DNA from: Chloroflexota bacterium
GTDB taxonomy: Bacteria > Chloroflexota > Dehalococcoidia > Dehalococcoidales > RBG-16-60-22
DNA length: 40,850 bases
Assembly: GCA_018829775.1 (NCBI GenBank)
Contig: JAHJTL010000013.1
Location: forward strand, 1-40,850
Direction: 5' to 3'
Shown here one piece after another: positions 1-40,850 of the stretch; position 1 is the stretch's first letter; each line of letters starts with the position of its first letter. The notes beneath the pieces are model-generated. The model was not told the origin of the DNA. It worked only from the letters and a program-made list of their open reading frames with translations, and ran no database searches. Made by a program: the position numbers and the translations under genes.

Positions 1-15
1 AAGGAGTTAAAAACG

Positions 16-399
16 ATGAAAAAAGAAGGTATTTCACCTGAACGCATATTTGAGCCCATGGGCTGGTCACACGCCATCAGGGCGGGTAATACTATTTACC
101 TCGCCGGCATGGTGGGCTTCGATGAGCATCGAAATATCGTGGAGGGCGGCTTTGAAGCGCAGACGATTAAAACTTTTGAAAATATTAAACTCGTTCTCGA
201 GGTGGCGGGGGCTTCTCTGAAGGATGTTGTCAAGTTAAACATCTATGTAACGGATATGGACAATATCGTCAGATTCAGAGAAATCAGGTCCCGCTACTTC
301 AGCCCTCCCATGCCCGCCAGTACCGGTGTCGAAGTCTCAAAGTTGATACTCCCTGAACTTCTTATCGAGATAGAGGCAATCGCGGTTGTTGACCGATAA
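16..399 (+). CDS. Rid (YjgF/YER057c/UK114) family protein, non-canonical
   Basis: This 127-residue protein has the length and pattern of the Rid family of small trimeric proteins; the archetype RidA hydrolyses reactive enamine/imine intermediates. The C-terminal core (residues 105-123, VEV...IEIEAIAV) matches well. The catalytic arginine that follows Pro-Ala in RidA (Arg105 in E. coli) is replaced by Ser102, whereas Glu120 is kept. By family knowledge, members without this arginine lack classical imine deaminase activity and are often specialised for a pathway. The ATG at 16 has an AAGGAG ribosome-binding site at the very start of the window. It leads a plus-strand run of catabolic genes, so a role beside sugar-acid or amino-acid breakdown is plausible. 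The family is certain; the function is open. Confidence 0.85.
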   Translation: MKKEGISPERIFEPMGWSHAIRAGNTIYLAGMVGFDEHRNIVEGGFEAQTIKTFENIKLVLEVAGASLKDVVKLNIYVTDMDNIVRFREIRSRYFSPPMPASTGVEVSKLILPELLIEIEAIAVVDR

Positions 400-461
400 T
401 ATATTCTCTGCGATAATCAAGGTTCAGACGCAATTAACATTACCAGAGAGGAGGTTATGAC

Positions 462-581
462 ATGAGTGCAAAGACGACCAGGCAGATTGCGGAATGGCTT
501 TACCAAAACAATTATGAAAATATGTTTATTATCTTTAATAACGAAATTGAGGAGGCAGTAATCGATGGGAGATTTATTTGA
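462..581 (+). CDS. small ORF, 39 residues, overlapping the SDR start
   Basis: A 39-codon reading frame starts at an ATG preceded by a strong GAGGAGGT-type ribosome-binding site (449-455) and ends 17 bases inside the following SDR gene, in a different frame. The product would be a short, fairly acidic peptide (start MSAKTTRQIAEWLYQNNYEN) with no membrane segment and no recognisable domain. The good ribosome-binding site in the only long gap of this operon (about 165 bases) argues for translation. The overlap would couple it to the dehydrogenase downstream. It could be a small protein or a leader peptide that feeds ribosomes into the SDR gene. Nothing beyond the ribosome-binding site and the open frame supports it. 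Confidence 0.4.
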   Translation: MSAKTTRQIAEWLYQNNYENMFIIFNNEIEEAVIDGRFI

Positions 582-1359
582 CCTGCACGGGAAAGTGGCC
601 ATCGTTACCGGCGGCAACGGTGGCATCGGCAAGGGAATCGCCGACGGCCTGGCGTCAGCCGGAAGCGATATCGTCATTTTTGCCCGCAATGAAAAAAAGA
701 CCGCAGAGGCAGTGGACGACATTAAAAAGAAATACGGGGTAAAAGTACTGGGTTTGCAGGTTGACGTTGGCCAGGAAGAAAGCATTCAGAACGGCGTGAA
801 ACAGGTGCTCGATGAGTTCGGGAAAGCCAGTATCCTGGTCAATAACGCCGGCGTCAATATCCGTAAAATGCCCGAGGAATATACCGTTGAGGAATGGGAC
901 TGGGTTCTGGGCATTAACCTCCGCGGCGCTTTCCTCTGTGCCAAAGCGGTTTACCCGACCATGAAAGAGGCCGGCGGCGGCAAAATCATCAACATCGGTT
1001 CCATGACCTCTCTTTTCGGGTTGGCCAAGGTTTTGTGTTACGCCTGCAGCAAGGCAGGCATGGTTCAGCTAACATACACCCTGGCCCTCGCCTGGGCCAA
1101 AGATAATATCCAGATTAATGCCATCCTCCCCGGCTGGATTGACACTCCTCTGACCGTAGGCGCGCGACGGGACTTCCCCGGGCTGGATGATTTTGTGCTG
1201 GACCGGGTGCCGGCCGGCCGCTGGGGAGTACCGGGTGACTTTGCTGGTGCTGCCATTTTTCTGGCCAGCGGGGCCTCTGATTTTGTCACCGCCGAGTATA
1301 TCAAGGTAGATGGTGGCTTTGCTCAGGGCACGAACACGGTTCACCCTTCCGCCCGATAG
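565..1359 (+). CDS. short-chain dehydrogenase/reductase (gluconate 5-dehydrogenase/KduD-like)
   Basis: A classical SDR oxidoreductase of 264 residues. It has the TGGNGGIG dinucleotide-binding glycine motif (15-22), NNAG (93-96), catalytic Ser146, and Tyr159-x3-Lys163, followed by the PG and DGG motifs near the C-terminus (VDGGF about 248-252). The overall pattern is closest to 2-deoxy-D-gluconate 3-dehydrogenase, gluconate 5-dehydrogenase and glucose 1-dehydrogenase. It probably oxidises or reduces a sugar acid or polyol with NAD(P). The start at 565 has GGAGG nine bases upstream. A PfkB-type sugar kinase two genes downstream supports a sugar-acid pathway. Substrate cannot be read from the sequence. 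Confidence 0.85.
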   Translation: MGDLFDLHGKVAIVTGGNGGIGKGIADGLASAGSDIVIFARNEKKTAEAVDDIKKKYGVKVLGLQVDVGQEESIQNGVKQVLDEFGKASILVNNAGVNIRKMPEEYTVEEWDWVLGINLRGAFLCAKAVYPTMKEAGGGKIINIGSMTSLFGLAKVLCYACSKAGMVQLTYTLALAWAKDNIQINAILPGWIDTPLTVGARRDFPGLDDFVLDRVPAGRWGVPGDFAGAAIFLASGASDFVTAEYIKVDGGFAQGTNTVHPSAR

Positions 1360-1411
1360 CGACCGAGAACAAAAGTCATTTAAAATAATTAAAACAAGGA
1401 GGAAGTTTAAA

Positions 1412-2347
1412 ATGTCATTCGGTACCGGCAAATACACGTATGAACTGGTTGACGGATGGGCGAAGCTGCCTGAAGGTCGGTCCTTTTTAGATGTCGGCGG
1501 TATCTGCATAGACGCTCAGGACACGCTTTACATCCTGAACCGCAGCGAGCAACCGATAATGGTCTTTGACCGTGAGGGCAACCTGCTCAATTCGTGGGGT
1601 GAGGGATTTTTCAACCGTGCCCACGGCAGCTGCATCGGCCCTGACGGTTACATCTACTGTACCGACGATAGAAACCATATCGTCGCCAAATTCACTCCCG
1701 AAGGCAAGTTGCTCATGACGCTGGGCACGAAAGGGCAGGCGTCGGACAGCGGATATCTCCGCACCTGGGATTTCTGGGAGAGCCTGGCCAGGATACAGCG
1801 AGGTGCCCCGCCATTCAATCGTCCCACCGGCGTGGCGGTAACTCCATCAGGTGAGATGTATATCGCCGACGGCTACGGCAACGCGCGGGTGCATAAGTTT
1901 TCACCTGATGGCAAGTTGCTTTTTTCCTGGGGAGAACCCGGTGGCGCCCCGGGGCAGTTCCGACTCCCCCACAACATCCGACTGGACAGGCAGGAGAGAG
2001 TATGGATTGCAGACCGTGAGAACAGTCGGATTCAAATTTTCAGCTCACAGGGCGAATTCATAACGGAATGGACGGATGTTATCCGACCCACCGATGTTTT
2101 CATCGATGAGGAGGACACGGTCTATGTCTCCGAACTGTGCCTGCGGGTAAGCATCTTTACCATAGATGGCAAGCTGATAGCGCGCTGGGGTAACGAGGGC
2201 AAGGACAAGGAAACGGCGCTTTTCCATGCCCCCCACGCCATCGCGGTTGACTCACGAGGGGATTTATACGTTGGCGAGGTGTCCATGACCAGTGCCGGCG
2301 TTGACAAAGGCTCCCGAACCATACAGAAGTTCGCCCGTAAAAAATAG
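1412..2347 (+). CDS. NHL-repeat six-bladed beta-propeller protein
   Basis: A 311-residue protein built of NHL-type repeats of 40-50 residues, with recurring blocks of the form P-x-G-I-A-V-x-x-x-G-x-x-Y-V-A-D followed by I-x-x-F-x-x-x-G and SWG (for example near residues 30-65, 75-110, 140-185, 190-230, 275-300). NHL propellers act as binding scaffolds or, in the peptidyl-amidoglycolate lyase group, as metal-dependent lyases. No signal peptide is visible, so it is probably cytoplasmic, unlike many secreted NHL proteins. The ATG at 1412 has AAGGAGG nine bases upstream; a longer reading frame to 1310 overlaps the SDR gene and has no good site. It sits between the dehydrogenase and the sugar kinase, so it may be a lactonase-like or carbohydrate-binding partner; this is inference. 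Confidence 0.8.
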   Translation: MSFGTGKYTYELVDGWAKLPEGRSFLDVGGICIDAQDTLYILNRSEQPIMVFDREGNLLNSWGEGFFNRAHGSCIGPDGYIYCTDDRNHIVAKFTPEGKLLMTLGTKGQASDSGYLRTWDFWESLARIQRGAPPFNRPTGVAVTPSGEMYIADGYGNARVHKFSPDGKLLFSWGEPGGAPGQFRLPHNIRLDRQERVWIADRENSRIQIFSSQGEFITEWTDVIRPTDVFIDEEDTVYVSELCLRVSIFTIDGKLIARWGNEGKDKETALFHAPHAIAVDSRGDLYVGEVSMTSAGVDKGSRTIQKFARKK

Positions 2348-2370
2348 TCGGCTTATTTAAGGAGGGGTAA

Positions 2371-3360
2371 ATGTTTGATATCGTTGCCTTTGGTGAGGTG
2401 CAGCTTAGACTGGCGACCCAGAATTTCCAGCGACTTGAGCAGGCATCAAGCCTCGACGCTACTATCGGGGGTGCCGAGCTTAACGTCATGGTTACCATGC
2501 AGAGGCTGGGGCTTAAGACCTCATACGTCACACGCCTGCCGAAAAACCCGCTGGGCAGGATGGTGCAGAATAAAGCCAGAGAGCACGGCGTTGATACCTC
2601 GCACGTTATCTGGTCGGACGGAGACCGGCTTGGCGTCTACTTTCTCGAATTCGGAGCATTGCCCCGCCCCAGTTCCATCCTCTACGACCGGGCCAATTCC
2701 GCCATCTCCAAAATACAGCCGGGGATGGTGGACTGGGATAATGTCTTTTCTCAGGCAAAGGCTTTTCACGTTACCGGCATCACCCCTGCCCTGAGCAGCA
2801 GCTGTCTGGAGGCCACCGGTGAAGCCATGAGCAAAGCCCACAAAAAAGGGCTACTCGTTAGCTTCGACCTCAACTACCGGGCCAAATTATGGAGCCAGGA
2901 ACAGGCCAAAGCCGGCCTGTCTCCATTGATGAAATATGTGGATGTGTTGATTACCACAGAGGAAGATACGGCACGGGTATTCCAGATTGAGGGCAAGGAC
3001 TGGAAAGAGGTCGCCCGAAAGCTGGCCGATACCTTTGGCTGCAAAATCGTGGCCATCACCCTGCGAGAAAACATCACCGTATGGCGCAATAACTGGACCG
3101 CCATAATCCTGGCGGACGGACGGATTTACGAAGACCAGACATATGAGGTCGAGGTTGTGGACCGGGTGGGCAGCGGCGATGCCTTCGCCGGCGGCTTCCT
3201 GTACGGCTACCTTACCGACAAAGGTATTGAAGCCTCGTTAAAATATGGCAATGCAGGGGCGGTATTGAAACACTCCTGCCCCGGAGACCTGGTCTGGTTT
3301 ACCCTGGAGGAGGTGGAGAAGCTTATCGCCGGCAAGGGAGACCTCAGGATAAGCCGCTGA
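2371..3360 (+). CDS. PfkB-family carbohydrate kinase, 2-keto-3-deoxygluconate kinase-like
   Basis: A 329-residue ribokinase-fold kinase. The N-terminus carries the GGAELNVMVTMQRLG segment (34-48) that contacts the sugar. The C-terminal signature is VGSGDAFAGGF, with the catalytic base at Asp270 and the anion hole formed by Gly267-Ser268-Gly269. The pattern FDLNYRAKLW (about 168-177) is typical of 2-dehydro-3-deoxygluconokinases (KdgK), which phosphorylate KDG to KDPG with ATP. Its place behind an SDR of the gluconate/KduD type fits an Entner-Doudoroff-like sugar-acid route. The aldolase for the product is not in the window. A fructokinase or other PfkB specificity remains possible. A GGAGGG ribosome-binding site precedes the ATG. 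The gene converges on the next one with only 20 bases between. Confidence 0.85.
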   Translation: MFDIVAFGEVQLRLATQNFQRLEQASSLDATIGGAELNVMVTMQRLGLKTSYVTRLPKNPLGRMVQNKAREHGVDTSHVIWSDGDRLGVYFLEFGALPRPSSILYDRANSAISKIQPGMVDWDNVFSQAKAFHVTGITPALSSSCLEATGEAMSKAHKKGLLVSFDLNYRAKLWSQEQAKAGLSPLMKYVDVLITTEEDTARVFQIEGKDWKEVARKLADTFGCKIVAITLRENITVWRNNWTAIILADGRIYEDQTYEVEVVDRVGSGDAFAGGFLYGYLTDKGIEASLKYGNAGAVLKHSCPGDLVWFTLEEVEKLIAGKGDLRISR

Positions 3361-3380
3361 TAACCGAGAGGCATTAATGG

Positions 3381-4547
3381 TTAGTTGCCGCGTCCACGAC
3401 CGGTTACCGGTATTACCTCCTCAACGACGCCGTTTCTCACGCCATATATCTGGTCGTGTATGTTGATGGTCAGGGTGGCATTATTGGGCACGATTTCCAG
3501 ACGCTCGCCCAGGTTTAACTTTTTCCCCGGTTTCATATAGTATAAAAAGCCTATCTCAGCCGACATACGTCCGAACCACAGGTCGGGGCGCCCCTGGACC
3601 GAACCATAGCTCAGCCTGCCCTGCCACCAGAAATCAGGGCTGTCACGGTACTCAAAGAGAGAGTCGCTGCCGAAAGTCTTGTAGCCAGCATCGATAACCG
3701 CCCAGTCGCTATGCGACGTGCTTATCACCGTAGTTAATACCGTTACGGCACACGCTTCCCGCGTGTTACCGCCCATTTTCATATACCGGATATCGCCGAC
3801 AGCGAATGCTCCAGGATGAACCTCGGTTAATTCGGGGAATTTCCCTTCCTTGCAGAAACGGCACGTGGAAGAAAAGGTGGAAGAGGCGCCCACTGAGACA
3901 TGCTCTATTTCCATGCCCTTATCTCTCAACATTCTGGCATTTTCCGTCATTATCTCGGCCGCTTCCAGAGCCACCTCATCGATGTCCTCGGGGGTCGGTT
4001 TTATACCCATTTCGTGTGCGTAGATACCGATAAACTCGATGCCCGGCAGCTTGCGGAGTTGCACCGCCAAATCCAGAACGGGCTTGCCGGGCGGTACACC
4101 AAAGCGAGTACTCCTGCCCAGGTCAATCTTAATCAGCACGCTTGCTTTCCTGCCCGCGGCTTGAGCCAGCTGCGATATGATTTCAGCCTGCTCCAGCATA
4201 TCAACCACAAGGGCAAGCTTCAGCCCGGACTTGGTCAGCAGTTTTTTGAGTATTTCTCCTTTGGGACCGCCATAATAGCCGGGGTGGGCAATGATAATAT
4301 CATCGATTCCCTGCTCGGCCATGGCCTCCGCCTGCTCTACAACGCCTACCTCCACACCGCAGGCGCCAGACGCAATCTGTTTTTTGGCTACTGTCGCATT
4401 CTCGTGAATCTTGGCGTGTGGTCTGAGTTTTAGCCCCGCCTCAGCTGCCCGCAGGGACATCCCGCTTATATTTGCCTCCAGAGTATCCAAATCAATGAGT
4501 GCTGCAGGTGTATTCAATGATGGGTACAGTATTTTCTGCTCTGCCAT
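3381..4547 (-). CDS. D-threonine aldolase/D-serine dehydratase-like fold-III PLP protein, metal site altered
   Basis: A 388-residue protein of the alanine-racemase-like PLP family (D-threonine aldolase, D-serine dehydratase DSD1, D-3-hydroxyaspartate dehydratase). The N-terminal barrel holds the PLP lysine in RPHAKIH (Lys46; the family form is RPHxKTHK). The C-terminal beta domain normally has PNHxCxT or PNHxDxT, whose His and Cys/Asp bind the catalytic metal. Here the segment is PNNATLT (354-360), so both ligand positions are Asn356 and Thr358. Acid-base chemistry that depends on the metal is therefore doubtful. The ATG at 4547 is chosen over a TTG two codons upstream; AGGAGG lies ten bases before it. 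It diverges from the ketopantoate-reductase-like gene. Family certain, reaction unknown. Confidence 0.85.
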   Translation of the reverse strand: MAEQKILYPSLNTPAALIDLDTLEANISGMSLRAAEAGLKLRPHAKIHENATVAKKQIASGACGVEVGVVEQAEAMAEQGIDDIIIAHPGYYGGPKGEILKKLLTKSGLKLALVVDMLEQAEIISQLAQAAGRKASVLIKIDLGRSTRFGVPPGKPVLDLAVQLRKLPGIEFIGIYAHEMGIKPTPEDIDEVALEAAEIMTENARMLRDKGMEIEHVSVGASSTFSSTCRFCKEGKFPELTEVHPGAFAVGDIRYMKMGGNTREACAVTVLTTVISTSHSDWAVIDAGYKTFGSDSLFEYRDSPDFWWQGRLSYGSVQGRPDLWFGRMSAEIGFLYYMKPGKKLNLGERLEIVPNNATLTINIHDQIYGVRNGVVEEVIPVTGRGRGN

Positions 4548-4614
4548 TTCCAATGTGCCTCCTGATAAAATTGAATTGCTAACACAGCTTCATAATTTGT
4601 TTCAGCTTATTCCT

Positions 4615-4643
4615 TTGCGTTATACTATTTTACTGCTTAAAGT
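4615..4643 (+). promoter_or_regulatory. candidate sigma70-type promoter for the 4682 gene
   Basis: TTGCGT (4615-4620), a 17-base spacer and TAAAGT (4638-4643) lie about 40 bases before the start codon in an AT-rich divergent intergenic region. The match is moderate. Confidence 0.3.
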
Positions 4644-4681
4644 ATAAATTTTCTAATTAATTTAAAACAGGAGGTAAATGC

Positions 4682-5761
4682 ATGGATAAAAAAATCGCGG
4701 TTCTTGGAATTGGAGCCATAGGCGGAACTGTGGGGGCATATCTAACAAGAGCGGGACATGATGTCACCTTGATTGACCAGTGGGCGGCGCACATAGAAAA
4801 AATCCGCAGCGATGGCCTGAAAGTGTCCGACCTCGACGGCGGGTTCACCGTGCCGGCCAAGGCGCTGCATCTCAGCGACGCCAGCAACCTGAAGGAACCT
4901 TTTGACATCGTCTTCCTGTCAGTCAAGTCCTATGATACACTTTGGTCCGCGTATTTGATTGAACCCCACCTCAAGACAACGGGTTTCATCCTGCCGACTC
5001 AGAACGCGTTGAATGACGAAGTCGTGGCCAGCGTGGTCGGCTTCAACCGCACCGTGGGCTGCGTGACGACTGTCAGCGCCGGTGTTTATGAGCCGGGCCA
5101 TGTCATGCGTCACGACCCTTTAGACAGGCACTGCTTTACCGTTGGCGAGCTTTCCGGCCTGGTATCCAATCGGGTTAAAGAAGTAGTTGCCTTGCTCAGC
5201 GCGGTTGGCCCAAGCGAGGCCACCACCAATATCTGGGGAGCGCGCTGGTCGAAGCTGACTATCAATGCCATGGCCAATGCCCTGGCTGGCATTACCGGCC
5301 CATCGCTATCCACTCTGAACGAAAAGCAGAGGGATACGGCATACCTGCTCAGAATCATTCTCGGCGGTGAGGTCGCCCGGGTCGGTATCGCCCTGGGCGT
5401 GAGCATAGAGCCGATATGGGGAGTCCCGTCTGTTGAGTTCGCTGAAGCAACGACCATGGAAACCGTGCAGAAATTGAAGGAAAAGATGGCCGCAATCTGG
5501 AGCAAGCAATTTCTCCCGGCTGACCAGCTGCAAAAGAAAGTAGGCGCTCCGCAACGCCCGTCGCTCCTGCAGGATATAATAAAGAAAAGACGAACGGAAG
5601 TGGAATATCTCAACGGAGAGGTGGTCAGAAAAGGCAGGATAGCTGGTGTGCCCACACCCATGAACCAGGCGCTTCTTGACCTTACTCTGAAAATAGAGAG
5701 CGGTGAAGCCGAGCCTGACCCGGCTAATCTTGAGCTGCTCAAGAAGCGTATCTCGCTGTAA
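4682..5761 (+). CDS. ketopantoate reductase (ApbA/PanE) family oxidoreductase
   Basis: A 359-residue NADP-dependent dehydrogenase of the 2-dehydropantoate 2-reductase family. The Rossmann motif GIGAIGG is at 9-15. The central WSKLTINAMANALAG segment carries the conserved Lys and Asn of the active site, and the C-terminal helix has the NGEVVRKGRIAGVPTP pattern typical of PanE. It is longer than E. coli PanE (about 303 residues), with an insertion around residues 245-300, as in the many paralogues of unknown substrate. It is followed by etfBA and an FAD oxidase, not by pan genes, so reduction or oxidation of a 2-oxo/2-hydroxy acid is more likely than pantothenate synthesis; that is inference. 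A perfect GGAGG is seven bases before the ATG. Confidence 0.8.
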   Translation: MDKKIAVLGIGAIGGTVGAYLTRAGHDVTLIDQWAAHIEKIRSDGLKVSDLDGGFTVPAKALHLSDASNLKEPFDIVFLSVKSYDTLWSAYLIEPHLKTTGFILPTQNALNDEVVASVVGFNRTVGCVTTVSAGVYEPGHVMRHDPLDRHCFTVGELSGLVSNRVKEVVALLSAVGPSEATTNIWGARWSKLTINAMANALAGITGPSLSTLNEKQRDTAYLLRIILGGEVARVGIALGVSIEPIWGVPSVEFAEATTMETVQKLKEKMAAIWSKQFLPADQLQKKVGAPQRPSLLQDIIKKRRTEVEYLNGEVVRKGRIAGVPTPMNQALLDLTLKIESGEAEPDPANLELLKKRISL

Positions 5762-5806
5762 TATTAAATTTTAAATAAGCATCCCGATTCAGGCGGAGAG
5801 CATAGC

Positions 5807-6595
5807 GTGAGAATAATCGTGCCCATCAAGCAGGTCCCGGACATGAACCAGGTGAGGTTCGAGGTGGACAGGGGCAGGGTCGACCGCAGCTCCGCCGGTG
5901 TGGAAATAAATCCCTTCGACCTCAATGCGCTGGAGGCAGCGGTTCAAATAAAAGAGGACGCGGGTGGTACCGTTACTGCCATCAGCATGGGGCCGCACCG
6001 GGCGGAATCATCGCTGAGGGACGCGCTGGCCAGAGGGGCAGACGACGCCGTACTGCTTGAAGACCGGAAATTTGCCGGCGCCGATACGCTGGCCACATCA
6101 TACACCATTGCCTGCGCCATCAGGAAGCTTGGGGCATTTGACCTCATCCTCTGTGGCGAAAAAACGGTTGACGGAGATACCGGTCAGGTTGGGCCCGAGA
6201 TTGCCGAGCATTTGAACATACCGCATATCGCCTATGTATCCTGGCTGGAAGTGAGAGGCGGGACGATGGTCGCCCAGTGCGAAATGGGCGGACGTGCCTA
6301 CACCGTGGAGTCCGCTTTTCCGGTGCTGCTCACCATAACCAAGGATTTGAACATCCCGAGATTGCCCGGCTTCCGTGATAAAGCTAAAGCACGCCAGGTC
6401 GCGGTGGCAGTATGGGGCGCCAGAGAGCTTGCCAGCGTCGCCGATACCAGCAGGTACGGAGTGCGCGGGTCACCGACCAGGGTGCACAGGGTCATTATCC
6501 CTTCCGAGGAAAACAGAAAGGGGAAGATTTTTCGGAATGCAGTGGAGGAGGCAATCGATGAAATTGCCTCCGAGCTACTCAATCACCTGAACTAA
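5807..6595 (+). CDS. etfB: electron transfer flavoprotein beta subunit, bifurcating-group-like
   Basis: The 262-residue EtfB subunit forms the small half of an electron-transfer flavoprotein, binding AMP or, in bifurcating forms, FAD and NAD(H). The N-terminus (MRIIVPIKQVPD) and the ALEAAVQIKE segment are typical. The motif VDGDTGQVGPEIAE (121-134) is of the type found in electron-bifurcating Etf groups, not the DD...NQTG type of ordinary mitochondrial-like Etf. The start is a GTG with GGAG eight bases upstream. The etfA gene follows after 24 bases and an FAD-linked oxidase after that, so the three probably form one complex. Bifurcation is an inference from the motif. Confidence 0.93.
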   Translation: MRIIVPIKQVPDMNQVRFEVDRGRVDRSSAGVEINPFDLNALEAAVQIKEDAGGTVTAISMGPHRAESSLRDALARGADDAVLLEDRKFAGADTLATSYTIACAIRKLGAFDLILCGEKTVDGDTGQVGPEIAEHLNIPHIAYVSWLEVRGGTMVAQCEMGGRAYTVESAFPVLLTITKDLNIPRLPGFRDKAKARQVAVAVWGARELASVADTSRYGVRGSPTRVHRVIIPSEENRKGKIFRNAVEEAIDEIASELLNHLN

Positions 6596-6619
6596 GGAAT
6601 TTAATGCGGGAGATGCATC

Positions 6620-7600
6620 GTGAATTCGGATAAAGAGGTTATGGTTTTCGCCGAGCAGCAGGAAAGCGAAATCAACCCGATATCGTATGAGTTGCTGGGC
6701 AAAGGAAGAGAACTGGCCGATAAGCTGGGAGAACGCCTCTCCGGTGTTCTCTTCGGCGACAGGATAGCTGACGCCGCACCGGAACTTATCTATCACGGCG
6801 CAGACAGGGTATATCTGTACGACCACCCTACTTTTCACGAACTAGACTTGCTGAACTACAAGCATAATATGGTCAGGCTGGCAAGAGAGGTGAATCCGGA
6901 GATATTTATTTTGGGGGCGACTCACTGGGGGAGGTCGCTGGGGGCCAGGGTAGCGGCGGCACTTGGCACCGGTCTGACGGCGGACTGCACCGGCCTGGAT
7001 ATTGACCCAAACGGAAATTTCATTCAAATCAGGCCTGCTTTCAGCGGCAATGTCCTGGCCCATATCAGAACGAAAACAAGGCCCCAAATGGCCACGGTGC
7101 GGTATAAGGTCATGCGGAGTCTGTCGCGAGACGTAACCCGCAAGGGAGAAATAATCAGAAAAAATACGGAAATTATACCTTCTCTGCTCACCATAGCACG
7201 CAAGGAGAGGCGGAACGAGGTCAACATCGCTGATGCTGAAGTGATTATCTCCGGCGGTGCCGGGTTGAAAAAGGCAAAAGATTTCTCCCTGCTGGCAAAT
7301 CTGGCCGGGCTTCTGGGCGCAACCGTCGGCTCCAGCCGACCTCCGGTAGACAGCGGCTGGATACGCAAAGAGCATCAGGTGGGATTCAGCGGCAATACCG
7401 TCAAACCCAAGATTTATTTTGCCTGCGGTATTTCCGGCAGCTCACAGCATCTGGCCGGCATGAGAGAATCAGATGTCATCATCGCCATAAATACTGACCC
7501 CTCAGCCCCTATATTTAATATTGCCGACTACGGGATTGTCGGCGACCTTTATGAGGTAGTTCCGAAACTAATAGAAAAAATCAAGAGGTGCCGCGCATGA
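6620..7600 (+). CDS. etfA: electron transfer flavoprotein alpha subunit
   Basis: The 326-residue EtfA subunit carries the main FAD. The C-terminal FAD domain shows the family signature in order: GGAGLKKAKDFSLLANLAG (about 214-232), SRPPVDSGW, QVGFSG, YFACGISGSSQHLAGM and INTDPSAPIFNIADYGIVGD. It has no extra N-terminal ferredoxin domain, unlike the EtfA homologue (LctC) of the confurcating lactate dehydrogenase complex of Acetobacterium. The GTG start has GGGAG seven bases upstream. Its stop overlaps the ATG of the FAD oxidase (ATGA), so the two are translationally coupled, which favours a stoichiometric complex. Confidence 0.93.
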   Translation: MNSDKEVMVFAEQQESEINPISYELLGKGRELADKLGERLSGVLFGDRIADAAPELIYHGADRVYLYDHPTFHELDLLNYKHNMVRLAREVNPEIFILGATHWGRSLGARVAAALGTGLTADCTGLDIDPNGNFIQIRPAFSGNVLAHIRTKTRPQMATVRYKVMRSLSRDVTRKGEIIRKNTEIIPSLLTIARKERRNEVNIADAEVIISGGAGLKKAKDFSLLANLAGLLGATVGSSRPPVDSGWIRKEHQVGFSGNTVKPKIYFACGISGSSQHLAGMRESDVIIAINTDPSAPIFNIADYGIVGDLYEVVPKLIEKIKRCRA

Positions 7601-8967
7601 GTACAGTAGAGAAATTACAGGAGATTGTGGGCAGCGACTGGGTGGTCACGAACCGGGAGCAGATGGAGAGCTACCTTGCTGACGAAACGGCCGACGCTAC
7701 AAGGCCAAAACCGGCTGACAACGTGGTTCTGGTAAAGCCGGCGAGTGCCGAAGAGATATCTGCCATATTGAAAATGGCCAATGAGGAAAAGACCCCGGTC
7801 TTTATCAGGGGAGGTGGCACCGGGATATGCGGCGGTGCCGTGCCCATTGCCGATGGCATTCTTCTTTCTATGGAGAGACTGGACCGGATTGTGGAGGTGG
7901 ACAGGGACAACCTGATGGTTGTTGTCGATGCCGGCGTACCATATGGCAACATGCTGGAAGCGGTGGAAGAGGCCGGGCTGTTCTTCCCTCCTCACCCCGG
8001 TGCCGAGGGAGCGCATATTGGCGGGCTGGTCGCCTGTAACGCCGGAGGGGCAAGGGCCGTAAAATACGGCGTCATCCGCAACTTTGTCCGTGGGCTGGAA
8101 GTGGTGCTGCCGACCGGTGAAATAATCACCACCGGAGGCAAGCTGATGAAAAATAACCAGGGATTTGACCTGATGCACCTGCTCATCAACAGTAATGGCG
8201 CGCTGGGTGTGATAACCAAAGTCATCTTCCGTCTGTGTCCGAAGTTCAACAGCAGCGGCACCCTCGTCGTTTCCTACGACAGCCGCCATAAAGCCATCGA
8301 TACCGTTCCCCAGATATTGCAGAGCGGCATAATACCGCTGGCCATAGAGTACGTTGAGCGCGACGTCATCGAAAGTTCGGCCAGAGCGTTGAGTATGACC
8401 TGGCCGGCCACCAAAGGGCAGGCGTACCTGATTGTGATTCTGGCTGGCGATAGCGAGGACGAAGTTTACTCTCAGGGCGAACGGGTATCGGATATCTGTG
8501 AACGGAACGATGCGGTTGATATTTTGATTGCGGAAAGGCGGGAAGAACAGGCGAATATCCTCAAAATAAGAAGTGAAATCTATTTTTCATTAAAACCATC
8601 TGTCGCTGACGTTCTGGATATAACCGTACCACCGGCAAGCATCGGCGTGATGATGGACCGGGTGGACGAGATTGCCCGGCAGTACAATGTAAAAATCCCT
8701 GCCTATGGACACGCCGCCGATGGCAATCTCCATCCCCATCTTATGACGAAGCTGGTCGAAAAAGGCATACTGCGCGATGTGAAGCGAGCGATATACCGGG
8801 AAGCAATCAAGCTGGGCGGCGTTATCACCGGTGAACACGGGCTTGGGGTAATCAGGCTTGCCGACCTGGACCTCTGCCCTGATGGTAAGACCTGGGAGTT
8901 GATGCGCGGCATCAAGCGTGTTTTCGACCCCAATAATATTTTAAGCCCGGGCGTTGGGGTGCCCTAG
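7597..8967 (+). CDS. FAD-linked oxidase (GlcD/D-lactate dehydrogenase family)
   Basis: A 456-residue FAD-binding oxidase of the PCMH/VAO type. The N-terminal FAD domain has the P-x-S-x-E-E-I segment, the RGGGTGICGG pyrophosphate loop (about residues 70-79) and the HPGAEGAHIGGLVACNAGG block. The C-terminal cap shows YGHAADGNLHPH, the metal/substrate-binding histidines, and TGEHGLG. These are diagnostic of D-2-hydroxyacid dehydrogenases such as glycolate oxidase subunit GlcD and D-lactate dehydrogenase. Directly fused in expression to etfBA, it most likely passes substrate electrons to Etf. The ATG at 7597, overlapping the etfA stop and preceded by GAGG, is preferred to a GTG at 7588. Substrate (lactate, glycolate, other hydroxy acid) is unknown. 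Confidence 0.9.
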   Translation: MSTVEKLQEIVGSDWVVTNREQMESYLADETADATRPKPADNVVLVKPASAEEISAILKMANEEKTPVFIRGGGTGICGGAVPIADGILLSMERLDRIVEVDRDNLMVVVDAGVPYGNMLEAVEEAGLFFPPHPGAEGAHIGGLVACNAGGARAVKYGVIRNFVRGLEVVLPTGEIITTGGKLMKNNQGFDLMHLLINSNGALGVITKVIFRLCPKFNSSGTLVVSYDSRHKAIDTVPQILQSGIIPLAIEYVERDVIESSARALSMTWPATKGQAYLIVILAGDSEDEVYSQGERVSDICERNDAVDILIAERREEQANILKIRSEIYFSLKPSVADVLDITVPPASIGVMMDRVDEIARQYNVKIPAYGHAADGNLHPHLMTKLVEKGILRDVKRAIYREAIKLGGVITGEHGLGVIRLADLDLCPDGKTWELMRGIKRVFDPNNILSPGVGVP

Positions 8968-8971
8968 AATA

Positions 8972-9835
8972 TCACCAGGTCACCACCACGCCTCTTTCCT
9001 CAAGCTGCGGGATAAAATCGCTGACTGATTTATCATCCAGTGGGTTGTCCTCCAGATGAACCTCATCTTCCGCAGCCAGCCCTCCATTCCCAATGAGGGG
9101 TGAAATATCGCCTACGCGATTTTCCTGCAGCCAGAGTTCTTCCAAGTTCGACAGGTTAACCAGGGGCGAGATATCTGTTATCTCATTGCCCTGAAGGCGC
9201 AGCCACCTCATTTTCGTGAACGAAGCCAGTGTGGCGATGTCGCTTATCTCGTTGTTGCTCAGGTAGAGCTTGGTGAGATTGGTAAGGGGGGCCAGCAATG
9301 ATATATTTGTGATTTGATTATTGCTGAGGTAGAGCGAGTTTAGATTTATAAGAGAGGCGACGGGCGATATATCGCTTATCCGGTTGTTCCAGAGGTCGAG
9401 CCAGACAAGTTTGGTCATTGACGACAATGGTGCTATATCATGAATCTGGTTAATCCCGAGGTTCAGTTCAGTGAGCCCGGTGAGGGGGGTAAGCGGAGAG
9501 ATATCGGCTATCTGGTTATTCCCAATGTAAAGTTTCTTCAATTTGGGTAGTGAAGCCAGCGCTGAAATATCGCTGACCCGGTTATTCCAGAGGACAAGCT
9601 CCTGCAGGTTGGTACAGTGCTCCAACCCTGTGATATCGGCGATTTCCCTGCCGGAAGCGCTGAAAGCAACCATTTTCTTCAGGTCTGAAGCACGTATTGC
9701 GCCCTCAGGCTTGTGAATAGCCTCCCGCATCGCGGCTTCAAGATTCGGGTCGGGAAAAGTTATCTCAGCTGGGCCGCAGGCACCAAGGCCCAGTGTAAAT
9801 ATCAGAATGATGACCATTAAGTACTTAATGCGCAT
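8972..9835 (-). CDS. leucine-rich-repeat lipoprotein
   Basis: A 287-residue exported protein. The N-terminus has charged residues, a hydrophobic stretch and a lipobox ending in LGAC (Cys about residue 20), so it is a predicted lipoprotein. The rest is about nine 22-residue leucine-rich repeats of the internalin (SDS22) type, with the recurring pattern ISPLxxLTxLxxLxLxxNQI. Such repeats form a curved binding surface. No catalytic domain follows. The start at 9835 is chosen because a promoter at 9863-9892 and an AGGGAA site lie just upstream; a longer frame to 9913 would precede that promoter. It diverges from phosphofructokinase and probably has nothing to do with it. The ligand is unknown. 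Confidence 0.85.
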   Translation of the reverse strand: MRIKYLMVIILIFTLGLGACGPAEITFPDPNLEAAMREAIHKPEGAIRASDLKKMVAFSASGREIADITGLEHCTNLQELVLWNNRVSDISALASLPKLKKLYIGNNQIADISPLTPLTGLTELNLGINQIHDIAPLSSMTKLVWLDLWNNRISDISPVASLINLNSLYLSNNQITNISLLAPLTNLTKLYLSNNEISDIATLASFTKMRWLRLQGNEITDISPLVNLSNLEELWLQENRVGDISPLIGNGGLAAEDEVHLEDNPLDDKSVSDFIPQLEERGVVVTW

Positions 9836-9862
9836 TACTATTTCCCTGTTACCTGAGTAACG

Positions 9863-9892
9863 ATTATATACATGTGCTCCTGCGTTTAGCAA
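9863..9892 (-). promoter_or_regulatory. promoter of the leucine-rich-repeat lipoprotein
   Basis: Read on the minus strand, TTGCTA, an 18-base spacer and a perfect TATAAT (9863-9868) are found about 28 bases before the chosen ATG. It supports the shorter start of that gene. Confidence 0.5.
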
Positions 9893-9909
9893 ACGGTTAA
9901 TACGGATGA

Positions 9910-9922
9910 ACACGATACGTGT
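9910..9922. promoter_or_regulatory. 13-bp palindrome, possible operator upstream of phosphofructokinase
   Basis: ACACG-ATA-CGTGT is a perfect inverted repeat with a three-base centre, in the divergent lipoprotein/pfkA region. A TATAAT at 9927-9932 follows it directly but has no convincing -35. Confidence 0.25.
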
Positions 9923-9939
9923 CGTTTATAATCAACCCG

Positions 9940-9968
9940 TTGCAAAACATCGGCCTTTTACCTAAACT
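9940..9968 (+). promoter_or_regulatory. candidate promoter of pfkA
   Basis: TTGCAA (9940-9945), a 17-base spacer and TAAACT (9963-9968) lie 43 bases before the phosphofructokinase ATG. Confidence 0.4.
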
Positions 9969-10011
9969 TAAAGAGCATACTTCAGTTTGTATCAGTTGCC
10001 AAGGAGGAAAA

Positions 10012-10983
10012 ATGAAGCGGATTGGTGTTTTAACCAGCGGCGGCGATGCTCCGGGCATGAACGCTGCCATCCGTGCCGTGGTACGTACCGGTCTCAGTAA
10101 AGGCTGGAAGGTTATGGGTATTCAGCACGGCTATACCGGTCTCTGCGACAACAACGTGGTCGCAATGGGTGCCCGTGATGTGGGCGGTATAATCCAGCAG
10201 GGCGGCACCACGCTTGGCAGTTCCCGCTGTCCTGAATTCCTGACCGAGGAAGGCCGGCGAAAAGCACTGCGTACCCTTGAGGAACATGCTATCGAAGCAC
10301 TCGTCATTATCGGCGGCAATGGCTCACAGAGCGGTGCCCATGCGCTGTCCCGGATGGGCTTCCCGGTGGTCGGCGTGGCCTCAACGATAGACAACGACCT
10401 GTATGGTTCCGAAATCACCATAGGAGTTGACACCGCCCTTGATGTGGCGCTGCAGGCGATAGACCAGCTCAAGGTGACTGCCTCTTCGCACCATCGCGCC
10501 TTCATCGTCGAGGTGATGGGCCGTGACTGCGGTTACCTGGCTTTAATGACGGGCATCACCGGCGGCGCGGAATACATTGTCATCCCCGAGTTTGAAACGG
10601 ACGCTGAAGACGTGGTCAATGCCATCCGCATGGCCTATGAGCGAGGCAAGGCCCATGCCCTTATTGTCGTTGCCGAAGGTGCAAAATACAACGCCCACGG
10701 CCTGAATCACTACTTCTCGGAGCACCATGCAGAAGTGGGATTCGACCTGAGAATAACAACGCTGGGATACGTACAGCGCGGCGGCAGCCCTGGCGCTTTC
10801 GACCGCCTGCTGGCAACCCGGTTAGGTGCCGCCGCCACCCAGTACATTAAACAGGGCAAGTTTGGCGTGCTGGCCGGTTTGAATAAGGGACAGATAACAC
10901 CAACCCCGCTGGCGGAGGTCGTAGCCAATAAAAAGCCTCTGGACCTGGACCTTCTGCGATTGTCTGAGGCGCTGAATATATAG
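10012..10983 (+). CDS. pfkA: 6-phosphofructokinase
   Basis: A 323-residue PfkA-type phosphofructokinase that makes fructose 1,6-bisphosphate in glycolysis. It has the N-terminal LTSGGDAPGMNAAIRA loop, TIDNDLYG with catalytic Asp127, the MGRDCG motif of the fructose-6-phosphate site, and LGYVQRGGSP near the C-terminus. In E. coli PfkA the nucleotide loop is GGDGS with Mg-binding Asp103; here it is GGNGS (101-105), so Asp103 is Asn. Gly104 is retained, which argues for ATP rather than pyrophosphate as donor by the usual rule. The start at 10012 has a perfect AAGGAGG; the longer frame to 9919 has no site and begins before the candidate promoter. The phosphoryl donor should be treated as unproven. 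Confidence 0.9.
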   Translation: MKRIGVLTSGGDAPGMNAAIRAVVRTGLSKGWKVMGIQHGYTGLCDNNVVAMGARDVGGIIQQGGTTLGSSRCPEFLTEEGRRKALRTLEEHAIEALVIIGGNGSQSGAHALSRMGFPVVGVASTIDNDLYGSEITIGVDTALDVALQAIDQLKVTASSHHRAFIVEVMGRDCGYLALMTGITGGAEYIVIPEFETDAEDVVNAIRMAYERGKAHALIVVAEGAKYNAHGLNHYFSEHHAEVGFDLRITTLGYVQRGGSPGAFDRLLATRLGAAATQYIKQGKFGVLAGLNKGQITPTPLAEVVANKKPLDLDLLRLSEALNI

Positions 10984-11020
10984 TTACCTATTTATGGTTG
11001 AAACTCAGAAGGTCGGTAAA

Positions 11021-11638
11021 ATGAAAGATGCGATAAGAGATATATTAGACTTCACCGGTTCACTGTTCGACGTTGTTGGGATAACGGAGCAGCAGGGCTA
11101 CGGTACATTGATAGTGGTTGGTCTTGAATCGACACCGAAACGTAACCCTGATGAGTTCGGACGGGAAAACGGTGAAATCAAGTTATTTGGCTTTGAGAAG
11201 CACCTATCCCCGTTACTGGAATCGGTGCTCAGTTTCATCAGAGATAAAGGCTATAGGCCCGAACTGGTCGGCAGATGCGGCTATCCCCGACCAGGGCAGT
11301 TGAACCTTAAAGAGCTTGCCGTGCAGGCGGGGATGGGAAAACGGGGCAAACACTCGGTGGTTCTGCATGATAAATACGGGGCGCGCCTTCGTTTTGCTGC
11401 GATTAAGATAGGGGCCTCGTTTCAACTACAAGATGAGCCTGCTCTGAAAGAGGTGGAGAGCCCGGTCTGCCATAACTGTTCTCTGTGCCTCAAGGTGTGC
11501 CCGGTCTATATACTTGAGCCGTATAGAATGGCCGATGTCTCCAGGTGTCTTTCCCGCGTCGCTTTAATGAAAGAACAACAGGGACGGATCATTCCCTGTG
11601 ACGAATGCCTCAAAGTCTGCCCCGCAGGGTCAAGTTGA
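11021..11638 (+). CDS. small QueG-like iron-sulfur protein
   Basis: A 205-residue protein with two ferredoxin-like cysteine clusters at its C-terminus: CxxCxxCxxxCP (CHNCSLCLKVCP) and a shorter CDECLKVCP ending almost at the stop. Before them is LKELAVQAGMGKRGKHSVVL, resembling the conserved segment of epoxyqueuosine reductase QueG and reductive-dehalogenase relatives, where it contacts cobalamin. It is much shorter than QueG (about 350-380 residues) and has no HEAT-like C-terminus. The second cluster seems to have only three cysteines. The ATG at 11021, with AGAAGGT eight bases upstream, is preferred to the one at 10994. It may share a transcript with pfkA. An electron-transfer or corrinoid-reducing role is possible but unproven. 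Confidence 0.7.
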   Translation: MKDAIRDILDFTGSLFDVVGITEQQGYGTLIVVGLESTPKRNPDEFGRENGEIKLFGFEKHLSPLLESVLSFIRDKGYRPELVGRCGYPRPGQLNLKELAVQAGMGKRGKHSVVLHDKYGARLRFAAIKIGASFQLQDEPALKEVESPVCHNCSLCLKVCPVYILEPYRMADVSRCLSRVALMKEQQGRIIPCDECLKVCPAGSS

Positions 11639-11775
11639 CACCTTCTTCAGGCAAGTTCGCCGAGCGTATGGCAGTGTAATTCAAGTATTCACCCGATGAC
11701 CTTATATACCCAGACCTGAGGTAGTGATTCATCACCATATTGTGGGGAATAAACGGGCAGACGGAAGGATAAGGG

Positions 11776-11797
11776 GTAGAAATCACAGTATTTCTAC
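11776..11797. repeat. hairpin between convergent genes
   Basis: GTAGAAAT, six bases, ATTTCTAC forms a perfect 8-bp stem that overlaps the stop of the minus-strand lipoprotein. Neither strand has a clean U-tract after it, so it is at best a weak terminator or a 3' end stabiliser. The rest of the 11639-11793 gap shows nothing recognisable. Confidence 0.35.
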
Positions 11798-12735
11798 ATA
11801 TTACGGGATAAATAATCGACGACGCTCGCTTCTATACCCTGTACCTGCTCCAGAGAATTGAAGTCCGTTCCCTGCTCCGGCATGGATAAAAATATCCGGA
11901 TTGTCTCAGGAAGGTCAAAGTCGTTGGCCTTCAAAACTTCGTGCATCAACGGCATGTGCCGGTAGTAGGTCATCTGGAAAGCGATGAAAGCGTTATTCAG
12001 CTGGTCCGGTTTGCCACCCCATATGTCATGAAGCTCGCTGCCCATTGCTTCAAGTAACTGGGCTTTCATGATTAGCGTATCCAGCTCGGAAAGCTTTCCC
12101 CCATGATACTGCGCATAGAGGGCGGTGAGCTTGTCGTAATATTCCCGGTAGACTTCACTTTCTCTGAGTTTGTTACTCAATTTTTGTTTCAGGGTCCGGT
12201 AAACCGGTGAACCCTGTCCGTACTTATCCCTGGCGAAAAGCATGGCGGCGGTGTAGCTGATTATCTCTGCGGAAGGCTCTTCCAGTCCGTAGGGAAGGTC
12301 TATCTGCTCCTGCCAGTCTTCATGAAAAACGATATGGATGAAGCGGTGAAGGGGTGCCTGCATCAAAGACGCGGTCACGGGTGTACCCTTTCCGGCTATA
12401 GAAGGAATGGAATAAAAATAGGCATCATACTTCTGATAATCAAGAGATACGCTGTCCCGCGTGCCAAGGGCCGATATCAACGCGGGGTCATCGAGCGAGT
12501 ACGGCAGTTGCATGCTGGATGTGTAAAACAGGTAGTCATACGCTCCTATTTCCGGGCTGTATGTTCTGAAATTCTCGGTCTCAAGAAAGCCAAGTTCTTT
12601 CTCGAAAGCCTTTATCTCTTCTATCAGTTCTAATCTCTGCTCTTCGGTGACGGGCGCACCTGGTTGGCAAGAAGAGAAAGCGGCGGCAGATACAATGGTC
12701 AAGATTATAAGTAAGGGTAGTATTTTTATCATCAA
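11794..12735 (-). CDS. lipoprotein with degenerate HExxH-like motif
   Basis: A 313-residue predicted lipoprotein: hydrophobic leader and lipobox ending SSC at about residue 23. The mature part is mainly helical by composition. It holds HIVFHEDWQEQ (about 134-144), followed 9-15 residues later by EEPSAEIISYTAAML. This layout resembles a gluzincin metallopeptidase (HExxH...E), but the second histidine is Gln, so zinc proteolysis is doubtful. I do not recognise a named family. Its start overlaps the epimerase stop (ATGA), so it is the last gene of the methylmalonyl-CoA mutase operon. That placement is unexpected for an exported protein and may be only a transcriptional association. Confidence 0.7.
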   Translation of the reverse strand: MMIKILPLLIILTIVSAAAFSSCQPGAPVTEEQRLELIEEIKAFEKELGFLETENFRTYSPEIGAYDYLFYTSSMQLPYSLDDPALISALGTRDSVSLDYQKYDAYFYSIPSIAGKGTPVTASLMQAPLHRFIHIVFHEDWQEQIDLPYGLEEPSAEIISYTAAMLFARDKYGQGSPVYRTLKQKLSNKLRESEVYREYYDKLTALYAQYHGGKLSELDTLIMKAQLLEAMGSELHDIWGGKPDQLNNAFIAFQMTYYRHMPLMHEVLKANDFDLPETIRIFLSMPEQGTDFNSLEQVQGIEASVVDYLSRNM

Positions 12736-13130
12736 CTCTGGACCAGCTCCAGAAGCACCCTGCCGGTACCCTTGGGATGCAGAAAAGCGATATGTGTACC
12801 TCCAACGCCCCTCCGGGGTGCCTCGTCTATCAGAGGTATGCCACTTTTTGATATTTCACTCAGGGCACCCTCAATATCAGACACCTCTAAAGCCAGATGG
12901 TGCATACCTTCGCCGAATTTTTCAATGTATTTGGCAATCGGGCCTTCGGGGTCCGTCGACTCAAGCAGCTCGATCTTGCTTTCGCCCACCGGCAGAATGG
13001 CCGTCTTAGTCCGCTGCTCTTCAACAACTTCAATTTCCTTGAGGCCTAGGCCCAACACCTCGGTATAGAGCTTCAGAGCCTGGTCGATGTTATTAACGGC
13101 AATGCCAATATGGTTAATCCTGGTTATCAT
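12732..13130 (-). CDS. mce: methylmalonyl-CoA epimerase
   Basis: A 132-residue vicinal-oxygen-chelate protein that interconverts the (R) and (S) forms of methylmalonyl-CoA. The metal-binding residues expected of the family are visible: His7 (INHIGIAV), the Glu54 region (KIELLE), His77/His78 (GMHHLALEV) and Glu128 (LLELV). The segment PRRGVGGTHIAFLHPK is highly typical of Mce. Its start overlaps the end of the B12-binding mutase subunit by 17 bases. Directly following both mutase subunits, it makes the operon a complete methylmalonyl-CoA to succinyl-CoA module. Confidence 0.95.
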   Translation of the reverse strand: MITRINHIGIAVNNIDQALKLYTEVLGLGLKEIEVVEEQRTKTAILPVGESKIELLESTDPEGPIAKYIEKFGEGMHHLALEVSDIEGALSEISKSGIPLIDEAPRRGVGGTHIAFLHPKGTGRVLLELVQS

Positions 13131-13533
13131 CGTTTCCCTTCTTCAGTTCGGCCTTGATAAAGCTGGCAATTTGATTAATCGTCGTTCCCGGGCCAAAGGT
13201 TCCCGTGATACCGATTTCCTTCAACGCCGGTATATCTTTCTTCGGGATGATACCACCGCCGATGAATATAACGTCCTTGTTGCTTTTCTTTCTGAAGCTG
13301 TCAATCGTCTTTGAGAAGAGTGGCAGGTGACCGCCGGAAAGGCAGCCCAGCCCGATAACGTCAACGTCTTCCTGTATTGCAGCCTCAGCAATCTGCTCCG
13401 GAGTTAAACGCAACCCCAGATAGATGACCTCCATTCCCGCGTCCCGCAATCCCTGAGCCACGGCGATGGCGCCGCGGTCATGTCCGTCAAGGCCCGGTTT
13501 GGCTATCAGCACCCGTATTTTTTTATCTACCAT
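13114..13533 (-). CDS. mcmA2: methylmalonyl-CoA mutase, B12-binding (small) subunit
   Basis: A 139-residue cobalamin-binding domain made as a separate subunit, as in archaea and Chloroflexi. It has DGHDRGA (16-22), with His18 as the lower axial ligand to cobalt, then SGGHLPL and the GGG...P segments that hold the nucleotide tail. With the large subunit it forms adenosylcobalamin-dependent acyl-CoA mutase. The ATG at 13533 has GGAG six bases upstream and is chosen over a GTG four codons earlier. It lies 30 bases after the large subunit and overlaps the epimerase. No MeaB-type GTPase chaperone gene is in the window. Confidence 0.93.
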   Translation of the reverse strand: MVDKKIRVLIAKPGLDGHDRGAIAVAQGLRDAGMEVIYLGLRLTPEQIAEAAIQEDVDVIGLGCLSGGHLPLFSKTIDSFRKKSNKDVIFIGGGIIPKKDIPALKEIGITGTFGPGTTINQIASFIKAELKKGNDDNQD

Positions 13534-13563
13534 AGTACACTCCACTAATACTAAAAACGCACC

Positions 13564-15165
13564 TTACAGCACGCTAGGTTCCTTATACTCGCCGAACACG
13601 TCTCTTAAAGCGTCAGAAATCTCTCCAACCGTGGCATAGGCCTTTACCGCCTCAATGAGAACCGGCATGACATTTTCCTGGCTCCCGGCTACCTGGCGTA
13701 CCCGGTCCAGAATCTGGCTTATCTTGTCGTTATCTCGCCTGCTTCTCAACCTCTTCAGTCGCTCGATCTGCTTCTGGGCAACACCCTCATCAATCTCCAG
13801 CAGTTCCAGACCCGGTGGCTCATCTGAGGTGTATTTGTTGACGCCAACCATAACCTGTTCGCCGGAATCCACCGCCTTCTGATGGTTGTATGCTGACCGC
13901 CTTATCTCCCTCTGCATATATCCCCTTTTGATCGCTTCCAGCGCCCCACCCATCCCGTCAATGGTGGCGATATACTTCTGTATACCTTCCTCTATCCGCT
14001 TGGTCAGCCATTCCACGTAGTATGAACCGCCCATCGGGTCGACCGTATCGGCGACACCGCTCTCGTAGGCGATTATCTGTTGCGTTCGCAGGGCCAGCTG
14101 TACCGCTTCCTCGCTGGGCAGGGCCATGGCTTCGTCATACGAGTTGGTATGCAGGGATTGACAGCTGCCCAGGACCGCCGCCAGCGCCTGTAGGGCCACC
14201 CTTACCACATTGTTGAGCGGTTGCTGCTCGGCCAGGGTGCAACCGCCGGTTTGAACGTGGAATTTGAGCATCATTGACCGCTCATTTTGAGCATTGAATC
14301 GCTCCTTCATAATCCTTGCCCAGATACGGCGCAGTGCCCGGAATTTAGCCACTTCTTCAAAGAGATTGGTAAAAGCCGCGAAGAAAAAGGAAAAGCGCGG
14401 GGCAAAAGAATCAACATCCATTCCCCGGTCAACCATGGCCTGTACATAAGCGATTCCATTGGATAAAGTAAAGGCGGCCTCCTGAACGGCGGTCGCCCCG
14501 GCCTCGCGCATATGATAGCCGCTAATGCTAATCGAGTTCCATTTCGGCATATTCTGAGCGCAGTAGCCGCAGATATCCGTTGTCAGCCGCATCGAAGGTT
14601 CGGGAGCAAATATATAGGTGTTCCTGGCCACATATTCTTTCAGCAGGTCATTCTGAACGGTCCCCATAAGCTGGTTTTGTGCCACGCCCTGTTTCTCCGC
14701 AGCAGCGATGTACATCGCCAGTATAATGGGAGCCGTCGCATTGATGGTCATCGAGGTGCTCACCTCGCCAAGCGGGATACCATCCCAGAGGTCTTCCATA
14801 TCCTGCAATGAATCAATGGCCACGCCGACCCGGCCCACTTCGGGGAGCGCCAGGGGATGGTCTGAATCATAGCCCATTTGGGTCGGCAAGTGAAAAGCGA
14901 CGCTGAATCCGGTTTGCCCTTGCTTATAGAGGTATTTGTAACGTTTGTTTGTTTCCTCCACGGTGGCAAAACCCGCATACTGCCGCATGGTCCATAGTCT
15001 GGTGCGATAACCGGCTGGCATTATGTTCCGGGTAAAGGGATATTCTCCCGGCGGACTGGCATCGATTTCATTTTCCGGTATTTCATCTGCGGTATATACC
15101 CTGTCAACCACGATTCCATCAACTGTGGTCTTGAATTCTTTTTTCCTTTCCTTCAATTCTGCCAT
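13564..15165 (-). CDS. mcmA1: methylmalonyl-CoA mutase-type acyl-CoA mutase, large subunit
   Basis: The 533-residue catalytic TIM-barrel subunit rearranges methylmalonyl-CoA to succinyl-CoA by a radical mechanism. Conserved parts include [11 protein letters not shown] (56-66), [54 protein letters not shown], and [17 protein letters not shown]. The substrate-contact segment, usually TRG(I/V)(H/Y)PTMYR, reads [10 protein letters not shown] here (45-54), with Met49 at the place that aligns with Tyr89 of Propionibacterium mutase. That residue sets specificity among methylmalonyl-, isobutyryl- and 2-hydroxyisobutyryl-CoA mutases. The adjacent epimerase favours methylmalonyl-CoA. The ATG at 15165 lies downstream of a promoter at 15208-15236; a TTG at 15204 is rejected. 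Confidence 0.92.
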
Positions 15166-15207
15166 GACGCCTATCACTTCCTTCCCGCCAGGATTTTTCC
15201 GCAACTA

Positions 15208-15236
15208 ATAATAACGCTGCAAGATGATATTTGCAA
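15208..15236 (-). promoter_or_regulatory. promoter of the methylmalonyl-CoA mutase operon
   Basis: On the minus strand TTGCAA (15231-15236), 17 bases and TATTAT (15208-15213) lie about 42 bases before the ATG. No B12-riboswitch consensus was recognised in the leader or further upstream. Confidence 0.45.
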
Positions 15237-15265
15237 TGATAAAATTAGGGCCACCATCGGGCAAC

Positions 15266-15284
15266 GGCATTAAAATAATGCCGC
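15266..15284. repeat. 19-bp near-perfect palindrome between divergent operons
   Basis: CGGCATTA-AAA-TAATGCCG is a perfect 8-bp inverted repeat, 30 bases upstream of the -35 of the mutase promoter. It could be an operator for either operon. The rest of 15285-15460 shows no gene; a TATAAT at 15413-15418 lacks a good -35. Confidence 0.35.
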
Positions 15285-15462
15285 ATACTGGATAATTCTT
15301 GTAAAATTTCACCGATGATACTATTACATACGGCATGGTACAGAAGTGGGAGTATCTGGGAGTTATTTGGAGTATATAGACGTATTATCTTCGTTACTCT
15401 GGTAAGGGGTAATATAATGGTTTATTGTTCCATTTAAACTGCCTTGTTCGGGTTTTTTCCTT

Positions 15463-15491
15463 TTGACTTATCATTTTCTGTTTGCTAAAGT
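15463..15491 (+). promoter_or_regulatory. candidate promoter of the ABC transporter operon
   Basis: TTGACT (15463-15468), a 17-base spacer and TAAAGT (15486-15491). Transcription from here would give a leader of about 165 bases before the transporter ATPase. Confidence 0.45.
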
Positions 15492-15507
15492 ACACTAGTT
15501 TTCCGGG

Positions 15508-15645
15508 CTTACAAGCATAATATGAAGTTTAACGATACTTGTAAGGAGGTTATGTAAAGTTTCAGCCAATCGGCTGTTACTTTAACTTCATTATATCCGG
15601 CGGATTTTTCCCCCAGCCAATCCCTCCGCTTCTGATTCCCTGATA
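15508..15645 (+). promoter_or_regulatory. structured 5' leader of the glycine betaine-type transporter operon
   Basis: The leader holds several nested inverted repeats. CTTACAAG (15508-15515) pairs with CTTGTAAG (15538-15545), directly before an AGGAGG. TAAAGT-TT-CAGCC (15555-15567) pairs with GGCTG-TT-ACTTTA (15572-15584) around an AATC loop. ATGAAGTT (15522-15529) can alternatively pair with AACTTCAT (15584-15591), which would disrupt both. The strong AAGGAGG (15543-15549) is followed after two bases by ATG and at once TAA (15552-15557), a start-stop pair, while the real ATPase start at 15665 has no visible ribosome-binding site. CCCTCC near 15623 could mask the AGGAGG. It matches no riboswitch I can name. 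Confidence 0.4.
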
Positions 15646-15664
15646 TCAAATATTAAGTAATACT

Positions 15665-16885
15665 ATGTCTGATAAAAGCCATAAGATACGCTGCCAAGAG
15701 GTATGGAAAATCTTCGGGCCCAACCCGGAGAGCGTATTTGATTTAATCGAAAACGGTGCCTCCAAGCAGGAGCTTATGGAAAAGACTGGTCACGTTATCG
15801 CCATCCGGGATGTCTCCTTTGAAGTTCAGGAAAACGAAGTTTTCGTTGTTATGGGTCTTTCCGGAAGTGGCAAGTCCACACTGGCGCGCTGTATCAATCG
15901 CCTCATGGAACCGACCAGGGGTTCTATCTACATTGACGATACCGATATTGCCAAGATGAATGACCAGGAACTCAGGGAGCTGCGCCGCCATAAACTGAGC
16001 ATGGTTTTTCAGAACTTCGGCCTTCTCCCCCATCGTTCGGTTTTTGACAATGTCGCCTTCGGCCTGGAGGTGCGGGGAGAGAAAAAAGAGGCACGGTATA
16101 AAAAGTCTCAGGAGGCGATAGAACTGGTGGGCTTGAAAGGCTGGGAGAGGAGCCGCATCAATGAGCTCAGCGGGGGCATGCAGCAGCGGGTGGGCTTTGC
16201 TCGCGCCCTGGCGGTAGGACCAGAGATTCTGCTCATGGACGAGCCTTTCAGTGCCCTTGACCCGCTCATCCGCCGCCAGATGCAGGAAGAATTCATAAAT
16301 CTGCGCCAGCAGTTGAAGAAAACCGTGATTTTTATCACCCACGACCTTCTTGAGGCTCTCACCCTGGGCGACCGTGTCGCCATCATGCGGGATGGAGAGA
16401 TAGTCCAGCTGGGTACTCCCGTGGAAATTGTTAACAATCCGTCGGATGACTATGTACGCGAGTTCGTTAAAGATGTGCCTCGTGGTAAAGTGCTGCCGGT
16501 TCGCGATATCATGGAGGAACCTCTGGTAGTCATCACGGAAGAACAGCCGGTTGCGGCAGCCATCGGAGAAATGGAGAAGAAGGAAGTCGACTTTGCCTTC
16601 GTGGTGGATAGTACCGGCATATTCAAAGGTGCCTTAACCAAGGAGCATGCCATTGACACCAAGGATAACGGGTCGGTAAAAGCGGGCGAAATAGTCGAAC
16701 GGGAATGCCCCACTGCGCTGCCCAATGCGACCCTCGAGCACTGCCTGCAGCTGGTAGCGGAGTGTAACATCCCGGTGGCTGTTCTCGACGAGGCGCAGCG
16801 CTTGCAGGGGATGGTCACCAGAACGGCCATAATCCAGGCTACCGGTGGTAACGGCGCCCAGAACGGCTCCAATGGGAAACGCTAG
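15665..16885 (+). CDS. proV: glycine betaine/proline ABC transporter ATP-binding protein
   Basis: A 406-residue ATPase of the ProV/OpuAA type, energising uptake of glycine betaine, proline betaine or related quaternary amines at the inner face of the membrane. Walker A is GLSGSGKST (64-72), the Q-loop [14 protein letters not shown], the signature LSGGMQQR, Walker [13 protein letters not shown] and the switch His in ITHD. The C-terminal part (about 280-395) is a pair of CBS domains, which in OpuA sense ionic strength. The N-terminal [11 protein letters not shown] is typical of ProV. No ribosome-binding site is visible before the ATG; the leader is described separately. The permease and binding protein follow in the same direction. 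Confidence 0.93.
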
Positions 16886-16957
16886 CCTGTCAGAAGCCAA
16901 ATGCGGATGTTCGCTGTGCCTTCATTCATACACCAAGAGAGGAAAGGATAAAGCCTG

Positions 16958-17821
16958 ATGCTGGATTTCCCCAAGGAATGGGATTTTGGTTGGGAAGTAA
17001 TTAAATTCATAGACGGGGTGGTTGAATGGGTCGTGGTCAACTGGGACCCGTTTTTCTCGGCAATCAACAGCGGTGTTCTTCACATCCTGCTGCCCTTTGA
17101 AAGATTCCTGCTGCTGATTCCCTGGTGGGTATTTATCATATTAATTGGCTTCATCGCCTGGCGCGCTGCCGGCTGGAAATTCGGCATCATCGCGGTATCT
17201 TTCTTGATAGCGATGTCCTTTCTCGGCCTGTATGACCTGACCATGAGCACCCTTGCCATCGTTCTTACCGCCAGCCTGATATGCGTCATCCTGGGTCTAC
17301 CACTCGGGATAGCCGCAGCCAGAAATAATCGCTTTGACGAATTGCTCCGCCCGGTATTGGACGGGATGCAAACGCTCCCTAGCTTCGTTTACCTTATTCC
17401 CGCGCTCATGCTGTTCGGGCTGGGTAAAACACCGGCGGTTATGGCCACGACTATTTACGCCATTCCGCCCATCATACGCCTCACCAATCTGGGCATACGG
17501 CAGGCAGATGCCGCGGTGGTCGAGGCCGGCAGAGCCTTCGGCGCCACGGCCTCGCAGCTCCTGCGCAAAATTCAGATACCGCTTGCCATGCCGACCATAC
17601 TCGCCGGGCTAAATCAGACCATCATGATGGCACTGGCCATGGTCGTTATCGCCTCCATGATAGGTGCCAAGACGCTGGGGACAGAGGTCCTCAACGGTAT
17701 CGCCCGTCTTGAGGTCGGCCGGGGCTTCACTGGCGGCATCAGCATCGTATTCACCGCGATTATCCTGGACCGTATCAGCCAGGGATTTGCCAAGAAGGAA
17801 CGCAGAGTTATGACAAGATAG
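16958..17821 (+). CDS. proW: glycine betaine/proline ABC transporter permease
   Basis: A 287-residue integral membrane permease of the ProW/OpuAB type. After an amphipathic N-terminus there are about six hydrophobic segments, beginning near residues 45-62, 65-80, 88-115 and 135-160. The cytoplasmic coupling loop has the expected pattern EAGRAFGATASQLLRKIQIPLAMPTILAGLNQ (about 188-219). The PSFVYLIPALMLFGLGKTPAV stretch is typical of this subfamily. It starts 72 bases after the ATPase gene with GAGAGGAAAGGA upstream and forms the transmembrane path with ProV and ProX. Confidence 0.93.
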   Translation: MLDFPKEWDFGWEVIKFIDGVVEWVVVNWDPFFSAINSGVLHILLPFERFLLLIPWWVFIILIGFIAWRAAGWKFGIIAVSFLIAMSFLGLYDLTMSTLAIVLTASLICVILGLPLGIAAARNNRFDELLRPVLDGMQTLPSFVYLIPALMLFGLGKTPAVMATTIYAIPPIIRLTNLGIRQADAAVVEAGRAFGATASQLLRKIQIPLAMPTILAGLNQTIMMALAMVVIASMIGAKTLGTEVLNGIARLEVGRGFTGGISIVFTAIILDRISQGFAKKERRVMTR

Positions 17822-17871
17822 CACCAGCATCTCGGTAACAAATAGCCAAGATTACGGCAGAAAGGGGGTGA

Positions 17872-17935
17872 ATGAATTCAGAGATAAGCGATAAACGTTT
17901 TCGTTAACTGACTGGTTGCGCTCAAGCAACTTGAG
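17872..17935 (+). promoter_or_regulatory. leader of the substrate-binding protein gene: mini-ORF and alternative hairpins
   Basis: An 11-codon frame (17872-17907) follows a strong AAAGGGGGTG site. After it, two mutually exclusive hairpins overlap: GTTGC/GCAAC (15-base span 17915-17930) and CTCAAG/CTTGAG (17921-17935). They sit just before the AGGAGG of the binding-protein gene, so this intercistronic region may tune its expression, which is usually higher than that of the permease. No named element is recognised. Confidence 0.3.
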
Positions 17936-17956
17936 ATACCATAGTTAGGAGGGAAA

Positions 17957-18988
17957 ATGAAGAGAATCAATTCACATTTGAAACGAGGCATACTGGTTCT
18001 GGCCGTGTTGCTGCTCGTAGTTTCCATGGTGGTGGGCTGCGCCGGCCCCAAGGAGAAGCCGACCATCAAACTCGCTGATGCCCAGTGGGAGTCCCTCTGG
18101 ATCATCAACGCGGTCTTCGAATATATCTCGGAGAACGGCTACGGCTACCCGGTGGAGACCATTGAGATGACCACGCCCATCGCCGAACTGGCCCTGTCCA
18201 ACGGTGAGATAGACATCTGGGTGGAGCTCTGGGAGCAGAACTGGAAGGATAAATACGACGAGTACATCGCCGAGGGCAAAATCGAGAACATGGGACCTGT
18301 CTACGAGGGTGGCCCCCAGTTCTGGGTCATTCCGCAGTGGATGGCTGACGAGTACAACATAAAGACGGTCTTCGATATGAAGGACCACTGGGAGCTGGTG
18401 AAAGACCCCGAGGACCCGAACAAGGGCGCCTTCATCAGCTGTATCATCGGCTGGGAATGCGCCGAAATCAACGAGGTGAAGATGGAAGCCTACGGGCTCA
18501 CCGAGTACTACAACATCATCTCACCTGGCAGCTCCGGCGCCCTGGATGCCGCCCTCTTAGGCCCGCAGATGAAGAAAGAACCGGTTTTTGGTTACTACTG
18601 GGCACCTACAGCGCTCATGGGCGCGTATGACTGGTATGTCCTCGAAGAGCCCCCGTACAACGAGGCGATCTGGGAACAGATAACCGCCGCCAGAACTGAC
18701 CAGAGCCTGCGTCCCCTGTCAGAGGCCTGCGCCTACGAAACCCTTCCCACCAACAAGGGCATCAACCCACAGCTGCGCGATAAAGCGCCTGAGCTTGTCG
18801 ATGTCATGGATAAAATGGAGCTGGGCCTTGCGGCCATCAACAGGGTAGCCGCCTGGGCCCTGGAAAACGAGGTCCAGGAGTGGTCACAGGCCGCCGTCTA
18901 CTATCTGGAGAACTACGAAAGCACGTGGAAGACCTGGGTTACCGACGATGCCTACAAAAAGATAAAGGATGCATTGGCGCAACCATAG
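17957..18988 (+). CDS. proX: glycine betaine/proline ABC transporter substrate-binding lipoprotein
   Basis: A 343-residue OpuAC-type binding protein. It has a basic N-terminus, a hydrophobic signal and a lipobox VVGC (Cys28), so it is anchored outside the membrane. The mature part begins with IKLADAQWESLWIINAVF, then MTTPIAELALSNGEIDIWVELW, typical of the first lobe. Many Trp and Tyr residues (for example in PQFWVIPQWM and YYWAPTALMGAYDWY) could form the aromatic cage that binds quaternary ammonium groups. GGAGGG precedes the ATG. It ends the operon; a strong terminator lies 43 bases after the stop. The exact ligand (glycine betaine, proline betaine, choline, carnitine) cannot be told. Confidence 0.92.
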   Translation: MKRINSHLKRGILVLAVLLLVVSMVVGCAGPKEKPTIKLADAQWESLWIINAVFEYISENGYGYPVETIEMTTPIAELALSNGEIDIWVELWEQNWKDKYDEYIAEGKIENMGPVYEGGPQFWVIPQWMADEYNIKTVFDMKDHWELVKDPEDPNKGAFISCIIGWECAEINEVKMEAYGLTEYYNIISPGSSGALDAALLGPQMKKEPVFGYYWAPTALMGAYDWYVLEEPPYNEAIWEQITAARTDQSLRPLSEACAYETLPTNKGINPQLRDKAPELVDVMDKMELGLAAINRVAAWALENEVQEWSQAAVYYLENYESTWKTWVTDDAYKKIKDALAQP

Positions 18989-19031
18989 TAAGCGATTGCG
19001 TTTGAAATGTCTCCAACCTGTCTTCATTCAG

Positions 19032-19059
19032 GGGGAGCCGATATCGGCTCCCCTTTCTT
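19032..19059 (+). terminator. rho-independent terminator of the transporter operon
   Basis: A perfect palindrome (GGGGAGCCGAT followed directly by ATCGGCTCCCC, 19032-19053) is followed by TTTCTT. It falls 43 bases after the proX stop. The base-paired tip can open to a four-base loop. Confidence 0.85.
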
Positions 19060-19103
19060 CGTGCTGGATTTGTGAGTATAAACAGGTGTAAAATTTAGCT
19101 TAA

Positions 19104-19112
19104 TGGTAAAAT
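19104..19112 (+). promoter_or_regulatory. candidate extended -10 for the amidohydrolase gene
   Basis: TGG-TAAAAT (-10 at 19107-19112) has the TGn extension, with no clear -35, about 48 bases before the ATG and just after the terminator. Confidence 0.25.
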
Positions 19113-19160
19113 GTATCACAGAGCAACAGTCACCAGATTACATTAACAGGAGCGTGAACA

Positions 19161-20030
19161 ATGATAGTTGATGTACACACCCACGTGCCAACCCATGTTT
19201 CAGAGGTACCACCGGCAGAAGAAATCGTGAACAAACAGATGCGGCCGGATAAGCCGGTCAGGCTCACCACCACCCACCGTGATTTCTTCAAGGCAATGGA
19301 GCCGGTGGACCGGGTCATCTCCTTCGGCATCGCCATGCCACCGGACCGTCCCGCCGTTATCGGGGAAAAAGACGCGAAGAAGGCCAATGACGCTACAGCC
19401 GCACTGGTGGCTAAGGCACCGGAGAAAGTTATCGGCTTCATGTCTGTGTGGCCGGATGCGCCGGACGCAGTTGAGGAAATGGAGAGGGCCTACCACGAGC
19501 TCAAGCTGCGTGGACTGAAGCTGGGGCCAAACTATCAGAACTTCGAACCCCTGGGGCAAAACGCGCTTCGTGTCTATACCAAAGCCCAAGAATGGAACCT
19601 GCCCGTCCTGTTCCACCAGGGAACCTCTCCCATACGCGATGCACCCCTCCGCTATGCCCACCCGCTGGTGATGGACGAAATCGCCATTCGTTTTCCCGAC
19701 CTGCGCATCGTCATGGCCCATATCGGCCACCCCTGGCAAGAGGACTGTCTCATCGTGATACGGAAACATCCGCACGTATACGCCGATATTTCGGGGCGGT
19801 TTTATCGACCCTGGTCGTTCTACAACGGTATCCGTATGGCCTACGAATGGGGAGTGATGGATAAGCTGCTTTTGGGCTCTGATTATCCCATAACGATGCC
19901 GCAGGAGGCGATAGACGGGTTACGCAGCCTGAATGATTTTATTAAAAAACACCACCTCCCGGAGGTTCCACAGGAGCTATTGGAACAAATAATCCACCAG
20001 GATGCACTGGCGCTGCTGGGCCTGAACTGA
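19161..20030 (+). CDS. amidohydrolase-2 family (ACMSD-like) metal-dependent hydrolase/decarboxylase
   Basis: A 289-residue TIM-barrel metalloenzyme. The metal ligands are visible: DVHTH (Asp4, His6, His8), FHQG, MAHIGHPW and GSDYP with the catalytic Asp. This order is that of the amidohydrolase-2 family (ACMSD, gamma-resorcylate and 5-carboxyvanillate decarboxylases). Many members remove CO2 from aromatic acids without O2; others hydrolyse lactones or amides. No signal peptide, so cytoplasmic. It is followed after 84 bases by a corrinoid protein and a UroD-family methyltransferase, which suggests that it acts on a methoxylated or carboxylated aromatic compound; this is inference from context. 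Confidence 0.85.
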   Translation: MIVDVHTHVPTHVSEVPPAEEIVNKQMRPDKPVRLTTTHRDFFKAMEPVDRVISFGIAMPPDRPAVIGEKDAKKANDATAALVAKAPEKVIGFMSVWPDAPDAVEEMERAYHELKLRGLKLGPNYQNFEPLGQNALRVYTKAQEWNLPVLFHQGTSPIRDAPLRYAHPLVMDEIAIRFPDLRIVMAHIGHPWQEDCLIVIRKHPHVYADISGRFYRPWSFYNGIRMAYEWGVMDKLLLGSDYPITMPQEAIDGLRSLNDFIKKHHLPEVPQELLEQIIHQDALALLGLN

Positions 20031-20057
20031 GATTAAGCCGACTTGCTTGACGTTCTG

Positions 20058-20066
20058 TGATACAAT
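20058..20066 (+). promoter_or_regulatory. candidate extended -10 before the corrinoid protein
   Basis: TGA-TACAAT (20058-20066) has the extended form but no good -35 at the right distance. The same nine bases occur in the promoter at 34071-34079. Confidence 0.3.
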
Positions 20067-20114
20067 ATCAAGTACGGTAGAATTGAAAAATCATTGGAGG
20101 TGAAATGCTAAATC

Positions 20115-20750
20115 ATGTTTAATTTCGATGAACTAACCAATAGCATTGTTGATGGACAGGTTGCCAAAGCAGCCGAAGCAACGCAGAAAGCGCTGGCGGC
20201 ACAGGTGCCCGCCAAAGAGATACTGGACAAAGGCTTGTTGCCAGCGATGAACCGTGTGGGCAGCGACTTCGAAAGCGGGGAGATTTTCCTGCCCGAATTG
20301 CTTATGGCCGGCGATGCCATGAAAACTTCAATTGGACTGCTGAGACCAGAACTTTCAAGCCAAGGGGCTGCCTACGCCGGGAAGTACGCCATTGGCACGG
20401 TTGAGGGCGACCTCCATGACATCGGCAAGAATATCGTCGTTCTCATGCTTGAGGGAAACGGCTGGGAAGTCACCGACCTTGGCATAGATATCACCCCGGA
20501 CCGTTTCTGCGAGGAAATTAGAAAAGGAAACTATGATATCCTCGGGCTGTCCGCCCTGCTGACCTTCACCATGCCCAAGATGCCGGAAACGATAAATATC
20601 CTCAAGGAAGCCGGCCTAAGAGACAAAGTCAAGGTAATGGTAGGCGGCGCTCCACTGAATCAGGCCTTTGCCGACCAGATCGGGGCTGATGCCTTTGCCC
20701 GGGACGCCGTGGAAGCGGTGACAAAAGCAAAGGGCCTTTTAAATAAATAA
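20115..20750 (+). CDS. methyltransferase corrinoid protein (MtaC/MtbC-like)
   Basis: A 211-residue corrinoid protein of the methyltransferase-cognate family. Residues 1-85 are the helical cap (KGLLPAMNRVGSDFESGEIFLPELLMAGDAM). The B12 domain has GDLHDIGKN (98-106), with His101 as cobalt ligand, then SALLTFTMPKM and GGAPLNQAFADQIGAD. Such proteins carry a methyl group between a substrate methyltransferase and an acceptor methyltransferase. The GGAGG upstream is best placed for an ATG at 20105 that opens a five-codon frame (ending 20122) overlapping the real start; the real ATG is 14 bases from GGAGG. A UroD-family methyltransferase follows 15 bases after the stop. Confidence 0.92.
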   Translation: MFNFDELTNSIVDGQVAKAAEATQKALAAQVPAKEILDKGLLPAMNRVGSDFESGEIFLPELLMAGDAMKTSIGLLRPELSSQGAAYAGKYAIGTVEGDLHDIGKNIVVLMLEGNGWEVTDLGIDITPDRFCEEIRKGNYDILGLSALLTFTMPKMPETINILKEAGLRDKVKVMVGGAPLNQAFADQIGADAFARDAVEAVTKAKGLLNK

Positions 20751-20765
20751 TTGGGGGTAATAAAG

Positions 20766-21818
20766 ATGCAGACGCTTACCAATCGAGAGCGTGTGATGAA
20801 GGCGGTTCACCTCCAGGAGCCTGATACCGTCCCAACTTTTGAACTCGATATTGATGAGAGGATTATTGAGGCGCTCAAACCTGGCGCCACCTACGAGGAT
20901 TTTATCGAATACATGGATTTGGATGCCATTTGCTATCACGAGCTAAAAACGGACTCCTTTGAAGTACTGGATAAAGCCAAGGGCCTCGTCCGCGACCAGT
21001 GGGGCGCCATCAAGCAGTACTCCGGGGTATCACGTACCATCCCCATGGTTCTGGAGCCGGCAATCAAGTCCAAGGAAGACCTGGCCAAATACGTCCCTCC
21101 CGACCCCGACCTGCCAGGGCGGTTCAAGAGACTAGAAGAGGCGGTGAAAAGATTCAAGGGGAAGCGGGCTATTATGTCCGTGGTCAGACCCTTCGGCACC
21201 ATTTATGGCAGCCTCCGCAACCAGGATGAGCTGTTAAAGGACATGATAAGAGACCCCGAACTGGTGGAGGGTTTAAATGAAATTACCTCCAATTACTACA
21301 AACGTTATACCAAAAACCTGATAGATGTCGGGGCTGATATAATCATTGAAACCGCTGACTGGGCATTTACCAATGGCCCCATGGTGTCACCTAAGCATAC
21401 GGCCAGATTTCTCATCCCCGGCTTCAAAGAGGTCGTTGATTACTGCCACAGCCGGAACATACCGTGTCTCAAGCACACCGACGGGAACATCTGGAGCATC
21501 TTCGACCTTATTGTAGAGGCCGGCGCTGATGGCGTCCACCCGATCGACCCCGTAGCCGGCATGGACATTGGAGAAGCAAAGGAAAAGTACGGCGACAGGG
21601 TCTGTATCATGGGCAACGTTGACTGCGGCAGACTGCTGAGCTGGGGAAGTAAAGAGGAGGTCCGCGAAACGGTCAAGGACTGCATCCGCAAGGCGGGCAA
21701 GGGTGGAGGCTACATCTGCATGTCCGGCAATTCCATTCATGGCGCCGTTAACCCGGATAACTATGCCGAGATGATACGGGCCATAAGAGAGTATGGTAAA
21801 TACCCGCTTAACCTGTGA
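20766..21818 (+). CDS. uroporphyrinogen decarboxylase-family (MtaA/MtbA-like) methyltransferase
   Basis: A 350-residue protein of the UroD fold. The beginning LTNRERVMKAVHLQEPD is typical of the family. The C-terminal half has KHTDGNIW, HPIDPVAGMDIGEAKEKYGDRVCIMGNVDC and GGGYICMSGNSIHGAVNPDNY, where methylcobalamin:coenzyme M methyltransferases and O-demethylase methyltransferases place their zinc ligands. Instead of the HxCGN of MtaA the sequence has HTDGN, so the zinc site may differ. True UroD is unlikely beside a corrinoid protein and without haem genes. The ATG at 20766 after GGGGG is chosen over a TTG at 20751. It probably moves a methyl group to or from the corrinoid protein encoded just upstream. 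Confidence 0.85.
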   Translation: MQTLTNRERVMKAVHLQEPDTVPTFELDIDERIIEALKPGATYEDFIEYMDLDAICYHELKTDSFEVLDKAKGLVRDQWGAIKQYSGVSRTIPMVLEPAIKSKEDLAKYVPPDPDLPGRFKRLEEAVKRFKGKRAIMSVVRPFGTIYGSLRNQDELLKDMIRDPELVEGLNEITSNYYKRYTKNLIDVGADIIIETADWAFTNGPMVSPKHTARFLIPGFKEVVDYCHSRNIPCLKHTDGNIWSIFDLIVEAGADGVHPIDPVAGMDIGEAKEKYGDRVCIMGNVDCGRLLSWGSKEEVRETVKDCIRKAGKGGGYICMSGNSIHGAVNPDNYAEMIRAIREYGKYPLNL

Positions 21819-21948
21819 TAGTGCCGATTCTGCCTTCAGAATAACGCGGTAAATACTAATCCCCGCCCGTAAGAGATTGGGAACACATTAGAGCGTGTAC
21901 TCAGTCTCCAGTCTATTGCTGTTAATTAAGCCACATATGCGGTGCCTT

Positions 21949-21977
21949 TTGACGCTGCTTTCCGGTTGGAGTAAACT
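21949..21977 (+). promoter_or_regulatory. candidate promoter of the succinyl-CoA synthetase operon
   Basis: TTGACG (21949-21954), 17 bases and TAAACT (21972-21977), with the ATG only 14 bases further. The leader would be very short. The rest of the 21819-21948 gap shows nothing recognisable. Confidence 0.4.
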
Positions 21978-21991
21978 TCCCTCAGGCAGAA

Positions 21992-23134
21992 ATGAAGCTT
22001 TACGAGTTTGAAGCCGGCGACCTGTTTCGACAGGAAGGTATACCCGTCCCCGATTTCGCAGTCGTTGACAGCCCTGCGCAGGCACGTAAAGCAGCCGAAA
22101 AAATCGGGGTTCCCGTCGTGGTTAAAGCTCAGGTCCTGATCGGAGGACGCGGGCTGGCCGGGGGGGTTAAACCTGCGGAGTCTCCACAGCAGGCAGAGGA
22201 ATTTGCCCGGCGGATTCTGCAATCGTCCATCAGAGGGCTACCGGTAGACAGGGTAATGGTGGTGAAAAAAGCGGAAGTGGCCCGGGAGTTCTACCTGGGA
22301 GTGACCATAGATGGTGTCGCTGGCAGCCCGGTGGTTATCCTGAGCACCTCCGGCGGCGTTTCCATCGAGGAGACGGCCAGGACTCACCCTGAAATGGTTG
22401 TTCCCAGGCAGGTTTCCATTTCGGCCGGCCTGAGCCTGCCCGAAGCAAGGCAAATGGCTCAAAAAGCCGGGCTTACTGGCGATGAATCAGCCCGCATAGC
22501 CGAGATTCTGCACAGGCTCTACAATGTTTTTCGCAAATATGATGCCACCATTGCTGAAATCAATCCGCTGGTATGCACCGTAAAAGGTGATTACCTGGCC
22601 CTTGATGCCAGGATGGATATCGACGATTCCGGTCTGTTCCGTCATCCGGAGCTGCAAATATCACCCGAAGACCGCATTGCCAGCCTCCTGGAGAGGAAGG
22701 GGCGTCAGATCGGGGTAACCTACGTGGAACTGGACGGCGAGGTCGGCATCGTCTCCAGCGGGGCAGGCCTGGGCATGGCAACCATGGACATCATCGGGCG
22801 CAGATACCGCCCGGCCAACTTCCTGGAAACGGGAGGAGGCATCTCCGAAGAACTTCTTTACCGCGTCATGGAACTGGTTATGCAGAAGAAGGGTCTCAAG
22901 GCCGTGTTCCTCAACCTTCTCGCCGGAATCAACCCCATTCATGAAGGCGCCAGGGGAATCGTCCGTTTCCTTCAGGAGCACCCGACAAGCATCCCCATCG
23001 TGGCCAGAGCGCGAGGAAATCGGCAGGAGGAAATCTGGCAGATACTGAGAGAGGGAGGAGTTGAGGTGGTCACCGACGTGGCCACGGAAAAAAGTGTGGA
23101 ATACCTTTTCCGAAGACTGGAAGAAACAAGATGA
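21992..23134 (+). CDS. sucC: succinyl-CoA synthetase (ADP-forming) beta subunit
   Basis: A 380-residue ATP-grasp subunit (E. coli SucC 388). Early motifs are VVVKAQVLIGGRGLAGGVK (about 44-62), where the nucleotide binds. AEINPLV carries the Glu/Asn magnesium ligands, LDARMDIDDS follows, and the C-terminal part has GAGLGMATMDII and NFLETGGG, which hold the second phosphohistidine loop. It converts succinyl-CoA, ADP and phosphate into succinate, CoA and ATP. It overlaps the alpha subunit by four bases (ATGA). The ribosome-binding site is weak. Related malate- or citramalate-CoA ligases look similar, so succinate is the default reading. Confidence 0.9.
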   Translation: MKLYEFEAGDLFRQEGIPVPDFAVVDSPAQARKAAEKIGVPVVVKAQVLIGGRGLAGGVKPAESPQQAEEFARRILQSSIRGLPVDRVMVVKKAEVAREFYLGVTIDGVAGSPVVILSTSGGVSIEETARTHPEMVVPRQVSISAGLSLPEARQMAQKAGLTGDESARIAEILHRLYNVFRKYDATIAEINPLVCTVKGDYLALDARMDIDDSGLFRHPELQISPEDRIASLLERKGRQIGVTYVELDGEVGIVSSGAGLGMATMDIIGRRYRPANFLETGGGISEELLYRVMELVMQKKGLKAVFLNLLAGINPIHEGARGIVRFLQEHPTSIPIVARARGNRQEEIWQILREGGVEVVTDVATEKSVEYLFRRLEETR

Positions 23135-24000
23135 GCATCCTTTTGAATCGCGATACCAGGGTGCTGGTGCAGGGCATCACCGGTCGGGTGGGCCGGGCTC
23201 AGACAAAATGGATGCTGGAGTACGGGACGAATATCGTGGCCGGCGTGACTCCGGGGAAGGGCGGCGAGGAGGTGGAGGGCGTACCGGTTTATGATAGCGT
23301 CGCCCAGGCCGTTGCCGAGCGCGGAGCGGAGGCCTCCGTCTTTTTCGTACCGCCGGCAGCGGTTAAGGACGCCGCCTTTGAGACCATAGACGCTGGCGTC
23401 AGTCTTATTGTGGTGGTCACCGAGCACGTTCCGGTACACGATGCCATGGAGATAAAGGATTACGCTTCAGGACGCAACGTTCGGCTTCTGGGGCCAACCA
23501 GTCCCGGAATCATCACTCCGGGAGAGGCCAAGATGGGCATTATGCCCGGAAACATGTTCCAGCCCGGTCGAATCGGGGTCATTTCGAGGAGCGGTACACT
23601 CGCCTACGAGATATGTGTCGACCTGGCCGAATCTGGTTTGGGCCAGAGCACTGTTGTGGGTATGGGTGCCGACCCGGTGCCATTCACCGGCATGTCCGAA
23701 CTGCTGGCTCTTTTTGATACCGATCCAGCCACGGACCTTGTTGTCATCGTCGGCGAGGTGGGAGGCATGCAGGAGGAGCACGCTGCCCGGTTTATCGCCG
23801 ACCGTATGAAAAAGCCTGTGATAGCCTACATCGCCGGCCACAGCGTGCCCGAGGGAAAGCGCATGGGCCATGCTGGAGCCATCGTACAGGGCGACCGGGG
23901 CACGACAAAAAGTAAAATCAGCGCTTTTCAAAAAGCAGGTGTTGATGTGGCGGAATACCCGCTGGACGTGGTGAAACTGGTTCAGAACAGGCTGGGGTAA
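23131..24000 (+). CDS. sucD: succinyl-CoA synthetase (ADP-forming) alpha subunit
   Basis: A 289-residue CoA-binding subunit. GITGRVG (15-21) is the CoA-binding glycine loop, GPTSPGIITPGEAKMGIMPG (121-140) and SRSGTLAYE are conserved, and GHAGAI carries the active-site phosphohistidine His247. Length and motifs agree with E. coli SucD (289 residues). It is coupled to sucC. With the methylmalonyl-CoA mutase operon about 7 kb away it would conserve energy from the propionyl-CoA route. Confidence 0.93.
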   Translation: MSILLNRDTRVLVQGITGRVGRAQTKWMLEYGTNIVAGVTPGKGGEEVEGVPVYDSVAQAVAERGAEASVFFVPPAAVKDAAFETIDAGVSLIVVVTEHVPVHDAMEIKDYASGRNVRLLGPTSPGIITPGEAKMGIMPGNMFQPGRIGVISRSGTLAYEICVDLAESGLGQSTVVGMGADPVPFTGMSELLALFDTDPATDLVVIVGEVGGMQEEHAARFIADRMKKPVIAYIAGHSVPEGKRMGHAGAIVQGDRGTTKSKISAFQKAGVDVAEYPLDVVKLVQNRLG

Positions 24001-24024
24001 TACTGCTGGGATCAGTAAGATTGA

Positions 24025-24417
24025 TTACTTTATGTAAATGTCGAATATCTCCTGCGTGCGGACATCATCGCCTTCCATGGATGCCCTGATGTGAGCAAGA
24101 AATATTTGCGTATTGCCTTTTTGCTTTGCCTTGAACCGGAAGACCTGAAAGAGCACAATGGTTCCGCCTTCCTTGGTCTCACTATCAACCATACTCTCCA
24201 GTAGCTCGAGCATTGATTCATCGTATTTTTCCCGCCATATATAGCCGGAATTAAGGTCGAACGATCGGGCGATGGTAAACTCATTGTTTACCTTAACTTC
24301 AATTTTCTCCACCGGCAGGAAGCCGTACTTTTGCTGCTCTTCTTCTTTCTCACCACATCCGGCCAGGAGACCAATTACTATTACAGGTATCATTGCCAGG
24401 AGTAGCCACTTAGTCAT
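24025..24417 (-). CDS. lipoprotein with chagasin-like (I42) protease-inhibitor fold
   Basis: A 130-residue predicted lipoprotein with hydrophobic leader and lipobox LAGC (Cys21). The mature part shows the chagasin/I42 inhibitor pattern: V-x-x-N-x-x-F (43-48), NSGYIWR (56-62, for the family's NPTTGYxW loop), and a GGTIVLFQVFRFKAKQKGNTQIFLAHIR stretch (84-111) corresponding to the F-x-F-x-A...G-x-x-x-I-x-L segment. Chagasin-type proteins inhibit papain-like cysteine peptidases. A two-base shift of the NPTTGY loop means inhibition is unproven. It is convergent with sucD (24 bases) and downstream of the acyl-CoA synthetase on the same strand. Confidence 0.7.
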   Translation of the reverse strand: MTKWLLLAMIPVIVIGLLAGCGEKEEEQQKYGFLPVEKIEVKVNNEFTIARSFDLNSGYIWREKYDESMLELLESMVDSETKEGGTIVLFQVFRFKAKQKGNTQIFLAHIRASMEGDDVRTQEIFDIYIK

Positions 24418-24486
24418 TTTTATCCCTTTCTACTTACTCTTATTCTAATTCACTGTCGAACAAAACATCAAATGAAGCAGCTATGC

Positions 24487-27207
24487 TTATTTCAGGCTGA
24501 TTCTGGCATCCACCACCCGGTATCCCTCCCCTTTCGCCATTACTTTCACCGGATTGAAGTCCAGCTCCGCAATCTGTGGAATATCCTCAACCATGGCGGA
24601 CAACCTGAGCAGCAAATCCTGCATTGCCTGGATATCGCTGGGCGGCGCCCCCCTGAAACCTTCGAACAGACTGGCCATTTTGATTGAACTGACCATTTCG
24701 CTGGCATCCAGCTCGGTGAGTGGATGCAGACGGAGGACGATATCCTTTAACAGCTCGGCCTGCACGCCGCCCAGGCCAAACATTATGAGCGGTCCGAACG
24801 TCGGGTCCTGCGTTACCCCGGCAATTATTTCAACGCCGCCCGTAATCATTTTCTGGATGGTTACACCTTCCATCTCAGATTCACGCCCGATGGCCGCCAG
24901 CTTATCTTTAATGGTATTAAATGCGGTTTTCACTTCATTTTTCGAATTGAGGTCCAATATCACACCACCCACGTCAGTCTTGTGCGTGATGGACGGCGAG
25001 TTTAATTTAACGACCACCGGAAAGCCTGCCTGCGCCGCGATGGCAGCTGCCTTATCCGCGCTCTTAGCGACCGATGTCTCAACAATACAAATGCCATAAC
25101 AATTTAACAGGTCCACTGTATCCTCTGCGGGAAGCCAGAACGGCCTCTGCTTATTCCGGCTCATTGCCGTTTCTATGATACGGCGTGCCTGTTCCCGTTT
25201 AATGCCCTTGATGCGGGGCACGATGCCTCTTGGCTTTTTCGTTAACTCGCGGTACTCAACCGCTTTGGCCAGCGCTGAGACAGCGTTTTCGGGGAAGGGA
25301 TAGCACGGCACAAAGCTGCCTGTCGTTCCCAATCTGGCTCTGAATCCCCGCTGCCCCATGAAGCAGGCGAGCAGAGGTTTCTTGCGCCGCTGATAAAGGG
25401 TGCTGACGCGTCGGATGGACTCTTCCACCAGCGATGAGTCTATGACCGCCGCAGGGACAAATACCGCCAGGACAGCATCGACATTATCATCCTCGGCCAG
25501 CACCCTCAGGGAACCTTCAAATTCCTTCGGGGTAACACTGCCGGTGAGGTCCAGTGGATTGCCAATCCTGATATCCCGTTTGATGAGCTGGTCGAGTTTC
25601 CCTGCCGTTTCAGAAGAAAGCTCGGAGAGGGTCAGCCCTTGCTGCTCCGAGGCATCGGCGGCCAGAATCCCCGGCCCACCGCCATTCGTCACGATGAACA
25701 GTCTTTTACCTTCAGGGAGCGGCTGGCTGGAAAGCAGCGTTGCCACGTCAAAAAGTTCCTGGATACTATCGACGCGAGTGATTCCTGCCTGGCGGAACAA
25801 AGCGTCCGAGACCACTTCGGGTGTCGCCAGCGCGCCGGTATGGGATGAGGCAGCGCGGGAGCCGACCAGCGTGGTCCCGCCTTTGACGATAACGATTGGC
25901 TTTTTGGCTGAAACACGTTTGGCGATACGGCTGAACCTGTGCGGATTACCAAACGACTCCAGGTAGAGCAGGATGACTCTCGTCGCCGGGTCATCTTCCC
26001 AGTACTGCAGCAGGTCATTGGAAGAGATATCGGCACGGTTGCCCACGCTGACAAAGTCGGAGATACCCATATTGAGGTCGTTCGCGTACTCCAGAATGAC
26101 CAGCCCCATGGCGCCACTCTGGGACAGAAAGGCGATATTGCCGCGGGGTGGATAGATGCGGGAAAAAGAGGCATTCAGTCTCACTTCAGGGTCGGTGGTG
26201 AGGATTCCCATGCAGTTGGGGCCCACCAGCCGCATACCGTGGCCCAGCGCCACATCACGCAGCTCCTCCTCACGGGCGGCTCCCTCCGGCCCCCTTTCTT
26301 TGAATCCATCGGTGATGACAATTATGGCACGAACACCCTTTCGCCCGCACTCGTCCGCCACTTTGGCGACAAACTGCGTAGGCACGATGATTATGGCCAG
26401 GTCCACTTCTCCCGGGACATCAAGTATGGAAGGATAGGCCTTCACCGCCATTATGGCATCCGCCTTCGGGTTCACCGGGTAGACAACGCCGGCGAATCCG
26501 CCTTCCATGATGTTCCGGAAGACCAGCTGCCCGATGCTGCCCGGTTGCCTGGAAGCGCCGACCACCGCGATTGAGCGCGGCGCCATAACGTTTCGTATTG
26601 AAGCGACCGTCGATAGGCGTTCCCTTTCCGCCTCTTTCCTTTCCACCCGCCGACTTCTGGCTATGGGAATGGTAAGGTGGTAGACACCGCCTCTGAGTTC
26701 GCTGTCAATGTGGAATCCGTAATCTTTGAGAACGGACATCATGCGTTCGTTCTCGGCGAGGACGTCGCCTTTAAAAAAGGCGATACCATTATCACGGGCA
26801 ATGTTAGCCAGCCACTCGATAAGCTTAGTGCCAATTCCCTTGCCGTGGTAGGCGTCCTCGATGGCGAAGGCAACTCTCGCCGAGCGCTTATCTGGAAGGC
26901 GGTAATAACGCCCGATGGCAACGATTTCCTTGCGCTGCTCTTTTTGCACCTCGCCAACCAGCGCAAAGGTGTTGTTATAATCCACGGTACAGAAGCGCAG
27001 GGCGTCCTCAGGTCCCATTTCGCCCGGGTCACGTTGAAAGCGAAAGTATTTGGTTTGCTGGCTTTGTCGCTGGAAAAAGGCAAGCCAGCGCTCGGTATCA
27101 TCCTGACGTATCGGTCTCAGCAGTATCCTTGAGCCATCTTTCAGAAGTACTTCAGTCTCGTACTGTGCTGGATACGTTGAACTTGTTGCCACCGTCATCT
27201 TAATCAC
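24487..27207 (-). CDS. GNAT acetyltransferase fused to ADP-forming acyl-CoA synthetase
   Basis: A 906-residue multidomain protein. First comes a GNAT acetyltransferase (about 25-185, acetyl-CoA loop YHGKGIGTKLI), then the CoA-binding domain (from about 205, APRSIAVVGASRQPGSIG), the succinyl-CoA-ligase-like domain (SQSGAMGLVILEYA; SSHTGALATPEVV) and a C-terminal ATP-grasp domain (SPSITHKTDVGGVILDL). Protein acetyltransferases of the PatZ type share these parts but place GNAT last and have usually lost the phospho-histidine. Here both His in SHTGAL and in THKTDVGG are kept, so the synthetase half may be active. It could make acyl-CoA reversibly with ADP/ATP and also be regulated by acetylation. 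The GTG at 27207, with GGGAG five bases upstream and a promoter at 27238-27266, is preferred; ATG 27198 is the alternative. Confidence 0.9.
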   Translation of the reverse strand: MIKMTVATSSTYPAQYETEVLLKDGSRILLRPIRQDDTERWLAFFQRQSQQTKYFRFQRDPGEMGPEDALRFCTVDYNNTFALVGEVQKEQRKEIVAIGRYYRLPDKRSARVAFAIEDAYHGKGIGTKLIEWLANIARDNGIAFFKGDVLAENERMMSVLKDYGFHIDSELRGGVYHLTIPIARSRRVERKEAERERLSTVASIRNVMAPRSIAVVGASRQPGSIGQLVFRNIMEGGFAGVVYPVNPKADAIMAVKAYPSILDVPGEVDLAIIIVPTQFVAKVADECGRKGVRAIIVITDGFKERGPEGAAREEELRDVALGHGMRLVGPNCMGILTTDPEVRLNASFSRIYPPRGNIAFLSQSGAMGLVILEYANDLNMGISDFVSVGNRADISSNDLLQYWEDDPATRVILLYLESFGNPHRFSRIAKRVSAKKPIVIVKGGTTLVGSRAASSHTGALATPEVVSDALFRQAGITRVDSIQELFDVATLLSSQPLPEGKRLFIVTNGGGPGILAADASEQQGLTLSELSSETAGKLDQLIKRDIRIGNPLDLTGSVTPKEFEGSLRVLAEDDNVDAVLAVFVPAAVIDSSLVEESIRRVSTLYQRRKKPLLACFMGQRGFRARLGTTGSFVPCYPFPENAVSALAKAVEYRELTKKPRGIVPRIKGIKREQARRIIETAMSRNKQRPFWLPAEDTVDLLNCYGICIVETSVAKSADKAAAIAAQAGFPVVVKLNSPSITHKTDVGGVILDLNSKNEVKTAFNTIKDKLAAIGRESEMEGVTIQKMITGGVEIIAGVTQDPTFGPLIMFGLGGVQAELLKDIVLRLHPLTELDASEMVSSIKMASLFEGFRGAPPSDIQAMQDLLLRLSAMVEDIPQIAELDFNPVKVMAKGEGYRVVDARISLK

Positions 27208-27237
27208 ACTATCTCCCGTTTCATGAACGACGTATAT

Positions 27238-27266
27238 ATCATAAATCAGTAAAGACAAGTAGTAAA
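27238..27266 (-). promoter_or_regulatory. candidate promoter of the acyl-CoA synthetase fusion gene
   Basis: On the minus strand TTTACT (27261-27266), 17 bases and TATGAT (27238-27243). It excludes a longer reading frame beginning at 27258. Confidence 0.4.
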
Positions 27267-27289
27267 GGGGGTTGAATTCTGAATTGCCT

Positions 27290-27369
27290 TTGACAGGCTT
27301 CCCCGGTGCTTCTATTTTTGTTCCGGGGTGTCAATGCTCTGGTTTGCCATTTGCGGTGTTAGAGAGCAT
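27290..27369 (+). promoter_or_regulatory. promoter and palindromic leader of the 3-hydroxyisobutyrate dehydrogenase-like gene
   Basis: TTGACA (27290-27295), 17 bases and TATTTT (27313-27318). The inverted repeat CCCCGG (27301-27306)/CCGGGG (27323-27328), with 22 bases between half-site starts, flanks the -10 and would suit a dimeric repressor. Downstream, ATGCTCT (27334-27340) and AGAGCAT (27363-27369) can form a hairpin in the leader of about 100 bases. Confidence 0.45.
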
Positions 27370-27425
27370 AATGGGAAAAGTTTTCCAGAATCACAGGATA
27401 AACGTAATAAGGAAGGAGCACGCCA

Positions 27426-28307
27426 ATGAAAACAAGGAAGGTCGGTTTCATCGGTCTGGGCTCAATGGGCAAAGCGATGGCAACGAATATTGCCAGGGCC
27501 GGTTACCCGCTCACTGTGTTTGATGTCAGAAAGGAGCCTCTCGCTGAGATGGAGAAGCTTGGCGCACGGGTGGCTAAAAGCGCCAGGAAAGTCGGCGAAG
27601 AGAGCGATACGGTTATCGTTATGGTGCTCGATTTCCAACAGGTGAAAGAAGCAGTGTTACCTCCCGAAGGTGCACTCGGCGGTATGCGCAAGGGAACCAC
27701 TCTCATAATTACGAGCACGATTACACCGCAGAACGTGACCGAGGTAGAAAGCGTTGCCCGCGAGCATGGTATATCGGTTATCGATTCACCGGTAAGCGGC
27801 GGCAGGTTAAGAGCAGAGGATGCCAGTCTGGCATTGATGGTGGGCGGGGAGGATGCGGTGGTAAAAGAAAACGAAGATGTCCTGAAAGCGGTGGGAAGCA
27901 ATGTGTTTCACGTGGGAAAGGTCGGGCAGGGTCAGGCAATGAAAATGGTCAATCAAATCCTGGTCAGCGCCAACATCGTCTCAGTGGCCGAGGCGATGGT
28001 CATGGCGGAAAAGCTGGGCATCAACCTTCAGACCGTGTATGACGTCATCACCAGAAGCTCTGGAACCAGCGAAGTGCTACAACGGATGGGTCCGTCGATG
28101 ATTGCCAGAGATTTCGTACCCAAGGTTACCGTGGACATCCTTATCAAGGATACGGGTATTATAATGGACACTGTCCGAGCACTGGAGATACCCCTTCCGG
28201 TGTCCAGCACCGTTTACCAGATTTATCGAATGGCCAGAGCCCGTGGCCTTGGTCAGAAAGACGCCATCTCGGTTTTTCAACTTCTTGAGGAATTCGCTGG
28301 CCTGTAG
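27426..28307 (+). CDS. 3-hydroxyisobutyrate dehydrogenase-family beta-hydroxyacid dehydrogenase
   Basis: A 293-residue NAD(P)-dependent enzyme of the beta-hydroxyacid dehydrogenase family (3-hydroxyisobutyrate, tartronate semialdehyde, glyoxylate reductases). The Rossmann motif GFIGLGSMG is at 7-15, the substrate-binding SPVSGG at 121-126 and catalytic Lys173 in GQAMKMVNQ. Length is typical (about 295). Valine breakdown makes 3-hydroxyisobutyrate on its way to propionyl-CoA, so the gene would fit the methylmalonyl-CoA theme of the window; tartronate semialdehyde reductase or gamma-hydroxybutyrate dehydrogenase cannot be excluded. AAGGAGCA precedes the ATG. It diverges from the acyl-CoA synthetase. 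Confidence 0.88.
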   Translation: MKTRKVGFIGLGSMGKAMATNIARAGYPLTVFDVRKEPLAEMEKLGARVAKSARKVGEESDTVIVMVLDFQQVKEAVLPPEGALGGMRKGTTLIITSTITPQNVTEVESVAREHGISVIDSPVSGGRLRAEDASLALMVGGEDAVVKENEDVLKAVGSNVFHVGKVGQGQAMKMVNQILVSANIVSVAEAMVMAEKLGINLQTVYDVITRSSGTSEVLQRMGPSMIARDFVPKVTVDILIKDTGIIMDTVRALEIPLPVSSTVYQIYRMARARGLGQKDAISVFQLLEEFAGL

Positions 28308-28340
28308 ATTGAGGAACAGGTCAAGCATCCCGCAGCCAGT

Positions 28341-29030
28341 TCATGACTCTTCCTGCCTGGCCATCAGATAACCCACCCCGGCACGGGTGAGGATGATTTT
28401 GGGGTCGCTGGGGTCGGATTCAATTTTGGTACGCAGACGTCTTATATGTACCCTGATGCTATCCGCCGCATCTGGATAATCTATGCCGTACACCGACTCG
28501 GCCAGCCCGGAATGGGTAACCACCCGCCCGGCGTTTTTCATCAGGTGATGTATTATAGAGCCTTCAGTAGGCGTCAGGCTTATCTCCTGTTCTCCGCAAA
28601 AAAGTTGGCCGGCGGAGGGGTCAAACTTCAACGGCCCGCAAATCAGGGGCGTTCCTTCGCCAAACACGCCACGGCGTCGCGTCACCAGCTTTATCCGTGA
28701 CAAAAGCTCCATCTGTCGGAAAGGTTTAATAACGTAATCATCCGCCCCCCACTCCAGACCCTTGACAATATCAGTCTCGTCCGACCTGACCGTCAGAATC
28801 AGGATTGGCACATCTGAGAAAAGGCGGATACGCTTCAGTACTTCAAAGCCGCTGATATCAGGCAGACCGAGGTCCAAGATGATGACGTCCGGGCTATCGG
28901 ACTGGAGTAGTTCAATTCCCCTCTCTCCGAGGTGAGTAGATAGCACCTTCGATTCAGGCCAGCTTATCTGGAGTGCCAGAGATATGGCTTCCACGATTGC
29001 CTGGTCATCCTCAATGATGAGAACTTTCAT
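28341..29030 (-). CDS. OmpR-family response regulator
   Basis: A 229-residue two-domain regulator. The receiver has the acidic pair EDD (7-9), the phosphoacceptor Asp53 in LDLGLPD, the switch Thr in ILTVRSDE and Lys in VIKPF. The C-terminal winged helix-turn-helix (about 130-225) shows LTPTEGSIIHHLMKNAGRVV and VHIRRLRTKIE, with GVGYLM at the end, as in KdpE/PhoB-like proteins. It overlaps the sensor kinase stop by four bases (ATGA), so it is its partner. Target genes are not evident; the coupled amidohydrolase upstream is the obvious candidate. Confidence 0.95.
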   Translation of the reverse strand: MKVLIIEDDQAIVEAISLALQISWPESKVLSTHLGERGIELLQSDSPDVIILDLGLPDISGFEVLKRIRLFSDVPILILTVRSDETDIVKGLEWGADDYVIKPFRQMELLSRIKLVTRRRGVFGEGTPLICGPLKFDPSAGQLFCGEQEISLTPTEGSIIHHLMKNAGRVVTHSGLAESVYGIDYPDAADSIRVHIRRLRTKIESDPSDPKIILTRAGVGYLMARQEES

Positions 29031-30577
29031 GATTTACTTCCTGTGTTAACTTTTTCCTTCTGCCCGGTTCCGGCCAGCGGTATGGAAAAGCCAAAAGTGC
29101 TGCCCTTTCCTTTTTCACTTTTTACCCATATCCGTCCCCCGTGAAGCTCCACCAGCTTCTTGGACAGGCTCAAACCAAGCCCCAGACCACTCAATCGCTC
29201 TCGATCGCTCTCAAGAGAGCGGTATGGCTCAAACAGTAATTTCTGCTCATTCCCGCTTATCCCAACGCCGGTATCCTGAACTTCCACCACCAGATTATCA
29301 CGCTCTACCCTAGCTTTCAAGGTTATTTTACCTCCGGGATGTGTAAACTTTATCGCATTGTTCACCAGATTGAGTACAACCTGTCGGAAACGCTCTTCAT
29401 CAGCCACGATTACTGGCAGTGTGTCTGGAAGCTTTGCGGTGAGCGTCTGCTCGTTGCGAATGGCAACCGGTATCTCTTCATCAACAACCCTCTGTAAAAG
29501 TTGTTTTGGGTCCATGGGTTCCGGATTCAGCCTCAGCATACCGACCTCGCCTTTGGCCAGGTCAAGAAGTTCGTCGATTCGCCGGTTCAGATTGTTTGCT
29601 CCGTGACTGATATTTTGCGCCAGGCCATACAATTGCTCGTCTTTCAGCTTTTGCATCAGCAGCTCGCTTGATGCCATTACCGGCGTAATCGGTGTTTTCA
29701 GTTCGTGTACCAGTGCTCTGGTAAATTCAATCCGCTTTTGTATCTCCGCTTCCAGAGTCTTTCTCAGTGCTCTCTCCTTGTTATAGAGTTCCTGCAGTTT
29801 ATCTTCCGCCCTCTGGCGCTCCGTAATATCGCGGGCCGCTCCCAGGATGCCAATGGCACGTCCCTCAGTATCCCGAAGCGCAGACATTATCGCCTCAACC
29901 CAGACCGTGGAGCCATCCTTGCGCTTTACCTCAAGCTCCAGCGTCCTCGACCGGGTCAGGTCTTTTGCTTCCTCGCCTTCCCTGGCACTTTCTTCCATAA
30001 AAACGTCCATCGCGTGTTCGAAGGAGGCAGGGGTAAGAACCTGGTCCAGCGACTGTGCCCGGGCTTCTTCGACGCTATGTCCGCTAAGCCGTACCACCGA
30101 CGGGCTGACGTAGGTGAACTTCAAATTCACGTCCATGGCTAAAATGACATCGGTGGCGTTTTCTGCCAGCAGGCGATAGTGCTCTTCGCTTTCCCGCAGC
30201 TCACCCTCCGACTCCTCTATTGCTGCCAGTAAACCATTGATAGTGCCCGCCAGAACGGAGAGTTCATCTGTCCCCGGCATCTGGACCCTTTCTGTAATAT
30301 CACCGCTGGTGCCAATGCTCTGGATACCATTGCTCAGGTGGGTAAGCCTGGACAGCACCTGCTTTTCCAATAGCAGGATAGTAACAATGCCAAACAGCAG
30401 TCCGGCACCAACAATCATCAGCATCAGATAGGCAATGGCCACGTCCTGCTCGTAGATACTGACTGAACCAGCACCATTATTATCGAGCAGGATACTTTCG
30501 GACAGGAAATAGAGGATAACGATGAGTCCGAGAAACATCGTGCCGACAATAATTCGGGTTTTTCTGCGCAGAGTCAT
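29027..30577 (-). CDS. membrane sensor histidine kinase with HAMP and PAS domains
   Basis: A 516-residue kinase. Two membrane helices (about 10-28 and 47-69) are separated by an outside loop of only about 20 residues, so there is no room for a periplasmic sensor domain. A HAMP region (70-120) is followed by a PAS domain (130-255, ending in GAARDITERQRAE), a short coiled coil, the HisKA dimer with His291 in LVHELKTPITP, and the ATPase domain with NLVNNAIKF, DTGVGIS and GLGLGLSLSK. Sensing is likely by PAS or within the membrane. Its ATG overlaps the amidohydrolase stop (TAATG). It phosphorylates the response regulator encoded next. Confidence 0.95.
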   Translation of the reverse strand: MTLRRKTRIIVGTMFLGLIVILYFLSESILLDNNGAGSVSIYEQDVAIAYLMLMIVGAGLLFGIVTILLLEKQVLSRLTHLSNGIQSIGTSGDITERVQMPGTDELSVLAGTINGLLAAIEESEGELRESEEHYRLLAENATDVILAMDVNLKFTYVSPSVVRLSGHSVEEARAQSLDQVLTPASFEHAMDVFMEESAREGEEAKDLTRSRTLELEVKRKDGSTVWVEAIMSALRDTEGRAIGILGAARDITERQRAEDKLQELYNKERALRKTLEAEIQKRIEFTRALVHELKTPITPVMASSELLMQKLKDEQLYGLAQNISHGANNLNRRIDELLDLAKGEVGMLRLNPEPMDPKQLLQRVVDEEIPVAIRNEQTLTAKLPDTLPVIVADEERFRQVVLNLVNNAIKFTHPGGKITLKARVERDNLVVEVQDTGVGISGNEQKLLFEPYRSLESDRERLSGLGLGLSLSKKLVELHGGRIWVKSEKGKGSTFGFSIPLAGTGQKEKVNTGSKS

Positions 30578-31911
30578 TATGCTGCCTTCAGCTTGTATAA
30601 TGATGCCGGGTTGTCCCTGAGCATCCGCCGTGCCATTGAAACGGCTTCATCTTCACTAAGGTAGCCCTCATCGACCTTCTCGGAAAGGACACGGGCCACC
30701 ATCTGACGCGCCATTACCGCATGCCCGTATGCCATCTCCACCGTCATTGAATCTCCACCAAAGGCCATGATTTTATTTCCGGGGACCGTCTCTATCAGTT
30801 CGTGCAGCAGTCGCCTAGCCATCTCCGGCGAGATAATGGGCAGCCAGGTAATGTCAGCCGTTACATTGGCAAAGTATTTGGCCAGCGTTGCCCACTCGTG
30901 AACGTATGGATATCCTCCGTGGAAGAGGTCGAATTTGGCCTCCTTATACTCAATAAACAGGTTTACCAGATGGGTGGGGTCGGCATTGGTGATGATGTTT
31001 TCATTGCCTTCCTGCAGGCCGGTATGTACCTGAATCGGTAACCCGACTTCAATGGCCGCGCGGATTACCTGATGCATCATATAGTCCTGGAGCGGTTTGG
31101 CCTCAAGCCAGGCGAGTCCCTCACCAAGGTGGCTGGCAATTCGGTTGAAGGCGATTTCCGCCTCATGCCGGGATACTTTATCGTACTTCAGGACGCGATT
31201 GTAGGCGAGGGCGCTTTTGACCGCCACAGCGCCTCCGGCTACATATCCCTCCAGCGCGGTGCGCATCGCCTTTACCAGGTCATCCAGTGAATGTATGGTT
31301 ATTCCCGATTCCCCTTCAAGGATACCGAGGTCGGCCCGCGACAGCACGCCTACGAAATGGTCCAGCCGCATGGTCGGGACGAAGATATCTGGCTGCAGGT
31401 CCGTGCTCTGCCAGTCAACGATGGACACGGCAATATTTGCTTTTTCCCTCATAACATAGCGATACCAGTCCGGCTTTCTGGATTTGGCGATTGCCTCGGA
31501 AAGCTGGCGGTAGGTATTCCGGTTCAAATCATCAATGCCGAATATACCCCGGATGGTTATCAGCGTCTGCTTTGCGTAGGCCGTATTCCTTATCATCTCC
31601 CAGAAAGGCTCCATCGCCTGCCAGCGCTCGTCCAGAGACATATCTGCCCTTTCCGGTTCAGGGATGAAGCGGCGTACTTTGCGTCTCTTATACGCCTCCA
31701 CCCTCACGCGGTGCATCGGGAAGCGTATGGCCTCCATCATGCGCGGCGACAGTCCCGCCGAAATCAGGTCGCTGGAATTATAGTGCGCAAAAAGGTAACT
31801 GAAGTCCACGGCGCACTCATTGCGTTCCGCCTCGAGCATGATATGTTCGTGCGTATCGACAAGGGAGATGCCTTCAACCTCTGCCTTTATCCGCTCATTG
31901 GTCTGGTTCAC
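30577..31911 (-). CDS. amidohydrolase-superfamily protein (uronate isomerase/amidohydrolase-2-like)
   Basis: A 444-residue TIM-barrel protein. DTHEH (19-23) provides the first metal histidines; later QVHTGLQEG, DLFHGGYPYVHE and the AFGGDS motif with the catalytic Asp fit the amidohydrolase superfamily. Segments at the end (YGHAVMARQMVARVLSEKV and MARRMLRDNPASLYKL) resemble those of long amidohydrolase-2 members related to uronate isomerase. No signal peptide. The start is a GTG at 31911 with AGGGG five bases upstream and a promoter behind; a TTG at 31926 is less likely. It is translationally coupled to a two-component system, which suggests that the pair senses its substrate or product. The reaction is unknown. 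Confidence 0.8.
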   Translation of the reverse strand: MNQTNERIKAEVEGISLVDTHEHIMLEAERNECAVDFSYLFAHYNSSDLISAGLSPRMMEAIRFPMHRVRVEAYKRRKVRRFIPEPERADMSLDERWQAMEPFWEMIRNTAYAKQTLITIRGIFGIDDLNRNTYRQLSEAIAKSRKPDWYRYVMREKANIAVSIVDWQSTDLQPDIFVPTMRLDHFVGVLSRADLGILEGESGITIHSLDDLVKAMRTALEGYVAGGAVAVKSALAYNRVLKYDKVSRHEAEIAFNRIASHLGEGLAWLEAKPLQDYMMHQVIRAAIEVGLPIQVHTGLQEGNENIITNADPTHLVNLFIEYKEAKFDLFHGGYPYVHEWATLAKYFANVTADITWLPIISPEMARRLLHELIETVPGNKIMAFGGDSMTVEMAYGHAVMARQMVARVLSEKVDEGYLSEDEAVSMARRMLRDNPASLYKLKAA

Positions 31912-31969
31912 TATTGCCCCTCTCAACCTTTCAACATTTACTTATCATACACTACAGGCTATCGATTTC

Positions 31970-31998
31970 AGATTAGCACCAGTATGGAGTTATGTCAA
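31970..31998 (-). promoter_or_regulatory. promoter of the amidohydrolase/two-component operon
   Basis: On the minus strand a perfect TTGACA (31993-31998), 17 bases and TAATCT (31970-31975) preceded by TGC, an extended -10. It lies about 60 bases before the GTG start. Confidence 0.5.
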
Positions 31999-32039
31999 CG
32001 CATTGATTCGGGTCTGAAAGTATGACAGGTGAACTTTAT

Positions 32040-32513
32040 TCAGAATTTGCCTTTGAGTTTCTCATAGGTCTCAGCCAGAGCCTCCGGCAGCACCTTCACA
32101 TCGGCCAGAACGGGCATAAAGTTGGTATCTCCCTGCCAGCGCGGCACTATATGGGTATGGACATGGTCCGCTATCCCGGCACCGGCCACTTTCCCCAGGT
32201 TCATGCCAACATTAAAGCCCTCAGGATTCATTTCCTGACGAAGAACCTCGATACAACGGCTTACTATCTCGAAATGCTCGTTTCTCTCTTCAGCAGTGAG
32301 GTCTTCCAGGTTGGCCACGTGGCGGTAAGGCGCGACCATTAAATGGCCCGGGTTATAGGGATAGTTATTCAGTATGACGAAGTTCTTAATGCCCCGGAAA
32401 AGGATATAATTATTAACATCGTCATCCTGCGTGGGATTTTCACAGAGAAAACAGCCCCTCGGTTTTTTCATGCTGATGAACTGCATGCGCCACGGCGCCC
32501 AGATCCGTTTCAT
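32040..32513 (-). CDS. HIT-family nucleotide hydrolase/phosphorylase (Ap4A-type)
   Basis: A 157-residue histidine-triad protein with HVHTHIV (117-123), the catalytic His-x-His-x-His, and NYPYNPGHLMVAPYRH upstream. The start MKRIWAPWRM and the Cys21-x2-Cys24 pair are typical of bacterial members near Ap4A phosphorylase, often with a zinc site. It likely cleaves dinucleoside polyphosphates or nucleoside phosphoramidates. The ATG has AAGGAG seven bases upstream and a good promoter. It is divergent from the metallo-beta-lactamase-fold gene. Confidence 0.92.
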   Translation of the reverse strand: MKRIWAPWRMQFISMKKPRGCFLCENPTQDDDVNNYILFRGIKNFVILNNYPYNPGHLMVAPYRHVANLEDLTAEERNEHFEIVSRCIEVLRQEMNPEGFNVGMNLGKVAGAGIADHVHTHIVPRWQGDTNFMPVLADVKVLPEALAETYEKLKGKF

Positions 32514-32543
32514 AAAGCGCTCCTTATTCCTTCACTTGCTGCT

Positions 32544-32572
32544 ATTTTAATCGGCGGACCTCAACACGTCAA
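32544..32572 (-). promoter_or_regulatory. promoter of the HIT gene
   Basis: On the minus strand TTGACG (32567-32572), 17 bases and TAAAAT (32544-32549), ending 30 bases before the ATG. Confidence 0.55.
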
Positions 32573-32623
32573 CGAAAGGGCTGATACTTTTATGGTTTTT
32601 GTCGCAATAGCGTTTTTCCCAAG

Positions 32624-32632
32624 TGGTATAAT
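32624..32632 (+). promoter_or_regulatory. extended -10 promoter of the metallo-beta-lactamase-fold gene
   Basis: TGG followed by a perfect TATAAT (32627-32632), 26 bases before the ATG. There is no good -35, as is usual for extended -10 promoters. Confidence 0.45.
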
Positions 32633-32658
32633 AATGCTGAGAAAGTGAGGTGACGGCT

Positions 32659-33300
32659 ATGACTATCGTGGTCAATGATAGCAGTTTGCAGATTGAACAG
32701 CTCCAGCTGGGACCTTTTGGCACTAACGCCTACATTCTTATCTGTCAGGAAACCAAAGAGAGCATTATCGTGGACGCTCCCGCCGAAGCGGATAAAATCA
32801 TATCACGACTGAAAGGCACTACTCCCCGGTATATTCTGCTCACCCACTCCCACATGGACCATATCGGTGCACTTGCCCAACTCCGTTCCGAGTTGAAAAT
32901 ACCCCTGGCGGCTCACGCCGCTGATTCCAGCATATTGTCTCCGCCACCGGAGATATTGCTCGAAGATGGCGATACCATTGACTTCGGGAAGATTCAGATT
33001 ACTGTCCTGCACACACCCGGGCACACGCCGGGCAGCCTCTGCTTCAAAACAGGGAACTATCTGCTATCGGGAGATACCCTTTTCCCGGGAGGGCCGGGCA
33101 AGACGGGAACACCCGCCGACTTCGCACAGGTTGTAAAATCGATAACGGATAAGATTTTCACGCTGAATGATAATACGCCGGTTTATCCAGGACACGGAGA
33201 GCCAACCACTATAAAGAAGGAAAAAGAAGAATTTAAAATCTTCTCCTCACGCCCACGCGACCCCAACCTCTGTGGTGATGTGCTCTGGCTTTCGTCCTAA
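32659..33300 (+). CDS. metallo-beta-lactamase-fold hydrolase (glyoxalase II-like)
   Basis: A 213-residue enzyme with the zinc motif HSHMDH (63-68), then LHTPGHTPGSLCF, SGDTLFPGGPG with the bridging Asp, and YPGHGEPTT. These are the ligands of hydroxyacylglutathione hydrolase and its many bacterial relatives that act on thioesters or other small esters. The ATG at 32659, with GAGG upstream, is chosen over a GTG at 32650. Since glutathione is unlikely in such a lineage, the thiol of any substrate is unknown. The neighbouring deacetylase, GNAT and glycosyltransferase genes make a link with a low-molecular-weight thiol conceivable but unproven. It converges on the LmbE gene with 12 bases between. 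Confidence 0.88.
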   Translation: MTIVVNDSSLQIEQLQLGPFGTNAYILICQETKESIIVDAPAEADKIISRLKGTTPRYILLTHSHMDHIGALAQLRSELKIPLAAHAADSSILSPPPEILLEDGDTIDFGKIQITVLHTPGHTPGSLCFKTGNYLLSGDTLFPGGPGKTGTPADFAQVVKSITDKIFTLNDNTPVYPGHGEPTTIKKEKEEFKIFSSRPRDPNLCGDVLWLSS

Positions 33301-33312
33301 TAATGGATTCAG

Positions 33313-34014
33313 CTACCAGAGGATTTCCTCACGGTGAAAGGCCTCGGCGAGCTCGTATTCCGTTCCCTTGGCCCTGTCTTTTGCCCACTGCCTCATCCTT
33401 TCCTCCAGGTCCGGAAAACGGCTGTTGCCTACCTGGCTTTCGTGACAGCGCAGTGCCTCCAGCTTGATATGAAAGGTATCCGTGATATCGGAGCGGTGAT
33501 TGATATTGTCGATGATGGTCCACATCCAGACCTCTTTCACCCGGTGTGGCTTGAGCCCTTCTTCCAGCAGGTCGGGATAGGCAAGATGGTCTCTGGCTAA
33601 TGGGAAAACGGCGTCCAGTACCACCTGCCCGGTAACTCTGTGGTCACGGTGCCAGATATACCGGCGATACGGGTCAGCCGAGACGACGATGTCGGGTCGG
33701 TACATCCTTATCAGCCGGACGATTTCCTTGCGGAACTCGGGCGTATCTTCCAGGCTCTGGTCTGCGTGGCGCAGGAAAATAACCTCTCTCACGCCGAGCA
33801 CTTCAGCGGCACAGCGTTGCTCACGCTCTCGAATTTCAGCCAGGGCCTCCGGCTTTACGCTGTAATCACTGGTACCCTTGTCACCGTTGGTGCAGACAAC
33901 GTAGACAACTTCCTTACCTTCCGCCACCCATTTGACCACGGTGCCCGCTACGCCAAACTCGGCGTCATCCGGGTGCGGTGTGATGACAAGGACATCGGCT
34001 TTTTTAACTGACAT
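33313..34014 (-). CDS. LmbE/PIG-L family deacetylase (MshB/BshB-like)
   Basis: A 233-residue zinc-dependent N-acetylglucosamine-type deacetylase. PHPDD (13-17) and HRDH (122-125) supply the zinc ligands and the catalytic Asp; the NGDKGTSD segment (43-50) follows the family pattern. Members remove acetyl groups from sugar amides, as in mycothiol (MshB), bacillithiol (BshB) and GPI anchor synthesis, or act on chitin disaccharides and other amides. The gene is divergent from the double-GNAT gene and shares a symmetrical promoter region with it. GGAG lies eight bases before the ATG. The substrate is not determined. Confidence 0.9.
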   Translation of the reverse strand: MSVKKADVLVITPHPDDAEFGVAGTVVKWVAEGKEVVYVVCTNGDKGTSDYSVKPEALAEIREREQRCAAEVLGVREVIFLRHADQSLEDTPEFRKEIVRLIRMYRPDIVVSADPYRRYIWHRDHRVTGQVVLDAVFPLARDHLAYPDLLEEGLKPHRVKEVWMWTIIDNINHRSDITDTFHIKLEALRCHESQVGNSRFPDLEERMRQWAKDRAKGTEYELAEAFHREEILW

Positions 34015-34049
34015 TGGGGAATCTCCTTGTTTCCGAGGTACTAATTAGC

Positions 34050-34079
34050 ATTGTATAACATCGGGGTACTTGATACAAT
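34050..34079. promoter_or_regulatory. symmetrical bidirectional promoter (LmbE / double GNAT)
   Basis: The inverted repeat ATTGTAT (34050-34056)/ATACAAT (34073-34079) creates TTGTAT-17-TACAAT on both strands. The plus-strand copy is 34051-34079, the minus-strand copy 34050-34078, so each -35 lies on the other's -10. The plus copy also has a TGA extension. It can serve both genes, one at a time. Confidence 0.5.
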
Positions 34080-34101
34080 TTTGGGATAGGAATATGCCAT
34101 A

Positions 34102-35034
34102 ATGAGCCAGCAGACCTACAACATCAGAAATTACCGGCCCTCAGATTTCGATGAATACGTAAACTTACACATTGAAGCAGAGAAGATAGACCGGTCGGGG
34201 CTCTGTACTTCACGGCAAACACTCCGGGAATATTTGGAGCGACCTCTCTATAACCCGGAAAAAGACCTTTTTATCGCCGAGTCATCAGGGAAAATCGTTG
34301 GCTTCCTGAATATTAAGACGGAAATGATCACCCGCCGGGTGCTGCTTGATTGCCTGGTGCATCCCCAGCATCGGCACAAAGGTCTGGCGAAGCGACTTCT
34401 TGAGCAGGTTACACAACGCGCCAGAGAGCTAGAGGTCGAGGTAATGCACGTCAATGTTTTGGAGGCAAATACCGCCGCCCGGGAGATACTCTCCAGGTTT
34501 GGCTTCAGCATAGTCCGGCAGTTCCTCGAAATGAGCCTTTCTTTATCCGAGGCAAAGCTGCCGGATACGTTAAACAGTGAATTCACTCTGCGCTACCTTC
34601 AGCAAGGCGAGGAAAAAAGACTGGCTGACGTCCAGAATTGCTGCTTCACCGATACCTGGGGTTTCAATCCGAATACGCCGCAAGAGATTGCCTACGCTTT
34701 AAACCTGAGCGGTGCCTCAGCAGAAGACGTTGTCCTCATATATGATGGTGCTCGACCTGTCGGATACTGCTGGACTAAGATAAACTGTGAAAAGAGTACG
34801 GAAACGGGGAAGGAAAAGGGACGCATCTTTATGCTTGGCGTCGACCCTGATTACCGCAGCAGGGGCATCGGCAGGCTGGCGCTACAGGCAGGACTGTCTT
34901 ACCTCGAAGATAAGAGCATTAGAGTTGCGGAATTAACCGTGGACAGCGAGAACCCGGCGGCCTTTTCACTCTATAAATCTTTCGGCTTTCAAGTTACGGC
35001 ACGTAGCTTATACTATGAAAAGCAGGTTGATTAG
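34102..35034 (+). CDS. double GNAT-domain acetyltransferase (MshD-like)
   Basis: A 310-residue protein with two GNAT domains in tandem. The first (about 5-155) has LLDCLVHPQHRHKGLAKRLL, the second (about 160-310) IFMLGVDPDYRSRGIGRLAL, each with the Q/RxxGxG/A acetyl-CoA loop. Two tandem GNAT halves and the FTDTWGFNP stretch between them are characteristic of mycothiol synthase MshD, where only the C-terminal half is active. Other double GNATs acetylate peptides or antibiotics. It has no strong ribosome-binding site (AGGA at 12 bases) and ends by overlapping the glycosyltransferase stop (converging, four bases). Confidence 0.85.
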   Translation: MSQQTYNIRNYRPSDFDEYVNLHIEAEKIDRSGLCTSRQTLREYLERPLYNPEKDLFIAESSGKIVGFLNIKTEMITRRVLLDCLVHPQHRHKGLAKRLLEQVTQRARELEVEVMHVNVLEANTAAREILSRFGFSIVRQFLEMSLSLSEAKLPDTLNSEFTLRYLQQGEEKRLADVQNCCFTDTWGFNPNTPQEIAYALNLSGASAEDVVLIYDGARPVGYCWTKINCEKSTETGKEKGRIFMLGVDPDYRSRGIGRLALQAGLSYLEDKSIRVAELTVDSENPAAFSLYKSFGFQVTARSLYYEKQVD

Positions 35035-36266
35035 CCGGCTCCGTCTGTTCCGTTCGCCAGGAGCGCACGGCACTCTCTGGCTACAGCCCCGGCGATATTC
35101 GGCCAGCTAAACGGCTCCAGCGAAGACCGCATTATCGATGCCAGATGCCCATTGTCATCTGAGCGCGATAGTGCCAGCTTTATCTCGTCCGCCAGCCTGC
35201 TGGGCTCATTGTCATTGACCAGGAAACCGGTCTCACCATGCCTGATAATGTTTTCCGCTCCGCCCACTTTCGTCGCCACCACGGGGGTGCCGCAGGCAAG
35301 CGATTCCAGCGCTACCAGGCCGAAGCTTTCATAATATGACGGGACAACGCAGACATCGGCCGCACTGTAGAGAAGTGGCAAATCAGACTGCTTCATCAAG
35401 CCCAGAAAGTCGACCGAGTCCCCTATCCGGAGCTCCTCTGCCAGCTTCCTCAGTCGTTCGATTTCATGTCGACTGTTCCCCCCACCACCAACGATTAGAA
35501 GTCGCGGCCGACAACCATTCTGAAGATAGGTCATAGCCATCATCAACCGGTCGATGCCCTTTAGCGGTTCAATGCGCCCGACGAATATAATGGTCTTATC
35601 ATCATTCAGACCAAGTTGTTTTTTGGCCTCTACCCTGTCCATCGGTCTGAACATATCCATATTTACGCCGCAGGGGATGACTTTGACTCTTTCCGCCGAA
35701 GCACTGTAGTGCCGTATCAGGTCTGCCTTTTCTTTTTCGGTAGCAGCAATAATGCGACTACAATCGCTGATGACGGAGCGTTCTGTTTTGATGCGGAGCT
35801 CAGGCTCTTTTTCCCCAACGCCGACCGCGTTTTTCACCGCGCCCAGGGTATGGAACATGATCATGTGAGGCACCCGCCACCATTTCTGCAGATGCTTTCC
35901 CGCCCAGGCTGACAACCAGTAATGGCTGTAAACCAGGTCGTAGTGCAGGTGGTTACGTTTGCGGAAATCCTCAAGGCGCCTGGCAAAATCAGGGAGGTGG
36001 GGGTATACTGCCAGCTTGTGTATTTCTTCATCCTCGCCCGCCCTGAGATGAATGAGGCGAGCATTCTGTCCCAGCTCATATATTATCTTGTCCTTGGAGT
36101 CGTGAACTCTGGTATATATATCAACCCGATGCCCCAGTTTGCCCAGCTCACGTGCCAGCTCCAGGACGTAGACGCTCATGCCGCCAGTGTCTTTGGTGCC
36201 CAGCTTGCCCACCGGACAGCTGTGCGCACTGAGCATGGCAATCTTGAGTGATTTTTCGCTTGGCAA
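35031..36266 (-). CDS. GT4-family glycosyltransferase (MshA/sucrose-phosphate synthase-like)
   Basis: A 411-residue GT-B retaining glycosyltransferase. The N-terminal domain has DTGGMSVYVLELARELGKLGHRVDIYTR (26-53), the MshA/SPS-type acceptor loop. The C-terminal GT1 domain has FVGRIEPLKGIDRLM (about 229-243), LLIVGGGG, VPSYYESFGLVALESLACGTPVVAT with the E-x7-E motif, and GGAENIIRHGETGFLV. MshA joins GlcNAc to inositol phosphate in mycothiol synthesis, but many relatives act on other acceptors. The start is a TTG at 36266 with AAGGAG nine bases upstream. It follows the FemAB-like gene by 21 bases and is probably cotranscribed. Confidence 0.9.
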   Translation of the reverse strand: MPSEKSLKIAMLSAHSCPVGKLGTKDTGGMSVYVLELARELGKLGHRVDIYTRVHDSKDKIIYELGQNARLIHLRAGEDEEIHKLAVYPHLPDFARRLEDFRKRNHLHYDLVYSHYWLSAWAGKHLQKWWRVPHMIMFHTLGAVKNAVGVGEKEPELRIKTERSVISDCSRIIAATEKEKADLIRHYSASAERVKVIPCGVNMDMFRPMDRVEAKKQLGLNDDKTIIFVGRIEPLKGIDRLMMAMTYLQNGCRPRLLIVGGGGNSRHEIERLRKLAEELRIGDSVDFLGLMKQSDLPLLYSAADVCVVPSYYESFGLVALESLACGTPVVATKVGGAENIIRHGETGFLVNDNEPSRLADEIKLALSRSDDNGHLASIMRSSLEPFSWPNIAGAVARECRALLANGTDGAG

Positions 36267-36287
36267 AATATTTCTCTCCTTGTACCT

Positions 36288-37271
36288 CTATTTAATCGTT
36301 ACCCGGCAATTGTACAGTCTGATTTCACTGCCCCCAAGCTGGTATTTATACTTCTCGGCGCCCTTGAGAAAATCCCATTTCTTTCTGCCCCGATTGATGC
36401 TCTCCTTGATACAGAGAACCTTGGAAAGCAAACCAACGCTCAGGGAATCGTACTGGGGGTCGTAGGCGCTGTTATAAAGATACATCACCTGGTTGCAGTC
36501 AAAGCCCATGATCATGGCCGCCGGCTGCGCCTCCACTTCAAGGATACCATATCGCAGCAGTTTGATTCCCGCCATAGCTTCAGCCAGCGCTCGGAAAAAC
36601 GTCTCTATCTGAGCTGTCATGAAATCCGCCTTTTCCTCACGGCTCAGGGAAAAGAGTTTTAGGAAGGTGTCAGTCAGCTTGCTGACATCTTGTGGACCAA
36701 CTTCATGACAGCGATATTGCACGTCTCCGGCACCCCACAGCCTTCTCAGCTTGCGCCTTACCTCGTGACGCTGTTTCTTGTCCAGTCCCTCAAGGTATTC
36801 CTCCCAGTTGGCGGGTAAATCCATCTCCACGGTTACATCGCCTTCCTGGCAGATTACACTGCCGCCGTGTTTTTCGACCACAGCTACCAGGCTGGTAATC
36901 ACGCTTGAGTCCGGCCTCACCGGGTTCAGTTCCAGTTGCTGGATACCTTTCCTGGCCAGGTCATCAAGCAGGACATTGAAAAATTCAGCTTCTCTTCCGG
37001 GCACGATGATGAAGTCCTGGTAATCACAGACATCAGCATTGCCCACAAAGCATGCTTCTTTGCCTTTGAGATGAAGCGGGGCGATACCGATAATACCTGA
37101 CTTATCACGTACCGCGGTCAGGTATAATTCCGATTTTGGCTGAAAAGTACGCCACCAGACTTCCAGCCACGCCGGTAAAACAAAAATAGAACCCCACTTC
37201 AACCCAGAGCCAGGATCATTCCAGTATGAAGTGAGGCGGTCGAAACTCTCCTGAGTTACGGTAAAATTCAT
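36288..37271 (-). CDS. FemAB/BioF2-like GNAT (Acetyltransf_6) protein
   Basis: A 327-residue protein of the GNAT group found in exopolysaccharide and cellulose clusters. The core is ELNPVRPDSSV... then a long helical segment (KKQRHEVRRKLRRLW, about 166-180), and the C-terminal GNAT half with PAAMIMGFDCNQVMYLYNSAYDPQYDSLSVG and the diagnostic WDFLKGAEKYKYQLGG (about 299-314). Such proteins transfer acyl or aminoacyl groups to sugars or lipids; the specific reaction here is unknown. It has no clear ribosome-binding site of its own and lies between the small membrane protein and the GT4 gene in the same direction, so a surface glycan or glycolipid role is plausible. Confidence 0.85.
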   Translation of the reverse strand: MNFTVTQESFDRLTSYWNDPGSGLKWGSIFVLPAWLEVWWRTFQPKSELYLTAVRDKSGIIGIAPLHLKGKEACFVGNADVCDYQDFIIVPGREAEFFNVLLDDLARKGIQQLELNPVRPDSSVITSLVAVVEKHGGSVICQEGDVTVEMDLPANWEEYLEGLDKKQRHEVRRKLRRLWGAGDVQYRCHEVGPQDVSKLTDTFLKLFSLSREEKADFMTAQIETFFRALAEAMAGIKLLRYGILEVEAQPAAMIMGFDCNQVMYLYNSAYDPQYDSLSVGLLSKVLCIKESINRGRKKWDFLKGAEKYKYQLGGSEIRLYNCRVTIK

Positions 37272-37328
37272 ATTTAGCTACCAGTGTATCACCTTGCTAG
37301 CCGCAAAATCAATTTGGATAGAACGGCG

Positions 37329-37463
37329 TTATTTTTTCGTTTTATCTTTTTTATCTTTGACATTAAACCGGTATTCCCTGGTCCTGCTGAAAATGGCGGT
37401 GAAGAGATGGGCCAGAAAGACCAGGACGCCGACAAAAACGATTACGGGTGCAATATCCTGCAT
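37329..37463 (-). CDS. small single-pass membrane protein, 44 residues
   Basis: A 44-residue frame missed by minimum-length cut-offs. Residues 4-25 are a clean hydrophobic helix (start MQDIAPVIVFVGVLVFLAHL), followed by FSRTR and a highly basic, lysine-rich tail (34-44). The helix and SRTR resemble the first transmembrane segment of cation:proton antiporters, after which the homology stops, so it may be a remnant or an independent small protein. Support: a sigma70-like promoter (37497-37525), an AAAGGT site at 12 bases, ATG start and consistent codon use. It precedes the FemAB-like gene by 57 bases on the same strand. Function unknown. Confidence 0.6.
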   Translation of the reverse strand: MQDIAPVIVFVGVLVFLAHLFTAIFSRTREYRFNVKDKKDKTKK

Positions 37464-37496
37464 TGATGCCGTACCTTTTTACTTCTGATAATGGAT

Positions 37497-37525
37497 ACTT
37501 TAGGTAGCCGAGCCCACTTTGCCAA
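37497..37525 (-). promoter_or_regulatory. promoter of the small membrane protein
   Basis: On the minus strand TTGGCA (37520-37525), 17 bases and TAAAGT (37497-37502), about 33 bases before the ATG. Confidence 0.5.
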
Positions 37526-37534
37526 GAGCCGATT

Positions 37535-37563
37535 TTGCCCTTACCTCGCTGATATAGTATAAT
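37535..37563 (+). promoter_or_regulatory. promoter of the small basic protein
   Basis: TTGCCC (37535-37540), 17 bases and a perfect TATAAT (37558-37563), 35 bases before the ATG. Confidence 0.55.
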
Positions 37564-37598
37564 GTGTTTGGTTTGTTAATCTTCGAAAGGATTTTATC

Positions 37599-37721
37599 AT
37601 GACCGAGAAGTCTCTGACTGATGTTAAAACATTTATTGAAAACGTAAACAAGAAAGATAAGCGCAACGGCAAGAAGATACGCTTTGCCTGGATGAAACGG
37701 AAGGGGAAATCGAGCCAGTAG
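37599..37721 (+). CDS. small basic protein, 40 residues
   Basis: A 40-residue frame with its own promoter (37535-37563), a GAAAGGA site eight bases before the ATG, and a stop ten bases before the end of the convergent radical SAM gene. The peptide starts MTEKSLTDVKTFIENVNKK and becomes strongly basic (about 13 Lys/Arg in 40), with aromatic residues FAW in the middle. It has no membrane helix and no known domain I recognise. RNA or DNA binding would fit its charge, but that is a guess. Confidence 0.55.
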   Translation: MTEKSLTDVKTFIENVNKKDKRNGKKIRFAWMKRKGKSSQ

Positions 37722-37731
37722 ACACTAAACC

Positions 37732-38730
37732 TTATTTGTGCCGGCTCATCGCCGGTTCAAAAGGGTGCCCCCTGCGAGCAAAATCAGGTTGATAAGTATC
37801 TGAAGCGTCAACTTCCTGCACCCAGCCATTCTCTATCCCCAGTTCATCCAGCAGCCCGATGACCTCTTCATATTCCTGCTCATTGATTCTGCGACTAATT
37901 AAAGGTATCCGCGTAGCACGGTGGGCCGGGTAATACTGCGCCATGATGCTGACCGTGACCGCCGGAGAAACCTCGTTGACCAGCCAGGCGAGCGATTCCC
38001 GACTTCCCGCCAGCCGGTTGGGCAGTATCAGGTGTCGCACGAGCAATCCCTTCTGCGCGATACCGCTTTCGTCCAACGCCAGGTCACCAACCTGCCGATA
38101 CATTTCCTTAATCGCGTCTCTGGCTCGCTCCACATAGTCCGAAACCCGCGAAAGTTTCCATCCCCAGCTATTTGAGGCGTATCGGAGGTCGGCCAGATAA
38201 ACGCTGATGATGCCGTCAAGCGATTCTAAAGTATCCACAGAATCATAGCTGCTGGTATTGTATACCAGCGGTATTTGCAGGCCCATCGGCACTGCTTCCA
38301 GCAACGCTTTTACTATCTGCGGGACGAAGTGCGATGGCGAGACAAAGTTGATATTGTGGCAGCCCAGCTCGTTCTGGAGATAAAGCATATAGCTGGCCAG
38401 ATTTTTATAATCAACCTGCTTGCTTTGCTGTGCTCTGTGGTTTTGGCTTATCTGGTGGTTCTGGCAGTAAGCACAGCGCAGATTGCAGTTGCCGAAGAAA
38501 ATGGTCCCCGAGCCTTTGTCCCCGGATATGGCCGGTTCCTCTCCATGATGGGCACAGGCCGCCGCCACAATCGGCAGGTAGCCGGAATGACAGAAACACT
38601 TCTCGCTTTCCAGTCGATTAACGCCGCACTTCCTCGGGCAGATATCACAGGAACGCAACCGCGCCTCCAGAGTCCTGGCACGATGCGCTAATTCGCCCGA
38701 CTTATACAACGCAATGTATTCAGGTTCCAT
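37732..38730 (-). CDS. radical SAM protein, PflA/PflX-like (COG1313)
   Basis: A 332-residue radical S-adenosylmethionine enzyme. The 4Fe-4S motif is GNCNLRCAYCQN (Cys82, Cys86, Cys89). An N-terminal C-x2-C-x3-C (SCDICPRKCG, 28-35) suggests a second metal site. NINFVSPSHFVPQI, the strand order and LVRHLILPN match the PflX/COG1313 group, related to pyruvate formate-lyase activases, with few members characterised. The ATG at 38730 is preferred to a TTG at 38745. It starts 18 bases after the NfeD-like gene, so the two are likely cotranscribed. No partner glycyl-radical enzyme is in the window. Confidence 0.88.
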   Translation of the reverse strand: MEPEYIALYKSGELAHRARTLEARLRSCDICPRKCGVNRLESEKCFCHSGYLPIVAAACAHHGEEPAISGDKGSGTIFFGNCNLRCAYCQNHQISQNHRAQQSKQVDYKNLASYMLYLQNELGCHNINFVSPSHFVPQIVKALLEAVPMGLQIPLVYNTSSYDSVDTLESLDGIISVYLADLRYASNSWGWKLSRVSDYVERARDAIKEMYRQVGDLALDESGIAQKGLLVRHLILPNRLAGSRESLAWLVNEVSPAVTVSIMAQYYPAHRATRIPLISRRINEQEYEEVIGLLDELGIENGWVQEVDASDTYQPDFARRGHPFEPAMSRHK

Positions 38731-38748
38731 AATTACAATGGCCAATAA

Positions 38749-39156
38749 TTACTGCTTTTTGCGCTTCACCTCTAGGACGTGCTGTTTCAAATCCAGGATT
38801 TCGACTTCTTGCTCCGCCGACACATTTCCTTCCACCGATCTTGCTTTCCAGTATTCACCCTCAATCCGTATCACACCGCTGGGAGTTAGTGGTTCAATTA
38901 CTTCACCCACCAGACCAATCATGCCTTCCCGACCGGTAACCTGTCTGGCGTGAAAAGTGGGTATGACCAGTTTATGAATGACAAAGACTAAAGTACCCAG
39001 TAACAAGGCGACCACAATCGCTAACCAGAGCGGTAGGCTGATTTTAAAAAACCAAAGAGCGGCCAACACCAAAGCTATGGCTACCGCCTCGTCCAGGAGC
39101 AGGACAGTAACTTTAAGCCAGTCTTTAATTGTGCGCTTAGTGTTCTCCTTCACCAT
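38749..39156 (-). CDS. NfeD-like membrane protein with OB-fold domain
   Basis: A 135-residue protein. Two membrane helices (about 18-36 and 40-62) are followed by an OB-fold NfeD C-terminal domain (75-132: GLVGEVIEPLTPSGVIRIEGEYWKARS and EVEILDLKQHVLEVKRK). NfeD proteins accompany stomatin-like proteins and the membrane protease PH1510 and help organise membrane quality control, but neither partner is present here. GGGAGG lies near the start. It follows the Cys-rich hypothetical gene by 42 bases in the same direction. Confidence 0.88.
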   Translation of the reverse strand: MVKENTKRTIKDWLKVTVLLLDEAVAIALVLAALWFFKISLPLWLAIVVALLLGTLVFVIHKLVIPTFHARQVTGREGMIGLVGEVIEPLTPSGVIRIEGEYWKARSVEGNVSAEQEVEILDLKQHVLEVKRKKQ

Positions 39157-39198
39157 GCCCTGACTACCTCCCCCTATTACCCTAATATGGCAGCAAGC

Positions 39199-39708
39199 CT
39201 ACTCTTGAAGGTCGAATTGCCACTGGCACCAGTATTCCGGCGGGTGTTCGTCTGGAGGACAGGTCACACAGGTCAATTTGATTCTGGGGTCAATAACCTC
39301 GATATAGGAGTTGAGGTATGCCTTACCCACCGACTTGCAGGGAAATTCACCCCTCCCATCCCTGAGCCTCGCCTTCTGCGGCGGGCAGTCGGTGAAACGC
39401 AGCACCGCCCGCTCATCGGTAAGCTCCACAGCCTTCGGCTTGAAAACGTTCAGAACCGGGTCGAGCTCGATGACCCTGATAAGCTGTCGCATCGGGCTGC
39501 TTTCCTTAATCGGCAAATATTTCGGCACCCGTCTTGCCTGCGTCAGACATAATCGCCGCCAGACCTCGATATCTATTTCCAAGGCCGCGTCGAGACCGTA
39601 TTTCTCCTCCACCAGCGTGACCCAGAGGCCGTCAAGCGTATAGGCGCCTCGTGAGCACAGCTCCACCAGCTTTTCAGCCGGTATCTTGGAATATTCATCT
39701 TTAGCCAT
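39199..39708 (-). CDS. Cys-rich hypothetical protein (DUF6125-like)
   Basis: A 169-residue cytoplasmic protein without a membrane segment. The C-terminal part has TCVTCPPDEHPPEYWCQWQF (147-166), with three cysteines, a histidine and tryptophans that could bind a metal or cofactor; another Cys lies in FPCKSVG and RFTDCPPQ. The pattern resembles the DUF6125 / thiazoline-hydrolase-like proteins found in anaerobic Chloroflexi and Firmicutes, but I cannot verify that. The ATG at 39708 has AGGT about nine bases upstream. It lies between glnS and the NfeD-like gene. Confidence 0.65.
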   Translation of the reverse strand: MAKDEYSKIPAEKLVELCSRGAYTLDGLWVTLVEEKYGLDAALEIDIEVWRRLCLTQARRVPKYLPIKESSPMRQLIRVIELDPVLNVFKPKAVELTDERAVLRFTDCPPQKARLRDGRGEFPCKSVGKAYLNSYIEVIDPRIKLTCVTCPPDEHPPEYWCQWQFDLQE

Positions 39709-39769
39709 AAATTATTACCTCTATTGTGGTTGGGGCTTAAATAAGTGTTCAGGGGTTTTTAAGTGAAAT

Positions 39770-40850
39770 TCACCTGTCCCCCTGCTTCTCTATCTTTGCC
39801 CAGGTATCCCGTAACGGCACCGTCCGATTGAATACGATTTTCCCGGCAGATGAATCGGTATCGACGCAGAAATAGCCCTGCCTCTCGAATTGGTACCGAT
39901 TTCCGGGTGTTGCGCCGGCAAGACCGGGTTCAACACGGCACGAGGTCAATATTTCCAGGGAATTGGGGTTTAAATAAGCCTTGAAGTCAGCCCCATCCTC
40001 CACATCAGTCGGGTTTTCCTTGCTGAATAAGTGCTCGTACAGGCGTACTTCAGCTTCGAGGGCGTGCTCAGCCGAAACCCAGTGCAACGTTGCCTTGACC
40101 TTCCGTCCATCCGGGGAGTCACCGCCCCGCGTGGCCGGGTCATAAGTGCAGCGGAGCTCAACCACCTCTCCGCTCTGTTCATCCTTGACCACATCCACAC
40201 AGGTGATAAAATACGCGTATCTCAGCCGCACCTCACGGCCCGGCGCCAGGCGGAAGAACTTCTTCGGTGGGTCTTCGCGAAAATCCTCCCGTTCGATATA
40301 TAGCACGCGCGAAAAGGGTACCTTTCGTGTCCCCGCGCCGGGGTCCTCGGGGTTATTCACCGCATCCATTTCTTCCACCTGGTCTTCCGGATAGTTCTCA
40401 ATGACCACCCGCAGCGGGCGCAGCACTGCCATAACGCGTTGAGCCTGCTTGTTTAAATCCTCGCGGAGGCTGTGCTCAAGCAAGGCAATATCGATGGTAC
40501 TGCCGGTCTTCGCCACTCCAATGCGCCGGGAAAAGTTGCGGATGGACCCCGGTGTGTAGCCACGTCTGCGCAAACCCGATATCGTCGGCATCCGTGGGTC
40601 GTCCCATCCACTCACATACCCTTCCCGTACCAGTTCCAGAAGCATGCGCTTGCTCATCACGGTGTAGGTGAGATTGAGTCGGGCAAACTCTATCTGCCGG
40701 GGATGATAAACGCCCAGCTCGTCCAGGAACCAGTCGTATAATGGACGATGGTCTTCAAATTCCAGCGTGCAGATGGAATGGGTAATCCCTTCGACGGAAT
40801 CCTCAAGGCCATGGGCCCAGTCGTACATCGGATAGATGCACCACTTATCG
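39770..40850 (-). CDS. glnS: glutaminyl-tRNA synthetase, C-terminal part (truncated by window end)
   Basis: At least 359 residues; the frame runs on past the right edge ([14 protein letters not shown] spans the edge). [35 protein letters not shown] is the class I GlnRS core. VMSK (about 64-67 from the edge) is the KMSKS-type loop, and the beta-barrel anticodon-binding domain follows ([49 protein letters not shown]). It charges tRNA-Gln directly. The HIGH motif and start lie outside the window. It is upstream of the Cys-rich, NfeD-like and radical SAM genes on the same strand. Confidence 0.95.

Follow-up and report, generated by a model that had tools for sequence, protein, structure and literature searches.

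In a 40,850-nucleotide stretch of Chloroflexota DNA (the window), an amidohydrolase gene is followed by genes for a corrinoid protein and a UroD-family methyltransferase. This arrangement raises the question of whether the three genes form a demethylation module and, if so, which methylated compound the module would act on. The window corresponds to contig C13 in a genome of 2.16 Mb and 118 contigs, which has Dehalococcoidia metagenome-assembled genomes as close relatives. An earlier note on this DNA had proposed a demethylation module that lacked methyltransferase I (MT1) and had suggested methoxylated aromatics as its substrate. Our analysis supports a corrinoid methyl-transfer pair that is probably demethylating, but not a missing MT1, and the amidohydrolase has a weak claim to membership.

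Gene content and transcription units

The three open reading frames were confirmed, all on the forward strand and in the families that the earlier note had named (Table 1). The corrinoid protein carries DLHDIG at residue 99 and, after it, SALL and GGAP, and the HTDGN reported for the methyltransferase is present and includes H242 and D244. UroD residue numbers (H242, D244, N327) are counted from the TTG at 20751, but translation more likely begins at the ATG at 20766, which a good ribosome-binding site (GGGGGTAATAAAG) precedes; the protein is thus 350-355 aa long.

Table 1. Features of the window and candidate partner genes on contig C82 of the same genome
Feature	Location	Strand	Remarks
ProV, ProW and ProX, ABC transporter of betaine/DMSP type	15665..18988	+	Upstream neighbour
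Terminator-like hairpin	19032..19053	+	Perfect 22-base palindrome, then TTTCTT; between ProX and amidohydrolase
Promoter-like element TGNTANAAT	19104..19112	+	Ahead of amidohydrolase; 3/3 genomes aligned; consensus likeness only
Amidohydrolase (AmH)	19161..20030	+	289 aa; PF04909 Amidohydro_2, 134.6 bits
Promoter-like element TGNTANAAT	20058..20066	+	Ahead of corrinoid gene; 3/3 genomes aligned; consensus likeness only
Corrinoid protein (Cor)	20115..20750	+	211 aa; PF02607 and PF02310 (B12-binding)
UroD-superfamily methyltransferase	20766..21818 (ORF from TTG 20751)	+	Candidate MT1; PF01208 URO-D, 122.9 bits
SucC and SucD genes	21992..24000	+	Downstream neighbours
RACo-type activase	L093:3226-5052 (C82)		Candidate activase
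Pterin-binding methyl-THF:corrinoid methyltransferase	L093:5053-5847 (C82)		Candidate methyltransferase II (MT2); 324 bits, cut-off 259

The simplest reading of the locus is three adjacent units, namely the transporter, the amidohydrolase and the corrinoid-UroD pair, with read-through possible between the last two. The hairpin behind ProX has a fold z of -2.8 and is absent from the list produced by our general scan; hairpins occur at the matching position in the related loci L104 and L105. The transporter is thus probably a separate transcription unit. It has also been swapped in place among relatives: the window's cassette at 15665-18988 corresponds to L104:9964-13204 (-) and L105:5579-8822 (+), where ProX is 36-39% identical and the gene order is altered, with a flanking amidohydrolase that is 89-92% identical.

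The opposite strand encodes a methylmalonyl-CoA mutase and its B12-binding subunit. At 24487-27258 (-), a GNAT acetyltransferase domain is fused ahead of an ADP-forming acyl-CoA synthetase, and this fusion is retained next to SucCD in L010, L011 and L012. Membership of SucCD in the module is unsupported: another SucC-like gene (41%) is present in the genome, and in L012 two extra genes lie between UroD and SucC.

The corrinoid-UroD pair

A tree built from 84 UroD rows places the window's protein in a clade of 19 rows (support 100/99). A corrinoid gene lies directly upstream in 16 of these rows, three end at a contig edge and none is without one, such that pairing is complete among the readable rows (16/16). 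The adjacent group of 40 rows comprises 38 without a corrinoid gene, one at a contig edge and one pair. One genome is counted twice in the tree (as L104 and L011), and loci at which a longer frame overlapped and displaced that of UroD are omitted, including L059, which is itself a corrinoid-UroD pair. The pair is a real unit, and its corrinoid protein scores nearest to the betaine and methylamine corrinoid families. At L014, a single run of genes encodes a UroD of this type and an HxCG-type UroD together with a corrinoid protein and an activase.

What the UroD protein does within this unit is suggested by its superfamily and its site residues, by which it is best read as MT1 itself. The absence of MT1 claimed by the earlier note was an interpretation and not a fact of the sequence, since the UroD superfamily itself includes the characterised MT1s MtvB, OdmB, VdmB, MtoB and CdmB, as listed in the excerpted part of PMC13222342. 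The same note had flagged HTDGN, in place of HxCGN, as unusual. The motif does differ: in a profile alignment, HICGN of MtaA (4ay7) pairs with HTDGN and the later MtaA Cys pairs with N327, so that both MtaA Cys ligands are replaced, by D244 and N327. The His-Cys-Cys zinc site of the MtaA/CmuA family (TIGR01463) is thereby absent, with H242, D244 and N327 in its place. It is, however, not an oddity, because a ligand change of this kind has been reported for the superfamily's O-methyl enzymes, in which, as the excerpt of PMC10418091 describes them, the Cys ligands are swapped for a carboxylate or for non-coordinating residues, unlike in the His-Cys-Cys thiol enzymes. With both Cys replaced, HTDGN would be the sign of a non-thiol enzyme, and HxD in place of HxC is, in these proteins, more plausibly a reflection of the donor's chemistry than of a defective site.

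HTDGN is nearly invariant among the UroD relatives, a result that is partly circular because KHTDGNIW served as a search seed. Six paralogues in the same genome, found without seeds of this type, carry H-x-D-G in four cases, DSDG in one and HICG in one; the paralogue on C82 exceeds the MtaA/CmuA cut-off and carries HICGR. Many distant HTDGN relatives have no corrinoid gene nearby, so the motif alone is no proof of corrinoid methyl transfer. The predicted structure of the window's protein is confident (pLDDT 93.9) and matches MtaA (4ay8) with a Z score of 32.7, with a score of about 32 also against UroD. A plasmid search for a named CmuA reference returned distant UroD-like matches only.

The window encodes neither an MT2 nor an activase, but candidates for both were found elsewhere in the genome. 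On C82 they lie side by side, with another UroD alongside, and a second RACo gene is present on C8. With MT2 and activase encoded in trans, a complete system is possible, and we infer that the C82 proteins serve the window's pair. In such a system, the corrinoid and UroD proteins would together be the half of a corrinoid demethylase that is specific to the substrate. The UroD protein, as MT1, would bind the methylated substrate at its H-D-N site and hand the methyl group to the cob(I)alamin that the corrinoid protein carries. The methyl-THF:corrinoid methyltransferase of C82, whose gene is present, could be shared with this pair and would pass the methyl group on to tetrahydrofolate, and the RACo-type activase encoded beside it would rescue oxidised cobalt.

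Comparison with known systems fits this arrangement in part. Like MtvB, OdmB, VdmB, MtoB and CdmB, the window's protein has the UroD fold, a partner corrinoid protein and no Cys ligands, and a pterin-binding MT2 and a RACo-type activase are found in the genome. Unlike in those systems, MT2 and activase lie outside the cluster, and the match to CdmB is weak (35 bits by profile). The coenzyme M methyltransferases MtaA, MtbA and MtsA, and the Mlp proteins, share the fold and also have genes that adjoin those of corrinoid proteins; the window's protein departs from MtaA, MtbA and MtsA in having H-D-N for His-Cys-Cys, and it reaches 82.6 bits where the curated cut-off of TIGR01463 is 235.4. With moderate confidence, we regard the pair as an MT1 with its corrinoid protein, belonging to a clade that has an oxygen-type site and is as yet uncharacterised. 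The open-licence literature that we searched yielded no biochemistry on any clade member, no paper on the clade and no description of an amidohydrolase-corrinoid-UroD module.

The amidohydrolase

The amidohydrolase conserves H6, H8, H152, H187 and D241, which we take from the family to be its metal-site residues. It shares these residues and its fold with the ACMSD, dihydroxybenzoate decarboxylase and lactonase group of PF04909; its sequence match to ACMSD is weak (E 2e-4, over residues 76-156). The model is poor (pLDDT 65.7), and on it dihydroxybenzoate and 5-carboxyvanillate decarboxylases (Z 22-24) match about as well as lactonases and other hydrolases (Z 20-24).

Close orthologues occur in five of the 156 genomes of the order, four of them in the window's genus and one (G085) in another. 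The order amidohydrolase-corrinoid-UroD is intact in the window and in G079. In G082 the amidohydrolase and corrinoid genes are together and UroD begins a different contig; in G078 the amidohydrolase is on one contig end and the pair on another. Gene order here is conserved across many other genes as well, such that its conservation within the genus is weak evidence on its own. Outside the genus, none of 13 corrinoid-UroD pairs has an amidohydrolase match in the surrounding sequence analysed (tblastn, 1e-8; L013, L015-L023, L059, L061 and L092, the last via contig C61), several of these contigs being short. Co-occurrence with the pair thus holds in one genus, and outside it the finding is the one that the earlier note had itself named as counting against its proposal. 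In G097, which we take from matching identities to be the genome of L013, the UroD orthologue (74%) is accompanied by TRAP and phosphotriesterase-like genes in place of the amidohydrolase. Across 31 genomes of the family, lists of PF04909 and corrinoid genes matched by eye placed the two within 3 kb only at this same locus, in G000, G079 and G082. The wider amidohydrolase family has a match at 1e-30 in 29 of the 393 genomes of the class, and blastp found no corrinoid-system genes in 26 regions around such matches, some of them shorter than 4 kb.

The best hint of a role in corrinoid demethylation comes from G085. There, the orthologue (78%) has an ATC_hydrolase-domain gene ahead of it and, after a gap of 31 bases, an MttB-family gene (PF06253, 251 bits), one of three MttB matches in that genome. 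At an assumed density of about one gene per kilobase, we put the probability of finding MttB in this position by chance at ~0.5%, and that of finding any corrinoid-system gene there at ~4%. This adjacency suggests, without proving, that the amidohydrolase takes part in corrinoid demethylation. The separate promoter-like elements, together with the 13 pairs outside the genus, argue against its being a fixed part of the module. On balance, the chance that it belongs to the module is close to even, and it may be a recruited neighbour, rather than a core component, that hydrolyses or decarboxylates the substrate or product.

Two further observations concern these gene families. The three-gene row in G085 (L106:1001-4178, -), in which the MttB is free of pyrrolysine, has an N-carbamoyl-amino-acid-hydrolase-like gene nearby, as judged by eye. 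In Spirochaetes, proteins of ~540-564 aa whose C-terminal half is amidohydrolase-2-like (L067:16528-18222 and L072:15669-17300) are encoded downstream of UroD genes of the HTDGN type, at a distance of 6 kb.

Candidate substrates and competing readings

The neighbours of the other clade pairs offer a view of possible substrates. Among these neighbours are enolase-superfamily enzymes (L015, L016, L061), Ldh_2 and short-chain dehydrogenases (L019, L022, L023, L092) and TRAP transporters (L013, L018). L013 also has a phosphotriesterase-like enzyme, and a LarA-like protein was recognised by eye in L021. The survey covered 45 hand-picked neighbours, three of which came from L095, a locus without a UroD pair. 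For UroD proteins without a corrinoid gene, 68 of 92 nearest neighbours (24 were dropped by hand) had no shared theme. The neighbourhoods of the pairs suggest substrates among hydroxy or sugar acids. Given that the site type favours oxygen over thiol, an O-methylated small acid would be the likeliest substrate class, and we favour an O-methylated acid over aromatics or betaines.

The upstream transporter invites a different proposal, in which the substrate of the UroD protein is a quaternary ammonium or sulfonium compound of betaine-like type, for example DMSP, delivered by ProVWX, and the amidohydrolase handles substrate or product. ProX matches DMSP-bound RnDmpX (7yle) with an E value of 8e-25. 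In the alignment, it retains the four cage Trp, Tyr200 and Thr64, which the excerpt of PMC10030565 gives as ligand-site residues of RnDmpX, and has Glu113 replaced by Gln and Ala153 by Glu. The cage is kept in the diverged ProX of L104 (39% identical), whose adjoining amidohydrolase is 92% identical to the window's. Such residues speak for an onium compound as substrate of the transporter, but only weakly as substrate of the UroD protein. The best NCBIfam model of the corrinoid protein is glycine-betaine MtgC, although at 206.9 bits it is far under the 370 cut-off. Quaternary-amine systems of the MttB superfamily (MtgBC, MtqC and others) resemble this locus in having a related corrinoid protein and a betaine-type transporter nearby, and the MttB gene next to the amidohydrolase orthologue in G085 adds a link to them; they differ in that the window's MT1 is from another superfamily. 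Onium demethylation is otherwise the task of MttB-family MT1s: the six members with an identified substrate in the excerpt of PMC12155760 are the known quaternary-amine MT1s, and none is of UroD type. The window's own genome contains no MttB-type methyltransferase (PF06253). Betaine-type ABC transporters, moreover, commonly serve osmoprotection. The terminator-like hairpin sets the cassette apart in all three genomes viewed, the cassette is missing at this spot in G078 (L107) and the H-D-N site points to oxygen, so that onium demethylation by the UroD protein, the boldest of the alternatives, seems unlikely. With the hairpin in between and the cassette exchanged or absent in relatives, we set the transporter aside as part of the module and use it only as a pointer to the onium reading.

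A methoxylated-aromatic O-demethylase, with the amidohydrolase as an aromatic-acid decarboxylase, was the reading of the earlier note, and we consider it improbable. Aryl O-demethylases are among the UroD-type MT1s in the excerpt of PMC13222342, and the structural matches of the amidohydrolase include the two decarboxylases. The equal fit of lactonases and other hydrolases to the same poor model detracts from this, the neighbours of other pairs indicate hydroxy or sugar acids, and no aromatic-degradation genes were found near the locus; aromatics thus gained no specific support. It is about as doubtful that the UroD protein is instead an MT2, or a UroD-fold enzyme outside corrinoid chemistry, with the amidohydrolase and transporter as chance neighbours. 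By profile, MtaA, an MT2, is indeed the closest of the solved methyltransferases (66 bits, against 35 bits for the MT1 CdmB), and most distant relatives lack a nearby corrinoid gene. Against this stand the replacement of both Cys ligands required for a thiol acceptor, the low MtaA/CmuA score, the THF-type MT2 candidate and true MtaA-type paralogue encoded elsewhere in the genome, and the complete pairing with corrinoid genes inside the clade.

Returning to the pair as MT1 and corrinoid protein, a broader and more speculative proposal, to which we give only a small chance, is that the corrinoid-paired KHTDGN clade is an undescribed set of MT1s for aliphatic methyl donors, whether these are O-methylated acids (hydroxy or sugar acids) or onium compounds resembling betaine, and that every member is linked to uptake and breakdown genes of its own. 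The amidohydrolase would then prepare the substrate or process the product, and would have been paired a second time, in another genus, with an MT1 of MttB type. If so, Dehalococcoidia of anoxic sediments would gain a methyl-group route that is covered by no known enzyme. Demethylation of aliphatic methyl ethers or osmolytes by this clade would put a name to a missing first step of methyl-group use in uncultured sediment bacteria, and UroD-type MT1s would reach past aromatic ethers and chloromethane.

Methyltransferases of a further type are encoded in G000. Characterised MtmB proteins carry pyrrolysine. On contig C19, two tandem MtmB-family genes (L095:4485-5870 and 5913-7301, both -; PF05369, 285 and 307 bits) have full-length frames with no in-frame stop codon, and are therefore without pyrrolysine. 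They adjoin a corrinoid gene at 7316-7969 (-), with enolase-superfamily, phosphotriesterase-like and DHDPS-like genes among the other neighbours. The excerpt of PMC11650866 mentions mtm genes for Chloroflexota metagenome-assembled genomes.
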